A DNA stretch of 64,000 nt from Gonapodya prolifera JEL478 (lineage: Eukaryota > Monoblepharomycota > Monoblepharidomycetes > Monoblepharidales > Gonapodyaceae), in assembly GCA_001574975.1 (NCBI GenBank), contig KQ965750.1, forward strand, positions 409,025-473,024, read 5' to 3'. The position numbers and the translations under genes are program-made. The notes beneath the pieces were generated by a model. That model saw nothing but the letters and a program-made list of their open reading frames with translations. It was not told the origin of the DNA and made no database searches. Shown here piece by piece: positions 1-64,000 of the stretch. Every line of letters starts with the position of its first letter. Within the stretch, counting starts at the first letter, position 1.

Positions 1-422
1 GGGACGGGAGCAGAGGGAGCAGAGGGTTTGGGCAGAGGTAATTGACGAGTGTGGGCGTGAGTGGTTTGGGGTGCACAGGATCAACTTTGGCAATGGGTTG
101 GGAAGGTGACTTTGTGTGGGGGGAGGTACTTCAAAGCGATATTTAATGACGAACGTGGAAGCTTAGACGTGGGTGAGCGTTTATTCGGACGGGCCGGAAG
201 TAACATGCGGTATTTGGACGTGCGCAAGCGTAGGACGTTATGTTTTTCACTTCAACACGCTGCATATGTGTCTTGTACTACTGGTTGTGACTTCACAATA
301 CAAACAATCAGCAAGTACTACGCGAAATTTTTTTCCTTTCGACATGTCTTGGTGGGACGCGGTGCTTAGGGCTTCTCGCCTGCGAAGTACTTGCGAGTGT
401 ACCCGTCGTGGAGGTCCAACAT
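1..422. other. Left edge, no supported gene
   Basis: Only short overlapping open frames are present here, without ATG starts or recognisable motifs. The segment lies downstream of the minus-strand glutathione S-transferase-like gene and may hold its 3' untranslated region. I see nothing else in it. Confidence 0.5.
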
Positions 423-1707
423 CTACATTTGTGCACCGTACCGGCATAGTCTATGAGCACGGATCCAAATGGCGTCACAAACGACGAGTCGACTCACCCT
501 CTCGACCCAATCCTCGACACCCGGCAACTGCACATCTCCAAACCACGCCCCCGGCACGGCATCTGCACCTTTGAGCGCCCACTTACCGTCCTTGTACGTC
601 CGCAACCACGTCCTCGCCGCGTCGCTTGTCGTGGACCAGATCCCCTTGTTGAGCGGTTCGTCGACCTGGTACGTCATGATCCAGCGCGCGAAGACGATGT
701 AGTCGAGAAGGCCTGGGGCGGTCGGGCTGGAGAGGAACAGGGGCGTACCCGGTGGGCGGGATAGAGATGGGGGAGTGCCGCCCCCGGAGTGGCGGGGTGG
801 TGCTTGTGGGCTCAGGATGGCGGAGAGGGGAAGGAGCGAGCGGCGGGTGTGGGCGAGGAGCGCGGCTGGGAGCGAGGGATGTGCGGAAGATACATCGGTT
901 TGGGTGATGCGATGCGGTAGGATGAAGCACACGCACCTCGATCTTTGCTCATGAGCCAGTCCCAAGCGTTTTCAAATCCCATCTGCGAGTGGACGCACGA
1001 GGCCGCTTAAGATCAACCCTCTTCGAGACCACACACCAACGCCACCCGGCACCCAACGCACCTTATAATCCGACCTCAAATACTCGCAATCCTCCTCATC
1101 ATACATGGCCGTATGCTGCTCGTACGCAAGCTCGAAATGGCTCGCCCACTGCGCGTCCGAATTACCCAGCCCTTCCTTCACGAACCGCGCCATGGCATGC
1201 GCGGCCGCGAACTGCGGGCTGCTCGTGTCGGGTGGGGTTCCGACCGGGTGCCAGGGGAGGAACAGCGAGGGCTTGTCGGGGAAGTGGGCGTCGAGGTACT
1301 CTGCGATCGTGATGCTGTCCCCAACCAGTAGTCCCGGCTCGGGCTCGGGGTGATCGGTGTAGGGCGTGTCGTCCACGATGCGCGGGACTTCGATGGTCGG
1401 TAGCATGGGCCGTGCACCCGGGCCCGTGCCGAGGGTGACCGCGAAACGAGGCCAGAGGGCGCCGGGGCTCTTGTCGCCGAGACCGCGCCAGGTGCCCAGT
1501 TTCACGACGAAGGGGACACCCTTGTGCACGAGGCAGAGGCGGCCGAGCCATGGGTTCGGCGCGGCGCTGGTGGATCTGGGTGGGGTGGATGAAATGGGGG
1601 TGCAGCGGTATGTTGAGAGGTGACGGTGTGGCCGAACACGCATGAAAAGAGACAACCACTCACTTGGGGTGCTCGGTGTACACGTCGTGGAGAATAATCG
1701 GTGGCAT
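423..1707 (-). CDS. Glutathione S-transferase-like protein (4 exons, ~297 aa)
   Basis: Model: complement of 423-712, 937-982, 1062-1575 and 1664-1707; all phases agree and the introns begin GTGAGT or GTGCGT. The protein starts MPPIILHDVYTEHPK. An N-terminal thioredoxin-fold half contains NPWLGRLCLVHKG and a G-site-like stretch, GDSITIAEYLDAHFPD (about residues 120-140). A helical C-terminal half follows with LLDYIVFARWIMTYQVD. This matches fungal GSTs of the Ure2/LigE-like type, cytosolic enzymes that add or remove glutathione on electrophiles. I see no signal peptide. The thiol or serine normally near residue 10-15 is not obvious, so the catalytic class is uncertain. The family call is inference from the two-domain pattern; the exon structure is read directly. 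The nearest neighbour is an ankyrin-type gene 0.7 kb away on the same strand. Confidence 0.75.
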
Positions 1708-2397
1708 ACTGCTTGTGATCGACGCACGATTCGGCTTTGATTCGGCTTTGATTCGGCTTGGTTCACTTTTGGGATGCTCAACCCCTTCAGCCTGTCAACC
1801 AACGCCTTTTATACCCCCGCCGCGCCAAGCCACCGCGCGGTCACGAGGTCCCTGTGGGCGTAGAATGCGCGCGTGACTTGTCCTTGGCCGGTCACGCTGC
1901 CAGTCACGGAGTCACGCAGGGGATCCCTATTCTCCTTTCCCCGACCTCAGACCTCCGACCGAGGAGCGGCGACCCGTGCCATGCATCCGCAAAACCCGGG
2001 CAAGAGCAACGGATGGAAGGCGATGAAGGAGATGAGAGGAAGTGGGGTGCAATTGTGGATGCGCGGGTTGTGGATTGGTTTTGGGGACTTGGGTGTCCCG
2101 TCGACGTAGGGTCTGACACGCATAAAACGAAGCAATCATCTATGCTCACGCAGGAGTCGCACTGCTGTACAAAAGTAACACTTAAAGGATCCAATAATGC
2201 TCTCTCACAAAAGCTTACTGTAAAGCTCAAAGCTCGAATTAAAAGTCATATGCAAAACCGTCACCGTCACCGTCGCAAAATGCTCCCTCGTAGGGGTCCG
2301 GTCCGTCCTTTCCTCCCTCCCTCCGTCTGTGGCTGTCGATGAACTGTCCACTGTCCAGTCAGCCCAGTCAGCCCAGTCAGCCCAGTCACGTCCCCGA
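1708..2397. other. Intergenic region with short tandem repeat
   Basis: Promoter side of the GST-like gene and 3' side of the ankyrin-type gene. It contains an ACCGTC microsatellite near 2262-2276 and a nine-base tandem repeat at about 2354-2388. No supported coding region. Confidence 0.5.
2354..2388. repeat. Nine-base tandem repeat (AGCCCAGTC)n
   Basis: About four direct copies of AGCCCAGTC lie just downstream of the stop codon of the ankyrin-type gene, probably in its 3' untranslated region. Read directly from the sequence. Confidence 0.8.
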
Positions 2398-3447
2398 TCA
2401 AAACGCCTTTGGTCGTCCTCCAACCATGCCAAACCGCCTCGGATCCATGGCCATGGCCTTCATGTCGTGCTGCTGCTGCTGCTGTTGTTGCGGCTGCGGG
2501 ATGATCCTCTGGCCCGTCACGACCTCCAATTTCCGGAGGAGGTCTCTGTTCTGCGCCACCTTCTCCAACGCCGGGCGGACTGCGGGGGTGACGCGGGCGC
2601 CGTGACGGAGCAAGATGTCGACGATCTCGAGGTTGGGCGTGAAATCGATGGCCTTGAACGTGGGCTTATCCTTGTTTGCGCCGTGCGTGCCCGGGTCCGA
2701 CATCATGTTGAGGATGCCCGGCATGTTGATCCACAGCTCGCGCGCGGTGCCCTTTGCCTCCAAGCGTGTCTCGCCGTGCGGGTCGCGTGTGACCCCCTCC
2801 CCGATGGCCAGCTCGAGGGCGGACCCGAAATGGTACAGCGTGTCCCACGTCCCCGCGCCCTCGACGACCGTGTTCCAGATGGGCTCGCTCCACACGGCGC
2901 GGCCACGGATGATTTTCCACTCGATGGGGAGATTTGGGTCGGCGCCGTTGTCGAGGAGTAGCTGCACGAGCTGCGGGTTGTTGCGCAGGATCGCCACTGC
3001 CAGAGCGCTCTCCCCGACGGCCTGCACGTTTCGCGGGGCGAACCCCCCGACGGGTTTCTCCTTGGGCCCGCCGCTGCCGAAGAAGGACGTGGTCCATTTG
3101 GACCCTTCGTGCACGATACAGCCCAAGATGAATCGCTTGCGGGTGTTGGGATCCGCGCCGGCGGAAATGGCCGCGGCGGCCATGCGGGTGTCGCCTGCCT
3201 CGATGGCCTCGATGAGTTTGGCGCAGGCGTCGTTGTTGCCGAACTTGGACGCCTTTGCCGGGTTTCCCAGAGGTGACGGACCGGCGCCCGACATGTGGGA
3301 CGCGCTGGACCGCGAGGGCAGGCTGGACGTTGACGGGCGGCGGGAGAGAGGCGAGTGGCCAGGCGATGCGGTGCGTGCGTGCGACTGTGGCTGCTGGTCA
3401 CGGTCGAGGGAGACAGTGTGCGGCAAGGGCCGCGAAAGGTGCATCAT
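2398..3447 (-). CDS. Ankyrin-type repeat protein, paralogue 1 (349 aa)
   Basis: Single exon. I chose the ATG at 3447 because it sits in a strong context (GCAGCCATGATGC). The frame stays open upstream to an ATG at 3633, but that stretch is low-complexity and looks like leader. A Ser/Pro-rich head of about 60 residues precedes ankyrin-like helices: LIEAIEAGDTRMAAAAISAG followed by ADPN, then ESALAVAILRNNPQLVQLLL followed by DNGADPNLP, and later LEIVDILLRHGARV. Ankyrin repeats mediate protein binding; the partner is unknown. The tail carries an eight-residue glutamine run (CTG/CAG repeat near 2469-2490). No membrane segment or catalytic motif is visible. A clear paralogue lies at 9602-11002 on the same strand, sharing ADPNLPxxWxIxRGRxVW. 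The two copies flank a repeat array, so a local duplication is likely. The ankyrin call is fairly sure; the role is unknown. Confidence 0.75.
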   Translation of the reverse strand: MMHLSRPLPHTVSLDRDQQPQSHARTASPGHSPLSRRPSTSSLPSRSSASHMSGAGPSPLGNPAKASKFGNNDACAKLIEAIEAGDTRMAAAAISAGADPNTRKRFILGCIVHEGSKWTTSFFGSGGPKEKPVGGFAPRNVQAVGESALAVAILRNNPQLVQLLLDNGADPNLPIEWKIIRGRAVWSEPIWNTVVEGAGTWDTLYHFGSALELAIGEGVTRDPHGETRLEAKGTARELWINMPGILNMMSDPGTHGANKDKPTFKAIDFTPNLEIVDILLRHGARVTPAVRPALEKVAQNRDLLRKLEVVTGQRIIPQPQQQQQQQHDMKAMAMDPRRFGMVGGRPKAF

Positions 3448-4049
3448 GGCTGCGGCGGGCAGCGGGTGCGGCGGGGCAATGCGGGAGCGGGGAGAGGGGG
3501 GAGAGAGCGGGGAACTCAGCGAGTGCGGGGCAAGGGAAAGCGCAGGGAACCGCAAGGTAAAGTTGCCTGACTTTCCAGAAACGGTTTGTTGTGTCAAGCT
3601 TTGCGCCGAGTGCCTCCCGGAGAAATATTCCATCCCCACGAAGCCTCCTGTGCAGCACACGGGGGACAGCGGAATCGCCAGGGACAGCAGCGCACACACG
3701 CCGCACAGAACTTGCGAGGGGGACGCCGAGACAATCGGAGTGGCGCGGCGGGAAGGGCGAGGTGGCGTGCTCGGCAGGTGTGGCTGTCGGAGACGTGGCG
3801 CACTTCAGGTCCCATATCATCGGAGGGAAAGCAAACCCTCAAAGGCCGCGTTCCAAAGCTTATCTGGTAAGCAAACACATCCGCGAATGGACAAAAAGGC
3901 AAATCGTGGGGCTGCGCCGCCTCACTGGCGCATCGTCGGTACCTGCTCCCCGTGATGGACATCTCCGATTGCGCGATCAGCGGGTTGGGGTTTCAATTAC
4001 ATATGCACCAAGGATAAAATGTCGCGTCTGAAGCTAGGCTCAGCGAGAT
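3448..4049. other. Intergenic, nothing recognised
   Basis: Upstream region of the ankyrin-type gene. Long open frames on the plus strand here are antisense shadows or lack ATG starts. No gene supported. Confidence 0.5.
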
Positions 4050-7000
4050 AACTCTCCTTTTATTATGAAGCTCGTTGCGCACCCAGACGTGGTCTAAGCA
4101 CTTGTCCACTTCCAAATCCAAATGCATTTATCCTGTATCAGCGCTGAAGTGAGCCAAAATCGCGCTCTGTCACAAATTTGCCTTGGCAAGCGAGTGCGTA
4201 GCAAGACTCAAGATGCGTAGACCCCGTTGCTTGAGTTTAGATTGGCAACTGCCGCTGGCTTCTTCAACAATTGGCTTATTTGATATGGCTGACCAATTGC
4301 TCCATAACAGCCGTCGTTGCCTGCAATTGAAACAGCTGGAGCTCACTATACGGATCGCCTGCACCGTTTCATTCCCCATCAATGCGACACGTCTTTCCGC
4401 GTCATCACCCATCACATGTACCAAGCCTAACACGCAACATGTCACTCTGGACAGTGCCGTACACGCGTTCGGCGTAAACTTGTCACCAATGAAACGGGAC
4501 GGTCACGTCTACACTCGGGGTGAAGAGACGCCTGTAAAACTAAAATGATGCCGATGCCCCTCAGACTATGTGTTTTAGTCACGCAGGGTACGAGAATGCT
4601 CGTAGAAGTGCGTCAGGAACAGACTGATCGTGGAGCACTTACCCGTGTTCAAGGGAAGACTCATTGACGTGCTCCGAAAAGAAAATACCACGTGAAAGCT
4701 CATACGAGCATCTGCAAAGCGCGACAGCGTTTGCAGGTGTCGGCTCGTCCAGTCGTGAACATGCCCCAACAGTAGTGCAAGGCGGTTTTTGTGACTTACT
4801 CTTCTACGTACCACGAGCAACGTGTTGCACCACCTTTGTGACAAATCTTTCCACGTCATCGCATGGTACGAACCCAAGTATATCTAGATAGTGCCCATAA
4901 ACACGTTCTGCGTATCATTTGTTCCCCTGGAGGTTCACTGAAGGCCCAGCGCTTATGACACCGGTGCAGAAAGGTGGTGACGTCAGGACCGAGCCCACGA
5001 TCAGACCATGACAATCTGGTTCATGTTGCTTGAGAAACGTCTCTGGCTCTCCCAAAAGTGTTTTTTGATAGGGTTGTGTCAGCTCAGCTTTAAAGAGTGG
5101 TGATCGCGACGCCCCCTTGAGAGTTCACGAATCAAAGAAGACGGTCACGTCTACATCGGGTGACGAGACGCCTGGCGAACGAAATGAGACCCCTCAACTG
5201 TGCTTTTGGGTTTTGATCACGCAAGGTACGAAAGCGCGTCGGCTTCGAAACACCACCCTGGAACACTCGCTTTTGTCTCATGGGAAGGCTAGGGTAGCGC
5301 GCTCCGAAAAGAAGAAAAGAAAGCGCAATTCGAAAGCTCAGACAGGGATCCACGAAGCGCGACTGTCTGTCATCTCGTTGGATTGTCAAGTACATACAAA
5401 TGAACATTCACTTTGAAGCGAGGCCCCACGAGCTGACTCGTTTCGGTGAGCTATGCTTCTGAATCAAACCTCCCATGTACCCAATATCACCCCGAATCGG
5501 TGATAGTGACACGGGGCTATATAATTCAAGCAGCCCAGCCCAGTTTTGAATGCTGCAGGTTGTACTAGAGTGAGATTTGCACCCGCATCAGCGTGAAAGT
5601 ACTATGACACCAAGTTTGAAGTGTGAAGCTGGTTACATCATGGACTAATGCACTTGTCCACCTCTAAGACCACACTTATGCATCCCGTATCTACGCTGAA
5701 GTGTGCATCCTAACAATGAGGGGGAAAGGATGGCCTGTACATCGACGGTCACCACAAAAACAAGAGTTCGCCTTTCGACGGAGACGTGCCCTGGGAAGCG
5801 AGACGAGTCGCGCTCTGTCTCGACTTTGTCCCGGCAAATATTGAGTGCGTAGCGAGACTCAGGATGCATGGCCCGGTCCCTGCATTCGGTCGTTCGAGTT
5901 TCAACTGCCGCTCGTCAGCCGTCGTGCAGAACAGTGTCCGCAGTGCATTCTAGTCGCAAATTGTAGACCCCAGTTCGTGGAGAGTCTGGATCATTGCAGG
6001 ACAAAGTGTTGGTTTGACAGGCGCATGGATCTCCATACAAGTGCAGGCCACTGAATGGAGGTAGGGAGATTATTCAGACGTGCTGACAGGATGTCTGCAA
6101 TACTCGGGAGCCGAGTCACTAGAGCACGTTTCTCTCACAACTTCCCAGGCAATGTCAGTGACACAGAGGGTTGTTGGAAACACCGAGCCTGGACATCGAC
6201 CCTTACTCCAGTATCCACAAAAACGTCTTTGTTAGTATTTTTGATCACTGCTCGCGTCAATTCTGCAGAAAACCTCCAACAGGGACCCTCACCGGCAACT
6301 TGAGTTTGTTGCAATGCCCAAACCCGTTGAAGTCACTGAAAATAATCATGCAATAGGACGAACAGCAACCAAAGACGATAGATCACAGAGTCTCGTGACG
6401 TCCTTTTGTGACATGAAGTCTTTCCACGTTCGACATCACATTGTACAAACTGGAGCATATCATCTTGGATAGTGCTGTAAACGCATTCTGCGTACCAATG
6501 GAGCTCCCGGAGCACTTCTGAGACCTCAGCGCTGATAAAGCAAGAATATGACAAAGACCGGTGGTGAAGTCAGGACCAAGTTCACAAGGCGCTGACCATG
6601 CACAGTTTCATGCCGCCTGAACAAAGTCGCTGAGTGCCCCAAATGTTTGTGATTGGGTGACTATAGCTTCGAAGGCTGCTGATCCTGTGCATCGGAGGCA
6701 TGAATCAAAGAAAGCGAGCTGATGACGGTCCCTGCGCTCGGTTTCAAGGCGCGTGGAACCGGTCGCTGCGAAATGCCCCTCGCAATAGGCGTTGGAGCTT
6801 CGCTTGAGTCACTTCGTGTTTGATTGAAGCAATGTGGAGAACCACCAATTAAAAACTTTTATAAGTGGGAAGCACTCGCTGTTGTCTCACGTGAAGACCA
6901 GGGTCGACCAACTCCGAAAAGCAAACTGAATGCAAGCTTGGACGGACATCTGCGAAAAGCGACAGACTTTTTCGGGTTCTGGCCTCCTCGACAAACGTGC

Positions 7001-9410
7001 GCGCGAATGCCCGGCTACAAACCGGCCATCAAAGCGGCCAAACCGAAAAACATCGGAAACACTCTAAAACTTCATGGTAACCACACATCCCTACCAAATT
7101 CTACATCGCTCGCCCTGCCTACATCGAATCCCCTCGATCCCTGGCTTCCCCGTGGCAATCGGACAAGATTCGGCCAACGGAAATGGACAATCGAATCGTC
7201 GATTTCCGTCGTTTCCTGATCACCATTCTTTTCTGATGACCTGCATCGACTCACCGACGGTGTCCTTCTTCCTCGTGGGACCTCTTCGTCTTGTTTGAAC
7301 ATCGGAAGTTTTTTCATTTCCGCCGCAACGAAAATGAGGCCCCCGCGCCTTATGAATCCGAGCACGCAAAGGAAGTGAAGAGCCGGGCTCCTCAGCAGGA
7401 GGTTCCTCGTGAGATTCTAGTGTGTTGCGCGATGAACATTTCAAGTCACCCAAAACGCGACAGTGGAGTCACGCAACCCTGGGACTCGAGGAAGGATTGT
7501 AGAAAGGAAGTTATTTACTCGAATATGTGTACAGTGTAATCATCTTTGCATCTAATGCAAATACTGTTGCTTCTCGTGTGCCGTGCAGTGGAGTTGAGTA
7601 CACTCGCGATTCGACCTGGCTTTCCGGCTGCCAAGTGAGAGATTCGAGTGATCAAAGACACGTGTTGATACTACGACTCCGGATGAACGGTCCCAATTGA
7701 AGGCCGCCAACCAAAAGTGACAGCTATGATGGCTTCATCGTGAAGTAAAGGGGAATTAAGGAACGGTCACGTCTACACCCGGGTGCAGAGACGCCCAGAA
7801 CACAGAATGATTCCCTCTGAACTATGTTTTTTAGTCACTGTGTACGTAAATGCTCGTAGATGTGCAACCGAAGGATCCTTGAGCACTCGCTCTTGTCTCA
7901 TGGGAAACACCAGGTCGACGTGCTACTAAACGAAAATAATGTGCGAAAGCTCAGACAGGCATCCGTGGGACGCAACAGCCTTTTGTGACAGTGACCTGGT
8001 GCGGTCGTGACCATGCCCCAACAACAATGTGAGGTTTCCAAATTCCCTATCGATGTTTTACGAGCTAATTGCACCACGTTTGTGACGAGTCTTTCCACGT
8101 CATCGTATGGTACCAAACGGAGTCCTAAACACATTTTGCGTACCATTTGTAACCCCGGGGCTCTGCTGAAAGCCGAGGCGGCGATAGGACGGACCAAGAA
8201 AGGTCATGACGTCAGGACCACGTCCACAATCAGAACATGGAAATTCAATTTCATGTCGGGTGAATAAGGTCACTGGACTCCCCCAAAAGCGTTTTTATGG
8301 TGTTGTGTCAGCTTTGATGGCTTTTAATCGTGTGGGAGGGGCAATGACATGAATGAAGGAGACGATCACGTCTACACCCGGGTGAAGATACGCCCAGAAT
8401 ACAGAATAATGCCCATAAGACCATTTGTTTTAGTCACCGTGGCTAAGATAATGGTAGTAGACGTGCTGATGCGAATTTAGGAACTGGTGGAGCACACTCG
8501 CCCTCACCCCATTGGAAGACGACGGTCGACGCACTCCGAAAAGAGAACGCATCGCGAAAGTCGACACACGCATTCACAAAATGCGAAAGCCTTTACGGGG
8601 TGTGACCTCTTTGGTGAAGATATTTGAACAATAATGCAAGGTGACATTTTCCTTCCAAGTCAAACGGAGTATAGTTGGATAGTACCGTAATGAAAACGCA
8701 CTCTGCGTGAATATTCAGCCCGGAACCTCGCTCACACCCCGTCCATGCTCAAAAAAGTGGTGACGTCAGGACCAAGTCCATAAGCAGACCAGTTTCATTT
8801 TGTCCGAACAAAGTCGCTGACTCTCTCCAAAAGTGTTTTTTGTGAAAGGGTTATGACAGAAGTGAATGGGTGAAGAATCAAAGACGGCGGTCACGTCCAC
8901 GGGTGAAGAGACACCCGAAAAATGATACTTCAATAACACGGACGGCCTCCGCATGCAGACGGTGAATGAAAGGGTGGAGCACTCGCCCTTGTCCGATGGG
9001 ACGACTCTACGAGAGAGAACGCCATTTGAAAGCTCAGGCTTCCACGAAATGCGGCAGTAGCTTCGATGAGACGGATGAGATGTTGCTAATTAGGGCTAGA
9101 CCCACCAGAGTCTCGGGTCTCACCTTATGCCGTTGTAAACATAAGCCAAGATTGCAAGCTGGTCGACAAAACGGGGTCTTCAAGCCCTTCACATCTCATC
9201 CGCTGAAAACGAGACTTCCTTATCTGCTCCAGTCCCAACTAAAGCAAATTGGCGAGCATTCACCAAACAATGAAAATTGCATTTTCGAACTCCATCATCG
9301 ACGAGCAACTTCTTGCACCACCTCGTATATTACGTGCATTATAGACCATTCAAAAGCTTTTTTAAAAAAATTTAAGAAACTAGTGTTACGAGAAGATTGA
9401 CATTAAGTCC
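4050..9410. repeat. Array of diverged 0.5-0.6 kb repeats
   Basis: Blocks recur in the same order and orientation. A block around GGTCACGTCTACAC starts at 4501, 5143, 7765, 8364 and 8889. A block around GTGACGTCAGGACC occurs near 4977, 6563, 8206 and 8759. Between them recur CACTCGCCCTTGTC-like, CTCCGAAAAGA and CTTTCCACGTCATCG motifs. Full or near-full units span about 4497-5095, 7758-8320 and 8360-8870. Partial units lie at 5135-5440, 6120-6665, 6740-7010 and 8885-9400. A second repeat type of about 300 bp occurs at 4050-4270 and 5600-5925. No open frame is conserved between copies, so I cannot call this coding. It lies exactly between two paralogous ankyrin genes. It could be a decayed tandem duplication or a non-autonomous element family. 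Confidence 0.75.
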
Positions 9411-9601
9411 GTACTTGGCCGACTCTCCTGACGTGTGACTATCAACAGCATTGACGATCAATCGGTGACGTCGTACGTGGGGCTCTCAACCTCGTTTAAG
9501 TGGTTATCACTCCAACTCTCCCTCCGCCAAAAACGTTATCATTTCCTTCCCCTTCTGGGTTCCCAGATCCAAAGACACAATTATCCCTTCCCCTCCCGTC
9601 T

Positions 9602-11002
9602 TCACCAGTGAACATTTCCGGCTAACATTCCCAAATCTTGCACTCTGGTCGCATGCCGGACCTTTGCCGCGCTCCGTGGGTCGCTTCCCGCCATCCCTCC
9701 AACAGCTCCACCACCGTATTGCCCGGGGGGTCCTGCCCGCGGAACAGTGTTCCCTGCTTCGCGATACTGAGCAGCCGGTGCCTGGCTTGCGGCGGTCGGG
9801 ACACTGGACGTCCTTCGGTGGTCTATCGGGATTGGAGTTCCGGCGTAGGAGAGGGATGGGTGGGACGCCATGTGGGCCGGGGAGAGAGTGGACGAGGACG
9901 ACGAGGGTGAGGCTCCCGACGGAGAGTAGGCGGTGTGGGAGAGAGAGATGGACATGCGAGGCACCGAGGAAGAACTTGAGGTGGACGAGATGGTGCTGTT
10001 GAGCGTACCAACAAGGACTCCACTTCCGTTCGCTGGGCGGAGATCTTGCCCCGCCGAGCGGCGCTCCATGGCGACTTCCATCGCTCGCAGCCTGGACGGG
10101 TCTTCGAGGCACTTCACGACGGCTGCGCGTGCGGCTGCTGACACCTTGGCGCCACCACGGACGAGCTCCTCGACGATTTCGATGTTTGGGACGAAGGGGA
10201 CGCCCATGAAGGTGCGCTCATCGGGGGACGGGTCGGCAAGCAAGGGGGCGGCGCCGCGGTTGGAGCACCAGACTTCAGCCGGGTGGGATGGGTCGGCGTG
10301 CGCGAGGTAGTCGAGGGGGAAGTCTCCGCTGGCGTCTCGTCCGGTTCCAACGCCGAGGGCGAGCTCGAGGTGCGAGTTGAAACGGTAGGCCAAGTCCCAT
10401 TCCCGTTCGGCGATGTTGGCCCACGTTTGACGGGTCCATACTTGCCGACCACGAGCGATGCGCCACGCGGCGGGGAGGTTCGGGTCGGCACCGCCGAGAA
10501 GAAGTTCGTGCACGCACGCGGGGGAATCGTGGAGGATGGCGAGAGCGAGGGCGGATTCGCCTTGTGCGGTGACGGTGAGAGTTTCAGATGCACCGGTTCC
10601 CTTCTCTTGGGCATCCGCAGTCGCGGAGGAGGAGCCCGAGAGAGCAGCTAAAAGCCCAGATTTTCCGAGAGTCGTTTTCGATCCTGCGTAGACGGTGCAG
10701 GTGAGGGTGCAGAGTTTGCGAGCGTTGGGGTCGGCACCGGCAGCGAGGGCTGTTCGCACTGCGTGTGCGTCCTTGGATTCGACAGCGGCGAGAAGTTGAA
10801 GGGAAGGAGGTGGACCACGGGAGGACTTTCTGTGGTTTGATGGGGCGGTCGGGGAAGGAGAAGTGGACCGGGAGCGAGACCTCCCGCGAATGGGAGACGG
10901 TTCCGGAGTAGGTGGGAGGTCACGGGATCTGAACGTATTCGCCGACGGATTTCTGCGGTGCCCCATTTGCGGGAGATACGACGAGTAGTCGAGATTGGAC
11001 AT
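9602..11002 (-). CDS. Ankyrin-type repeat protein, paralogue 2 (466 aa)
   Basis: Single exon. The ATG at 11002 opens MSNLDYSSYLPQMGHRR; the frame extends a few codons upstream but only to a non-ATG codon. A Ser/Arg/Pro-rich head (SRSRSTSPSP) is followed by ankyrin-like segments LQLLAAVESKDAHAVRTAL, AAGADPNARK, ESALALAILHDSPACVHELL and IEIVEELVRGGAKV (roughly residues 75-310). About 150 residues of Ser/Pro/Ala-rich, probably disordered sequence form the tail. It shares distinctive inter-repeat sequence with the protein at 2398-3447 (GADPNLPxxWRIARGRQVW, the YRFNSHLELALG region and the 'GSK' segment after the first ADPN), so the two are paralogues. Function unknown; binding or scaffolding is family-level knowledge. 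The longer disordered tail is the main difference from paralogue 1, which instead has a polyglutamine tract. Confidence 0.75.
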   Translation of the reverse strand: MSNLDYSSYLPQMGHRRNPSANTFRSRDLPPTPEPSPIRGRSRSRSTSPSPTAPSNHRKSSRGPPPSLQLLAAVESKDAHAVRTALAAGADPNARKLCTLTCTVYAGSKTTLGKSGLLAALSGSSSATADAQEKGTGASETLTVTAQGESALALAILHDSPACVHELLLGGADPNLPAAWRIARGRQVWTRQTWANIAEREWDLAYRFNSHLELALGVGTGRDASGDFPLDYLAHADPSHPAEVWCSNRGAAPLLADPSPDERTFMGVPFVPNIEIVEELVRGGAKVSAAARAAVVKCLEDPSRLRAMEVAMERRSAGQDLRPANGSGVLVGTLNSTISSTSSSSSVPRMSISLSHTAYSPSGASPSSSSSTLSPAHMASHPSLSYAGTPIPIDHRRTSSVPTAASQAPAAQYREAGNTVPRAGPPGQYGGGAVGGMAGSDPRSAAKVRHATRVQDLGMLAGNVHW

Positions 11003-11654
11003 GCGCAGGGGTTTGGGTGACAAGGAAAAGTGGATCGACTGGAAAGACTTGTCAATCGGACGAGAGATAACCTGGCAGAGGGAAGAATCAGACGATGCAG
11101 CCGATTTAGCCTTCGAAGCAAGAAGCCTTCCAATCTCAAGTACTCACCGTTCGGGAATGCTCTCTACTCAAGACACGCAATCCGAGTTCGTAGCCTTCCC
11201 TGCTTTCCGCGTCGATTCCGTCTGCAGCCTACGATGCGATTGCAACGAATCTTGGTCGTTTCTCCCAATTTACCTGGGCGGTTTGTTGATTACGCCCTCC
11301 CTCGCCCCTGTGCGCCACATTGGCAAGCTTGCCATCCTCCGATGTTTCGCCAGCCATTCACAGACGCCCGTCACCGTTTCAGAACCAGAAGACAGTCCAT
11401 GCGTTTCATTTTTGCGTCTGCAGTGATCGCGAAATGCGCACGCCTGCTATTCATTCGGTGTTTGTTGTTTTGATTCTTTTCAGCAATCGGGTCCAGACCA
11501 TCACCAACAGCCTACAAGATTGGCAAACTATGAGATAATGCAGTCCGTGTATTTTTAGCGCGGAAGTAATTTTCAAATAGCAGAACCGTTCCCCTAAGAA
11601 TCAATCTGTCGCCATTACATAGTTTATTACCAACCATACTTCTTGCGTTCCTTC
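11003..11654. other. Intergenic, nothing recognised
   Basis: Upstream of ankyrin paralogue 2 and downstream of the Ulp1-like gene. Plus-strand open frames here lack family features, and I do not call them. Confidence 0.5.
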
Positions 11655-14389
11655 TCAAAAATCCACTGATATATGAGAAGAGTCAAGTAACGACGGAGAG
11701 AGCTGATGTGCCTCTCTGACACGTTCCTCTTCTGAAACGCCGAAAAGTTCCCTGCAACATTGAACAAACAAGTAAACCAATTCTGCCGGGTGGATAATTT
11801 GACTCAAATCCTCACCGTTGCTCTCGCATTAGCTCCAGCAGGTTGCCGAGCGCATACACTCCACAATCTATCTTGTTACTCTGCGGGTTCGATGCGAGGG
11901 CACCACATCGCACCCTACGGTAGGGGCTTCTGATGGCAGCGAGGAATGTCGCCGCCGCCGCCTCTGTCCCAGCCGAGACGCCAACGACTTGTCCTTCTGA
12001 GAGGGAATCGAGCACACTGAGAGTCGCCACTCCATGATCGGGCTTCAAGAGAACAAGCTTCCAATAGCCCGCTTCTCCTTCTGACATGGGCTCGATAAAC
12101 ACGGGAAACACGAAACACGCCGTCCTCGCCAAGTCGAAAGTCGGGCGATTCTGAAGCCACGTTGCCAAAAACTCCACACGACCGCTTCTCAAATACCTCC
12201 ATTGCTCGTTGCTGAGGAGGTAGATCTTCAACAGCCGCTTCCAAACGAAGCATTTCCAGCACGGTCTCAATGACAGTCGCGGTAGGGCATCGCCCGTCAT
12301 TGTGGCACTCCGCGATATTAATCTCGTAGCCGTCCGAGCCGCCAAGCGTGGGCGAGTGGATGTGCATGACCGGAGCTCGTTGATAACTCGAGTTTCTTCA
12401 CGTGTCGGATGAGAGCCGTGTGATGTTGACAACCTGAACGGCCGCAAGTAAAATTGCGGCCGAACCGGGCGTCCAAAATTCTCGGGAACAGGATCGTCGT
12501 CGTCGTCGTCCACAACAATGACCTTTTTGGATGAAGTTGCCTTGCTTGCAGTGGCTTTGAGGAGTGAGTCGTCCGGCAAGTGACAATAAAGAATGAACTT
12601 CCACGTCGACCAGTTCCAAGATGGGGCCATCGGGACTCGGGCTTACCTCCAACACCGCCCACGTCGCTCTGCATTTCGTCTGCCAGCTTTGCCTTGGTCG
12701 TCAGTACGCCCATCACCTCAAGAAGGTGCAACGATATATATGTTTTGTCACATTGAGTCAGGGCGGGCTGACGGGTTTCGCTCACCTCGACTCTCAAGGA
12801 ATCCTACAGCATCGTGTTCCACTGCGCGGCTGTTGGCTCGAACCACATGACGTGTCTCCCGAAGCCGACATCGCAGTGCTACCAGACGTCTGCTCCGCTG
12901 GACCGCCAAGTATCGACCCTTGGAAGAATTCAAAAGATGGAAGTGTTGATGAAGAATGTTAGCTTCCACTTCGACCAGCTCCAAGGTGGGGTCATCACGA
13001 CTCAAGCTTACCTCTGTCGCCACCTTCGATCAGCATTCCGTCTGCCATCCCTGCCTGGGAGTCGTCTGCACGAGCGCAACCTCCAAAACGTGCAGTGAAA
13101 TATGATGTTTCACGTAGAGTCAGAACGACCTGGCGGTTTCGCTTACCTTGACTCTCTCGGAGTAGTAATTTCACTACATCGGGATCGACTGTCAGGGGGA
13201 TGTCGATTTTTGATAGCAGGTGCCTGCTCCACTGGGCTGCCAAGTGTGGCCCCTAGAAAATATTCAGAGGTTTGAAACGTTGAAGGAGAATGTCAGCTTA
13301 AAAGTCGACCAGCTCCAAGGTGGAGTCATCGCGCCTCGAGCTTAACTTCGTCACTACCGTCCATATGCACTCTGTCTGCTATCTCCGCACGGTGGTCGTC
13401 AGCGCCAACTTCTCCTAAAGAAAGTTCAATGGAATATGTTCTTTTACGCCCAGGCGCTTTCGCTCACCTTGACTCTCGAGGAGTCCTTTCACTACATTGT
13501 GCTCGGTGGCGGTGGCCGTGCTTAGCTCCTGGTCCGGGGCATGATGTGGTGTGTCGCTAGAAGCCAGTACTGATCCATCGTTACCAAGTTGTTGCTCCCC
13601 ACCAAGTATCGCGCCTTGGAAAACTCAGAAGATCAAATTGTCGATGGAGAATGTTAGCTTTTACATCTGGCCTGTTCCAAGGTGGGGCCATCGCAACTCG
13701 AGCTTACCATCAACATCGCCGTTATACTCCACCTCCATTTCCTCACGAACCTCCGCCCCGGTAATCTTCAGCTCTCGCTTCGCCCGAAGAAACTGCAATG
13801 GAATTCGTTATGTCGTATCGAGCCAGGACGGCCTGACGATTTTCCTCACCTTGAATTTGATCGAGCAGGCCCATAGTAGCATCATTGTGGTCAACTGCAG
13901 GGGCAATGACCACGGCGCTTACTTCTGGAGCTGATCCACTGGTCCCGCGGCTCGAGAGGGTCCATAGTCAACGGCAGGTGTGCGCTTCACTGGAACGTTG
14001 ACTTTCACCCATTGGAATCATTAGAAGCCTGAATGAATTTCACGAGAACCGTGCTCACCTTCGATTTGCGGGCGAGGACGTTGGGGAATCTCGATGTCGA
14101 GGCGCTGTCCACGATCCTTGAGTCGCAGAATATTTTTCACGGATGTCGCGTCAAGACGGAGGAGGGGGCCGACATTCTCAGATGTCTCTAATTCTCCAAC
14201 GTTTTGGTTCTCTGTGGCATCAAAGTTGCTTGCAATGTTGCGATGAGTTTCAAAGTGACTTGTTCACCTGCCATCGGGCCCTGCCCTATAATTCTCCATT
14301 GTGCCTCCACCAGGCAACTGATCCCACAACGAACCCTGCAGTTTGGATAGTGAATTCCCGCCGAAGGAAGGAGGAGGGTCACTCGTCAT
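11655..14389 (-). CDS. Ulp1/C48-type cysteine protease-like protein with mini-exon array
   Basis: The start is ATG 14389 (MTSDPPPSFGGN). Resolved exons: 14268-14389, 14059-14228, then a module array with many mini-exons, then 12434-12554, 12197-12386, 11816-12150 and 11655-11751. Phases of the last four agree exactly. The C-terminal domain resembles SUMO/ULP proteases: the Asp-bearing LSVLDSL strand and the Cys motif QSNKIDCGVYALGNLLELM (nucleophile Cys in DCGVY). The usual His-Trp of the active site reads Tyr-Trp (GYWKLVLL), so activity is doubtful. Before the domain, KKVIVVDDDDDD looks like a SUMO-interacting motif (hydrophobic core plus acidic run). Ulp1-family enzymes process or remove SUMO. 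Several array exons are out of frame relative to each other, so the gene may be partly decayed or heavily spliced. Family call fairly sure; full model unsure. Confidence 0.6.
12600..13850 (-). repeat. Tandem modules, each with two mini-exons and two introns
   Basis: Four copies of a segment, marked by TCGACCAGNTCCAAG-like sequence at 12606, 12971, 13305 and 13666 (spacings 365, 334 and 361 bp). On the minus strand each carries an exon of about 105-150 nt ending in a codon run like 'LLESQ G', an intron starting GTGAGCGAAA/GTAAGCGAAA, a 70-85 nt exon, and an intron starting GTAAGCNCGAG. Copy 3 is fully in frame (13468-13614 and 13414 downward). Copies 1 and 2 have shifted frames, and the second donor of copy 3 is changed to GTTAAG. 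Introns are as conserved as exons, so the unit that duplicated was genomic DNA. It lies inside the Ulp1-like gene. Confidence 0.75.
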
Positions 14390-17300
14390 ATTTAGAGGCA
14401 GCTAAACAGTTGTACACACTTGCAGAGGTTCAAATGATACAACGCGTAGTTCGCATCCTCTCCACTGAACCAAGAAATGGTCAACAAGCACCATCGTTCG
14501 GCTGGAGACGTGTTGCGGATGAGACCGGTTGGCGGATCCAACAGTGCAAAAGCCCATAGCGGAGGAGTGCGATGACGAGGAAAGATAGGTTGTTAGCACA
14601 CTCGAGGCAGACTGGATGATGCTTTCAATACCGACTCCCAAGTGTGTTTGACCTCTGTTGGAAAGCGCTCCGAATAGGCTTTTCTAAATCCTGCGTCCTT
14701 GTCCTGGCACTAAGTAGCACGGGTGTGGCGATTATATCAACGATTTGCGTGTCCGAGCGTTTGGATGATGCGCGTTTGAGTCATTTTGGGTTGGTTGTGA
14801 GGGAGACGCGAAGTGCATTGTACCACCTATACAATGGTTATGGTTACCAAAAGGACGCCAACACCCGCAATCAGTGAATATTTGACCAGATACTCTACAT
14901 TCACTGGGTCTAAACATAACTGTATAATTCCGGGGTCGAAAACCCAAGAACGATTCACAACACATCAGCAGGGGTAGTATCGTTCTCCCAGTTCAATGTA
15001 TTCACTAGTGTACGCAGTCTTTTAATAACTTGACCGTCATTTTAGTTTTTTTACACGTGGTCAGCACCCAAAGAGATAGTAGAACCTGACGTGACACCTC
15101 ACGACCATCCTGCATGTTTTCTGCACCAGCCCATTATGTTATAATACCGCGCTATGAATAGTATCGCTCAAAAACTGTATGCGAAGTAAGAGTGTCTCAG
15201 CTACAACCCCTTTAGCGCGCCAATTTCCGACGGGAACCAAAGGAGGACGTCACCAGGTTGTGACTCAACCTGTCGAAGGTGATGAGCCGGAATGGTCTTT
15301 CACGTTTATAGCGATAAAGCAAAGATTATGCATAGCAACGGAACCATTCTGGGCTCCTACGACGAGAGACGGGCTGAGAAAATATGAAGCGATCCCGGTC
15401 GTTCTCCCCTCTATCATATCATCGCCTCCCTCTCACATCGCACGGAATCCATCAGGATGCTCTAACACCGACACTATATATCTATAAATGATATTTCCTC
15501 AGCTTTGGTGTGTGGAACTTTGGATTTGCGTGAGCGATCGGCATGAGATCCATGACCCATCGGAGAGTCGCGGGCGACGAGCGATTGCACCGAAACTGCG
15601 ATGAAAACCGCATCCGAACACCTCGACCACACTCTTGGTACGCGCACGGGACCAAAATGTCGTCGCCGGATGGACCGATCCCACCACTTCCCTGTTTCGT
15701 AGTCGGCACGCTGGATCGTCCCTTCCTCCTCTCCATCCCCGCTCGATTCCTCCTCGGTAACACCATTTGATGTTGTTCCGGCTCGTTTTTGATGGTCGGA
15801 TGGTGCGGGCGTCGGAACTCCCTTGTCCGAACGGGCGTTGAGGCCGCACCGTTTGGTGACGGCGAACTCCGAGATGAAGTCCACTCTGGCGCTTGACGGA
15901 GACACACGAGATCTGCTCAGCTGCACGTGCTGTGACGTGCAATGGGGCGCTCATCGGACCCACTTGCAACAAATGGCGTATTCACAACTGATGCGATGAA
16001 TTCGTAACCGGGAACGATCTTCCTCTTCGTCGCCTCCCGTCCGCTGCACCTCGACAAGCTTCCTTGCTGTGATAGCACCTCGTTTCGATGCTCCGCTTTC
16101 CTGGGCGTCGGTATTCCTGGACTTATCTCGTGCTGAAAGAACATTCGATTTTTGAGTGCGAACAATGAAGTTCAGGACACATGACACGGGGGCATTGTTC
16201 ACAAGTGCATTGAGCGGAATAAAATTGTTGATTGTATACCGCATGCACTGTTGTGTGCAAAGTGCGAAGGAAGTTGTGTGGAATTCCAGGTTGTTCAATC
16301 TTCAACCGGAAAATCATATTCCTTGAAGCCCGTCATGCAGGTCTCCATCCAGCACACCAGTGTTGCTATCGCTTGGTATTAATCATTTGTAAGCCCGCCC
16401 TGTCGCTTATTATGTTTCTTAGTACTATTTGACCTCACCCGGGTGGTCTCAGGCTGGCCCCTTTTCGGTCTGGAACATTACAGTCAAACCTCTTTTCACA
16501 ACTCAGACCGTAAATATCGTAAGTTCCGCTGCTTGCGGTCTGGCTGCGCACTGAACGCGGCAACGGTCGATGCTACCATTGAAGTTTTTCGACGAGAGGT
16601 AGCAAGTCTCGGAACAATCGAGCACTCGGCTCGACACTGGGAGTAGATGTGAGACGGGGACTACACATAACTGCTCGATTTGCAAGCCCCATAGAAGTTG
16701 CTGGCTCCCAAAGTTGCAGGACACTGCGGCCTTCGTATTACCCGTTTATCTGCCGCCAAAGGGAGAATCGAAAATTGGTCACTGGAAACTCTTGGAGTCG
16801 TGAGGAGCACTCGAGTCTTCAAGCGAGAAGAACAGTCGACTCACGACTGTGGTGTGTTTCCCTACTTGGCAAATGTTCTGCAACAACTGCGCTCACATGA
16901 TGATCTGAGATCGACATCCAAGTTCGACCACAGTTGAACAACCTTTACTTCACTGTGTCGGGAAATAAGAACGATTTCAGGATACATGGCGTTAATATGA
17001 ATACTCAGACAATCGAAAAGCTGCGTATGTACTTCACGGCGATCGTTTACGAATAAATCAGAACAAATGAGTGATGGACACTGAGGGGTAATACACATAC
17101 TTTCAAAGAGTCCGGCCATCGGTTCTGTTGAAAAAGAATATGAACCCGTACAAATCGTAACAAATCATCACAGTCATGTTACTTATTCCAAAAATAAAAC
17201 TGAGTATTGAAAGAGAACGTGTACTAAAAGTCCCGAAACGCTTCAGATGATCAATAGAACTCTTTCTCGCGTTCCACATTGACAAAATCGTGTTGCAAGA

Positions 17301-17838
17301 CATTATCTAACAGTTGCCCAGTGTACGCCAGAATAGCGTTTATCGACAAAGAAAGCTGCAGTCTGCGATAATGTGCAGGTGTAGGTAGGCAGACATGGCC
17401 ATGTCCAGTCGAATGACGTCACGCGATACAAGACCTCAAGGACCTTCATATGCTCAGTTTCCGACCGTTAAAAAACGTCTACATGCTTTTTTAGTGGGAC
17501 GTATGAGGTGGTAACGAAAGTCGCCTAGTTGACTCAAGAACAAATGTGAACCACATGGCCTGTCCAACGCAGGACATACCCCTTAGAGAAAGCAGTCTTC
17601 AAAACCATTTTCCGCAAGTCAACGAGCTCTTGATTGCGAAACGCTGGCACCAATGGGGCTCTTTGGAGGGAGTGGAACAAAATCAATTAAAGATTCGAGT
17701 CAAGAGTCTAATCCTCGGAGATGCCAGTTTGTGACCACTGTCAACGTAAACGCCAGCAGGACGAACGCGTCTGGCTACACCGGACTCGGGAAATCGTAAG
17801 GCAGCAAGGCATCCGCTGTGGTCACCGACCTTCGCAGA
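14390..17838. other. 3.4 kb without a confident gene
   Basis: AT content rises and open frames are short. A possible minus-strand gene (about 15,480-16,170) is listed separately. Short minus-strand frames at 16,862-17,303 have plausible composition but no motif or clear splice structure. I see no tRNA-like or transposon-like sequence. Confidence 0.4.
15480..16170 (-). CDS. Possible hypothetical gene, exons unresolved
   Basis: Minus-strand frames show protein-like composition. One around 15,920-16,160 holds KIVPGYEFIASVVNTPF. One around 15,650-15,900 is acidic (EEESSGDGEEEG). One at 15,482-15,700 contains CAYQECGRGV and PATLRWVMDL. They are in different frames, and I could not find a set of junctions joining them cleanly. 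No family is recognised. It may be a short multi-exon gene or chance open frames. Confidence 0.25.
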
Positions 17839-19180
17839 ATGGATGCCGACAATACAAACCCATGGACAGCACACAAGGAGCCAGGCACCGCTTGGGCGTT
17901 CCTGTCAATACATTTTACCATCTCAGTGTCGGTGCTGATCGCAGGTTCGATCGCATCAATCAACTTTCTTCGCTGCAAGGTAAGGACTCGATTCCTCCTT
18001 CCGGGTTCGGAAGATTCTTCGGAAGGTTCTTTGGGACTAATCGTATCTCTCCTTTCGCCATGGGGGTCTGCCCTTTAGCCTCTCAGGAAGCCGCTCACCA
18101 TTTTGTATCTGCATCTGTTCTTCGTGGATTCTTTATCCTCGATGGCGCTCGTTTTGGCGCTCCCAAAACGACTTGCGTCTCGATCGCTCGTCATTTCAAG
18201 CCAGGGCTACTGTCAATTTGAGGGGTTTCTGGTGGATGTGAGCACGTTCTGCGAGATTTCTACTCTGGCTTGTATAGGTGAGTTCGTGGAGCATAATGCC
18301 ATGGCTAATGACGTTTGCAAATTGATTTTTGCTCGGACCTATAGCCCTTGAGAGATACTTGACTGTTGTCGCAGTTGACCGAGGAAAAGGCTTGAAATCA
18401 ATACCTCTTTATGTGATCATTTTTACGGACGTTTGCATCATGTCGTCGGCACTGGCACGTGCATTACTTGGGCGAAGCATTCAGCCTGTCAATACTGCCG
18501 TGAGACATACTTCTATTTGTCCATTCTGCTTCACAGCGCTTGAGTTCCGAACATTCCAAACCTAGTTTTGCCGACCAAACCCGGTAACAGTTGATTCGCT
18601 TGACGACGCTCTCGGCCTTGTTGACGCGTCGATCCAGGTTTTGAGTTTGGGGACTATTGGCTTCTGCTACGCTCAGATCGCCGCTAAAGTGTGGTCTGTT
18701 CTTTCAAGGGCTCGCCTCGAGGGTCTGGAAACCAAGCTGGGAGGTACCACTTCTCCACCGACGGTTGAAAATTCCAGAGCTCTAACAAGGGAACCCCAAC
18801 TCTCGGCTCTGATAACTGTACCGACTCCTGATCATCCCTGCACTTCTGCTTCTGCTGTTGCGCAAGTACCAAAACGGCCGACAAGCTTTCTACAAGTCTT
18901 GCACTCATCCGACCTCCAGCGAACCTTTCTCTCGTTTGTTGTCGCCGCTATCGCTCTAACGCTCTGGCTCCCGCTCGCCGTGCTGATCACCATGGAACTC
19001 TTTCCTGAGGCTCCCATTCCGAGCTTCAATCTGTTTTCGTCATTCGCTGTCTTGACACACTTCCACACACTGGTCGACTGTGTCATTGTCACGATGATGG
19101 ATGCGGAGCTGCGGAATGAGATGCCAAGAGCTTTGAGGTGGATTGGAGCGCTGTTTACTCCACGTTGGTTCAAGTGCTAG
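17839..19180 (+). CDS. Seven-helix rhodopsin-like receptor, copy 1 (4 exons, ~365 aa)
   Basis: Model: 17839-17979, 18091-18277, 18345-18499 and 18566-19180; all phases fit and donors are GTAAGG, GTGAGT and GTGAGA. The chain has a short acidic N-terminus and seven hydrophobic segments: WAFLSIHFTISVSVLIAG (TM1), LTILYLHLFFVDSLSSM (TM2), a Cys-containing segment ending CEISTLACIALERYL (TM3), IIFTDVCIMSSALARAL (TM4), VLSLGTIGFCYAQIAAKVW (TM5), TFLSFVVAAIALTLWLPLAV (TM6), and SSFAVLTHFHTLVDCVIV (TM7). LERYLTV after TM3 resembles the class A (E/D)RY switch, and TM7 has a loose NPxxY-like LVDCVIV. A G-protein-coupled sensor at the plasma membrane is the likely role; the ligand is unknown and no retinal lysine is obvious in TM7. 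A tandem paralogue begins 343 bp downstream. The start ATG is the first in frame after an upstream stop. Confidence 0.8.
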
Positions 19181-19523
19181 TTCGACGAATGGAATACGAA
19201 CGCATCCAGTGGTGTATTATAGCCGTATTTTTCATTATTTTATTCCGTGTTGTTTGAATGGTATTCGGTTCCCCAAGCTTGAATATCTATCGTCGTACAT
19301 AACATCGGGACGACAAGTGAGGCGTCAAGAAAGTTCTAACTGAATTTTCGTCTCTCACCCTAGGTTAGAGAGACCAACCAACAGATTGGTGATGCAGTTG
19401 ATCGAGAGCTACGGCCAATGCGCACCAACAAATCCAATCCGAACCTCTTTTCGTTGAGGACAACTAGGTCTCTGGAAGAGCAATAATGCAATTGGATGTG
19501 CCCCCGAAAACCATCATTCGCCG

Positions 19524-20893
19524 ATGGGTGCAGAAAGCGAATGGAAGGCAGCCATGAGCTCCTTGGACGTCACTTCGCAAATGGATGGCGCCGATGAAGA
19601 CCCAGCGACAGCGCACCGCGAGCACGGCAGCGCATGGGCGTTCTTGTCCTTGCATTTTGCCATCGGACTCTCGGTGTTGATCGCCGGATCGATTGCATCA
19701 ATCAACTTCCTTGGCTGCAAAGTAACTAATCGCTCACAAGTTCTTCCATCGGCTCCTCTTTTGATTTCACTCACTTCTCCTGGCTTTTTTGACGTGCTTC
19801 ACTCCTTAGTCTATCAAGAAGCCACTTACGATTCTATATTTGCATCTCTTTTTCGTGGATTTGTTATCCTCAGTCGTGCTTGTTCTAGCACTTCCAAAAC
19901 GACTTGCATCGCGATTGCTCGTCATTCCAAGTGAGGGATACTGTCAGTTTGAAGGGTTCCTCGTGGGTGTGAGCTCGTATTGCGAGTTGTCAACGATCGC
20001 TTGCATCGGTGAGTTCAGTGTTGGTCGAGCGGGTAGTTTGTCAACAAATAAACGATTCATTTGGCATTTTTCTCTCGGACGTTAAGCACTTGAGCGGTAC
20101 TTGGCTGTTGTCGCGACCGAACGTGGAAAGCGCTTGCAGTCAATACCTCTCTACGTTATTGTTTCAACGGATGTTTGGTTCCTGTTTTCGGGACTAACAC
20201 GGACAGCACTTGGGAGAAACATTCAACCTGCAAACACTGTCGTGAGAACAATTTTCAATGATTGCTTCAATTCTGAATTTTCACTTGTCGAATTTCATAT
20301 TGCGACAGTTCTGTCGAGGGGATCCATTGAATATTGACCAACTAGACGATATTCTCAGTTTCACTGATGCATCTATTCAAGTCTTGAGCTTGTGCACCAT
20401 CGGTTTCTGCTATGCTCGAATAGCTGCCAAAGTGTGGACAGTCCTTTCAAGTGCTCGTCTTGATGGTCTCAACGCGAAGTTGGGGACTAGCGCTGCACCA
20501 ACGGTTGAGAGATCCAGAGTTCTGACGGTGGAGTTTGAACACCTGGAGCTGAATACATCGACTACTCCACATCCTCCCACTGATCAACGACGTCGTCCCT
20601 CAAACTTTGTAGCTGTCCTGCATCCATCCGACCTACAGAAAACATTTCTGTCTTTCGTCGTTGCCGCTCTTGCACTTACGCTGTGGCTTCCAGTCGCCGT
20701 GTTAATCACAATTGAGACGTTCCCTGATGCTCCCCCTCCTGGTTTCATTATGTTCTCGTCATTTGCCGTCCTGACTCACCTCCACACGCTTGTCGACAAT
20801 GTTATTGTCACCGCAATGGACGCCCAACTTCGAAATGAGCTGCCCAGAACACTGCGGTGGATTGGAGCTCCCTTTTTCTCAAGACCAAATTGA
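19524..20893 (+). CDS. Seven-helix rhodopsin-like receptor, copy 2 (4 exons, ~374 aa)
   Basis: Model: 19524-19721, 19822-20008, 20087-20241 and 20309-20893. Exons 2 and 3 are exactly the same length (187 and 155 nt) as in copy 1, and intron phases are identical (0, 1, 0), which proves tandem duplication. Conserved stretches include SVLIAGSIASINFL, KPLTILYLHLFFVD, ALERYLAVVA, DASIQVLSL and LHTLVDNVIVTAMDA. The ERY-like motif and the seven-segment layout match copy 1. The N-terminus is longer (MGAESEWKAAMSSLD). The cytoplasmic loop between TM5 and TM6 is the most diverged part, which may reflect different G-protein coupling (inference). No signal peptide. Upstream spacing is short, so the two genes may be controlled separately by small promoters. 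A class A-like receptor is likely; the ligand is unknown. Confidence 0.8.
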
Positions 20894-21124
20894 ACGAGAA
20901 CGGTCTGCTGTGGGGTAAACCCCCTACTAGGACATCGTACTCTTGCTTCGTATAAATACTTTTGCATGCACTGTCTACAGTGTAGTTATTGATTCTATTG
21001 CCTGCCCCACATTCGGAAATTGAGGTCACCATGATCTTGCGGTTGAACCAAAGATTGATCGAAAGAGTTGTCAGAAAGTCTATTATCAAAATTCGCGAAG
21101 AAAAGATAAAGATGCAGGTCAAAA

Positions 21125-23946
21125 CTACTCTCTCGCGATGTCCCGTCCAAAGAGAGTCTGTGAAGTTGCGAGGTCGCATTTGTCAAATACATCGGAGCCG
21201 ACCACTCATCTACACAATGGGAGATCCTACCTTTTTGACCCAGTCGAATGAAACGAGCATCTTGTTCCGAAGCGTGAACAGGCTGCAAAGTACATACATG
21301 ACCGTGACGAAAACGGAGGAGGATACGGCCATGACACCGCTTGCTTACTTGCTGAGGTACACAGATCTCCAGAAGAGGTACGTCGCCGCACCGGCAACCC
21401 GCACACCGCCGGGAAGGTCCGCAATGGCTTGGTCCGTTCCTGATGGGACGAAACGTGACCACGGGTGGCCGTTTCCAACGAACGGACTCATCACTCACCG
21501 ATATACGCAAGCGATCCCAAGTGTGAGTACCCGAACGTCTTCTCGCCCTCCTTGGCCTCGACCTCGTCGCACGCGTGCTGGATGTTCTTGCCCTCGGCAG
21601 AAGCGAGCTGGCGGATCTTGCGGCCTCGGTCGGAGAAGAGCGAGGCAAGATATTTGCCTTGTTGACTTGCTACCTGCGCCGTTGGTGCTTTGTGTGCGTG
21701 GGCAGTTTAAGTTTCCGGTCACGTCAAGGAAAGTTCTTCGATGCTTACCGTATCTGAAGACGGAATGTCAATGTCTTGTCGCGAGGGGCACAAAAAGACG
21801 CCTGTACTCACTTCGTAGCCGTGCAATCTCCCATCGCGTAGATCCGTTCTGCTCCTTCCACCGCAAGATGTTCATCGACAACCAGTCCACGTCTTCACGA
21901 TCCATCACATAATTCCGAAAACAACATCACGTCCAGAAGGTATTTGACGACGAGTGCCAGCTCTCACCGTTGGTTCTGCTTCTCCTTGGGCAACTTTGAA
22001 ATCAAGCTCTGCGTGACTGCCCTTGTGGCATTCCCGGCCGCCCATACGAGCATTCCTTTAACAACACCCATCCGATCAGAACCCAGCCCACCGTCACACG
22101 TACATATACCACTGCACTCACCATACGGCACCGTCCCCGTTTCCAAAACATCCTTCTCCACGACCTTCTCCTTCCCATCCTCGCCAGTCTCGGTGACGAA
22201 CCGCCGGACCTTCTCGGCGACGACAATCTCCTTCTCACGGACTTCGCGCACCATGGTGTTGAGCCGGACCTCGATGTTCTCCTGTCGGAAGTGGCGCTCG
22301 GTGTAGTCGACGAGGGATTTGTCGAACGCGGCGAGCACTGTGCATGCAACAAGGGCGGTGAGCGTTATACATTGAATCTGGAGTGCGTAAGCGGGTATGG
22401 ATCTCACCGTGTGGAAGAGCCTCCACGAGCGTAATCTTCACCCTGTTTACAACGTCTGAGCAGGTTTCACGTCACCGTCACCGTCAAAAACCTTCGCTCG
22501 ACTTCAAAGCCCGCATCAACACCCACCAGGGAACCACTTCCTCAAATCCTCCACGATGAAATCCCTCAGCTCCGCCGCGTACTCCACACCGGTCGGGCCA
22601 CCACCGACGACAACCATGTGGAGGAGGCGGTCGACTTCCTCGGTGGGCTGGCCTGGGAAGGACGCGGTCTCGAGACAGTCCATGAGCTTTTGGCGGATTC
22701 GTTTGGCGTCCCAGATTTCCTTGATGCGGGAGGGGGAGCAGAGCGTGGCAAGGACTGTGATGTGTTCCGTGGTCTCTGTACACCGTCAAGCTCGACGTAC
22801 CTTGAGGAACAACCCATGCTCCTTAACGCCCTTGATCCCAAACGTGGCGTTCTCGGCTCCGACACCCATCACGAGAAAGTCGTACTTCACGAGCGCCTTG
22901 GACACCGTACCGACGAGCTCAGAGTTGTCTGGAAGTTAGGAGGGGCGGGAAAGACGTGCGTTATACCGTCGACCGGACCGAAGGTGGTAAAGCAGCAGGA
23001 GGAGCACCTTGGAAAGTGACGGTCCGGGATACGGGGTCCACATCCGTGACGTCGGCTTCGACGAACTTGACTGCTCGGCGCTTCCGGGATCTGTTTTGTC
23101 AAGGTGACGACGAGGTGAATTCACCCCCCAAAAAGCGCGGAATAGACTCCCCCATCCAAACACCCAACCCACGTTATGAACCGCATGGGCAGCATCAGAG
23201 AGCGCAGTTCGAGCGTGCCGACGGTACACGAGGGGAGGAGCGGCGTGAAGAGGAAGTAGCTGTTAACGGGGACACCCGCGTAAAGGCGCGAAGGAGGGGT
23301 ATGGGACAGGATGTGAAGAACCCATGATTATATCGAGTGCATCTGCAGCACTCACTTCCGTGGCGACACCACGACGACATTATAGTTCTCCGTGTCGAGC
23401 GAGGCGAGGAACGAGGTCGAGCCCCATCCGGCTCCGAGAACGACGAGCGTCGGGAGGGATGGGTCGCCGAAGGGGAGTTGGTTCGAGGAAGGGTTGTTGA
23501 GCCTGCGCGTGTGTGAGAGGGAGGGGAGGGGAGGAGGGGAGGAGTTGACGTCCCGCAGTGGGGATTTCAGGCAGTCAGCAAGTATACCGAAAGTCAAAGT
23601 CAATTGACATACCAGTAGAGGTCTGGTTAGTCGCGGTAGATAAGAAACGGTTTATATGTTGTTCTCGAAAGAATTCGGTGCGTTCGACTTCAAAGAAGCT
23701 GATCAGATGATCGTACTCACAATAGGCGCCATAAGAAAGCGCCAGTCCTCCAATAGCCGCAAACGACAATCCAAATCTCGAAAACCTGCCCTTGGGACTG
23801 CCCTGGGACCCGCTTTCACTGGAACCCGAAGGTGCGACGGCTTTCGACGCGAATCCTCGTGCCGAAATCGGTCCGAGCGACATCTGCCTGGGTGCAATTA
23901 TCGGAGCGACTTGGAAATTCAGTCCTCGTCTGGCCATTATCGACAT
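21125..23946 (-). CDS. External alternative NADH:ubiquinone oxidoreductase (16 exons, ~558 aa)
   Basis: Complement of 21125-21157, 21231-21282, 21349-21439, 21499-21687, 21749-21753, 21812-21892, 21968-22055, 22122-22337, 22408-22455, 22527-22719, 22801-22928, 23008-23090, 23173-23259, 23356-23502, 23613-23622 and 23721-23946; the total is divisible by three. This is a type II NADH dehydrogenase (NDE/NDI1 family), which passes electrons from NADH to ubiquinone at the inner mitochondrial membrane without pumping protons. Evidence: an N-terminal presequence ([13 protein letters not shown]), a membrane-like segment ([18 protein letters not shown]), the FAD motif [29 protein letters not shown], the NADH motif [42 protein letters not shown] and the C-terminal FGRDIARE. 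A possible alternative first exon begins at ATG 24149 with a GTGAGT donor. Exons of 5 and 10 nt are needed to keep the family sequence. Family call very sure. Confidence 0.9.
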
Positions 23947-24683
23947 TATGGCTGGTGAAGACGAGAACGGTGATTGATTTAACATTGACGACGTCGGAAA
24001 CACACAATAGAACGATGATAGAACGGCATCCATCAAATCCTGTGAGTGTGAATGCAAAACCCGAGTCGCCGTCGCCGCCACTCACGTCTGAAGCCAAGGC
24101 GGACTGCCGTCCCTGTTAGCGCTGGAAAGACAATCCTCGCCGCTGCCATCCTTGTGATCGCCATTCCGTCGAATCTGAGCTTCAGTCCGGAAAGTCGAGA
24201 GTCTCAATGCAAGAGAGAAAAGCGTAGACTTTCGCCAAAAGCGGAGAGAGAAACCTCACGTGCTGAGGGTCTGTCCGGCTAAATTGGTTAACGCAAAATC
24301 GAAAACGGGCCGTGATTCGGTTATCACTTTAGCAAGCCGTGCCCCCGTTCCAGACCGATCTTCTAAGGTTACGGTTTGGGTCATGAAGTGGAACCGCTCT
24401 GTGATGATTCTCTACCCGTTCGTAGCTCCGCACTCCACACCAAAATCGCCGCAATCCACAGACGAAATCCATCTGAAGCAGAGTTTCTTCGCTGTAACTC
24501 CACATGTCTTTTACCGTGCGAAGCATCGGGTTTGAACAAGCTGCCTGGCTTCTCGAGGGATGTCTCGTCCTCACCGATCATGATCACATATCAGAAGTTG
24601 CGCTCGCGGGGTTGACCAACCCCAACATCTTGTCAGCATAACCTGAGAACTCAAGCTCAAAACCAGCAGAATCGACCTCTGCA
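23947..24683. other. Divergent intergenic region
   Basis: Lies between the NADH dehydrogenase (minus) and a multipass membrane gene (plus), so it probably holds two promoters. A minus-strand ATG at 24149 opens a presequence-like peptide (MAAARIVFPALTGTAV) ending at a GTGAGT donor. It could be an alternative first exon of the dehydrogenase, but the join does not keep frame. Confidence 0.4.
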
Positions 24684-25837
24684 ATGGATCCGACGATTCT
24701 TACAACCGTTGTATTGAACGCTGCTGGTGCTGGCGCCGCCGGAATGGCTCTCGTACTTGTCGCAATCAATCATTACCGGCTTCAGGGATACAAGTGAGGA
24801 TTATGCCATTGCTGCTGGGAAAGATCGAAACCCACACACCTCATCTTATGTAATAATTACCAGCCGGCAGCTTCACCATCGCTACCTTCTTTATCTGTTA
24901 GGTGAATTCAAACCGATCCTTTCTTTCTGGTTGCACCCTCAAGAAACACGCCCCTCCCTCCAGCCGTTTTCCTCGGTCTCCAATCCAACGTGCTCACCAT
25001 TGTAACAACCAACAACGGAAACTGCAGTCCCTTCTGGTCTCGCCTCAACAACATCTGCTGGGGCCTCACTAAGGTCTTCTTCTCGGACGTTTCTCTTCTG
25101 CGCTTCGAAATGATCACATTGGACTACCCGGACAAACTACGTGTCGGGTTGCGCTTGTTCACTGCAGGATGGTACATCGGGTGGCTTCTCGTGATTCAAA
25201 CGCAATCGGGGTTCATCGGATGTCAGATGATCTACGACCTCATGCCGCTGTACCCCATATACTCGTGGCAGCTCCTGATCGACGTCATGACCTCGTCTCG
25301 CTTCCTGTTCGTCCTGTACTCGTTACGATGGCGAAAGCGCGCGCTGAACTGGATAACGCTCATCGTGGATCTGTGCGTCCTCGGGACAATCATAGCCTCG
25401 ATCGCCGAGGTCGTCATCTTACTCACCGAACTGCCTCAGCCTCTCGAAACCATCAACTTCCAACGAATCCTCTTCTCCGGATCCTCCAACTTCATCATCA
25501 CCGGCGTGCTCTACTGCGCCATGAGCGCATACAGCCGGCTCGAGAAGAGCCCTGTGGTCGCGACCTCGGACGCAGAGTCGGGTGACGCGAGTGCAGTCGA
25601 GTTCCGACGAGGGTCGAGGCCCAGCGCGAGTCTCGGTGCGCCCGTGTCAGCGGCGAGGAAGGCATCGGCGGATGGATGTAAGTGTTAAGTGTGGTCTGCT
25701 TTGACGGCGTGCATGGCACTTGCAAATCGGCTTGTGGTGCGCTCCCGTGATGATTAGCGCATGGAAATCCTGCTGTCCCGTTGAGCCCGATCAGAGACAC
25801 GGCACTTTACGGTTCCAGTACTATCAGCCGACCGTGA
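24684..25837 (+). CDS. Orphan multipass membrane protein (4 exons, ~309 aa)
   Basis: Model: 24684-24793, 24871-24896, 24964-25677 and 25758-25837; all phases fit, including a 26-nt second exon. At least six hydrophobic segments are seen: TTVVLNAAGAGAAGMALVLV, a segment spanning exons 2-3 (FTIATFFISVFLGLQ), FTAGWYIGWLLVIQTQSG, WQLLIDVMTSSRFLFVLY, ITLIVDLCVLGTIIASIAEV and SGSSNFIITGVLYCAMSAY. The C-terminal tail is Ser-rich. A seventh helix is possible between exon 3 residues 60 and 110. I do not recognise the family. Topology resembles a seven-helix receptor, but there is no ERY or NPxxY motif and it does not align with the receptor pair 4 kb away. The second exon uses a GTTAGG donor. Start ATG 24684 is the only one giving the first helix. 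Membrane location is sure; role unknown. Confidence 0.7.
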
Positions 25838-26107
25838 TGCTTTCCTTTTTGTGCTGGTACTCCTTAGTCTCCACGAGTGCTCGTGATCGAATAGTCTCCT
25901 GGAGGCGGCGCACCCGCGACCAACACGTGACCACCATCCGGATGTGCCACTGCCACTGCCATGCAAGGAATACCATCTCTTCGTGAATAATTTATTTGTC
26001 TTGTTTATTATTATATATGGGGATGGTTGTTTTCTTTTTCATTATATCAAAAGCACCTCCTTCCTCCTCCCATTTTCTCTGGCGCACGCCCAGATCCGAT
26101 CTCACGC

Positions 26108-29115
<3,008 letters not shown>

Positions 29116-29887
29116 TGATTTGCAGAGATGCGATGAGACGAGGAAGCGGCGGCGGAGGATCGCAGCGATCGGTCAATGCGGAGGCGAGCGCAGTGGGCGT
29201 GGCTGCGGGATTCTGCGTGTGCGGGTCTGTGGGGCCGGATGTGCGCGGAATGGGGACTGCTGCGGTACCCGATTCGGAGAAATGGCGCCTGAAGAGTGAA
29301 GCACTTGTAAAGCACTAATAAATAAATTCTTACTTGTTAGTAATTCATTCCATCGCGCGAGTCATCCCCACAACATTGCGGGTTTGATTTCATGGGAACA
29401 AGTTTGTGCTATTGTATCGCGAAATGACGTGGTAGTAATTCCTCCGCGCTCGCATGCTCCCCTTTGAGAACGGACATTTGACGAGCCTTCGGATAAGCGC
29501 AGCTGTGCAAACGTTTTAGAGCCATCGGTTTTATTTGCTGCCAATAATCGAGGAGCGAATCCTCATATTGGAGCACAAAACTTCGGACAACAACGTCTGG
29601 CCCCGCACTTGTCCTGTAACATGTACGAATATACATTGCACGAAACCTTCTGCTTCTCCCTTGGATTGTCTCTCGGTTGTTGGGTCGAACATTCCGGTCT
29701 TCAATGCTTCACAGAATAACGTCATCATTAAAGGAACTCCAAATGGGTAACGGATAAGGAGTGAACGATATCCGTGGTAGAGATGTACGGAACGTACCCA
29801 ATATTTTGTACAGTAACTAGTAGGACGACAGAAACCTCGAACGGATTTGTGTCTTTTTTTTTTGGCGACCACAACCACGGTACCGAA
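29116..29887. other. Divergent intergenic region
   Basis: Between the kinase (minus) and the SNARE gene (plus). It contains an eight-T run at 29,857 and no supported gene. Likely two 5' untranslated regions and promoters. Confidence 0.45.
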
Positions 29888-31487
29888 ATGTCACGTGAAC
29901 GGCTTCCCGAGCTGCAGTCCCAAGTCGCGCAAGCGAAGACGGCAAATCCGAGCAGTTTTCCAGTCTTTGTACCCATCTCATCTCGGACGCTCCCCAATGT
30001 GAGCGTGCAAAGGATCGCTGACACTACCACCACCTCTGTTGGTCAAGCGGGAGTGGGATCAGGGAGGATTGAGCAAGCTTCAGAAATAACAAGAGACACT
30101 CATTTCCGAGCGTTGTATGCCTCGGTGAGTCTGTGATGACTGCTGCGTCTCGATTGAAACTCTACCAATTATGTGCAACTAACCTTCACCGACGTCATCA
30201 AAATGCCGGACACCTCTTCAGATCGAAATGGTGCGCTCCCAAATGACTGAGATTCGATCAAACATACACAAAATAGCCGGTGAGCAAGCGGTGCGGTCGT
30301 GCCGGCGACTGGCGCCTTTCCCCCTCTGAGCCCAGCATCAAGAAGAGTTTCGACTTTCGCAACCTCATGACGACAATATCGATCTGTCTTGACTCACAAT
30401 CCCATAGTAATCCACAGCCAGATATTGTCCGAACCGTTCCTCCCGGACTCCAGTTCCCATGGTAATCTTTTCAGCCTCGTGTACTGGCTCTTACACCTCC
30501 ACTTACGGTTTCGCTTCCTTCACACAGCTTTGCCGGCACCACCGCGTCACGCTACCCTCGCGACACTCACCTCTCACACCACCGACCTGTCGCACACGGT
30601 TCGGAACACCCTGACACGTCTGGACCGTGAGATCGGATCCCTCAAGGCTGTAAGTTGGACGCGTGACTCACAAATTACCTCGATAATCGTTTTTGACCCC
30701 GCTGGTCGACCTTCGCCGGTGGCGGTTCGCGACTCCACCGTGCACGCACACCCCACTCGCCACTCGCCAAAGACCGGCCACGACGTGCGCATGTACGTCA
30801 ACGTGCACTCCCACGCGCTGCGCGAGTTCGTGGACCTAGTCAAGGTCTTTCGGGAGCAGGAGAACCGGTTCTCGACCGTGTACAGGGACAAACTGGATCG
30901 GCAACACAGACTCCTTCGTGGGTCTGCGGGCTCGGGGTCGGGATCAGAAGCGACGGTTTCGGGCGACATACTCGCGGGGGTGGGGGGCAGTCAGAGTGAT
31001 GTGGAATTACCAAAGATTCGAGTGTCGGGACTGGATCATGGCCAGCTGGCGTACTCGACGCAGGACATCACGAGCACGGCGCGTGACGAGTCAGTGGATG
31101 AGACAAAAGAGATTAGAGCTCTCGAAAAGACGATAGGGGTGAGTGGTGCCATCCGGCATTTATCCCTTGATCTGGCCGTCTGGTCTTCTCACCGCCACCG
31201 TGACCGTGACCGTCACCGTCACCGACGTCACGTGTTTAATTCAGGACCTCTCGCTCCTTTTCACCGACGTGACCAACCTTCTCGCCCTCCAGACCAGCCT
31301 CGTGGAGGACATCGAGATCTCCGCCGAGCAGGCCGCGACGGCGACGCATGCGTCAAACGCGGAACTGCGCAAGGCTGTCGGCCACGCGCTCTACGTGAGA
31401 AGGTGGAAGTGGGCTCTGGTGATGTGCGCGGTGATCGCGGCGGTGGTGGTTGTTCTTGTATTGGTGTTTACGTTGAAACCGAGGTGA
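29888..31487 (+). CDS. Syntaxin-type t-SNARE (5 exons, ~341 aa)
   Basis: Model: 29888-30124, 30222-30279, 30528-30649, 30773-31138 and 31245-31487; phases fit throughout. An N-terminal part with predicted helices (IEMVRSQMTEIRSNIHKIA, LSHTVRNTLTRLDREIGSL, HALREFVDLVKVFREQEN) resembles the Habc bundle and linker. The SNARE motif (about residues 235-295) contains EIRALEKTI, DLSLLFTDVTNLLALQ with the central Gln, and LVEDIEIS. A C-terminal membrane anchor follows (WALVMCAVIAAVVVVLVLVF) and the chain ends FTLKPR. This is a Qa-type SNARE, a tail-anchored protein driving membrane fusion; which compartment is not clear, though Sed5- or Sso/Tlg2-like are candidates. Intron 4 carries an ACCGTC microsatellite. 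One alternative is that the junction between exons 2 and 3 skips a further small exon, since the 248-nt intron is long. Family call sure. Confidence 0.85.
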
Positions 31488-31609
31488 AGACGGGAGGTCT
31501 AAGTCGTGACGATTGTTCGGTGTAAATGTATGCATTTAAAATGATCAGCGATTATAGTACATCTCATAAACAACTCTTCGTTCTAAAACCCTCCGCTCTT
31601 TCAATTTCA

Positions 31610-33783
31610 TTATTGCTCCGATGATCCGGGCGCATCAAACTCCACACAGTTCTGACTCGCACCCCTAGACCTCGTGCCCGTGCTCGCAGTACCGGCAGCT
31701 CCCCACAGCCTCTGGATTGCACTGCCGAATCGCGCACTGGCGCCCGACCCAGGTCGCTTGTTCGCGCTCACTTGCCTCGCTTGCCCTTGTCCGTTCACAA
31801 GAGACGCGGGGGTACCTTGACTGGACCCACCAGAGGCACCGGGTGAGGTCGTGTCGAAACCAGCAGCATCTCCAGCAGTAGTCGCGGGCGTGGACGCTGA
31901 GTAGGACTCAGGTGACGGTGCGCTTGGTTGGGACGATGACCGGCCACGTGCGAGCGGGGACGGCGTCCTTCCGGCAAAGCCTGGACCGTTTGCTGCGGCG
32001 GCAAGTGGCGATGGTATGCGTGGAGGGCGATCACTTGCGTTTGAGCTGGTGCGGACTCGGAGCGGGGGGAAGGCGATCGGGGCTGAGCGAGGAAGAGACT
32101 CGGTTGAAGCTCCTTCAGCACTGGTCTGCGAGCGAGCAACGCCCTCGGCTGACCCCGTGACGAGCTCAAACGCTGTGGCATTGTACGCCGCGCCGGTGGG
32201 CCCAGCTCCCGGGACGGAGTCGGCCTCATCCTCGCTCCCCGTTGCGCTTCCGCCACCCTCAGTCTCTGCCCCTCCCGCGTCGGCTTCCAAGTCCCCCGAG
32301 CTGACACTGGCCTCGAGGTTTGCCACCTGGCGACACAGAGGGCAGAGGAACATCACACCCTGATGCTCCAGCAGGGGCCGAACGCATTTATAGTGGTAGC
32401 AGTGGCTGCAGGGTGCGAGGAAGAGGGCTTGGAAGGGCGCGAGAGCGTTCAAGCAGACTGCACAGTCGATGGGAGGGGGTGCGGCCGTGGAGGTGGGGTT
32501 CGTGACGTCGTCGTTGGAGCTTGTCAGAGGAGAGGCGGCGGAGATGAGCGCGCGGAGTGCGGCGTGGAGTCTAATGCAAGGAGTTCGAGAGTCAGTTATG
32601 TGAGAACGTAAGAAAGACGCAGAAAGAGCGAAGGAGTTGTAACAGATCAAACTGAAGTACAGCAGTTCATGTACTCTTGTTGATCCTAGTACGATTTGGA
32701 GGTCTCCCTAACCATCCGGTATCTTCCTCGAACCCGCTATCTTCTTCAAATCGACATTAGCTCCCCTTCTCCTTTGATGCCGTCTCTCATAGCTGTCTTT
32801 CAAACGTAACAAACTCACTTGACTGGATTCATCTTCTTCCTATGGTTATCTTGTTGCACCACCACGCGTATCGTAATGGCTTTATACACGTCTTCTTGTC
32901 GGCCTTGGTAGTCCACTCCGAGCTGGATCACGTCGCCGTCCTTCAGAGGGTAAGGGCGACTTTCTTTGCCGGAAGGAGACAAGCGCATGCGGTTAAGGAA
33001 GGTGCCGGACGAAGAGCCGATGTCTTTGAAGTAAATCTGTGGAGGGATGCACGGGGAGATCGAAGAAGGAAGGCCCGATTGCGATCACGAGCAGAGGATC
33101 AAGAATTTCGTCAGCGCACCATGCAACTTTTGGTGCGATTAGTGAATGTATCCGAGTCTACTCACCGTCCCCTCCTTGCACCAAAGCTCTGCATGACTTC
33201 TAGACACAACTTTACTCTTGAAGGCGACGAAATGTTCTTCGACGGTGAGGAAGTCCAGTGGCTCGGGAGACGGTTTGGTAGGGTCCGCGGCTTTCTTTTC
33301 CACTTTGCGCCCTATCCGGAAGGAAAATCCTTCGGGCATATCCTTTTCGATGGGAGAGAAGCTGGGAGGTCCGGTGAGATGGCTGCATTAGCACTTCTCC
33401 CTTCCGCGCCGAGCACTCCAAACTTACATCACCGGTCGAGAATTTCGCGTTGGATCAGCATGAGGAAAGAGACCGATATGTACCATTGGACGATCGCCGT
33501 CCATTTGGATTTCTTTGCGAACTTTTGGACTGGCAGCAGTGCTCGGGCGAGAGGACTCGAGAGCAGTGATTGATTCATTCACCGGATGCTGCTGGTTGCG
33601 AGAGAGACGTCTGTCCGAAGATGGGACGATCTCTGGACTCTGCTCCTCCGATGCTTCATTCTGATCAAGTGGTGGTGATGGTTGATCCGCTGTTTGCTGG
33701 GACATCAAGCCATCCAGGATCATCGGATCCCTGAGCGTTGATGTGTTGATTGGACTTCCGCTGATGGGCTGACCTTCCGCCAT
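31610..33783 (-). CDS. FHA-RING E3 ubiquitin ligase, Dma1/Chfr-like (4 exons, ~576 aa)
   Basis: Complement of 31610-32570, 32819-33036, 33166-33361 and 33428-33783; phases agree. An acidic, Ser-rich head of ~115 residues precedes an FHA domain (about 120-240) with FSFRIGRKV, SKVVSRSHAELWCKEG, IYFKDIGSSSGTFLNRMRL and DGDVIQLGVDYQG, the residues that bind phosphothreonine. A RING domain follows (about 290-340) with CAVCLNALAPFQALFL, the CSHCYHYKC ligand cluster and FLCPLCRQ. This order is characteristic of fungal Dma1/Dma2 and animal Chfr/RNF8, cell-cycle ligases that read phosphorylated partners and restrain mitotic exit. The ~230-residue Ser/Ala/Gly-rich tail is much longer than in yeast Dma proteins. 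No signal peptide or membrane segment. The gene is divergent from the PPR gene, with a 585-bp shared upstream region. Confidence 0.88.
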
Positions 33784-34368
33784 CGCAACTCAAGTTGATC
33801 GCTGTGAATTTCTCGCCTTGCCGTGGTCACAATCAGATCTTCGCGTTCTCCTCAACTATGCCGGTAAGGGCAAACACTAGTTGGGAGTAGTTACTCTGAA
33901 GTATCGAACTATTTCCATTCTCATGAAGTTATCGGAGGAGAACGGTGACCGACTGCTATATCGATGCACAAGTCTGTTCCGCAAATGGCTATGTTCCACA
34001 GTTACAGGTCCACCTACGGTCGAAATGCTCGCAGTGATGCATTCTCGAGTCTCATCTTTCGGTGTAGACTGGCGGATGTTCAGAAGGAGTTACAATTTTT
34101 CTGCTGACATTGACGAGCTTGCATCATAAACCGACGCATTCTTTCAAAACGCACCACCCGGACATGTACCCAAAATCATCTCTTATATGCGAGCTGGGCA
34201 CTTTTCTCGAGAACACGATTCATTATATTAGGTGTTTTGCAGTACGGTCGAAGCTGGGGGGTATCTCAGTGGACAACAGAATTTTGGAATACGCCTGGAG
34301 CACATTACCGAGGCGCGGGCTATAGCTTGCTGAACAAGATTGTGTGTAGTGCTTTTTGTGATCCAGTG

Positions 34369-37300
34369 ATGCTTTTGAAGGCGAAGACTCGATTTATGAT
34401 ACCACAAGGCCAACTCCGGAAGCTAACTCCCACCGCTCGGCTACTGAGACACTCTGCAAGAAGATCATTTTCGCGGAACCCAGCGGCGTTGCGACCCGGT
34501 TCCGTGGGGGATGCCAAAAGTTTCGACCACGTAGACAAGACATTTTCACGGCAGCGGCGAGCAGATTCTTCCCGTAAAGATCGGCAAGAACCTCGCGTAG
34601 ATGACCAAAGTGCGAATATGGGCTTGCTGAAGCGTCCGCGTCCCGATGGAGCTCAGATTGGAGAAGGAATCACAGCAAGAAACCCAAACCCCACTCTTTT
34701 GGCACTTTTATCGTCCACGGACACGGATAGAATGTCTCGAAGAGCTGATCACTTTCAGAGAATCAGTTCAGTGCCGTTACCGCTGCAGAAGGTGACGAGC
34801 ATGGCGGTAGCAGCGGCATCCAGGGAAGAAATGGAGAAAGCATGGGAAGGTGATTTATCAAAAGAAATTTCTTGTCATATACTCAAAGCTTAACACTATA
34901 TTTTGCTTGCGTCACCGTGATTAGCGTACACGGCTGTCATCGACAGGCATAACGAAGGGCTGACTTCACTCCACGACTCCCGTGAAGACTTCACACTCCT
35001 CGCACGTGCATTTAGCTCCACGTTTCCCAACGATAAACCAGAGGATGTCAACCAATGCGTCGTCATGGTCCGCCGCGTGATTGCAGACATTCGAACCATT
35101 TTCCGGAGATACAGTCGACACCTGGTGAGCTCCACCATGTAAGTAATGTAGAAAATCGTCCGACTCTGAGACCCAAACTGGCTATTGACCTCTAATTTTT
35201 CAGCCCTCGCGCGTCAGAGTTGACTACACTCATCCTTGCTATTCGGCGTACAGTGAGGCCGATACCTGACGATAAAAATCCTCATCTTGACGACGTCGCA
35301 TCATTTCTTCTGGAATTGGAAGAGTGTGACGGTTTGCCATCCCTGCAAACGGCGAACACCATAATAGGAGTGCTGGTGTGCTCACTCGGGAAAGACGTTT
35401 CCGAAAGACTGGCCAGCGAGGGTTTGGCCCTTGTTGCGCATATTGTGGACGTGAAAATGCCCGAGTGGTGTCACCGACCTAACGACACCACTCTGGACTT
35501 AATCTTGGATTTCGCTCGCAGAACAATGTCGCAATCCATCTCATACTTGGCGAGTTCGGATGCCAAATCGAACAATGGGCGATATGGCGACTTTTTCGAC
35601 GATAAATCGCTTCCTTTGCCGACATCGACCGTTCCTACTGCCTCTTCGAAGAACCCTCGACCATCTGAAGTTGAATCAGTCAACGAACTCTTCCGTTCAC
35701 ACCGCATCCAAGTGAATCACACGCCGTATGCTCAAATCATAGCTGGCGTCGTGCGATCAGGCTCACCTTGGCAGGTCCGACAATTACTCGACGAAGTGGA
35801 ACAAACGTTTGTTCATAATGGACTCGGACACTTGCCACTGGATTTCTACACCCATATTGCTCGCACCGTTGCAAACGAAGTTCAATTTGTCAGCCAAAGC
35901 GATGCAGGTGCGAGTGGGGACTCGCAGGGGAAAAGCTCGGACCGCAATCGGGACAAGACCAAAGACAAGACGATCGCACAGTTGGGAAGCTTGTCAACAA
36001 ACGTCATTGACAGGTGTTTGAGAGTTTACAAATACCCTAGCGAGGCCCTTTTGGGAGCATGGCTTTCGTCATTATTCCCAGCTGGCGTCGAGTACAAGCC
36101 ACCGATTGTTCCACTTCCAGGAGAGGCAAGTGACAGCGAAGAGATGTCTTCGAATTCACAATTGCACACTCGGCATCGATTTATTCGTCGCGCTGCCGTG
36201 TTCGGAAATCCTGGTCGGGATTTTGAAGACAGACCGTTGCCGCGAACAAGCATGAGATTGAGGTTCACGAGACTCTCCTCAGCCCTTAAAGACTCTGCAC
36301 GAATTCTCAGACAACTTCGTCTTTTGCTAGACGGAGATATGGAACCTCAACATATTTTGCAGTTTTCCCTTGTAGAAAAGCACTTGGCAGCTGTCGCGAT
36401 TGCAGGAGGTTTGGGAGGACAGCGACTCCTTGAGGTGAGTGCCTTTAGGAAGGAAATCATTGTTTCTACAAGTTGAAATTCAGACCGCCTTTTAGCCCCA
36501 CAGAGAAATTGACATTGTGAGAGAGCTTGAAGAGTGGAAAACATTTTTTGATCGTTTTGGATTTAGTGCTTCGCTATGCGACAAAGGAGCGTCAATGGAT
36601 TTCCAGTTTTCCATTCTGCGGATATACACTCTTGTAGCGATTGGGGAAGTGGATCAAGCAGAACAGTTGCTCACAGAATCTTGCAGGTTGGGCTGCTGTG
36701 GAGAACCCAATTGGCTATCACTTGCGTACGTGCTCGCGGGCTTCTCGTGGCAAAGGCGAAGGGATGATGTTGTTCGTGTCTTTGAGAACATGTATTGGGG
36801 AGCCCGGAAACAGCAGGACAACCTCAGTGCCAAGGATCAAATGGTTGGGTTTCCCTTCTATATATACCTGGAAGCACTTTTGGGGATGGGTCCATTTTGG
36901 GCACGCAAAGTACTACACCCTTACAAAAACGTGATGAACTCACGTTCCAAAAGTGAACCTGACAGATTCATACTTATGGACGTGTACAACTCTGACGGAC
37001 TAGTATCTAAGAGCATTTGGAGTACTGTTGCGGCAAATGTGACTTCAGAAACCGTCACGAAGGCTGTACGATTGCTGGACGATCAACTCCATCCCGGTGA
37101 ACGAGATCTTGATAAATTTGCCGGAAATATCCGATTTATTGACGTATTAATCGTCGTGGATGCTCTTTGGAGTGAAGGATCTCTTGAAAGCCAATTGAAA
37201 GCTCGAAAGATTGTGGAAAGTATGCCAGTGGCTGTACTTGACCCAAACTTGGTTAAAATGCTTTACTTGGATACATCTGGGACGCTCGCACAACGTTTTA

Positions 37301-38310
37301 TAAAGCACAGCGATCTTCTTACCGTAGCGCTGGCGAGAATTGGACTAGTTTCTCGTGCAGTATCCGTCATTGAACCAGTTTTAGCGCTTGGTCTTCGCTT
37401 TAAAACCGCCCACCCCTTCATTGTGACATTTCGCGCTGCTCAGTATGGTTCAACGGAAGACCAAACTCGGGCTTTGGGACTTTTCGATGCATTGCAGGAA
37501 TCTGGCTATCCTCTGACCGCCGCTTGTTATACCACCGTGATGCGCCTGTATGTCCGTGCTGGTGACATTGAAAAGGCTTTGTCCATCCTCAAGATAATGG
37601 AGAAAAATGGGATGACGTTGGTGGTGCAAAACTTCAACCTTATCTTGAGCGCGCTGGCAGACTCTGCTGACAAGGGACGCATGAAAATCATTCTTTCATA
37701 CATGTTGAAGCACACCGACTTTGAAGACAATTTGCGAATGAGTCCACATATCTGGAGCTCGGTTGTAAAGCTTTCCTCAAGATTCGGGTTGTGGAAGAGC
37801 GTCTTGCTTATCTGGGAAAATGTTAAGAACATGTCTCGTAAAGGATATGTCGTTCACGTTGATGGAGTACTTGCTGCCGCAGTTCTTGATTCACTTGGGC
37901 GCAATTTGCGACCCAAGGAGTGTACTGCATTTTGGGAGGAGCTTCGTTTGAGTTTCCCCGAACTTCTTCAAAATGAGAATGTTTGGAACTCTCGCATAGA
38001 AGCCCTACTGCGCTTTCGTGACGTCAATGAGGCCTTGCACACCATAGAGCACGATATGCCTTTGGCTGGGGTTCAACCATCGTCCAAAACCCTTTACACA
38101 TTCTTGTTCCCATTGCTCGTCCCGCCTCTGCAGAGTGACGTAACTGCTGACATAGTTCGAAGAACTTGGGCCTGGTGCGAGACCAGTGACCGACAGGATA
38201 CCCTCCGAATGCTTGTGAGAGATATCAAGCCAGAAGGGCGGAAAAGATTACGACAAACGCTCCCCGCAGATGCCATCGCTACGTATTTTGACATAACATT
38301 GGAATTGTAG
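34369..38310 (+). CDS. Large pentatricopeptide-repeat protein, probably mitochondrial (4 exons, ~1246 aa)
   Basis: Model: 34369-34849, 34925-35138, 35204-36434 and 36496-38310; phases fit. The N-terminus is basic and Ser-rich (MLLKAKTRFMIPQGQLRK, then HSARRSFSRNPAALR), like a mitochondrial presequence. Much of the chain is helical repeats. The clearest PPR units lie in exon 4: YPLTAACYTTVMRLYVRAG, EKALSILKIMEKNGMTL and VVQNFNLILSALADSAD, with further weak units at SAKLRxxxxDxLLTVALAR-like positions. PPR proteins bind organellar RNA; fungal members act in mitochondrial mRNA stability or translation. The specific target cannot be told. An upstream ATG at about 33,858 is followed at once by a GT donor and could be a non-coding or tiny first exon. 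The base composition of this gene is less GC-rich than its neighbours. Confidence 0.8.
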
Positions 38311-38933
38311 ATATTTTGAGCTTGTAAATATTTGTGAAATAGTAACTATGTAACAACTAACTTGAGTTCCTGACGTCATTTACATCTCCACCCAGTCTGC
38401 TGGCCATCGAGAACTTTCGTGGCCAACTTTGCGGATTGAAGGGCATTGTATCGTTGTGCTACAGGCGTCCCAGGTACGGTGAGAAGCGGGTATTGAAGGC
38501 GGGGAATATCAGGGAGCTCGTGTGCCGCACGATAGTGCAGCGTCGGGGGCGGGGGGGAGGGTGGTGCTATTCGGGATCTACAAACTTCTCCTCCGCTACG
38601 CGCCGCCTGAGCTTATACCCACAATCATCCTGTACGGTCGGGGTCGATGTTTTGTGTCCAACGAGAACATCCTACACCGTTGGATTTCCGCCACCACATA
38701 ACGGAGATTTATTACCATTTATGCACATTTTTATTCCACTTTGATTCAAGTTTTGATGTCAAATTTATTCAGAGGAATAAATGTTTGAATAAAAAGGGAT
38801 TGGAGTTGGGGTGTGAACTTGGTCATAACTTGCGAAGAACGGTGTTCTCACAGCACCTCGTCTCCAGTCGCCTCACGTCCCGACGTATATCCAACGTCAT
38901 CTAGCCTGAACAACCGTATTGTCCACGTTTTCG

Positions 38934-39128
38934 TCATCTCTCGTCGTGCAAAGGCGAATACCTAGCTTGAGCTTCAAGCGGGTGGGAGCGCAGTGAGATC
39001 CCAGGAGTGTTCTCCCCGTCGTTCCGACTCAGGTGGTCCACAATCTTATGTTCTGAGTAGTCGTCCCGTATGAACTGACGGAGTTCGCCCTCAGAGATGT
39101 ACGCTGGGATCGCGACAACGGTTTCCAT
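38934..39128 (-). CDS. 64-aa open frame in left arm of the palindromic element
   Basis: ATG at 39128. The peptide contains AYISEGELRQFIRDDYSE, HKIVDHLSRNDGENTPGIS and LRSHPLEAQARY. It is nearly identical to the frame at 39474-39668 in the other arm. The EGELRQFI...HKIVDHL...GIS pattern is loosely like a helix-turn-helix from a transposase N-terminus, which is inference only. No catalytic domain follows. It is either a remnant of a larger transposase or a conserved small peptide of the element. Confidence 0.4.
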   Translation of the reverse strand: METVVAIPAYISEGELRQFIRDDYSEHKIVDHLSRNDGENTPGISLRSHPLEAQARYSPLHDER

Positions 39129-39473
39129 GACACGAGACTAACCCCACGGGGCCCGGCCCAGAGAAGGTAACGTCGGAGGTGAGGCGACTGGTACAAAGGA
39201 GATGAAGTGCTGTGTGCGCATTGTTCACTCCTCAAAATGAGGCATATTTATTCCCTATTAATTGCCAAGTTTATATCCCGATTGCAATCCCTTCTTATTC
39301 GAACATTTATTCCTCTGAATAAATTGATGACAAAAATTGAATAAAAATGCAATAAAAATGTGCACGAATCGGTAATAAATCTTCGTTATGTTGTGGCGGA
39401 AATCCAACGTTACAACCGGTCGCCTCACTTCCCAAATCACATCGGCCGGGCCCCGCGGTGCTGGTCTCGTGTC

Positions 39474-39668
39474 ATGGAAACCGTTGTCGCGATCCCAGCG
39501 TACATTTCTGAGGGCGAACTCCGTCAGCTCATACGGGACGACTACTCAGAACATAAGATTGTGGACCACCTGAGTCGGAACGACGGGGAGAACACTCCTG
39601 GGATCTCACTGCGCTCCCACCCGCTTGAAGCTCAAGCTAGGTATTCGCCTTTGCACGACGAGGGATGA
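39474..39668 (+). CDS. 64-aa open frame in right arm of the palindromic element
   Basis: ATG at 39474. It differs from the left-arm copy by very few residues (LRQLIRDD versus LRQFIRDD and the last residue). That both copies stay open suggests recent duplication or selection. Product unknown. Confidence 0.4.
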   Translation: METVVAIPAYISEGELRQLIRDDYSEHKIVDHLSRNDGENTPGISLRSHPLEAQARYSPLHDEG

Positions 39669-39890
39669 CGACAATGTGGACAATGCGGTTGCTCAGGCGA
39701 GGTGACGTTGGATATACGTCGGGAGGTGAGGCGACGGGAGATAAGGTGCTGTACACCGTTCACCCCTCAAGATTTATTCCTCTGAATAAATTTGTTCGCG
39801 AAACTTGAATAAAAGTGGAATAATAGTGTGAAATAGATAATAAATCTTCGTTATGTAGTGGCGGAAGTACAACGTTATAAACATCCCGTA

Positions 39891-40543
39891 TGTCGGTGAG
39901 GAGTCTGTGTTGGTCACCGTAGGCGCCGTTTTGGTTCGATATGAGGATTCCGGAGCGTGCTTGGAAGGTATTCCAACGATTTCATGGTGCTTCCCTTGTT
40001 GAGTATTTGTACGGCCTTTTGAATACTTAACCAGAAGGTAGCTCCTCTCGCATTGCGGTGAATTCAGCCATTTGATAAATTGTGGCAGACACAGTTTTCT
40101 TTTTCTTTTTTTCAACCTTTGGATGTCCTTCGTCCGACCCTGGCCGGTGCCTGGTAATTACGTCACGACTGGAATTCACCCATTCCTCACCCGCACCCGC
40201 TCGATTCTGTGGAAAATAAAGTGAGACGCGTGCTTAGTTATGTGACTCCGATATCAAATGGGATCACGTGCTTGATGAGGATGGCAAGGGTGAAGGGTGA
40301 TGGGTGTTGGAGCCAAGAGAGTTGAAAAGAGGAAAAAGTTGTGCATTTTAGAAAGGAATTTAGAGCACGAAATATTCATATATAAGATGCCACCTGCACA
40401 CAAAAAACCGAGCGTCCGTCTTGTGCCGTAGACGCCACACGGGTCGGTTCAGGACACCCTCCACGCCGCAGTGAAAGATCGCTCACCAGGTCGGTCGGCT
40501 TTATCGACACCCTGCACCACACGCAACGCAAAGGAACGGATCG
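39891..40543. other. Intergenic, nothing recognised
   Basis: Right flank of the palindromic element and upstream region of the BTB gene. No supported gene or motif beyond poly-pyrimidine stretches. Confidence 0.5.
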
Positions 40544-43035
40544 ATGCACGCGCGGAGTCGCTCGAGCGGGGACGGCGTGGGGGTGGTCGAGGAGGGCGAC
40601 GGTGGAGGCAGTAGCAAGGAGGAGTGGAGCGATTTCCTGGGCTATTTGCGCAGTGCACAGTTCGCGGACGTGGTGCTGAAGATTCGCACGGCTGAGGGAA
40701 AGGTGAGCAATGTCCGGTGAGGGCGAGAAAGGCGGCGAGGGGAGGAGGTGGGAGACGGGGGATGGATAAGGCGGAGAGCTGCAAAAATCCGAGACGTAGG
40801 AACAGAGTGCCCTTATGAACAACACAAGCACAGGGAGCTAAGATGGAGCACCTGGAGCGGAGGAAGACCTGCTGAAGGAGACGGCTGGGTGGCTTTTCCT
40901 ACGTGCCACGAACCCACCCCTTTCTCTCGCCCGCGCACACTTATCCTCCTACTCTGCCCAGACGAAACTCCTTCCTCTTCACCGAATCATCTTGTCCAAC
41001 CGCTCGCCCTTCTTCCGGCACCTGTTCTCGACTGACCCCGCTGAGAAGAATTCGAAGGGCGTCCCAGTGTACGACTTCCCAACGGTGCCTGCTCACCCGA
41101 AACTGTTTGTCATGCTGGGCCAATTGCTATGGTGGGTAATTCGCCAAGAGGGAGGGTGGTGGCGTTCTTTGCCCGGCAACTGGTGACTAACTGCACAAAA
41201 CCGTCATCAAACCATAAACCCCCACCATTACCCCCACTTTCCCCCTGGCCATTCCAGGTGGCTGTACCAAACAACCGACGAACTAATCGAGCACATCCCC
41301 ACCTCTCGCAAATGGGACGAGACACTCGGCCTCCACCACCTCGCCATCATCCTCAAACTCGACCGCGTCCTCGTCCTCACCAACACCCGCATCCTGTCTG
41401 TCGTGCAATCGTCCTCGGACGCATCGTCAAAGGACCTCGCTAAAATCGCCGACGAGGCGCGGAGATGGAACCTCCCCGAAGTCGAGAAGCTCGTCCGCGC
41501 CCACCAGGACGCACTCAAGGCCGGGCAATGGGACGTCATCCGCGCCGCCGCCATTCCATCGCGAGGGTCCGGGTCGGGCTCGGTACAGGACGTCGACGCC
41601 GCGTCCGTGGAAGGCGGGGGCGGGATCGCCATCTCCCGCCCGGGCTCCATGGCCTCAGCGTCCCAATCGCGGGCCGCCTCGATCGACGCCATGCGTGCTA
41701 CGGACTCCAAAACATCCTCGCTTGCCTCGACAGCTTTCTCCTCCTCGGCGCACCTCTCGGGCAAGCAAAGCTCGTCCTCGAAATCCATGGCGCTGCGACA
41801 GTCCGAGGCGCTGGCGCAGCAAGTCCTTGCCAACGTCGACCTGCAGAAAAAGGTTGACGAGCTGCGTGAAGCCCAGGCCGTCCTGATTGCCCGCGTGTCC
41901 GACTTGGAAAGGGAGAACGCCTTGTTGGCCGAGGAGAAGGAGCAACTCGAGCACGAGATGGCCCAGCGGACCCGTGGGCGGGCCGGAAAAGGCAGTGGCG
42001 GAGGCGGTGGCGGGGGAATGCTGCACTCGCGAGCGTCGGAGCCGCATTTGGGTGGTGGTAGTTCCGGGGCGGCAAGCTCTCCCTCCACGGGGGACAGACC
42101 CGCCTCGGCGCAGTACGGGTCAATCCAGTCCGATCCGCGCGGAGTCTACGTTCGCCAGAACACGGACCCTTCAGGCCTCAGTATCGGGTCCGGTGGAACC
42201 GGGCAAGTTGGGGTGCAACACTACGGGAACCACTCCGGGGGCCAGGCGTATGCCAGCGATCAGGGCGACGGCGGTGACGGCAGCGGTCTGGCGCATCGGG
42301 GTAGTGGGCGGGCCAAGAACCCCGCGCGGAGTAAGAGCAAGAGTTGGGGCTTTGGGTTTTTAAAGAGGGCGATTTCGGGCAAGTCGTTGGATTCGCAAGC
42401 AGCTGAGTGAGTTTCGCGGTTCTGTCTCTCATTTCACGATACTATTGTCGAAGTCGTGTCGTCGTTCATCCTTTTTTTCTCGCCTTGCCCTCACGTACCG
42501 ACATACGAATGGTTTCAGGGAACACAATGAACCTCGCCCCCGCTCCGTCACACCTCCTCCCGTTGTCGAGTATTTCCAAAGTCCCTACATCCAAGCATCC
42601 CCCTACGGCCCTCCCCGTGTCTCCACGCAGGGCCTGCCTCCTTTCCCACCTTCCTACGGTAACGGCATGAACGGCAACCCCCAACTCCCGCCAGCCACCC
42701 GGGCAGGGCAGTCGATCGACACCACACGCGATCGAGATCATGACGGGCTCGCAAGTGGCGCGTCTTCGGGTGACGACGCTGGGAAGATGTACTCCTCGAG
42801 CCCCGGGGGTCCCGGGATGGTCGGAGGCACGGGATCCGGGTTGACCCCGCCGGGACAGCAGCGCGCGTCGTGGTTCGACCGACCGCCCAGCGCACTTGTT
42901 GGGGCTGCGCCAGCTGCGGGGCCCGGTGTGGTGGGACAGGCACCCCAGGCCCAGGGCTACGCCGGGTTGAGCGGGATGAAGAGTCCGACACCGTCGGAGG
43001 GGCGCTGGGCGGGGACGAAGGGACGGTACACGTAG
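40544..43035 (+). CDS. BTB/POZ-domain protein with coiled coil (4 exons, ~664 aa)
   Basis: Model: 40544-40702, 40962-41131, 41258-42406 and 42519-43035; phases fit. Residues about 35-165 form a BTB fold: FLGYLRSAQFADVVLKIRTA, LLPLHRIILSNRSPFFRHLF, PVYDFPTVPAHPKLFVMLGQ, a WWLYQTTDELIEH helix and LHHLAIILKLDRVLVL. The region after it (RRWNLPEVEKLVRAHQDAL) looks like the three-box/BACK-type helices. A Ser-rich stretch and a coiled coil follow (LQKKVDELREAQAVLIARVS, about 360-400), then a Gly/Pro-rich disordered tail. BTB proteins dimerise and often serve as Cul3 ubiquitin-ligase adaptors or cytoskeletal scaffolds; which applies here is unknown. No Kelch or zinc-finger region is seen. The start ATG 40544 sits in a purine-rich context and precedes the domain directly. 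Confidence 0.8.
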
Positions 43036-43314
43036 ATCGGCTCTTGGGTGAGGTTTTCGCGCGGGTCGCGGGTCGCGGGTCGACGGAAGGATGCATTGGG
43101 GGAGATAGGATTGGTGGAAGTAATTGTTTTGAGGATTGAACGATATGGGGGATCTGTGGAAGTACACGTCCACGGAGTGGAGTAGATACGTATAGATATG
43201 AGCGATTGCATTGTGAAATAAAGTGTTGTCTGTTGAGGTGATTCTATGAACGTCAGTCAGTACTTTCACACCGGCAACCCAGCCACTTGCATCGTCTGGG
43301 ATCACCGCCCGCCA

Positions 43315-43824
43315 TGGACTCATTAACCATCGAAATCCTCCACCAAATCTTTCGTCTTCTTCCAACTGCAACCTTTACGCGACGATCCCTCGTCTGTCCC
43401 ATAGACTCCGCAGCACCCCGCAAACGCGATTCCTGGATGTCCTGGCGATACCATTGGAGTGTGCTACGACATCACAATAGTGGGCTTTATCGACGAGGTG
43501 GGACCAGCACTCGGTCGGGAGGGTGAGGTCGATATGATCACCCTTTTGGGGGACTATCACACGGCAAAGAATGGCGCGTTCTGGGCCGCGCTCGGGATTC
43601 ACATCGTACTACTGGAATCGGCTGTGACAAACGATCGCGTCTTAGGGGAGCTCGTGCAAAACTTCCCAATCCTCCTCCACTATTTCCCAAAAGAAGCGGG
43701 ACTTCTGCTGCCTGAGGGGGATAGGGCACACAACACGTCGGTCATCTTCAACCCCGAACCCGAACATGAAATCACTCGCTCGTTGTTTTTTGACACGCCC
43801 CAGTGCATTTCCGAGCACAGATGA
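43315..43824 (+). pseudogene. F-box gene, frame-broken
   Basis: ATG 43315 opens an F-box-like start (LTIEILHQIFRLLPTATF, then TRRSLVC). The next expected F-box residues (HRLRSTPQTRFLDVLAIPLE) are in a different frame, reached by a shift near 43,397 with no intron signals. A further open frame (about 43,459-43,824) contains VDMITLLGDYHTAKNGAFW and NFPILLHYFPKEAG, plausible as the C-terminal half of an F-box protein. The break could be a one-base sequencing or assembly error or a true pseudogene. F-box proteins recruit substrates to SCF ubiquitin ligases. Downstream frames to 44,247 may be more of it but could not be joined. Confidence 0.4.
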
Positions 43825-44918
43825 GCTCGGCGTATTTGGATCAGAGGGCTGGGGGCACATTCTGCCTGAGGAGGGGCTGCCGGGTTCTACGTTACTCGTC
43901 CGCACGTTCCACATTGAAGTTTACACAGCGGATCTATGCGAACCTCTTTCGTCCCAGAATATTGTTCAATGTGTCGAGGAACTCTAATTTACCTCCTTCC
44001 CTGCGTTCAAAGCATCATACTCACAATCGGAGTGGGTGAAAGCACAAAGAAAGTCAAAATGAACCTCCTTGCCGTCTTTCTGAGCGAACTGCTCACTCGA
44101 GCACCACCACACTGCGTTGTCCGCATTGGAACCGCGAAAGATGCTGTCAGAAACATCAGACTTTTCGAGGCCAATAAGTCTGCACAAGGCGAGATCCGAA
44201 AAATTTTCACCAGTCTCGAAAGATTAAGGAATCACCTACCGTGCTGAAAGGGTGGGATGGGTCCCGCCCAGTTACCATGACTGGTGGTCGAGCACTCTAT
44301 GGGGAACCTGATGTGCACTTTTACCAACAGGGGGGAGAGAAGCATCAGTTTGTGGAAAGGAGGAAGTGAAGCCACCAGTTGTGGACTGGTGTGTTCGTCA
44401 GTCCTACGGTCGGTGCAGGAGGGATGGCATTGTTGTCGCAGCTACCGTTACCTTGAACCATATAGATAGCGCTTCTCAGGAATGAACATGCATGCCCGTT
44501 TGTCAGGTTGCTTTCATTTTCATTTCCACTGATTTCAAATTTCCACTATGGTCATAGCAAACGAAATGTTTGAGCCACCAGAATTTATCTAAATGTTTTG
44601 AAAGAATTGATGAGTTTGCGTATCCCGAAAGGAAGCGATGGAACCACAATGAATGGAAACTTGTTGGGGGGCTAGCCTTTGAGGTATGAGAACGAACTGC
44701 TATGGTTATATTCTGGCTGCGTGCAGAGGTGAGCGCATATTGGGTGTCGAGGTTACCAGGAATGTCACAGCTGGTGGCAACGTTCAAACCACCACGGAGT
44801 TGCCAGTTGAGAATTCTAACTATTGATTTATCTTTTCCGAATTTCCACGGAGTACAATCATTCATTAAAAGAGGAAACGGCTGTGGTCGATTACACTACC
44901 ACCATCGTTTGAATTTGA
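43825..44918. other. No confident gene
   Basis: Downstream of the broken F-box gene. Overlapping frames at 43,800-44,250 on both strands have protein-like pieces but no joining signals. From 44,250 to 44,918 I see nothing. Confidence 0.4.
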
Positions 44919-45931
44919 ATGGATCCACAGACGCAGCCTAACGAGAACACGCCACCGGCGCAATTCGACGACAATACCTCTCGCGCTCTCGCGCAGAGAA
45001 TCAAAGACTACAAGTTCACAGACGCAGAACAGCGCGCAGTGCGGTCTGCAGGGGTGACGATCGTGTCGTGCGGCGTGGCGGGGCTCGTCGGTGGCGTGTA
45101 CGTCAGGCGGGAAGTGGGTGAGTTGCGCTGACAGGGTGGGGTACCTGCGGAGATGGTCTGTGGGTGACGATTGACGATCCGATGTTCATTGATGTCGGTT
45201 TGAAGTCAGGAGAAGACCCGATCTGACAGGTCCGATGAGGCTTGCGGTGCACGCTGGTGAGTGATAGAGCTTGATGGCTTTTTTTGTTCCCTATTTGCCG
45301 CCTTTGCGATCTCTTCTTTGCGTATTCACCACTGCCACATAATCGTTGTTGTAGGCATTATGGGCACCACGATCTACGCCGGTCTCGCGGTAGGCACACT
45401 CCTCGCCCTGTATAGTCTGCGGAACCCATTTAAGGACTCAGAGCTCATTGTCATGGGAAATGAATTGATGTGAGTCGGCGGCCCCGGTTTTCGTCATGTA
45501 GGTTTTTACCACTGATAAATGACACTTCGCTTCCATGTGACGTGAACCGCGAATGTGGGTGCAGTAAAGCAGAGCGCGCTCGGAGCATGCAGCAAGGTGC
45601 GTTCGCAATCAGAGTCCATTTCCCCCCTGACGAGTCACCCTTGCTCACTCGGCACCACTCAGCACCAACCCGTTCCATTCTCTCCAATCCGCCCATCTCC
45701 CGCTCCCAAGCACCAACCTGGCCCTCGTCCCCCAATGACCCATCAGCACGCAGCCAATCAGGACTAGAAGGGTTGGATGGAGCAACCTCTACGGACTTCC
45801 CCAGGTCAACAGAGGATTTTGGTCGCGGGGCTAGTGACGTGGGACTTCGGGGTGGCGATGTGGAGGGAACGGAGTCAGTGAGACTGGCGAGGATTAGGAC
45901 CAACAAGTATGGGGACGTTGTGGAGGAGTGA
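44919..45931 (+). CDS. Small two-helix membrane protein (4 exons, 3' end uncertain)
   Basis: Exons 44919-45117, then a mini-exon beginning after CTGACAG near 45,230 (GPMRLAVHA), then a 45,357-45,474 exon; each boundary keeps frame. Two hydrophobic segments are visible: VTIVSCGVAGLVGGVYV and MGTTIYAGLAVGTLLALYS, followed by LRNPFKDSELIVMGNEL. The third exon either ends at a TGA or splices (GTGAGT donor) into a last exon after ACTTCCCCAG, giving an acidic tail ending RIRTNKYGDVVEE at 45,931. The layout is loosely like the TMEM242 family of mitochondrial membrane proteins, which is a weak suggestion. Start ATG 44919 precedes an acidic, Gln-rich head of about 40 residues. Confidence 0.5.
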
Positions 45932-48585
45932 TTCTTGTAGTGCAACGGACTGTGTAGACCTTGTGCCTGTTCCACGATGTATTCGTCCAAGATGGATTGA
46001 CTCGCAGATCTCTAAGTCGTCCCGTTTGCGGCGTTGGTGGTTGGACCAGGCAGCGACCCGGAGTTCAGCTTTGAGAGTTGGAAAATTAGTTACATTGAAA
46101 TAACCATACAAGCGTCCATAACAACCCGCGAATAAGACGCGCGACTCTTTTACGTATCTCATTGAACATCAGCTCGCCCCACCATACAAAGCCTTGCATC
46201 ACGCCATAGTTTCGATCTCCACTCCCACACAAGCCCCCCAGCAAGCTCCACACCGAGCCCATGCTGAAAGTGCTACTCGGCAAACCCGTGCCAGGCACAG
46301 GGAGGCCCGACTCTCGGCTCCCTCCACCTGTAGCTCGACGCCATTGGGACCTGATACGGTTACACCGGCTTCACGCAGGCCGAGCACTGCTTGGGCGTCA
46401 GTGAGGCAATACCCGACAGCAAGTGTTGAGTGATGATTGGTGATGGGTGGAAGAAGTGGGGTTAAGCGAGGTACTGTGAGGGAAGAGGAAGAGTATAATC
46501 CTGTGGTCCGCTGCCGCCGGATCAAGGGACAGAGAAAGGAGATATTGGATGTCCCAAAAGTAAAATGGAGTTGCCAACTAGAGAGGGATAAGCTTGTCGC
46601 ATATGACACATTGGTTTCCGTGTGGCGACCGGCATGCTGATATCTGACATGTTCAAACTATGCGTCACTGGTTTTGTTCAGCTCACTTCACGAGAGATGC
46701 AACTGCCATTAATGAGAGCCACGAACAAGCTCGAGAGGCAGTCACAGTCTCTCGAAAGTGGGTTGAACAGACCGTTAAACGCAGGTATAACTGGGCAACT
46801 GGCAAGGCAGAGGTGTTCCGGCACGCTCCGCAAGGAAACAAAAATAGCCGGACCAGACTGATATCAGAGCTCTTCCGTGTCCGACGCCAATCACAACAAA
46901 CCCCAAACAATCCGCCGGCCCACCGACCTCGCGACAGGGCCTTCTCTGCGACCGTACCTGCAACCACGTCAGCTTCTCCATACTACCTGCCACTGTCCAA
47001 ACCGAGAGATTTCTCGATGGCGTCCTGTCCCTTTGGTGCGAGGCGGTGGGGAACCTAAAAAACTGGAGGGGTCAGACACAACAGAGACAGCGACGTCTGC
47101 AGTCACGCTGCGTCAAGTGCATTGCCACGCTGTGAAGGTCTTGGTCGGGTCCGCTGAATGCTTTTGCGTGTCGCACCTTGGATGGAGATCCCAAGTATGA
47201 GAAATTTGCCGAGGTGGGTTTACAGCGACGCCCCCGCCGCGATGCCTCCTGTATTCCTACTGTGACGGAAGCGTCCACCGAGATCAAAACTGATTGAAGA
47301 GAAAGTGTTGGAAACTCCAAAAGGTTTAAATTATGGGGAAACACCCCACCCTGTGATACTCATCGAGAATATGTTCCCTTCCATAATAACGCCGTTCGCT
47401 TTGCATACCACGCGGTCGGAATGCTTGGACGGCGGCGGCTCAGCGAAATGCGAAATGCGTGGTGTGCTTGACGCGACGCTATCGGAGACTGGTCGTGCGG
47501 TGTTTCTGCGGACTGGACTGCGACGCGACCCGAGATGCGTCGATAAATCCAGCAGCCGCCTTCGTCAGTCACACTTCCGCGACGTTCGTCAACGCTTCCT
47601 TTGTGTCGAAAGCGCGATTAGTCACCCATTAAGCCAAGCCGGTCCTGATTTTGGCGGTGGGACCTTGTTCTCGGTCCTCGGGAGAGCACTGGAAAAACAA
47701 CGCACACGTCAGAAGCGAAAATGTACATGTGACGTCGGTGCACGGCTGGCAAAGGAATGAACGCATCCGTTTGATGTCATCACGTCGAGAACACCACGCA
47801 ACTGTGATGCGTTATGTCAAATTTATGTGCAAGAAATAGGCGGATTGAAATAATAAGCTCTTCACGGAATAAATTTTATTTGGAATGCCAGTTCTATCAA
47901 AACTCGTCTTGCTCTCGTCGATATGTGATCTTCGGAGCAACTCACACGTTCCCGACCCCTCGGATGCTTTCGCCGGAGCCTTGACCGGTGGTCGACATGA
48001 AGACAAGACGACCAATGATCACATGGATGCTGCTAACGAAATCCTCGGTTTGACCTGAACGGGTGCTCTCACGGGATCTTCGAAGATTTACACAACGCAA
48101 CTCTCGACAGTCGAGCGGCATAAAAGCAACCATAAACGAGTCAATTTTAACCAGAAGGATTAATGGAGGTGAGAAATCAGAGTGGATATGTGATTCGAGG
48201 TAGTTACAAAATACTAGTCGAAACTAGATTTGATCACAACAGAACCCAAAAAATTCAAGTAAAATGCCCAGCTATAACAACATCTTCAGTTCTGAGAAGC
48301 GCATTGCGGAAAGTGAACCATTAATGATGAGGCAGCGTTGCTGCGGCCGGACGCACAGTTTCTGCAGCGCGTCGCTTCCTGAAGCCGGCACCCCCGCCCA
48401 GCATCGTATACATCACCTTGCGCCTTCACCATCGGGCATCATCTGCTCGAGCCGCCCCCATCGCCATCCCTTCTGCACCGGGGGCGAAGAGGCGGAAGCA
48501 CCGCAACATCGTCGATCGACGTCTGAGTACTCATCGCGACCTCCCCGTCGAGGATCCCCGACATCCGGTCCACAAAGGGTGAACC
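45932..48585. other. 2.6 kb without a confident gene
   Basis: A minus-strand frame at about 46,199-46,440 (VGYCLTDAQAVLGLREAG) and another at 46,086-46,298 (FVWWGELMFNEIRKRVARL) look protein-like but could not be joined. A segment near 46,680 resembles the start of the conserved block found in the zinc-finger genes at 48.9 and 51.2 kb. Nothing else is supported. Confidence 0.35.
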
Positions 48586-49245
48586 ATGCGAACAGACCTT
48601 CCGCGAACGCTGAGGTGCACGCGATGCGGGAAGCAGTTCACGAGACGAGGTAAGTTCCAACTCCCCGAACTATGTCCTTCGTCGACTCCTGCCCAACTTT
48701 TGATGAGTACCCCCTTTGTCACTCGTTAAGACGTACTCCACCGCCACAAGAGCAGGACATGCGCAGCACTTCCGCTCCTTCCAACTGCTTCCGCGATAAA
48801 TCCTGTCCCAATGACTTCAGCGGCCTCCGTCTTCTGGCCCAGCTCCGACTTGATTGAGCCCCACCTTTATAACGTCGACTCGTCCCCAAAAATCAGCTCA
48901 TTTCACGAGAGATGCGACAACCCGCAGTTCGAGTCACAATTGGGCTTCGAAGGGCAGTCTAAGAGTCTCGGAAGTGAGTTGAGCCTGTCGCGCAGACCAA
49001 TGGAGCGGACTCAAATCGTAACATACCACCATAAGATTTTCTCGTCGCAACAGATCTTGTCCTTCGTCGAAGTGGTCCAGATCAGCCGGCAACATCACAT
49101 CACACTCTTCACCAGCATCCATTACCACCAACACAGGAGCTCCCCCCTATCCAGCACCATCCTAAAACAAATCGCACGGACATTCATACCAGTCCTTCCG
49201 CGTTGCTGGGAGTCCCTTTTTTGTTGGAGCCGAGCGTGTCACTGA
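48586..49245 (+). CDS. C2HC zinc-finger protein, paralogue 1 (2 exons, ~192 aa)
   Basis: Model: 48586-48649 joined to 48731-49245, phase 1, GTAAGT donor and GTTAAG acceptor. Across the junction the protein reads CTRCGKQFTRRDVLHRHK then SRTC: Cys-x2-Cys-x12-His-x4-Cys, a single C2HC finger with the fungal-type linker (TRRDVLxRH). A finger this close to the N-terminus suggests a small DNA-binding protein, but partners and targets are unknown. The rest is Ser-rich; a block SSFHERCDNPQ is shared with the paralogue at 50925-51377. The tail beyond residue ~100 is not shared and may be out of its true frame. No other domain is recognised. Confidence 0.6.
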
Positions 49246-49549
49246 CACCCGAATGGAGAATTCCGTTTGGGGTTTGATGATTCCGTTCGAGGACTTAGCG
49301 ATGGTAGATTCCGCGGAGCAGCTTGTTTTTGGTTAGAGCATATGTAGTCGCAGAGTCGTTGTCTTGAATCAGAAAAGATCTGTGATTGAGCCGTGGTAGA
49401 ATCGTCATTTCGGTTCCTTCCCCTTGAGCACTACGGGTACTCCGCAGGGTAACGAGCGATTCAAAAATAACGAAGATGTCGGCACGAAATATTGAGTCGA
49501 ACTCAACGTATCCAGGAACGCAGTGGCTCCCAGTGCCAAAACGAATCAC

Positions 49550-50010
49550 TCACCCCCCCCCCCCCCCCCCTGGTTGCAATGCCTGAAACATCACGGGCAT
49601 CAAAACACGCCTTTCGATGCATTCATTTATATAAACGAGGCTAGAGTTGACCGGATCGGAATGGCGTCCTATCGGGTGCGTAATCTCAACATCACCTGTG
49701 AGATTCACCGACGACTGCCAGTTTCCCAAGCTTCCCAGGCCTGGAATCACAATCAAGTTCACGTGACCTCTCCCACAAACATCAACGTCTTCTCTCACCG
49801 TGAAAGATCCTCCAAAAGCGACCTGCCACCTGCAGGTGCCGTCCTTGCATGTGGGGGTGGTGGAACCTAAAATGAGGCCGCAATGTCTCCAAGAGACCAC
49901 CAATTGCGGCCGGGGTGATTCAGACACTTACTGGGTGCTTTGAGTAATTTCTTCAACTCCTCTTTGCCGGAGCGGCCAGAGTCCCTTGCCGACAATACTC
50001 ATCCCGAGGT
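49550..50010 (-). CDS. Possible orphan gene next to a C homopolymer
   Basis: A minus-strand ATG near 50,002 opens MSIVGKGLWPLRQRGVEEIT and ends at a GTAAGT donor. After a TTTTAG acceptor a frame begins GSTTPTCKDGTCRWQVAFG and continues through VNLIVIPGLGSLGNWQSS. The phase of the join does not suit that frame, so the model is incomplete. The second exon starts with the same bases (GTTCCACCACC) as an exon in the orphan gene at 52.3-53.0 kb. It ends in an 18-base C/G run (49553-49570). No family recognised. Confidence 0.3.
49553..49570. repeat. 18-base C homopolymer
   Basis: Eighteen uninterrupted C residues. Such runs are prone to length error, so frames crossing it are unreliable. Confidence 0.9.
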
Positions 50011-50442
50011 GCTAAATAATGTGTCGCGAAATTTCCCGTCCAGAAACGCCACACCCCACCGAAGTGCCTCCTGACCTCTGCAGTGTCGGAATCTCGATGA
50101 GCAGGTTTATAAAGATAAGACAGGAATCAATCTCTGGTCGCGTGGTCACTTTCTGCTCCTTGGGACCTGCCGAATCCGACCGACCGACCTGCAATTGAGC
50201 GACCGCGATCGACGCGTTTCAAACAGATCAGGTCAAGATGGTGTAAAAGAAATGAGTCGTCCTCAAGTCAGAGCGTGATTCCATGATAGTCGGGGGCTCG
50301 GCGATGTTGCTCTATGTTTCAATGTCTGATGCAGCAACTGTCACGAAAGAGGAGTCTACTAGAAACTCTCTTGGGGTCTTGTTATGAGCTTGGCGTCCCA
50401 GGCGTTGCATGCGTTCCACCCCGAAATCTCGTAACTCCGTGA

Positions 50443-50676
50443 ATGGCTGAAGGAGTCCTGAAAATTTCGACAGATATCAGTGGATCCCTAGCAAAGGATT
50501 TTGACCAAGCCGTCACATTAATTTGTGATTTCGGATCTTTTCCAAGGTGTGATGAGGCAGCTTTCGTCCTATGTTCCTTGGAGGATCCAGCAGTACTCCC
50601 AACAGACGCGTGGCGAGCTCTTCTCAACATTCGTGTCATCTGCATTACTGTGTACTGCTTTCACTCGGTTACGTAG
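50443..50676 (+). CDS. Possible small orphan gene (77 aa)
   Basis: ATG 50443, then a frame with natural composition (STDISGSLAKDFDQAVTLIC and CSLEDPAVLPTDAWRALLN). There is no intron signal and no known motif. It lies between orphan sequences and just upstream of the second zinc-finger gene. It may be a short single-exon gene or chance. Confidence 0.25.
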   Translation: MAEGVLKISTDISGSLAKDFDQAVTLICDFGSFPRCDEAAFVLCSLEDPAVLPTDAWRALLNIRVICITVYCFHSVT

Positions 50677-50924
50677 CACTGGTCTCTGTTGTGGACTGTG
50701 GAGCTAATTGGATAATTATCCCGTCAGGTGCGGCTCGGGCTACATCTTAATTTTTGAGCGTCGTACCAACATCCGCCCTAACGGATATCTCACCATCGTC
50801 TCAACACTCATATTCAGTCGACCATCTCCTGCTGGAGCAATCCAACGTCGCTCCTCCTTAGTACTCGACGTCTAGGCATCCACTCTGACCAACATCCATC
50901 GCAGGGATACATAACTGAAGAACC

Positions 50925-51377
50925 ATGCGGACCGACTTGGCGAGGACATTGCGATGCGTTGGATGCGGGAAGCTCTTTACGAGAAGAGGTATGGATTAGT
51001 CTGATGCCAGGGCGTCGTTCAATCTACCATCGTCAAGCAACTCTCTACCCACTTCAGATGTCCTTCAACGGCATCGACAAAAGTCGTGCTCGAACCATCT
51101 TTCCGGTCTTCCTCTCGCCTCCATGATGCTCGAATCCGCTCCTTCCCATCAAATCCACATGTACCACGGCCGTGCTCCCTCAACTTGGACGGCGACACCC
51201 GAATCCCCATCTCCGACATGGAATATACCACTCAGCTCACTTCATGAGAGATGTAACGACCCCTCGGAAGCGTCGCAGGAGTGGCTCCGCGGACAGTTTC
51301 AACTTCTCGGAGGTGAGCAGAGCCAAATACGAAGAGAAAAGGGAGCTCGCTTGTGCCGCGTTCCTCAACTACTGTGA
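50925..51377 (+). CDS. C2HC zinc-finger protein, paralogue 2 (2 exons, ~127 aa)
   Basis: Model: 50925-50988 joined to 51058-51377. The first exon is 64 nt, identical in length and phase to that of the gene at 48586, and the N-terminus is almost the same (MRTDLARTLRC versus MRTDLPRTLRC). The finger reads CVGCGKLFTRRDVLQRHR then QKSC: Cys-x2-Cys-x12-His-x4-Cys. Further on it shares LSSLHERCNDP with the paralogue. A second frame over the end of exon 2 (TTPRKRRRSGSADSFNF, SRAKYEEKREL) also looks coding and begins after a CACTCAG acceptor-like site, so an extra intron or alternative splicing is possible. Single-finger small protein, probably DNA- or RNA-binding; function unknown. Confidence 0.6.
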
Positions 51378-52283
51378 ATAGCATCAGATTCTTCTCCATC
51401 CTCTGTCTGTTTGGTCCAGTTATACCAGTCTCCCGGTGTCAGTGTTATAGGCACCCGTCAAGCTGAGCAGACAAGGCCCTTTTCGTCACCGGCAGCACGC
51501 TCATCTCTCGTGCAGAGTGCGCACAGTGAAAATGAAGTGGCACTTGAACGAAACTGGGACGTATTCGTGGTATCCACGGCACTTCCAATTCCTGTTGAAC
51601 CCAAAGTGTCGCTGTCACCTGTCTGGGATATCCCTTTCCGAATTTGAGAATCGTTATCACAAGCGCCAATACATACTCCTGCCGGGAACCTCGGGTGACT
51701 GGTCGGTACGACTGGATGTTGGCGCTATCCGAAGAATCGGAACGTCAGAAATAATGAAACGCTCTCGAACTTATTAAAAAATGTAACTTTCCTCACCGTG
51801 AATGAAATTCTCACTTTTTTGTGCTCGTGGAACACTCCATTTGGGTCGATCGATGCCAGACCTGACCCACCATGTCATGTATCTGTCGGCGGGTGAGCCA
51901 ATCCATCCAGCCAACCTTTCACCGTTGCTAGAGCTTCTGACCGCTTGCTGGACATTCGTCCACCGGCGGGCGTGCGTTGGAGAAGGGGTGATCCACCAAC
52001 ACTCCTCTCCCTTTCCTCCCTTGCTGAACATCCGCGGGGATTGGGTCCTTCAGATAGCCTCCCGCAGAACTCTTTGCGACCCGATTGATAACGCTTTCTA
52101 TCGTGAAGTCAGGCTTTCGGCCTCAAGCCGCTTGTGGCGACCGCTTCCGGATGGGTGTTCGCCAATTAGGCAGTGTGATTGACCTCTTGCATGAAGATAT
52201 ATCGCCCAATCTTTCAGGTCCACGTTTCAACACTATGAATATCGCAGCTACATTTTCTCCTGCTTCAGGACTGGTACTATTCG
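51378..52283. other. No confident gene
   Basis: Short frames on both strands with no motif. Nothing recognised. Confidence 0.4.
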
Positions 52284-52960
52284 TCATTCCGCAGGAATGG
52301 GATCCAGCCCAAATGTCCAGGTATCATACCAGGTCATAACGTCAAACGCCCTCGGACCGTATAAGCCCGACACGTGTTGAAGTCCGCGGTAGATGTCAGT
52401 TGAACATGGTTTTAGTCCCAGGGACGGTGATTTATTGCCGTGGTCGAAGTGACTCGTCGGCAGTGATCGTGTGCGCCATGACGCACTCACCACATTAGTG
52501 ACCGAACTCACCAATTTGTTCCCAAATGGCAAATCGGAGCAGGAACTCGCTGCTGTTCGGTAATGGTCGCGACGTCGGGAAGTTCTGGGATCTCTCACAA
52601 AGCAAGGGCACCTCTATAAGATTGACGGTCCGGGAGGGCATCAACTCTTCCACAAACTCCCCGGTCGCCTGCTCGCAAGACTTTCCCGAAACTATGAGGC
52701 GCAACTCCAATGTGTGACTTTCTGTCTCGGTGGTGGAACCCTGAAACTCCCGGGGACCTTACCTTGAAAATCACGGTGCCCCAAGTGATCCCAAGGTCTT
52801 GGACCATGAATCAAGACTCCGCGGAATGGATTTGCTATCCAAGTTATAGTACACTAGGGCATAGTCGATAATTAAGATTTCTAGGAACCACTCGATTTCT
52901 TTGAGAGGGCGCCGTACTTACTTCCACGGGATCACATCCACGCATGAAGAGATCAGCACT
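52284..52960 (-). CDS. Orphan multi-exon gene, partly resolved
   Basis: Coding-like exons on the minus strand. One starts with an ATG near 52,956 (MSADLFMRGCDPVE) and ends at a GTAAGT donor. One holds MVQDLGITWGTVIFK (from 52,804). One begins GSTTETESHTLELRLIVSG and runs to FLLRFAIWEQI, ending at a GTGAGT donor (about 52,510-52,725). The last holds GLQHVSGLYGPRAFDVMTW and ends at the TAA/TGA near 52,284. The composition is natural and donors are good, but not every acceptor was fixed; one apparent gap is only 22 nt. No family recognised. It shares an exon start with the possible gene at 49.6-50.0 kb, so they may be distant paralogues. Confidence 0.45.
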
Positions 52961-53363
52961 CATTCGGTCGAGACCATCGAGGAAACGATATAAAAAACGC
53001 AATGATAATTTGTAAACCCAGTTTGTGAAGCTTCAGGCTTAACTTTTGGTGGGCCCTCTGCAAAGCACAGCGAAAAGGTTGAGAACACCATCGGGAGACA
53101 AATGGTCCGATGACTTTGAACCATCAGTATCCTCTATGAAACCACCGTCAATTACACGAAGTATTATGTAAAACCAACTCTCACTACACTGCAGCTGCTG
53201 AGGCTAGAGAAAACAAACAACCAAGCACGACCCGAACACGCGCCCACTCCCATGCAACGCACACACTGCACATAAATGAGTCCACCACCGTTCGCGCGCC
53301 TCTACCGAGGCGCGCTCACACCATCACATCTCTCCCACACTGACACCGACGCCGACGAGCCGA

Positions 53364-54178
<815 letters not shown>

Positions 54179-55582
54179 CTACGTGATTGGTTCGGGGTTG
54201 AGGGGGATGGAGAAAAGAGTAAGTTCAGGGAGTTGATGTCGAAAAAGAGTGCGAGAAGTGCGAGAAATGAGAAAACGACGGGTACATGTCGTTCCATTCC
54301 TCGTTCGAGGGCCCAACCAGATTCAGGTATCGGGTTGATTACAACTCCCGTAGCAGCAGTCCTTCAATAGAACGAATACAGTTCTTCGTCTCATTTCGCC
54401 TTCCATGTCCCACTATTAGATCCCCCAGCAGCGGGAAGGAAAGCTGAGGTCTGATTCCCCACCACAAGTAGCTCCACGAAACAGGAGGGGGAGGCTACCC
54501 CTCGGGATGTGAGGTGGAGTTCAGCAATTTTCTCCGTTCCACGTGCAAATTTCGAGGGAGCATTCGTTTCCAGTGTCACCGACGGGTGGATTCAAAAGAT
54601 GCCCATCAGCGCCACCTAACATTGCCGCCTCGTCAGCCTTCCGCGAAGCGTATCGTCGCATCTTCCAGCAACATACGCTTCCGGAGACGCGTTCTGTCCG
54701 ATTCCTCTACAGCAGACGTCCGTTTTCATCGTCCCACCTCACAGCCTTTGCCAGCGACCTTATCGCCCCATCACACATCCCCAAGTGAAGGCGAGACGAA
54801 CCTTTCCGACAGCTCCGTCTCCGACTACGACACATTTTATCGTCTGCATGGGTGTGTTGGTGGTGTGGCGTTGGGTGGGACGGGCTGCAGGTGGCAGAGT
54901 TCTTCCAAGAACGGACTGAAAGCGTCTGGCGAGGACAGCGAGCGCAGGGGAGAGAAGGACGGGAAGAGCGAATGAAGTGGGTTCGGTCGGTCCGGATAAA
55001 TGGATGGGATATTGGTTTGGTGAAGGTGAGCGAAGTGGCCTAAGTGCCGCAGGTCACGTGACACATAAAATTGGAGGGGACCCTAAACGTGAAGAAGCCA
55101 GGTTTTGCGAACTTTCACCATGTTGTAGCCGAGGCAATGGTTTTTTTTAGCTGTAAGTAGTGAGGAAACAATGAACGGCCTCTTCTGCGCATTTTTGGAG
55201 CATTACTACGATTACCTGAACCTTGATGCTCATGGCCCTGCCAAGATGTTTATTCAACTTGAGAATAAGTGGCCAGCGAAGGTGGACGATTCAAACTCCT
55301 ACGCTCTGGCTCCACAAGTCATGGTTGGCATGAACTTTGATTTGATAAATCGAACAAAGTACCTCATTCTCCAAGGAATCTGTAAACTTCATCTCAATTT
55401 TATCTCAAATTCATCTGCAACGCAACTGGCTTCGTGGGTCGGCAGAATATGAAAGGGTCGCCTTCACAATCTGCCGAACTCTGTTGAAATGATAACGCTT
55501 TCGGGGTAACCACACCGTCCCCACTCGTCCGCCCTCTCCACGCGCCGAAGCATCGACCGATTCCGTCTCGAGCCTGGAACTC
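54179..55582. other. 1.4 kb, possible 5' region of the GTPase gene
   Basis: Expected to hold the missing first exon of the Rho-family gene, but I see no P-loop sequence. A plus-strand frame (54,514-54,975, containing SPSEGETNLSDSSVSDYDTF) is Ser-rich and protein-like but unsupported otherwise. Short AT-rich stretch near 55,060-55,160. Confidence 0.4.
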
Positions 55583-56788
55583 ATGACCAACACCGTGAAA
55601 GTCCCAGAGGACCCACCGCCTGCATACTCTCATTCAGATGACAGGTCCGTAGAGACCAATCAAGACACCGACACGACCAATCTCATCAGAGGTGGTGCTA
55701 CTACTGGGAATGTCGGTGCATATCGTGAGTTTTGTTGGATTGATTCAGCCGACTTCAACTTCCGTCCATTCACGACCTGTCTTTGGTTCTTGTAACCCCA
55801 CGTAGCGGCCCATCAGCGCAAATACGTTACTATCGAGAGGAGTTTTGCCCATCTGGTGCCGAAAGCGGGGAGGCACGGCATTTGGGCTGCCGCGTTTGAT
55901 GCGAACAACTGGATTATCCTCGCATTCTTCTTACTGGTCGACCTTCCATGGGCGGTGAGTCGATTCGTTGTCTTTTTTTTGAGGATTCTGCAGGCCTCAC
56001 ACGATACCATGGGATGGAAATGCGATATGAAGATCTTCTGTACAACATGGGTCCTCACGACCGCCGGACTCGCGATTGGCTTCATGGTAAGATTGATTTA
56101 ATACAAGTCGCCTTGTGTGTGAGTCAGGGAAGTCGAGTTCTGACCAATTTCCCCCCTTTTCTGTGTAACAATTGACTAGGTTCTTCCCTTCCTCGGCATC
56201 CCGATGGGTATTGTCTTCGCCTACTCGTGGATTCTGCTCGCCAAAGCAGATATGGCCATGCTTAAGCAGATATATCCAGAAGAAGGTACGCATTTTTTTA
56301 TCCGCTTTTGGGTCAACATATCATGGCGCATTTGATGAACACTGGTCTATTGTCCCCCACCAGAGGCTCATGTGTCTTTCGTATATCCACCCATTCCTCA
56401 GCTTACTGTACAAGAAGGAGAGTTCTTCCCCAGTGCAGTCCTTCGCATCTTCCGCGAAACCTTCCTATCTCCTGACGCTTGGAAGGCCGCAATCTGGTTA
56501 GGTTTTGTCAAAGTGCGTCAAAGTGCTCTTGTTGCCCTTGTCCGTCGCCCATGGTCCCAACAAAACTATCCCTTCCCTTTCTTTTCGCAGATCATTCTGG
56601 CTCCTATATCGTTCACCCTCGCATGTCTCGCGCTCTGCCTCTTTGTCCCAGCAATGGTATGCTGCCTCGCTGGCCCCGTGTTTGCGGTAATGAGACTCTG
56701 CGGGTGGCTGGAGTATTTTGGGGCGTGGACTGCGATGGGACGTCCTCCGATTGTTGTGGCCAATCTCCCGATTGCAGGCGCTGTGTAG
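55583..56788 (+). CDS. Multipass membrane protein resembling putative sensor domains (5 exons, ~291 aa)
   Basis: Model: 55583-55724, 55806-56086, 56180-56285, 56364-56512 and 56591-56788; phases fit. A ~55-residue cytosolic head includes PPPAYS (a PPxY motif that binds WW domains such as Rsp5/Nedd4). Four to five hydrophobic segments follow: NNWIILAFFLLVDLPWAV, WVLTTAGLAIGFMVLPFLG, IPMGIVFAYSWILLAKADMA, IILAPISFTLACLALCLFV and MVCCLAGPVFAVMRL. The pattern GLAxGFxxLPFLGIPMG followed by a membrane segment, then a helix and a KLP-like return, resembles the PF13796 'putative sensor' fold known from bacterial histidine kinases. That is inference. A 39-nt segment (55955-55993) has intron-like ends but also reads through in frame; I kept it as coding. 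The gene shares the strand of no immediate neighbour. Confidence 0.65.
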
Positions 56789-57590
56789 AGTCATAATGTT
56801 CGCTTTGCATAATGCATTTCAGTTTGCTTTTTTGTTCATAATATAATATGTACTACTGTGAATACTGTCGATGATACGGCGTGATGAGCGCTGCACGTCG
56901 ACATGCCGGGAGAGGGTCAATTTTGATGCACAACATTGCCGCTCACCAGTTTCGGTGAGCGGACACGTGCACCCCAAAAAGAGTCGTGACAAGCGTCTCA
57001 ATCCCTGCTTTCTGATGGTACGTCTGTTCGACATGGTGTGACTCAGCTCTACAGTCAGTGATATCCGGCCGTCATTTAAAATCGATCACATTTCCAAGCA
57101 ACTTTTCCAAATACACGGGTGTTCATTTTATATTTAACTGATACTGATTTCCTACCATTTCTTCCCGTCTGATATTTTTTCCCCAACATAAGTGAAAACA
57201 ACACCTCACCGCAAGCGCACGCCCAAATGTTCCAATTATCCAAAAGCCACATCCGCCTACTAACTCACTCACTCCACCACCACCGCTTCCGACCAACACC
57301 TCCGAATTTTCGAGTTTTGTGCGTGGCTCCATCATACATCTCCGTGCTCGCAGTATGGGGCGTAAAAGAAAGGAATATCATTCGTGGGGTGTCAGGGTGA
57401 TGGGTACACGGAAAAATAGAAAAGGGGAACAGGGTGCAAGGTGCAGAGTAAAGGGGTTACAGAAAAGTGGGGAAGAAAAAATACGTGGTGCAGCGTGTGT
57501 ACGTTGTTGTGGTGTGTGAGTGGAGGTGGAAACAGTGAACGCGAAGAACGAAGAGAGGAACGGAGGGATACGAGACAACCAGGCCCTTTC
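56789..57590. other. Convergent intergenic region
   Basis: 3' sides of the sensor-like gene (plus) and the F-box/WD40 gene (minus). AT-rich, with no supported gene. Confidence 0.5.
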
Positions 57591-60081
57591 TTAAAGAACG
57601 AACTTGTACGCGACTGTTTGTCGGGGGAAGACCGGGGTGACGTGCAAGGTGTCAGATTTTGTTCCAGAACCACGCCCTCGAGCTCCAAAACCCCCACCGC
57701 CGCCTCCGAAACTCACCTTCGCCCACACCCCCGGAGAAGTCCCACACAGCAACCCTCCTATCCTGACTCGCACTAACCACCTTGGTCGCGTCCACCTGGA
57801 CATGAAACACCCAACTCGCATGTGCGTCTCGCACATCCGACATGACTTTTCCGGATCCCAGATCCCACACTTTTATGCTCTGGTCGTACGACCCACTGAC
57901 GCACCGGCCCCGCGCATGGTCCATCGCGAGCGTCCTGACCAAATCGGAGTGCCCCGTAAGCGTGCGCACACAGTCACCGCTCCTGGCGTCCCACACGCGG
58001 ATCGTACGGTCGTTGGACCCGGACACGAGCGTGCGCCCGTCGGGAGTGAGGTGGACACAGGCGAGCCCGCGGGTGTGCCCCGTGAAGTCGCGCAGGAGGC
58101 GGGTGGTGGCGAGGTCCCAGAGCTTGATGGTGCAGTCGCCAGAGGCCGAGGCGAGGTGAGGGGTCGTGAGGGAGATGGCGTTTACCTGTGGGTGGGTGGG
58201 GGAGGTGTGAGTGAACCGTGTCGAACGGATAACGAGGTAGATGCAAGCAACCGCGGTTCCTTGGAGCGCCTTTTGGGAGGCATGCGCTCTCTCCTTCCCT
58301 GGTGCATTACCAATCCTTGTCCTCTTACCCTGTGATCGTTCGTCCATCTCCGGGTGATACGGACACCACACACCACGAACCCAAACCCCACACCCACACC
58401 CACACCCACACCCCCAGCACCAACCCCCCACTCCCCGGTCACAAAACTCACCGCAGCATTATGCCCCTCCATAACCGCCCTGACCTCGCCCCCCTCCAGC
58501 CCCCAAATCCTAATCGTACAGTCCTTACTACAACTCGCCACCACGCCCCCCTCGAACCTGACATCCAAGACGGGGCTCGCATGGGCTCTAAGCCACCTCT
58601 TGACGGTACCCTCCTGCAAATCCCACACGGCCATCGTCGCGTCCGAGGACCCCGTGACGAGCGTGGTTCCCGCGGGGTCGTACTGGAGACACAGGACGGA
58701 CCCTTCGTGACCCCTCAGGGTGCGCACGGGGCGAAGCGTGCGGGCGTCCCAGACCCGAACGGTGCGGTCGCGGGACCCCGATACGAGGCGGGTTCCGTCG
58801 TGCTGGACGCAGTAGACCGAGTCGAGGTGTCCCACGGCAGCGCGGGTTGAGAATTCGCCCCGGTGCCAGGACCGCTCGACCATGTTGTGGGCGCGCGTGA
58901 GGAGGTGCCAGTCTTGGACGGCGGCGCGTTCGGTCGGGGATGGGAGGGGAGGGTTGATGCGGTGGTATGCGGCGCGCCAGACGCGGTTGTCGAGGCAAAG
59001 GAGGTGCCAGGGGCGGGAGACGAGGAGGATGGTGGGAAGGGTGCTTGGGGAGAGGAAGGTGAGGATGAGGATGGCGAGTTCGGACGGGAGGGTTGCGAGG
59101 AAGTCTGGGGTGGGGAGAGATGGAGGGAGAGAGGTAAAAGAGGGAGAAGATGAATGGAGAGTAAAGGGTGTGTATGGGAGAGTGCAGGAAGAGAAGAGGT
59201 GAGAAGACGCGTGCGAGAATTGAGGGAGGGATGCCCGTACCAATGCCAACCCCTTCGTCGGGGTCAAACGCCGAGTCTGCAGCAGAGTCGAGCTTATCGT
59301 CGTCGTCTGCGTCAATGTCCATGAGGATGCGCGTGTCTAGGGGCGGGAGTGCGAGTACGTCCGATGCAAGACTTGCAGCGGTGGTGTGCATCTGCTGAGT
59401 CTGCGAGTGCGAGTTTGCGAGAGAGTGCGCTGCGTCTCCCATCTGCGCCTGAAGTTGCATCTGCACGCCAGACTGCGCCTGCGACTGAGACTGCGCCGAC
59501 TGGAGTCTCAGTGACGCCACCGAGTTTGAAGCTGCCTGGGATGCGGACCCTGCGAGTGCGCTGCTGAGATGCTGCGACAGGGCGGACGCGGACGACGCGA
59601 CGGACGTGGCGGAGTGTGTGACTTGGTGGGCTGCCTGCGCGAGCCGTCGCATGCCGCTCGAGAGGATGGGTGAGGGTGGTGGCGACCGTCCCTGTCCCGG
59701 ACTCGTCGCCCCACCAGGACTTCCGCCAGCGCTCCCGCTGCTGCTTCCGCTCGCGCCCGGCCACGCGGCACCTGCGCCTCCGCTCTGACTTCCCATGTTC
59801 TGCTGCTGCGCGTGTGGAGACTGATTCCCGTGATGCAGCCAGCGTCTGATCCACGCAGACGGGGAGGGGAGTCCGCCCAGCTGCAGCACGCCCCCTCCCG
59901 CGATACCGCCCAAGGGACCGAGCGGACTCAGCTGTGCGAGTCTTCCTGCTCTCGCTCCCGTGCCCGCCCCGGACTGCGGCTGCGGAGTGGAGGGAATGGC
60001 GGCGTGCGGACTCAGCGGCGACGGCGCCGGTGTGGCGGAGTGCGGCAAAATCTGCGCAGACGGCGACGCGGACTGGGACAT
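57591..60081 (-). CDS. F-box/WD40 protein, SCF substrate receptor (4 exons, ~661 aa)
   Basis: Complement of 57591-57613, 57717-58185, 58452-59104 and 59241-60081; phases fit and the last exon is only 23 nt. A Gln/Ser/Ala-rich head of ~280 residues precedes an F-box (LATLPSELAILILTFLSPST, then LVSRPWHLLC, about 282-325) and a linker helix (WHLLTRAHNMVERSW). Seven WD40 repeats follow (about 360-655), each ending in a WD or WG: SRDRTVRVWD, SSDATMAVWD, SKDCTIRIWG, SGDCTIKLWD, SNDRTIRVWD, SYDQSIKVWD and SQDRRVAVWD. This layout is that of Cdc4/Fbw7/Met30/Pop1-type receptors, in which the propeller binds phosphodegrons and the F-box binds Skp1. The Arg residues in the first strands fit such a role; the substrate is unknown. 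An intron interrupts repeat 4 exactly after GHNAAV. A CCCACA microsatellite sits in that intron. Confidence 0.88.
58388..58414. repeat. CCCACA microsatellite in a WD40-gene intron
   Basis: About four copies of CCCACA within the intron between exons 2 and 3 of the F-box/WD40 gene. Read directly. Confidence 0.8.
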
Positions 60082-60436
60082 CGTGGAGTGGCGGGNGCTG
60101 CTGCGGTCAGATGCTCCTTCTCTCCCATCTCAAACAGTATGTATATCTTATCACATCATCTCATTATTATCAGTATTCTTGCTCGTGCTCTCTCGTGCTT
60201 GCGCTGGTCTCCTCTTATCGCTCCACTCCCCTGGTACCCCTGTGCCCTGACAACTCAGCTCACAAAACTCACTTCAGCCACAAATTCCACCCAGCAGCCA
60301 CACATCCTCCCGGCACACACCCCTCTCCACTTCTCCCACCACACTCTTAATCGCTCGCTTGATCACTCAATAAACTTTTGCGTGCCCTGGTACGGCCCGC
60401 CCCCCAGGAAACGCCTCGCGATCTCAAGGGACGGAG
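60082..60436. other. Upstream region of the F-box/WD40 gene
   Basis: C/T-rich leader-like sequence with one ambiguous base near 60,098. No gene is supported. Confidence 0.45.
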
Positions 60437-60641
60437 ATGAGGCGGACATACATCAGGGACACGAACAAGCACGACGAGAGTTGTTCTCTCGCAGCGCACC
60501 GAAACTGTGTATGAAGACATGGTTGCGACGGTTGTTAGCGTGTAGAATGTTTGGTGCCTTTGGAGCCGTCCTAATCAGATGATTATTCAATGATGTGACA
60601 AACTCAACCAGTCCCATTTCATGCCATGACGAACCGAACAC
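60437..60641 (-). repeat. Transposon-like coding fragment, copy 1
   Basis: On the minus strand this stretch encodes GLVEFVTSLNNHLIRTAPKA and NILHANNRRNHVFIHSFGAL. A diverged copy lies at 61,655-61,860. Conserved residues (TSLNN, LHA, a basic turn, HSFGA) show that a protein-coding sequence was repeated. It is probably a remnant of a DNA transposon or retroelement; the class is not identified. Confidence 0.45.
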
Positions 60642-60674
60642 GAAGCGAACTCTGACACTATTTTATTTGGTCCT

Positions 60675-60790
60675 TCGAACTCGAATTCAAACAAATTTTC
60701 TTCAAATCGAATACTGAATACTAAAATTTTTCTTCGAATCGAAGAAGGGGTTCCTTGAATCGAAAGTCGAATAGTTGATCGAATAAATTG
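60675..60790. repeat. TTCGAA-rich low-complexity stretch
   Basis: Overlapping short palindromes of the type TTCGAATCGAA, CGAATTC and TCGAAAGTCGA recur over ~115 bp. A similar CGAA/TTCG-rich stretch occurs at about 61,360-61,530. Confidence 0.6.
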
Positions 60791-61359
60791 TTTTTCCTCT
60801 CTGCTAAGGCTATCTTTATATTGAATTAAAGGTGAGTGTGGTGAATGGGGGTTGGACTTTGCAATGATTTTTTTTTTACATTGGCCAAAGTAGAAATGTT
60901 AATACAGATGTAAAAACAATACGTGACGACGGGAAAACAGTGACTCCCACCTGCACTCCTTGCAATTACAGTGTGCAAAATGATCATCACTGTCTGTGAC
61001 AGTTTTTCCGGCAGCGCCGCCCCAAAAGGTGAAAAAACTTGTCGTACTTAAGCCATCCTGCCGTCGCGCCCGTTTTTATGCAGTTATGTGCATTGGGATT
61101 GGCGCATCGACGACCGTTGAGTTGAGTGTTCGGCCAATCGCCACCAACCCAAGTCCCAAGCTCGTTTCCTCCTCACCATCCGATAATCTCATCATCCAAA
61201 GGTACCGGTGGAGATGGAGAGGCTGCCATGATTGATTGGGGTGTTGGGCATTGCTTCCATTGTGAGGTGGAATGAGGATTCACTCACCCGATCCATCACG
61301 ATCGCCATGCTTCAAGACATTCTGGATTCAAGATGTCATTTTTAAATAGCTCTAGAGAG

Positions 61360-61530
61360 GCCTACATTGATACTTCCTCGAATACATTCGCGAATCTTTG
61401 GTGCAACTCGAATACGAACCCGTCCCACATTCCTGTTCGTGTTCAATTTGACACCCGAACACCGAACACCCCAACACACCCATTCGAGTTCGAGTTCGCT
61501 TCGCGAATATGGAAGCGAACTCGAGCTTTT
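61360..61530. repeat. CGAA/TTCG-rich low-complexity stretch
   Basis: Repeated CGAATAC, CGAACACC and TTCGAGTTCG blocks over ~170 bp, related in composition to the stretch at 60,675-60,790. No gene. Confidence 0.55.
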
Positions 61531-61654
61531 TGAATGTTTGTCATGGTGTGAGTCCCATTCAATGATATGCACGTTTATTTCCATACCACAATGTTTGTCC
61601 TTTTAGATGATATTTACTTGGCAGCAAGCTCTCATATTAACCAGAATTGAAACA

Positions 61655-61860
61655 GAACAGTGATGGGGCAGACATCAAAGACAAAACAATGTTATTCTTT
61701 CACACTGTGCCATAACCGTGTGTGAAGACATGTTTCCAAGAGTTGTAGCATGCAGAAATTGTGGGTTTGCAGCTGTCCAAGTTGGATTATTCAAGGATGT
61801 GAAGATTTTAACCACTCCCACTTTAGCAAGTGTACTTGTACTCCTATGTGACAACATTTG
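61655..61860 (-). repeat. Transposon-like coding fragment, copy 2
   Basis: Minus-strand peptide VGVVKIFTSLNNPTWTAANP followed by QFLHATTLGNMSSHTVMA, aligning with copy 1 at 60,437-60,641. Strongly diverged, with several stops in flanking frames. Remnant of the same element family. Confidence 0.45.
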
Positions 61861-62149
61861 CTTTTTCAGATGAGATATTTTCTGGCCTGGGGAAGGGTTA
61901 AACCATCAAAGCATGCCTCACAAGGAACACAGGCTGGTGGAGGGACAGATTCCTTATTTTAAACTTTTGTATGCCATTGATATCAAGGTTAAGGGAAGTG
62001 TCTTGGTGGGGCAGGGTAAGAGCCCACAAAAATGGTTTCACCTCAGACAAGAGTCAGTGTCATTTTGTTGTAGCAGATAAATATGTCAGAATTTGAGAGG
62101 TGAACACAAGAAGAGAAGAACTGTGCGTAATATAATGTAAGATAAGAGT
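61861..62149. other. No gene recognised
   Basis: AT-rich sequence with short frames only, between repeat fragments. Confidence 0.4.
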
Positions 62150-62400
62150 TGTGGTAACAGTTGCTACACAACCTAGGTGAGCTGCACAAGCCTGTAATCT
62201 GCAGGAACGTGTATGTGTGATCATATATACATAACAAGTCGTTATGTGCATGGAACTCACCTGCAGGAATGTGATGCCGAACTTAGGGCACGTCCTGCGG
62301 GTGTGCACATCTAAACCCGAGGCCACAGTAGTGGCACAGCAGTTAATACCCAACACTCATACTACTCTATATATTCCATGTTAGTGGATGTCAGTGTGAC
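62150..62400 (-). mobile_element. Diverged LTR-like fragment
   Basis: Shares ordered blocks with 62,745-63,000: CTACNCAACCTAGG, GCAGGAACGTG versus GCAGGACCACG before ATCATATATA, CACCTGCAGGA and GCCNAACNTNGG then TCCTGC. It looks like an older long-terminal-repeat fragment of the same Ty3/gypsy family. Its outer ends are not defined. Confidence 0.5.
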
Positions 62401-62744
62401 AACAGTCAAATGTTGGAAGGGGCCTCTGTAAACCTGAGAGAGGCATATCCAGTCAAAATCCAAATCAGAGTAGACTAGCACAGGGTGCAGCAAAACAATC
62501 ACATGTCATGCCAGACCAAAAGAATATGGTGACACTCAGCAATACAGAAGGGTACAGAGAGACAAGTGAATTGCTTCATCTTCATAGTCAGTGGAAAAAG
62601 CAACAATGCAAAGCTGAAATACAAGTCCAAGAACAAACAGTGTGCAGGCAAGTAGAGAGTTTGCACAAAGCCAAAATTTACTGTAAATTTTACTCTAGAG
62701 CCTCTGTGGCGCAGTCCCAAGTAAATTTTTGACAGTGAAAATAT
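62401..62744. other. Sequence between LTR-like blocks
   Basis: Low-complexity, with short frames only. It may be part of the downstream LTR or an internal fragment. No gene. Confidence 0.35.
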
Positions 62745-63054
62745 ACCCTGGGTTGTGCTACCCAACCTAGGGGTGCTCCGTGAGACCAGTGTGCTGCAGG
62801 ACCACGATCATATATGAGTGACACAAAGCATACATAGTAGGTGTGACATAGTCTCACCTGCAGGACCACGACGCCAAACGTGGGCTGTGTCCTGCAGGGG
62901 AGAATATATAAACTAGGGAACTGTTCCATGCTGTGCCGCCTAAGGTGCCTNGCCTTAACAGCACTGTGCCACACACTCAGCCCCTATCTGTGCTGTGCCA
63001 CACTCCACCCCACACAGCCATGTAAATGGCTGTCACCCAGCAGGCTGGGTGACA
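62745..63054 (-). mobile_element. 3' LTR region of the Ty3/gypsy element
   Basis: Lies directly after the pol stop on the minus strand. A purine-rich tract (GGAAGGGAAGGGAG, complement of 63,058-63,075) precedes a start that reads TGTCACCCAGC, a typical polypurine tract followed by a TG-starting LTR. The first 24 bases form a perfect hairpin (63,031-63,054). TATATA-like sequence near 62,905 could be the LTR promoter. The inner end is not fixed. One ambiguous base lies at 62,951. Confidence 0.55.
63031..63054. repeat. Perfect 11-bp inverted repeat at the LTR edge
   Basis: TGTCACCCAGC, two bases, then GCTGGGTGACA. It marks the likely outer edge of the LTR on the minus strand. Read directly. Confidence 0.85.
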
Positions 63055-63116
63055 GTGTGCTCCCTTCCCTTCCACATCTCCCTTTCCTACCGCACTCCTT
63101 CTGCTTCCAACTTCCT

Positions 63117-64000
63117 TCATAGAAATATAGGTATCCCTTTTTGTGTGTTGTTCCTGTGAAAGTCCAATACCAACTCTTCTGAATTCCGCAAATGTTCCCA
63201 ACGTTCCCATGTCCGATCAGCAATTCCATATCCCTTCCATTGTACAAGCCATTTCCATCCTTGACCAAATCTCTTAACATCTAGAATCCTCTCAACTTCA
63301 TACTCAACCTCATCCTGTCCCTCATATAGTGTTGGTGCAGGAGGTGGGGGATTCCTTCCAAGCATAGTGTTTGGGATATGAGGCTGGAGTAATGAGGAAT
63401 GAAAGACAGGGTGAACATGAGACATTGTGGGTGGAAGGTCCAACTTGAAAGCTACTGGGTTAATTTGAGCAGTAATTTGGTAAGGCCCTACTTTTTGGTA
63501 GTCAAGCTTCTTTGCTGGGCGTGTTGTCTGGAGATTATGTGTCTTGAGCCACACAAGGTCACCAACTTTAAAGGGAGCTTCTCGTCGGTGTTTGTCCTCC
63601 CGGCGCTTCCAAATTTGCTGTGCAGCCTTAATGTGTTCGTTAATACGAGCTGTTATATCTTCCATCTCTTGCACCCTTTCCTCTGCCAATGCTGATGATG
63701 ATGATACTGGTAGGCGTGTAAGGGGATGTCCAATTGGATGGTGGAGTGTATATGCATAGAATGGGGATACTCCTGTTGTGTCATTTGGTGCATTGTTGTG
63801 TGCAAACTCAACAAAAGGAAGATAATGGACCCAGTTGTCCTGTTCATAGTTGACGTAATGACGTAGCATTGTTTCAAGTTGTTGATTGAACCTTTCTGTT
63901 TGCCCATCTGACTCAGGGTGGAATGCTGATGAGAGAGATGGTTTTGTACCAAGGAGTTTCCAGAAAGTTTCCCAGAACTTGGAGATAAATTGTGGACCCC
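63117..64000 (-). mobile_element. Ty3/gypsy retrotransposon pol, integrase and chromodomain (partial)
   Basis: One uninterrupted frame from the right window edge to a stop at 63117. It encodes the end of the integrase core (GPQFISKFWETFWK and AFHPESDGQTERFNQQLE, with the last catalytic Glu in QTERF). The family's usual WVHYLPFVEFAHNN and GVSPFYAYT follow, then a GPY/F-like region (KVGDLVWLKT, KVGPYQIT) and a C-terminal chromodomain (YEVERILDVKRFGQGWKWLV, then QWKGYG and TWERWEHL). Chromodomains direct such elements to marked chromatin. The element is transcribed leftward. The intact frame suggests it is young or recently active. The rest (gag, protease, reverse transcriptase and the other LTR) lies beyond the window. 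Confidence 0.9.

Follow-up and report, generated by a model that had tools for sequence, protein, structure and literature searches.

The window, that is the whole stretch of DNA analyzed here, corresponds to the last 64 kb of its contig in an assembly of 47.6 Mb. Its minus strand carries a predicted gene in which a tandem array separates an upstream exon from a C48/Ulp1-related C-terminal part, and a decayed relative of this last part lies on the plus strand.

14335..14389, minus strand: predicted first exon with the ATG (gene model)
14059..14211, minus strand: exon preceding the array, left in phase 1 (in all gene models)
12578..14033, minus strand: whole tandem array of four units (self-BLAST E 9e-83 and local alignment to the consensus unit)
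11655..12554, minus strand: C48/Ulp1-related C-terminal part with GYWKLVLL, VLDSL and QSNKIDCGV, and KVIVVDDDDDD upstream (gene model and hhalign)
16560..16940, plus strand: relic related to the C48-like domain, FVLPVYLPPKGESKIGHWKLL ... QSTHDCGVFPYLANVLQQL, with no array (sequence comparison)

The C-terminal part, which contains the probable last intron of the gene (11,815-11,752), shows the motif order F-V-F-P-V ... YWKLVLL ... VLDSL ... QSNKIDCGV. The initial annotation had called the gene Ulp1-like. This relation is weakly supported, by the order of the motifs and by hhalign comparison with the C48 proteins of the same genome (probability 63%, E 7e-5, versus 0.1% and E 0.58 for the reversed control). 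On the other hand, Pfam Peptidase_C48 was not matched in the C-terminal part at E 0.1 or 10 and, while the Asp, Gln and Cys positions of the catalytic set are present, the His is replaced by Tyr (GYWKLVLL). The gene was therefore filed as C48-related and not as a C48 protease, and its C48-like domain is probably devoid of protease activity. An AlphaFold single-sequence model of this part reached a pLDDT of 40, too low to be used, a PDB sequence search returned one chance match only, and a literature search on Ulp1 in basidiomycetes or Agaricomycetes gave no match. Upstream of the C48-like domain, KVIVVDDDDDD (12400-12540, minus strand) resembles a textbook SUMO-interacting motif (SIM) and is a candidate for one. 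The presence of a SIM-like motif in every unit of the array was rejected, as 0 units match and only the downstream VIVVD and the upstream LLRLD do.

The decayed relative is in divergent orientation, ~2.2 kb from the predicted start of the gene. It has kept the catalytic His (GHWKLL) and the DCG, its middle is missing, it contains internal stops, and the array is absent upstream of it. Downstream of the gene are two ankyrin-repeat ORFs (9602-11143 and 2398-3804, minus strand). Two TCP-1 subunit genes, L023 (C184) and L024 (C39), share the same exon layout and are 93% identical; they represent either a recent gene duplication or haplotypes that the assembly left uncollapsed. A search for KDZ transposase gave no match, but the control genomes likewise gave none, so that its absence is unproven.

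Extent and copy number of the tandem array

Self-alignment of the region revealed three off-diagonals, displaced by one, by two and by three times a period of ~335-365 bp. The best self-BLAST pair joined 12578-13440 to 12941-13809 (64% over 922 columns, E 9e-83), and a direct-repeat family search recovered spacings of 365/334/362 bp. TRF did not detect the array locus, a failure that the high divergence of the copies probably explains. When the consensus unit was aligned to the flanks, homology ended sharply at ~14,033 (start of unit 4) and ~12,578 (end of unit 1), both ends falling inside predicted flanking introns. The array thus spans 14,033-12,578 on the minus strand and consists of exactly four head-to-tail units of 395, 362, 334 and 365 bp, from unit 4 to unit 1.

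13639..14033, minus strand: unit 4, the first in gene order and the most diverged (alignment)
13277..13638, minus strand: unit 3 (alignment)
12943..13276, minus strand: unit 2 (alignment)
12578..12942, minus strand: unit 1, most downstream (alignment, 73% identity to unit 2)

Four stacked units of 330-365 bp had initially been placed at 12600-13850, with self-alignment proposed as a check. The periodicity found in that alignment bore out the four units, while their extent was corrected to 14,033-12,578, with unit lengths of 334-395 bp. Pairwise identity between aligned units was 59-73%. Units 1, 2 and 3 resemble one another more than any of them resembles unit 4, which is 59-63% identical to the others; for the duplication order, the quartet bootstrap was 67 to 33. 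A fifth unit was rejected, since no significant match to the consensus unit was obtained upstream or downstream of the array. A sequence-model search of the window with filters off returned the four units and nothing else, and no unit was found elsewhere in the 47.6-Mb assembly by DNA search or by protein query of the exons. In agreement with what had been suggested at the outset, it is well supported that the duplicated stretch is genomic DNA spanning exons and introns, rather than a protein domain: introns match equally, and the breakpoints lie in flanking introns.

Exon-intron anatomy and coding signal

Read on the minus strand, each unit contains, in this order, exon X, intron A, exon Y and intron B. 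In the consensus unit exon X is 144 nt and exon Y 39-69 nt long, both being phase 1-1, so that gain or loss of a unit leaves the frame unshifted. The exon boundaries listed below are predicted, not observed.

13850..13894, minus strand: unit 4 exon X, 45 nt, phase 1-1, CAG acceptor, GTGAGG donor, open (predicted)
13708..13777, minus strand: unit 4 exon Y, with an internal +1 frameshift (homologous to exon Y elsewhere)
13468..13614, minus strand: unit 3 exon X, long form, 147 nt, phase 1-1, open (predicted; coding score high for its length)
13347..13414, minus strand: unit 3 exon Y, in frame, with GTTAAG as displaced donor at 13,346 (predicted)
13147..13188, minus strand: unit 2 exon X, 42 nt, phase 1-1, CAG acceptor (predicted)
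13012..13080, minus strand: unit 2 exon Y, 69 nt, phase 1-1 (predicted; an alternative CAG acceptor gives 13,065-13,012)
12786..12821, minus strand: unit 1 exon X, 36 nt, phase 1-1 (predicted)
12647..12679, minus strand: unit 1 exon Y, short form of 33 nt, in frame through a CAG acceptor lying further downstream (predicted)

A donor GT is present at 8/8 sites. Exon X ends in AAG or GAG followed by GTGAG or GTAAG, and exon Y ends before GTAAGC or, in unit 3, before GTTAAGC. Acceptor positions differ between copies, and among the candidates that lie at homologous positions several are poor, being GAG or AAG; in unit 3, the CAG acceptor of exon X at the short-form position is lost. Intron B contains CTAAC or CTGAC in units 2-4, which unit 1 has lost. 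It had been reported that only copy 3 keeps the frame on both exons, the others being frame-shifted or mutated at a donor. Copy 3 is indeed in frame on both exons, its second donor being the GTTAAG. However, copy 2 is also in frame (42 + 69 nt), and so is copy 1 by means of the later CAG, its long form of exon Y (12,716-12,647) being frame-shifted. A frame shift was confirmed for exon Y of copy 4 alone, the sole exon in which no nearby acceptor of the right phase mends the +1 shift. The earlier statement is thus overly strict and hinges on where the exons are drawn. Coding read-through of intron A was considered and rejected: stops interrupt it in units 1 and 3, units 2 and 4 being open, and a hand count between the latter two found no third-position excess.

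With the upstream ATG as start and the C-terminal stop as end, gene models were built by dynamic programming, combining codon scores with donor, acceptor and branch-point weights. The introns derived from the window were too few for training. Among the 10 best-supported introns, which come from conserved TCP-1 genes of the assembly, most have a donor of the GT[AG]NG type together with a YAG acceptor; they measure 55-93 nt, except for one of 130, and would suit a filamentous fungus, perhaps a basidiomycete. On the gene-model scale, which is relative only because splice weights were hand-set, the training set consisted of four ORFs and the shuffle test counts one ancestral unit four times, the best model took exons from all four units and scored 25.4, compared with 1.5 when the array was treated as one long intron, 1.6 when it was reversed and 5.6 ± 3.4 when it was replaced by dinucleotide shuffles (0/160 reaching 25.4). 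A complete open path to the C-terminus runs through all four units of this model. The exon-like content of the array is therefore above chance, and these comparisons indicate that the units are, or were, exons on the minus strand. Four consensus copies scored 46.4 with a perfectly regular model (exon X of 144 nt and exon Y of 39 nt per unit, all phase 1-1), from which the ancestral unit was very probably a coding exon pair.

Constraint and decay of the units

As had been noticed at first reading, introns are conserved as well as exons, with 53/103 invariant columns versus 40/103 (p 0.09), and the 5' half of intron B is better conserved than exon Y (p 0.024). Between the intact units 2 and 3, NG86 estimates were 0.36 for dN and 0.42 for dS. 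With introns as conserved as exons and dN/dS close to 1, constraint is weak, and at the amino-acid level it is weak or absent. Arrays evolved neutrally from a consensus ancestor at about the observed divergence reached the observed gene-model score in only 1/100, 2/80 and 4/80 simulations under three settings. Indels in multiples of three accounted for 5/7 in exons and 0/6 in introns (one-sided p about 0.016, from alignment-dependent counts made by eye). A linker whose frame is kept and whose sequence is free would fit both the weak constraint and the above-neutral retention; the same data also fit a partial decay confined to certain copies, chiefly unit 4. More generally, the locus allows the divergence of exons and introns of the same age to be compared side by side.

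The 5' half of intron B lies at the following positions in the four units.

13640-13707, minus strand: intron B 5' half, unit 4
13277-13346, minus strand: intron B 5' half, unit 3
12943-13011, minus strand: intron B 5' half, unit 2
12578-12646, minus strand: intron B 5' half, unit 1

No other part of the unit is as well conserved as this one (72-82%), which carries CGATGRCCCCACCTTGGARCTGGTCGA. Its GTGATGA/GCGATGA resembles a snoRNA C box. Rfam returned chance matches only, so that this segment fits no known RNA family.

Origin of the array and comparison with known systems

We favor, with moderate confidence, the view that a symmetric exon pair was tandemly duplicated in the linker of a C48/Ulp1-related gene, whose protease is probably dead, and that the array is partly decayed. 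A genomic segment of ~360 bp, containing two small exons and ending in introns, would have been duplicated in tandem to four copies in one gene, repeated unequal crossing-over being the most likely mechanism. Each added unit would have lengthened the protein by ~61-71 low-complexity linker residues with the frame unbroken, the linker consensus per unit being GAILGGPVEQTPGNNAVLASDTPHAPNQEPDIAPAVDHDVVKLLLESQ plus EMADGMQIDGGDG or a longer form. This linker would sit before the C48/Ulp1-related domain, from which catalysis has probably been lost. The copies would since have drifted under weak constraint: some splice sites moved, a frame shift arose in exon Y of copy 4, and the exon forms supplied today probably vary from copy to copy.

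The initial annotation had proposed either a decaying exon array or a cassette for combinatorial splicing. In its extreme form the former would make the gene a pseudogene, its units being former exons that now drift neutrally, and we regard this as possible but rather doubtful. The dN/dS of about 1, the equal conservation of introns, the frame-shifted exon Y of unit 4, the His-to-Tyr change in the C48 motif and the plainly decayed relative at 16.6-16.9 kb are all consistent with it. It accounts poorly for the complete open path through four units to the C-terminus, for a score above that of nearly all neutral simulations and for exon indels that are mostly multiples of three; what decay there is falls short of that predicted by neutral simulation.

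Much less probable is that units are skipped or included variably, giving isoforms with linkers of different length, so that a symmetric four-unit cassette of exon pairs would tune the linker before a catalytically dead SUMO-protease-like domain. Phase 1-1 exons would allow many combinations, and splice donors are kept in all units, but any surviving exon duplication is expected to be symmetric and the symmetric phases, the sole positive evidence, are no special sign of a cassette. Moreover, the copies are not intact and interchangeable: acceptors differ between them and do not form a uniform cassette, unit 4 has lost the frame in exon Y, and no sign of diversified yet intact alternatives was seen. 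We consider it equally improbable that the array is a non-coding tandem repeat within one long intron, with exon-like features arising by chance. The supposed exons are not better conserved, as such a repeat would have it, but the one-intron, shuffled and reversed scores argue against it, as does the position of the repeat ends in predicted introns.

Among known systems, Dscam-type arrays consist of head-to-tail exon copies in one gene, between which a mutually exclusive choice is made. The present array has head-to-tail exon copies within one gene as well, but it differs by its few copies, by being made of exon pairs, some of them off frame, and by showing no sign of such a choice. With the C48 (Ulp1/SENP) SUMO proteases, the host gene shares F-x-PV ... 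W-K-L-V ... V-L-D-S-L ... Q-S-x(3)-D-C-G-V and the upstream SIM-like stretch; it departs from them by the Tyr in place of the catalytic His and by the lack of a Pfam match.

In schistosome micro-exon genes, ~80% of the coding sequence lies in short symmetric exons of 6-36 bp, and one family of these genes shows an internal repeat of its exon-length pattern (PMC5825161). Small symmetric exons and an internally repeated exon pattern are common to both, but here they concern only part of the gene and the unit exons are mostly longer (33-147 nt); with an upstream exon of 153 nt and a C-terminal exon of ~335 nt in the gene models, most of the predicted coding sequence is not in exons of 6-36 bp.

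The closest parallel is tandem exon duplication, for which human and Drosophila sets have been reviewed (PMC9741552). In both cases adjacent homologous exons occur in one gene in the same orientation, copied as genomic DNA, with frame symmetry and insertion-compatible phases (here in units 2 and 3 and in the consensus, for exons that are predicted). The array differs in that an exon pair, rather than a single exon, is present four times and forms a low-complexity linker, and it is poorly conserved, in contrast to human tandem exon duplications, in which structural and functional residues are kept. No described case of fungal or basidiomycete exon duplication was found in open-access full text, of which coverage was partial. 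Taken together, these comparisons place the array among tandem exon duplications, a known kind in an unusual host. A four-fold exon-pair duplication with both breakpoints in introns would provide a useful example of linker growth by whole genomic units, in the setting of an intron-rich and compact genome.
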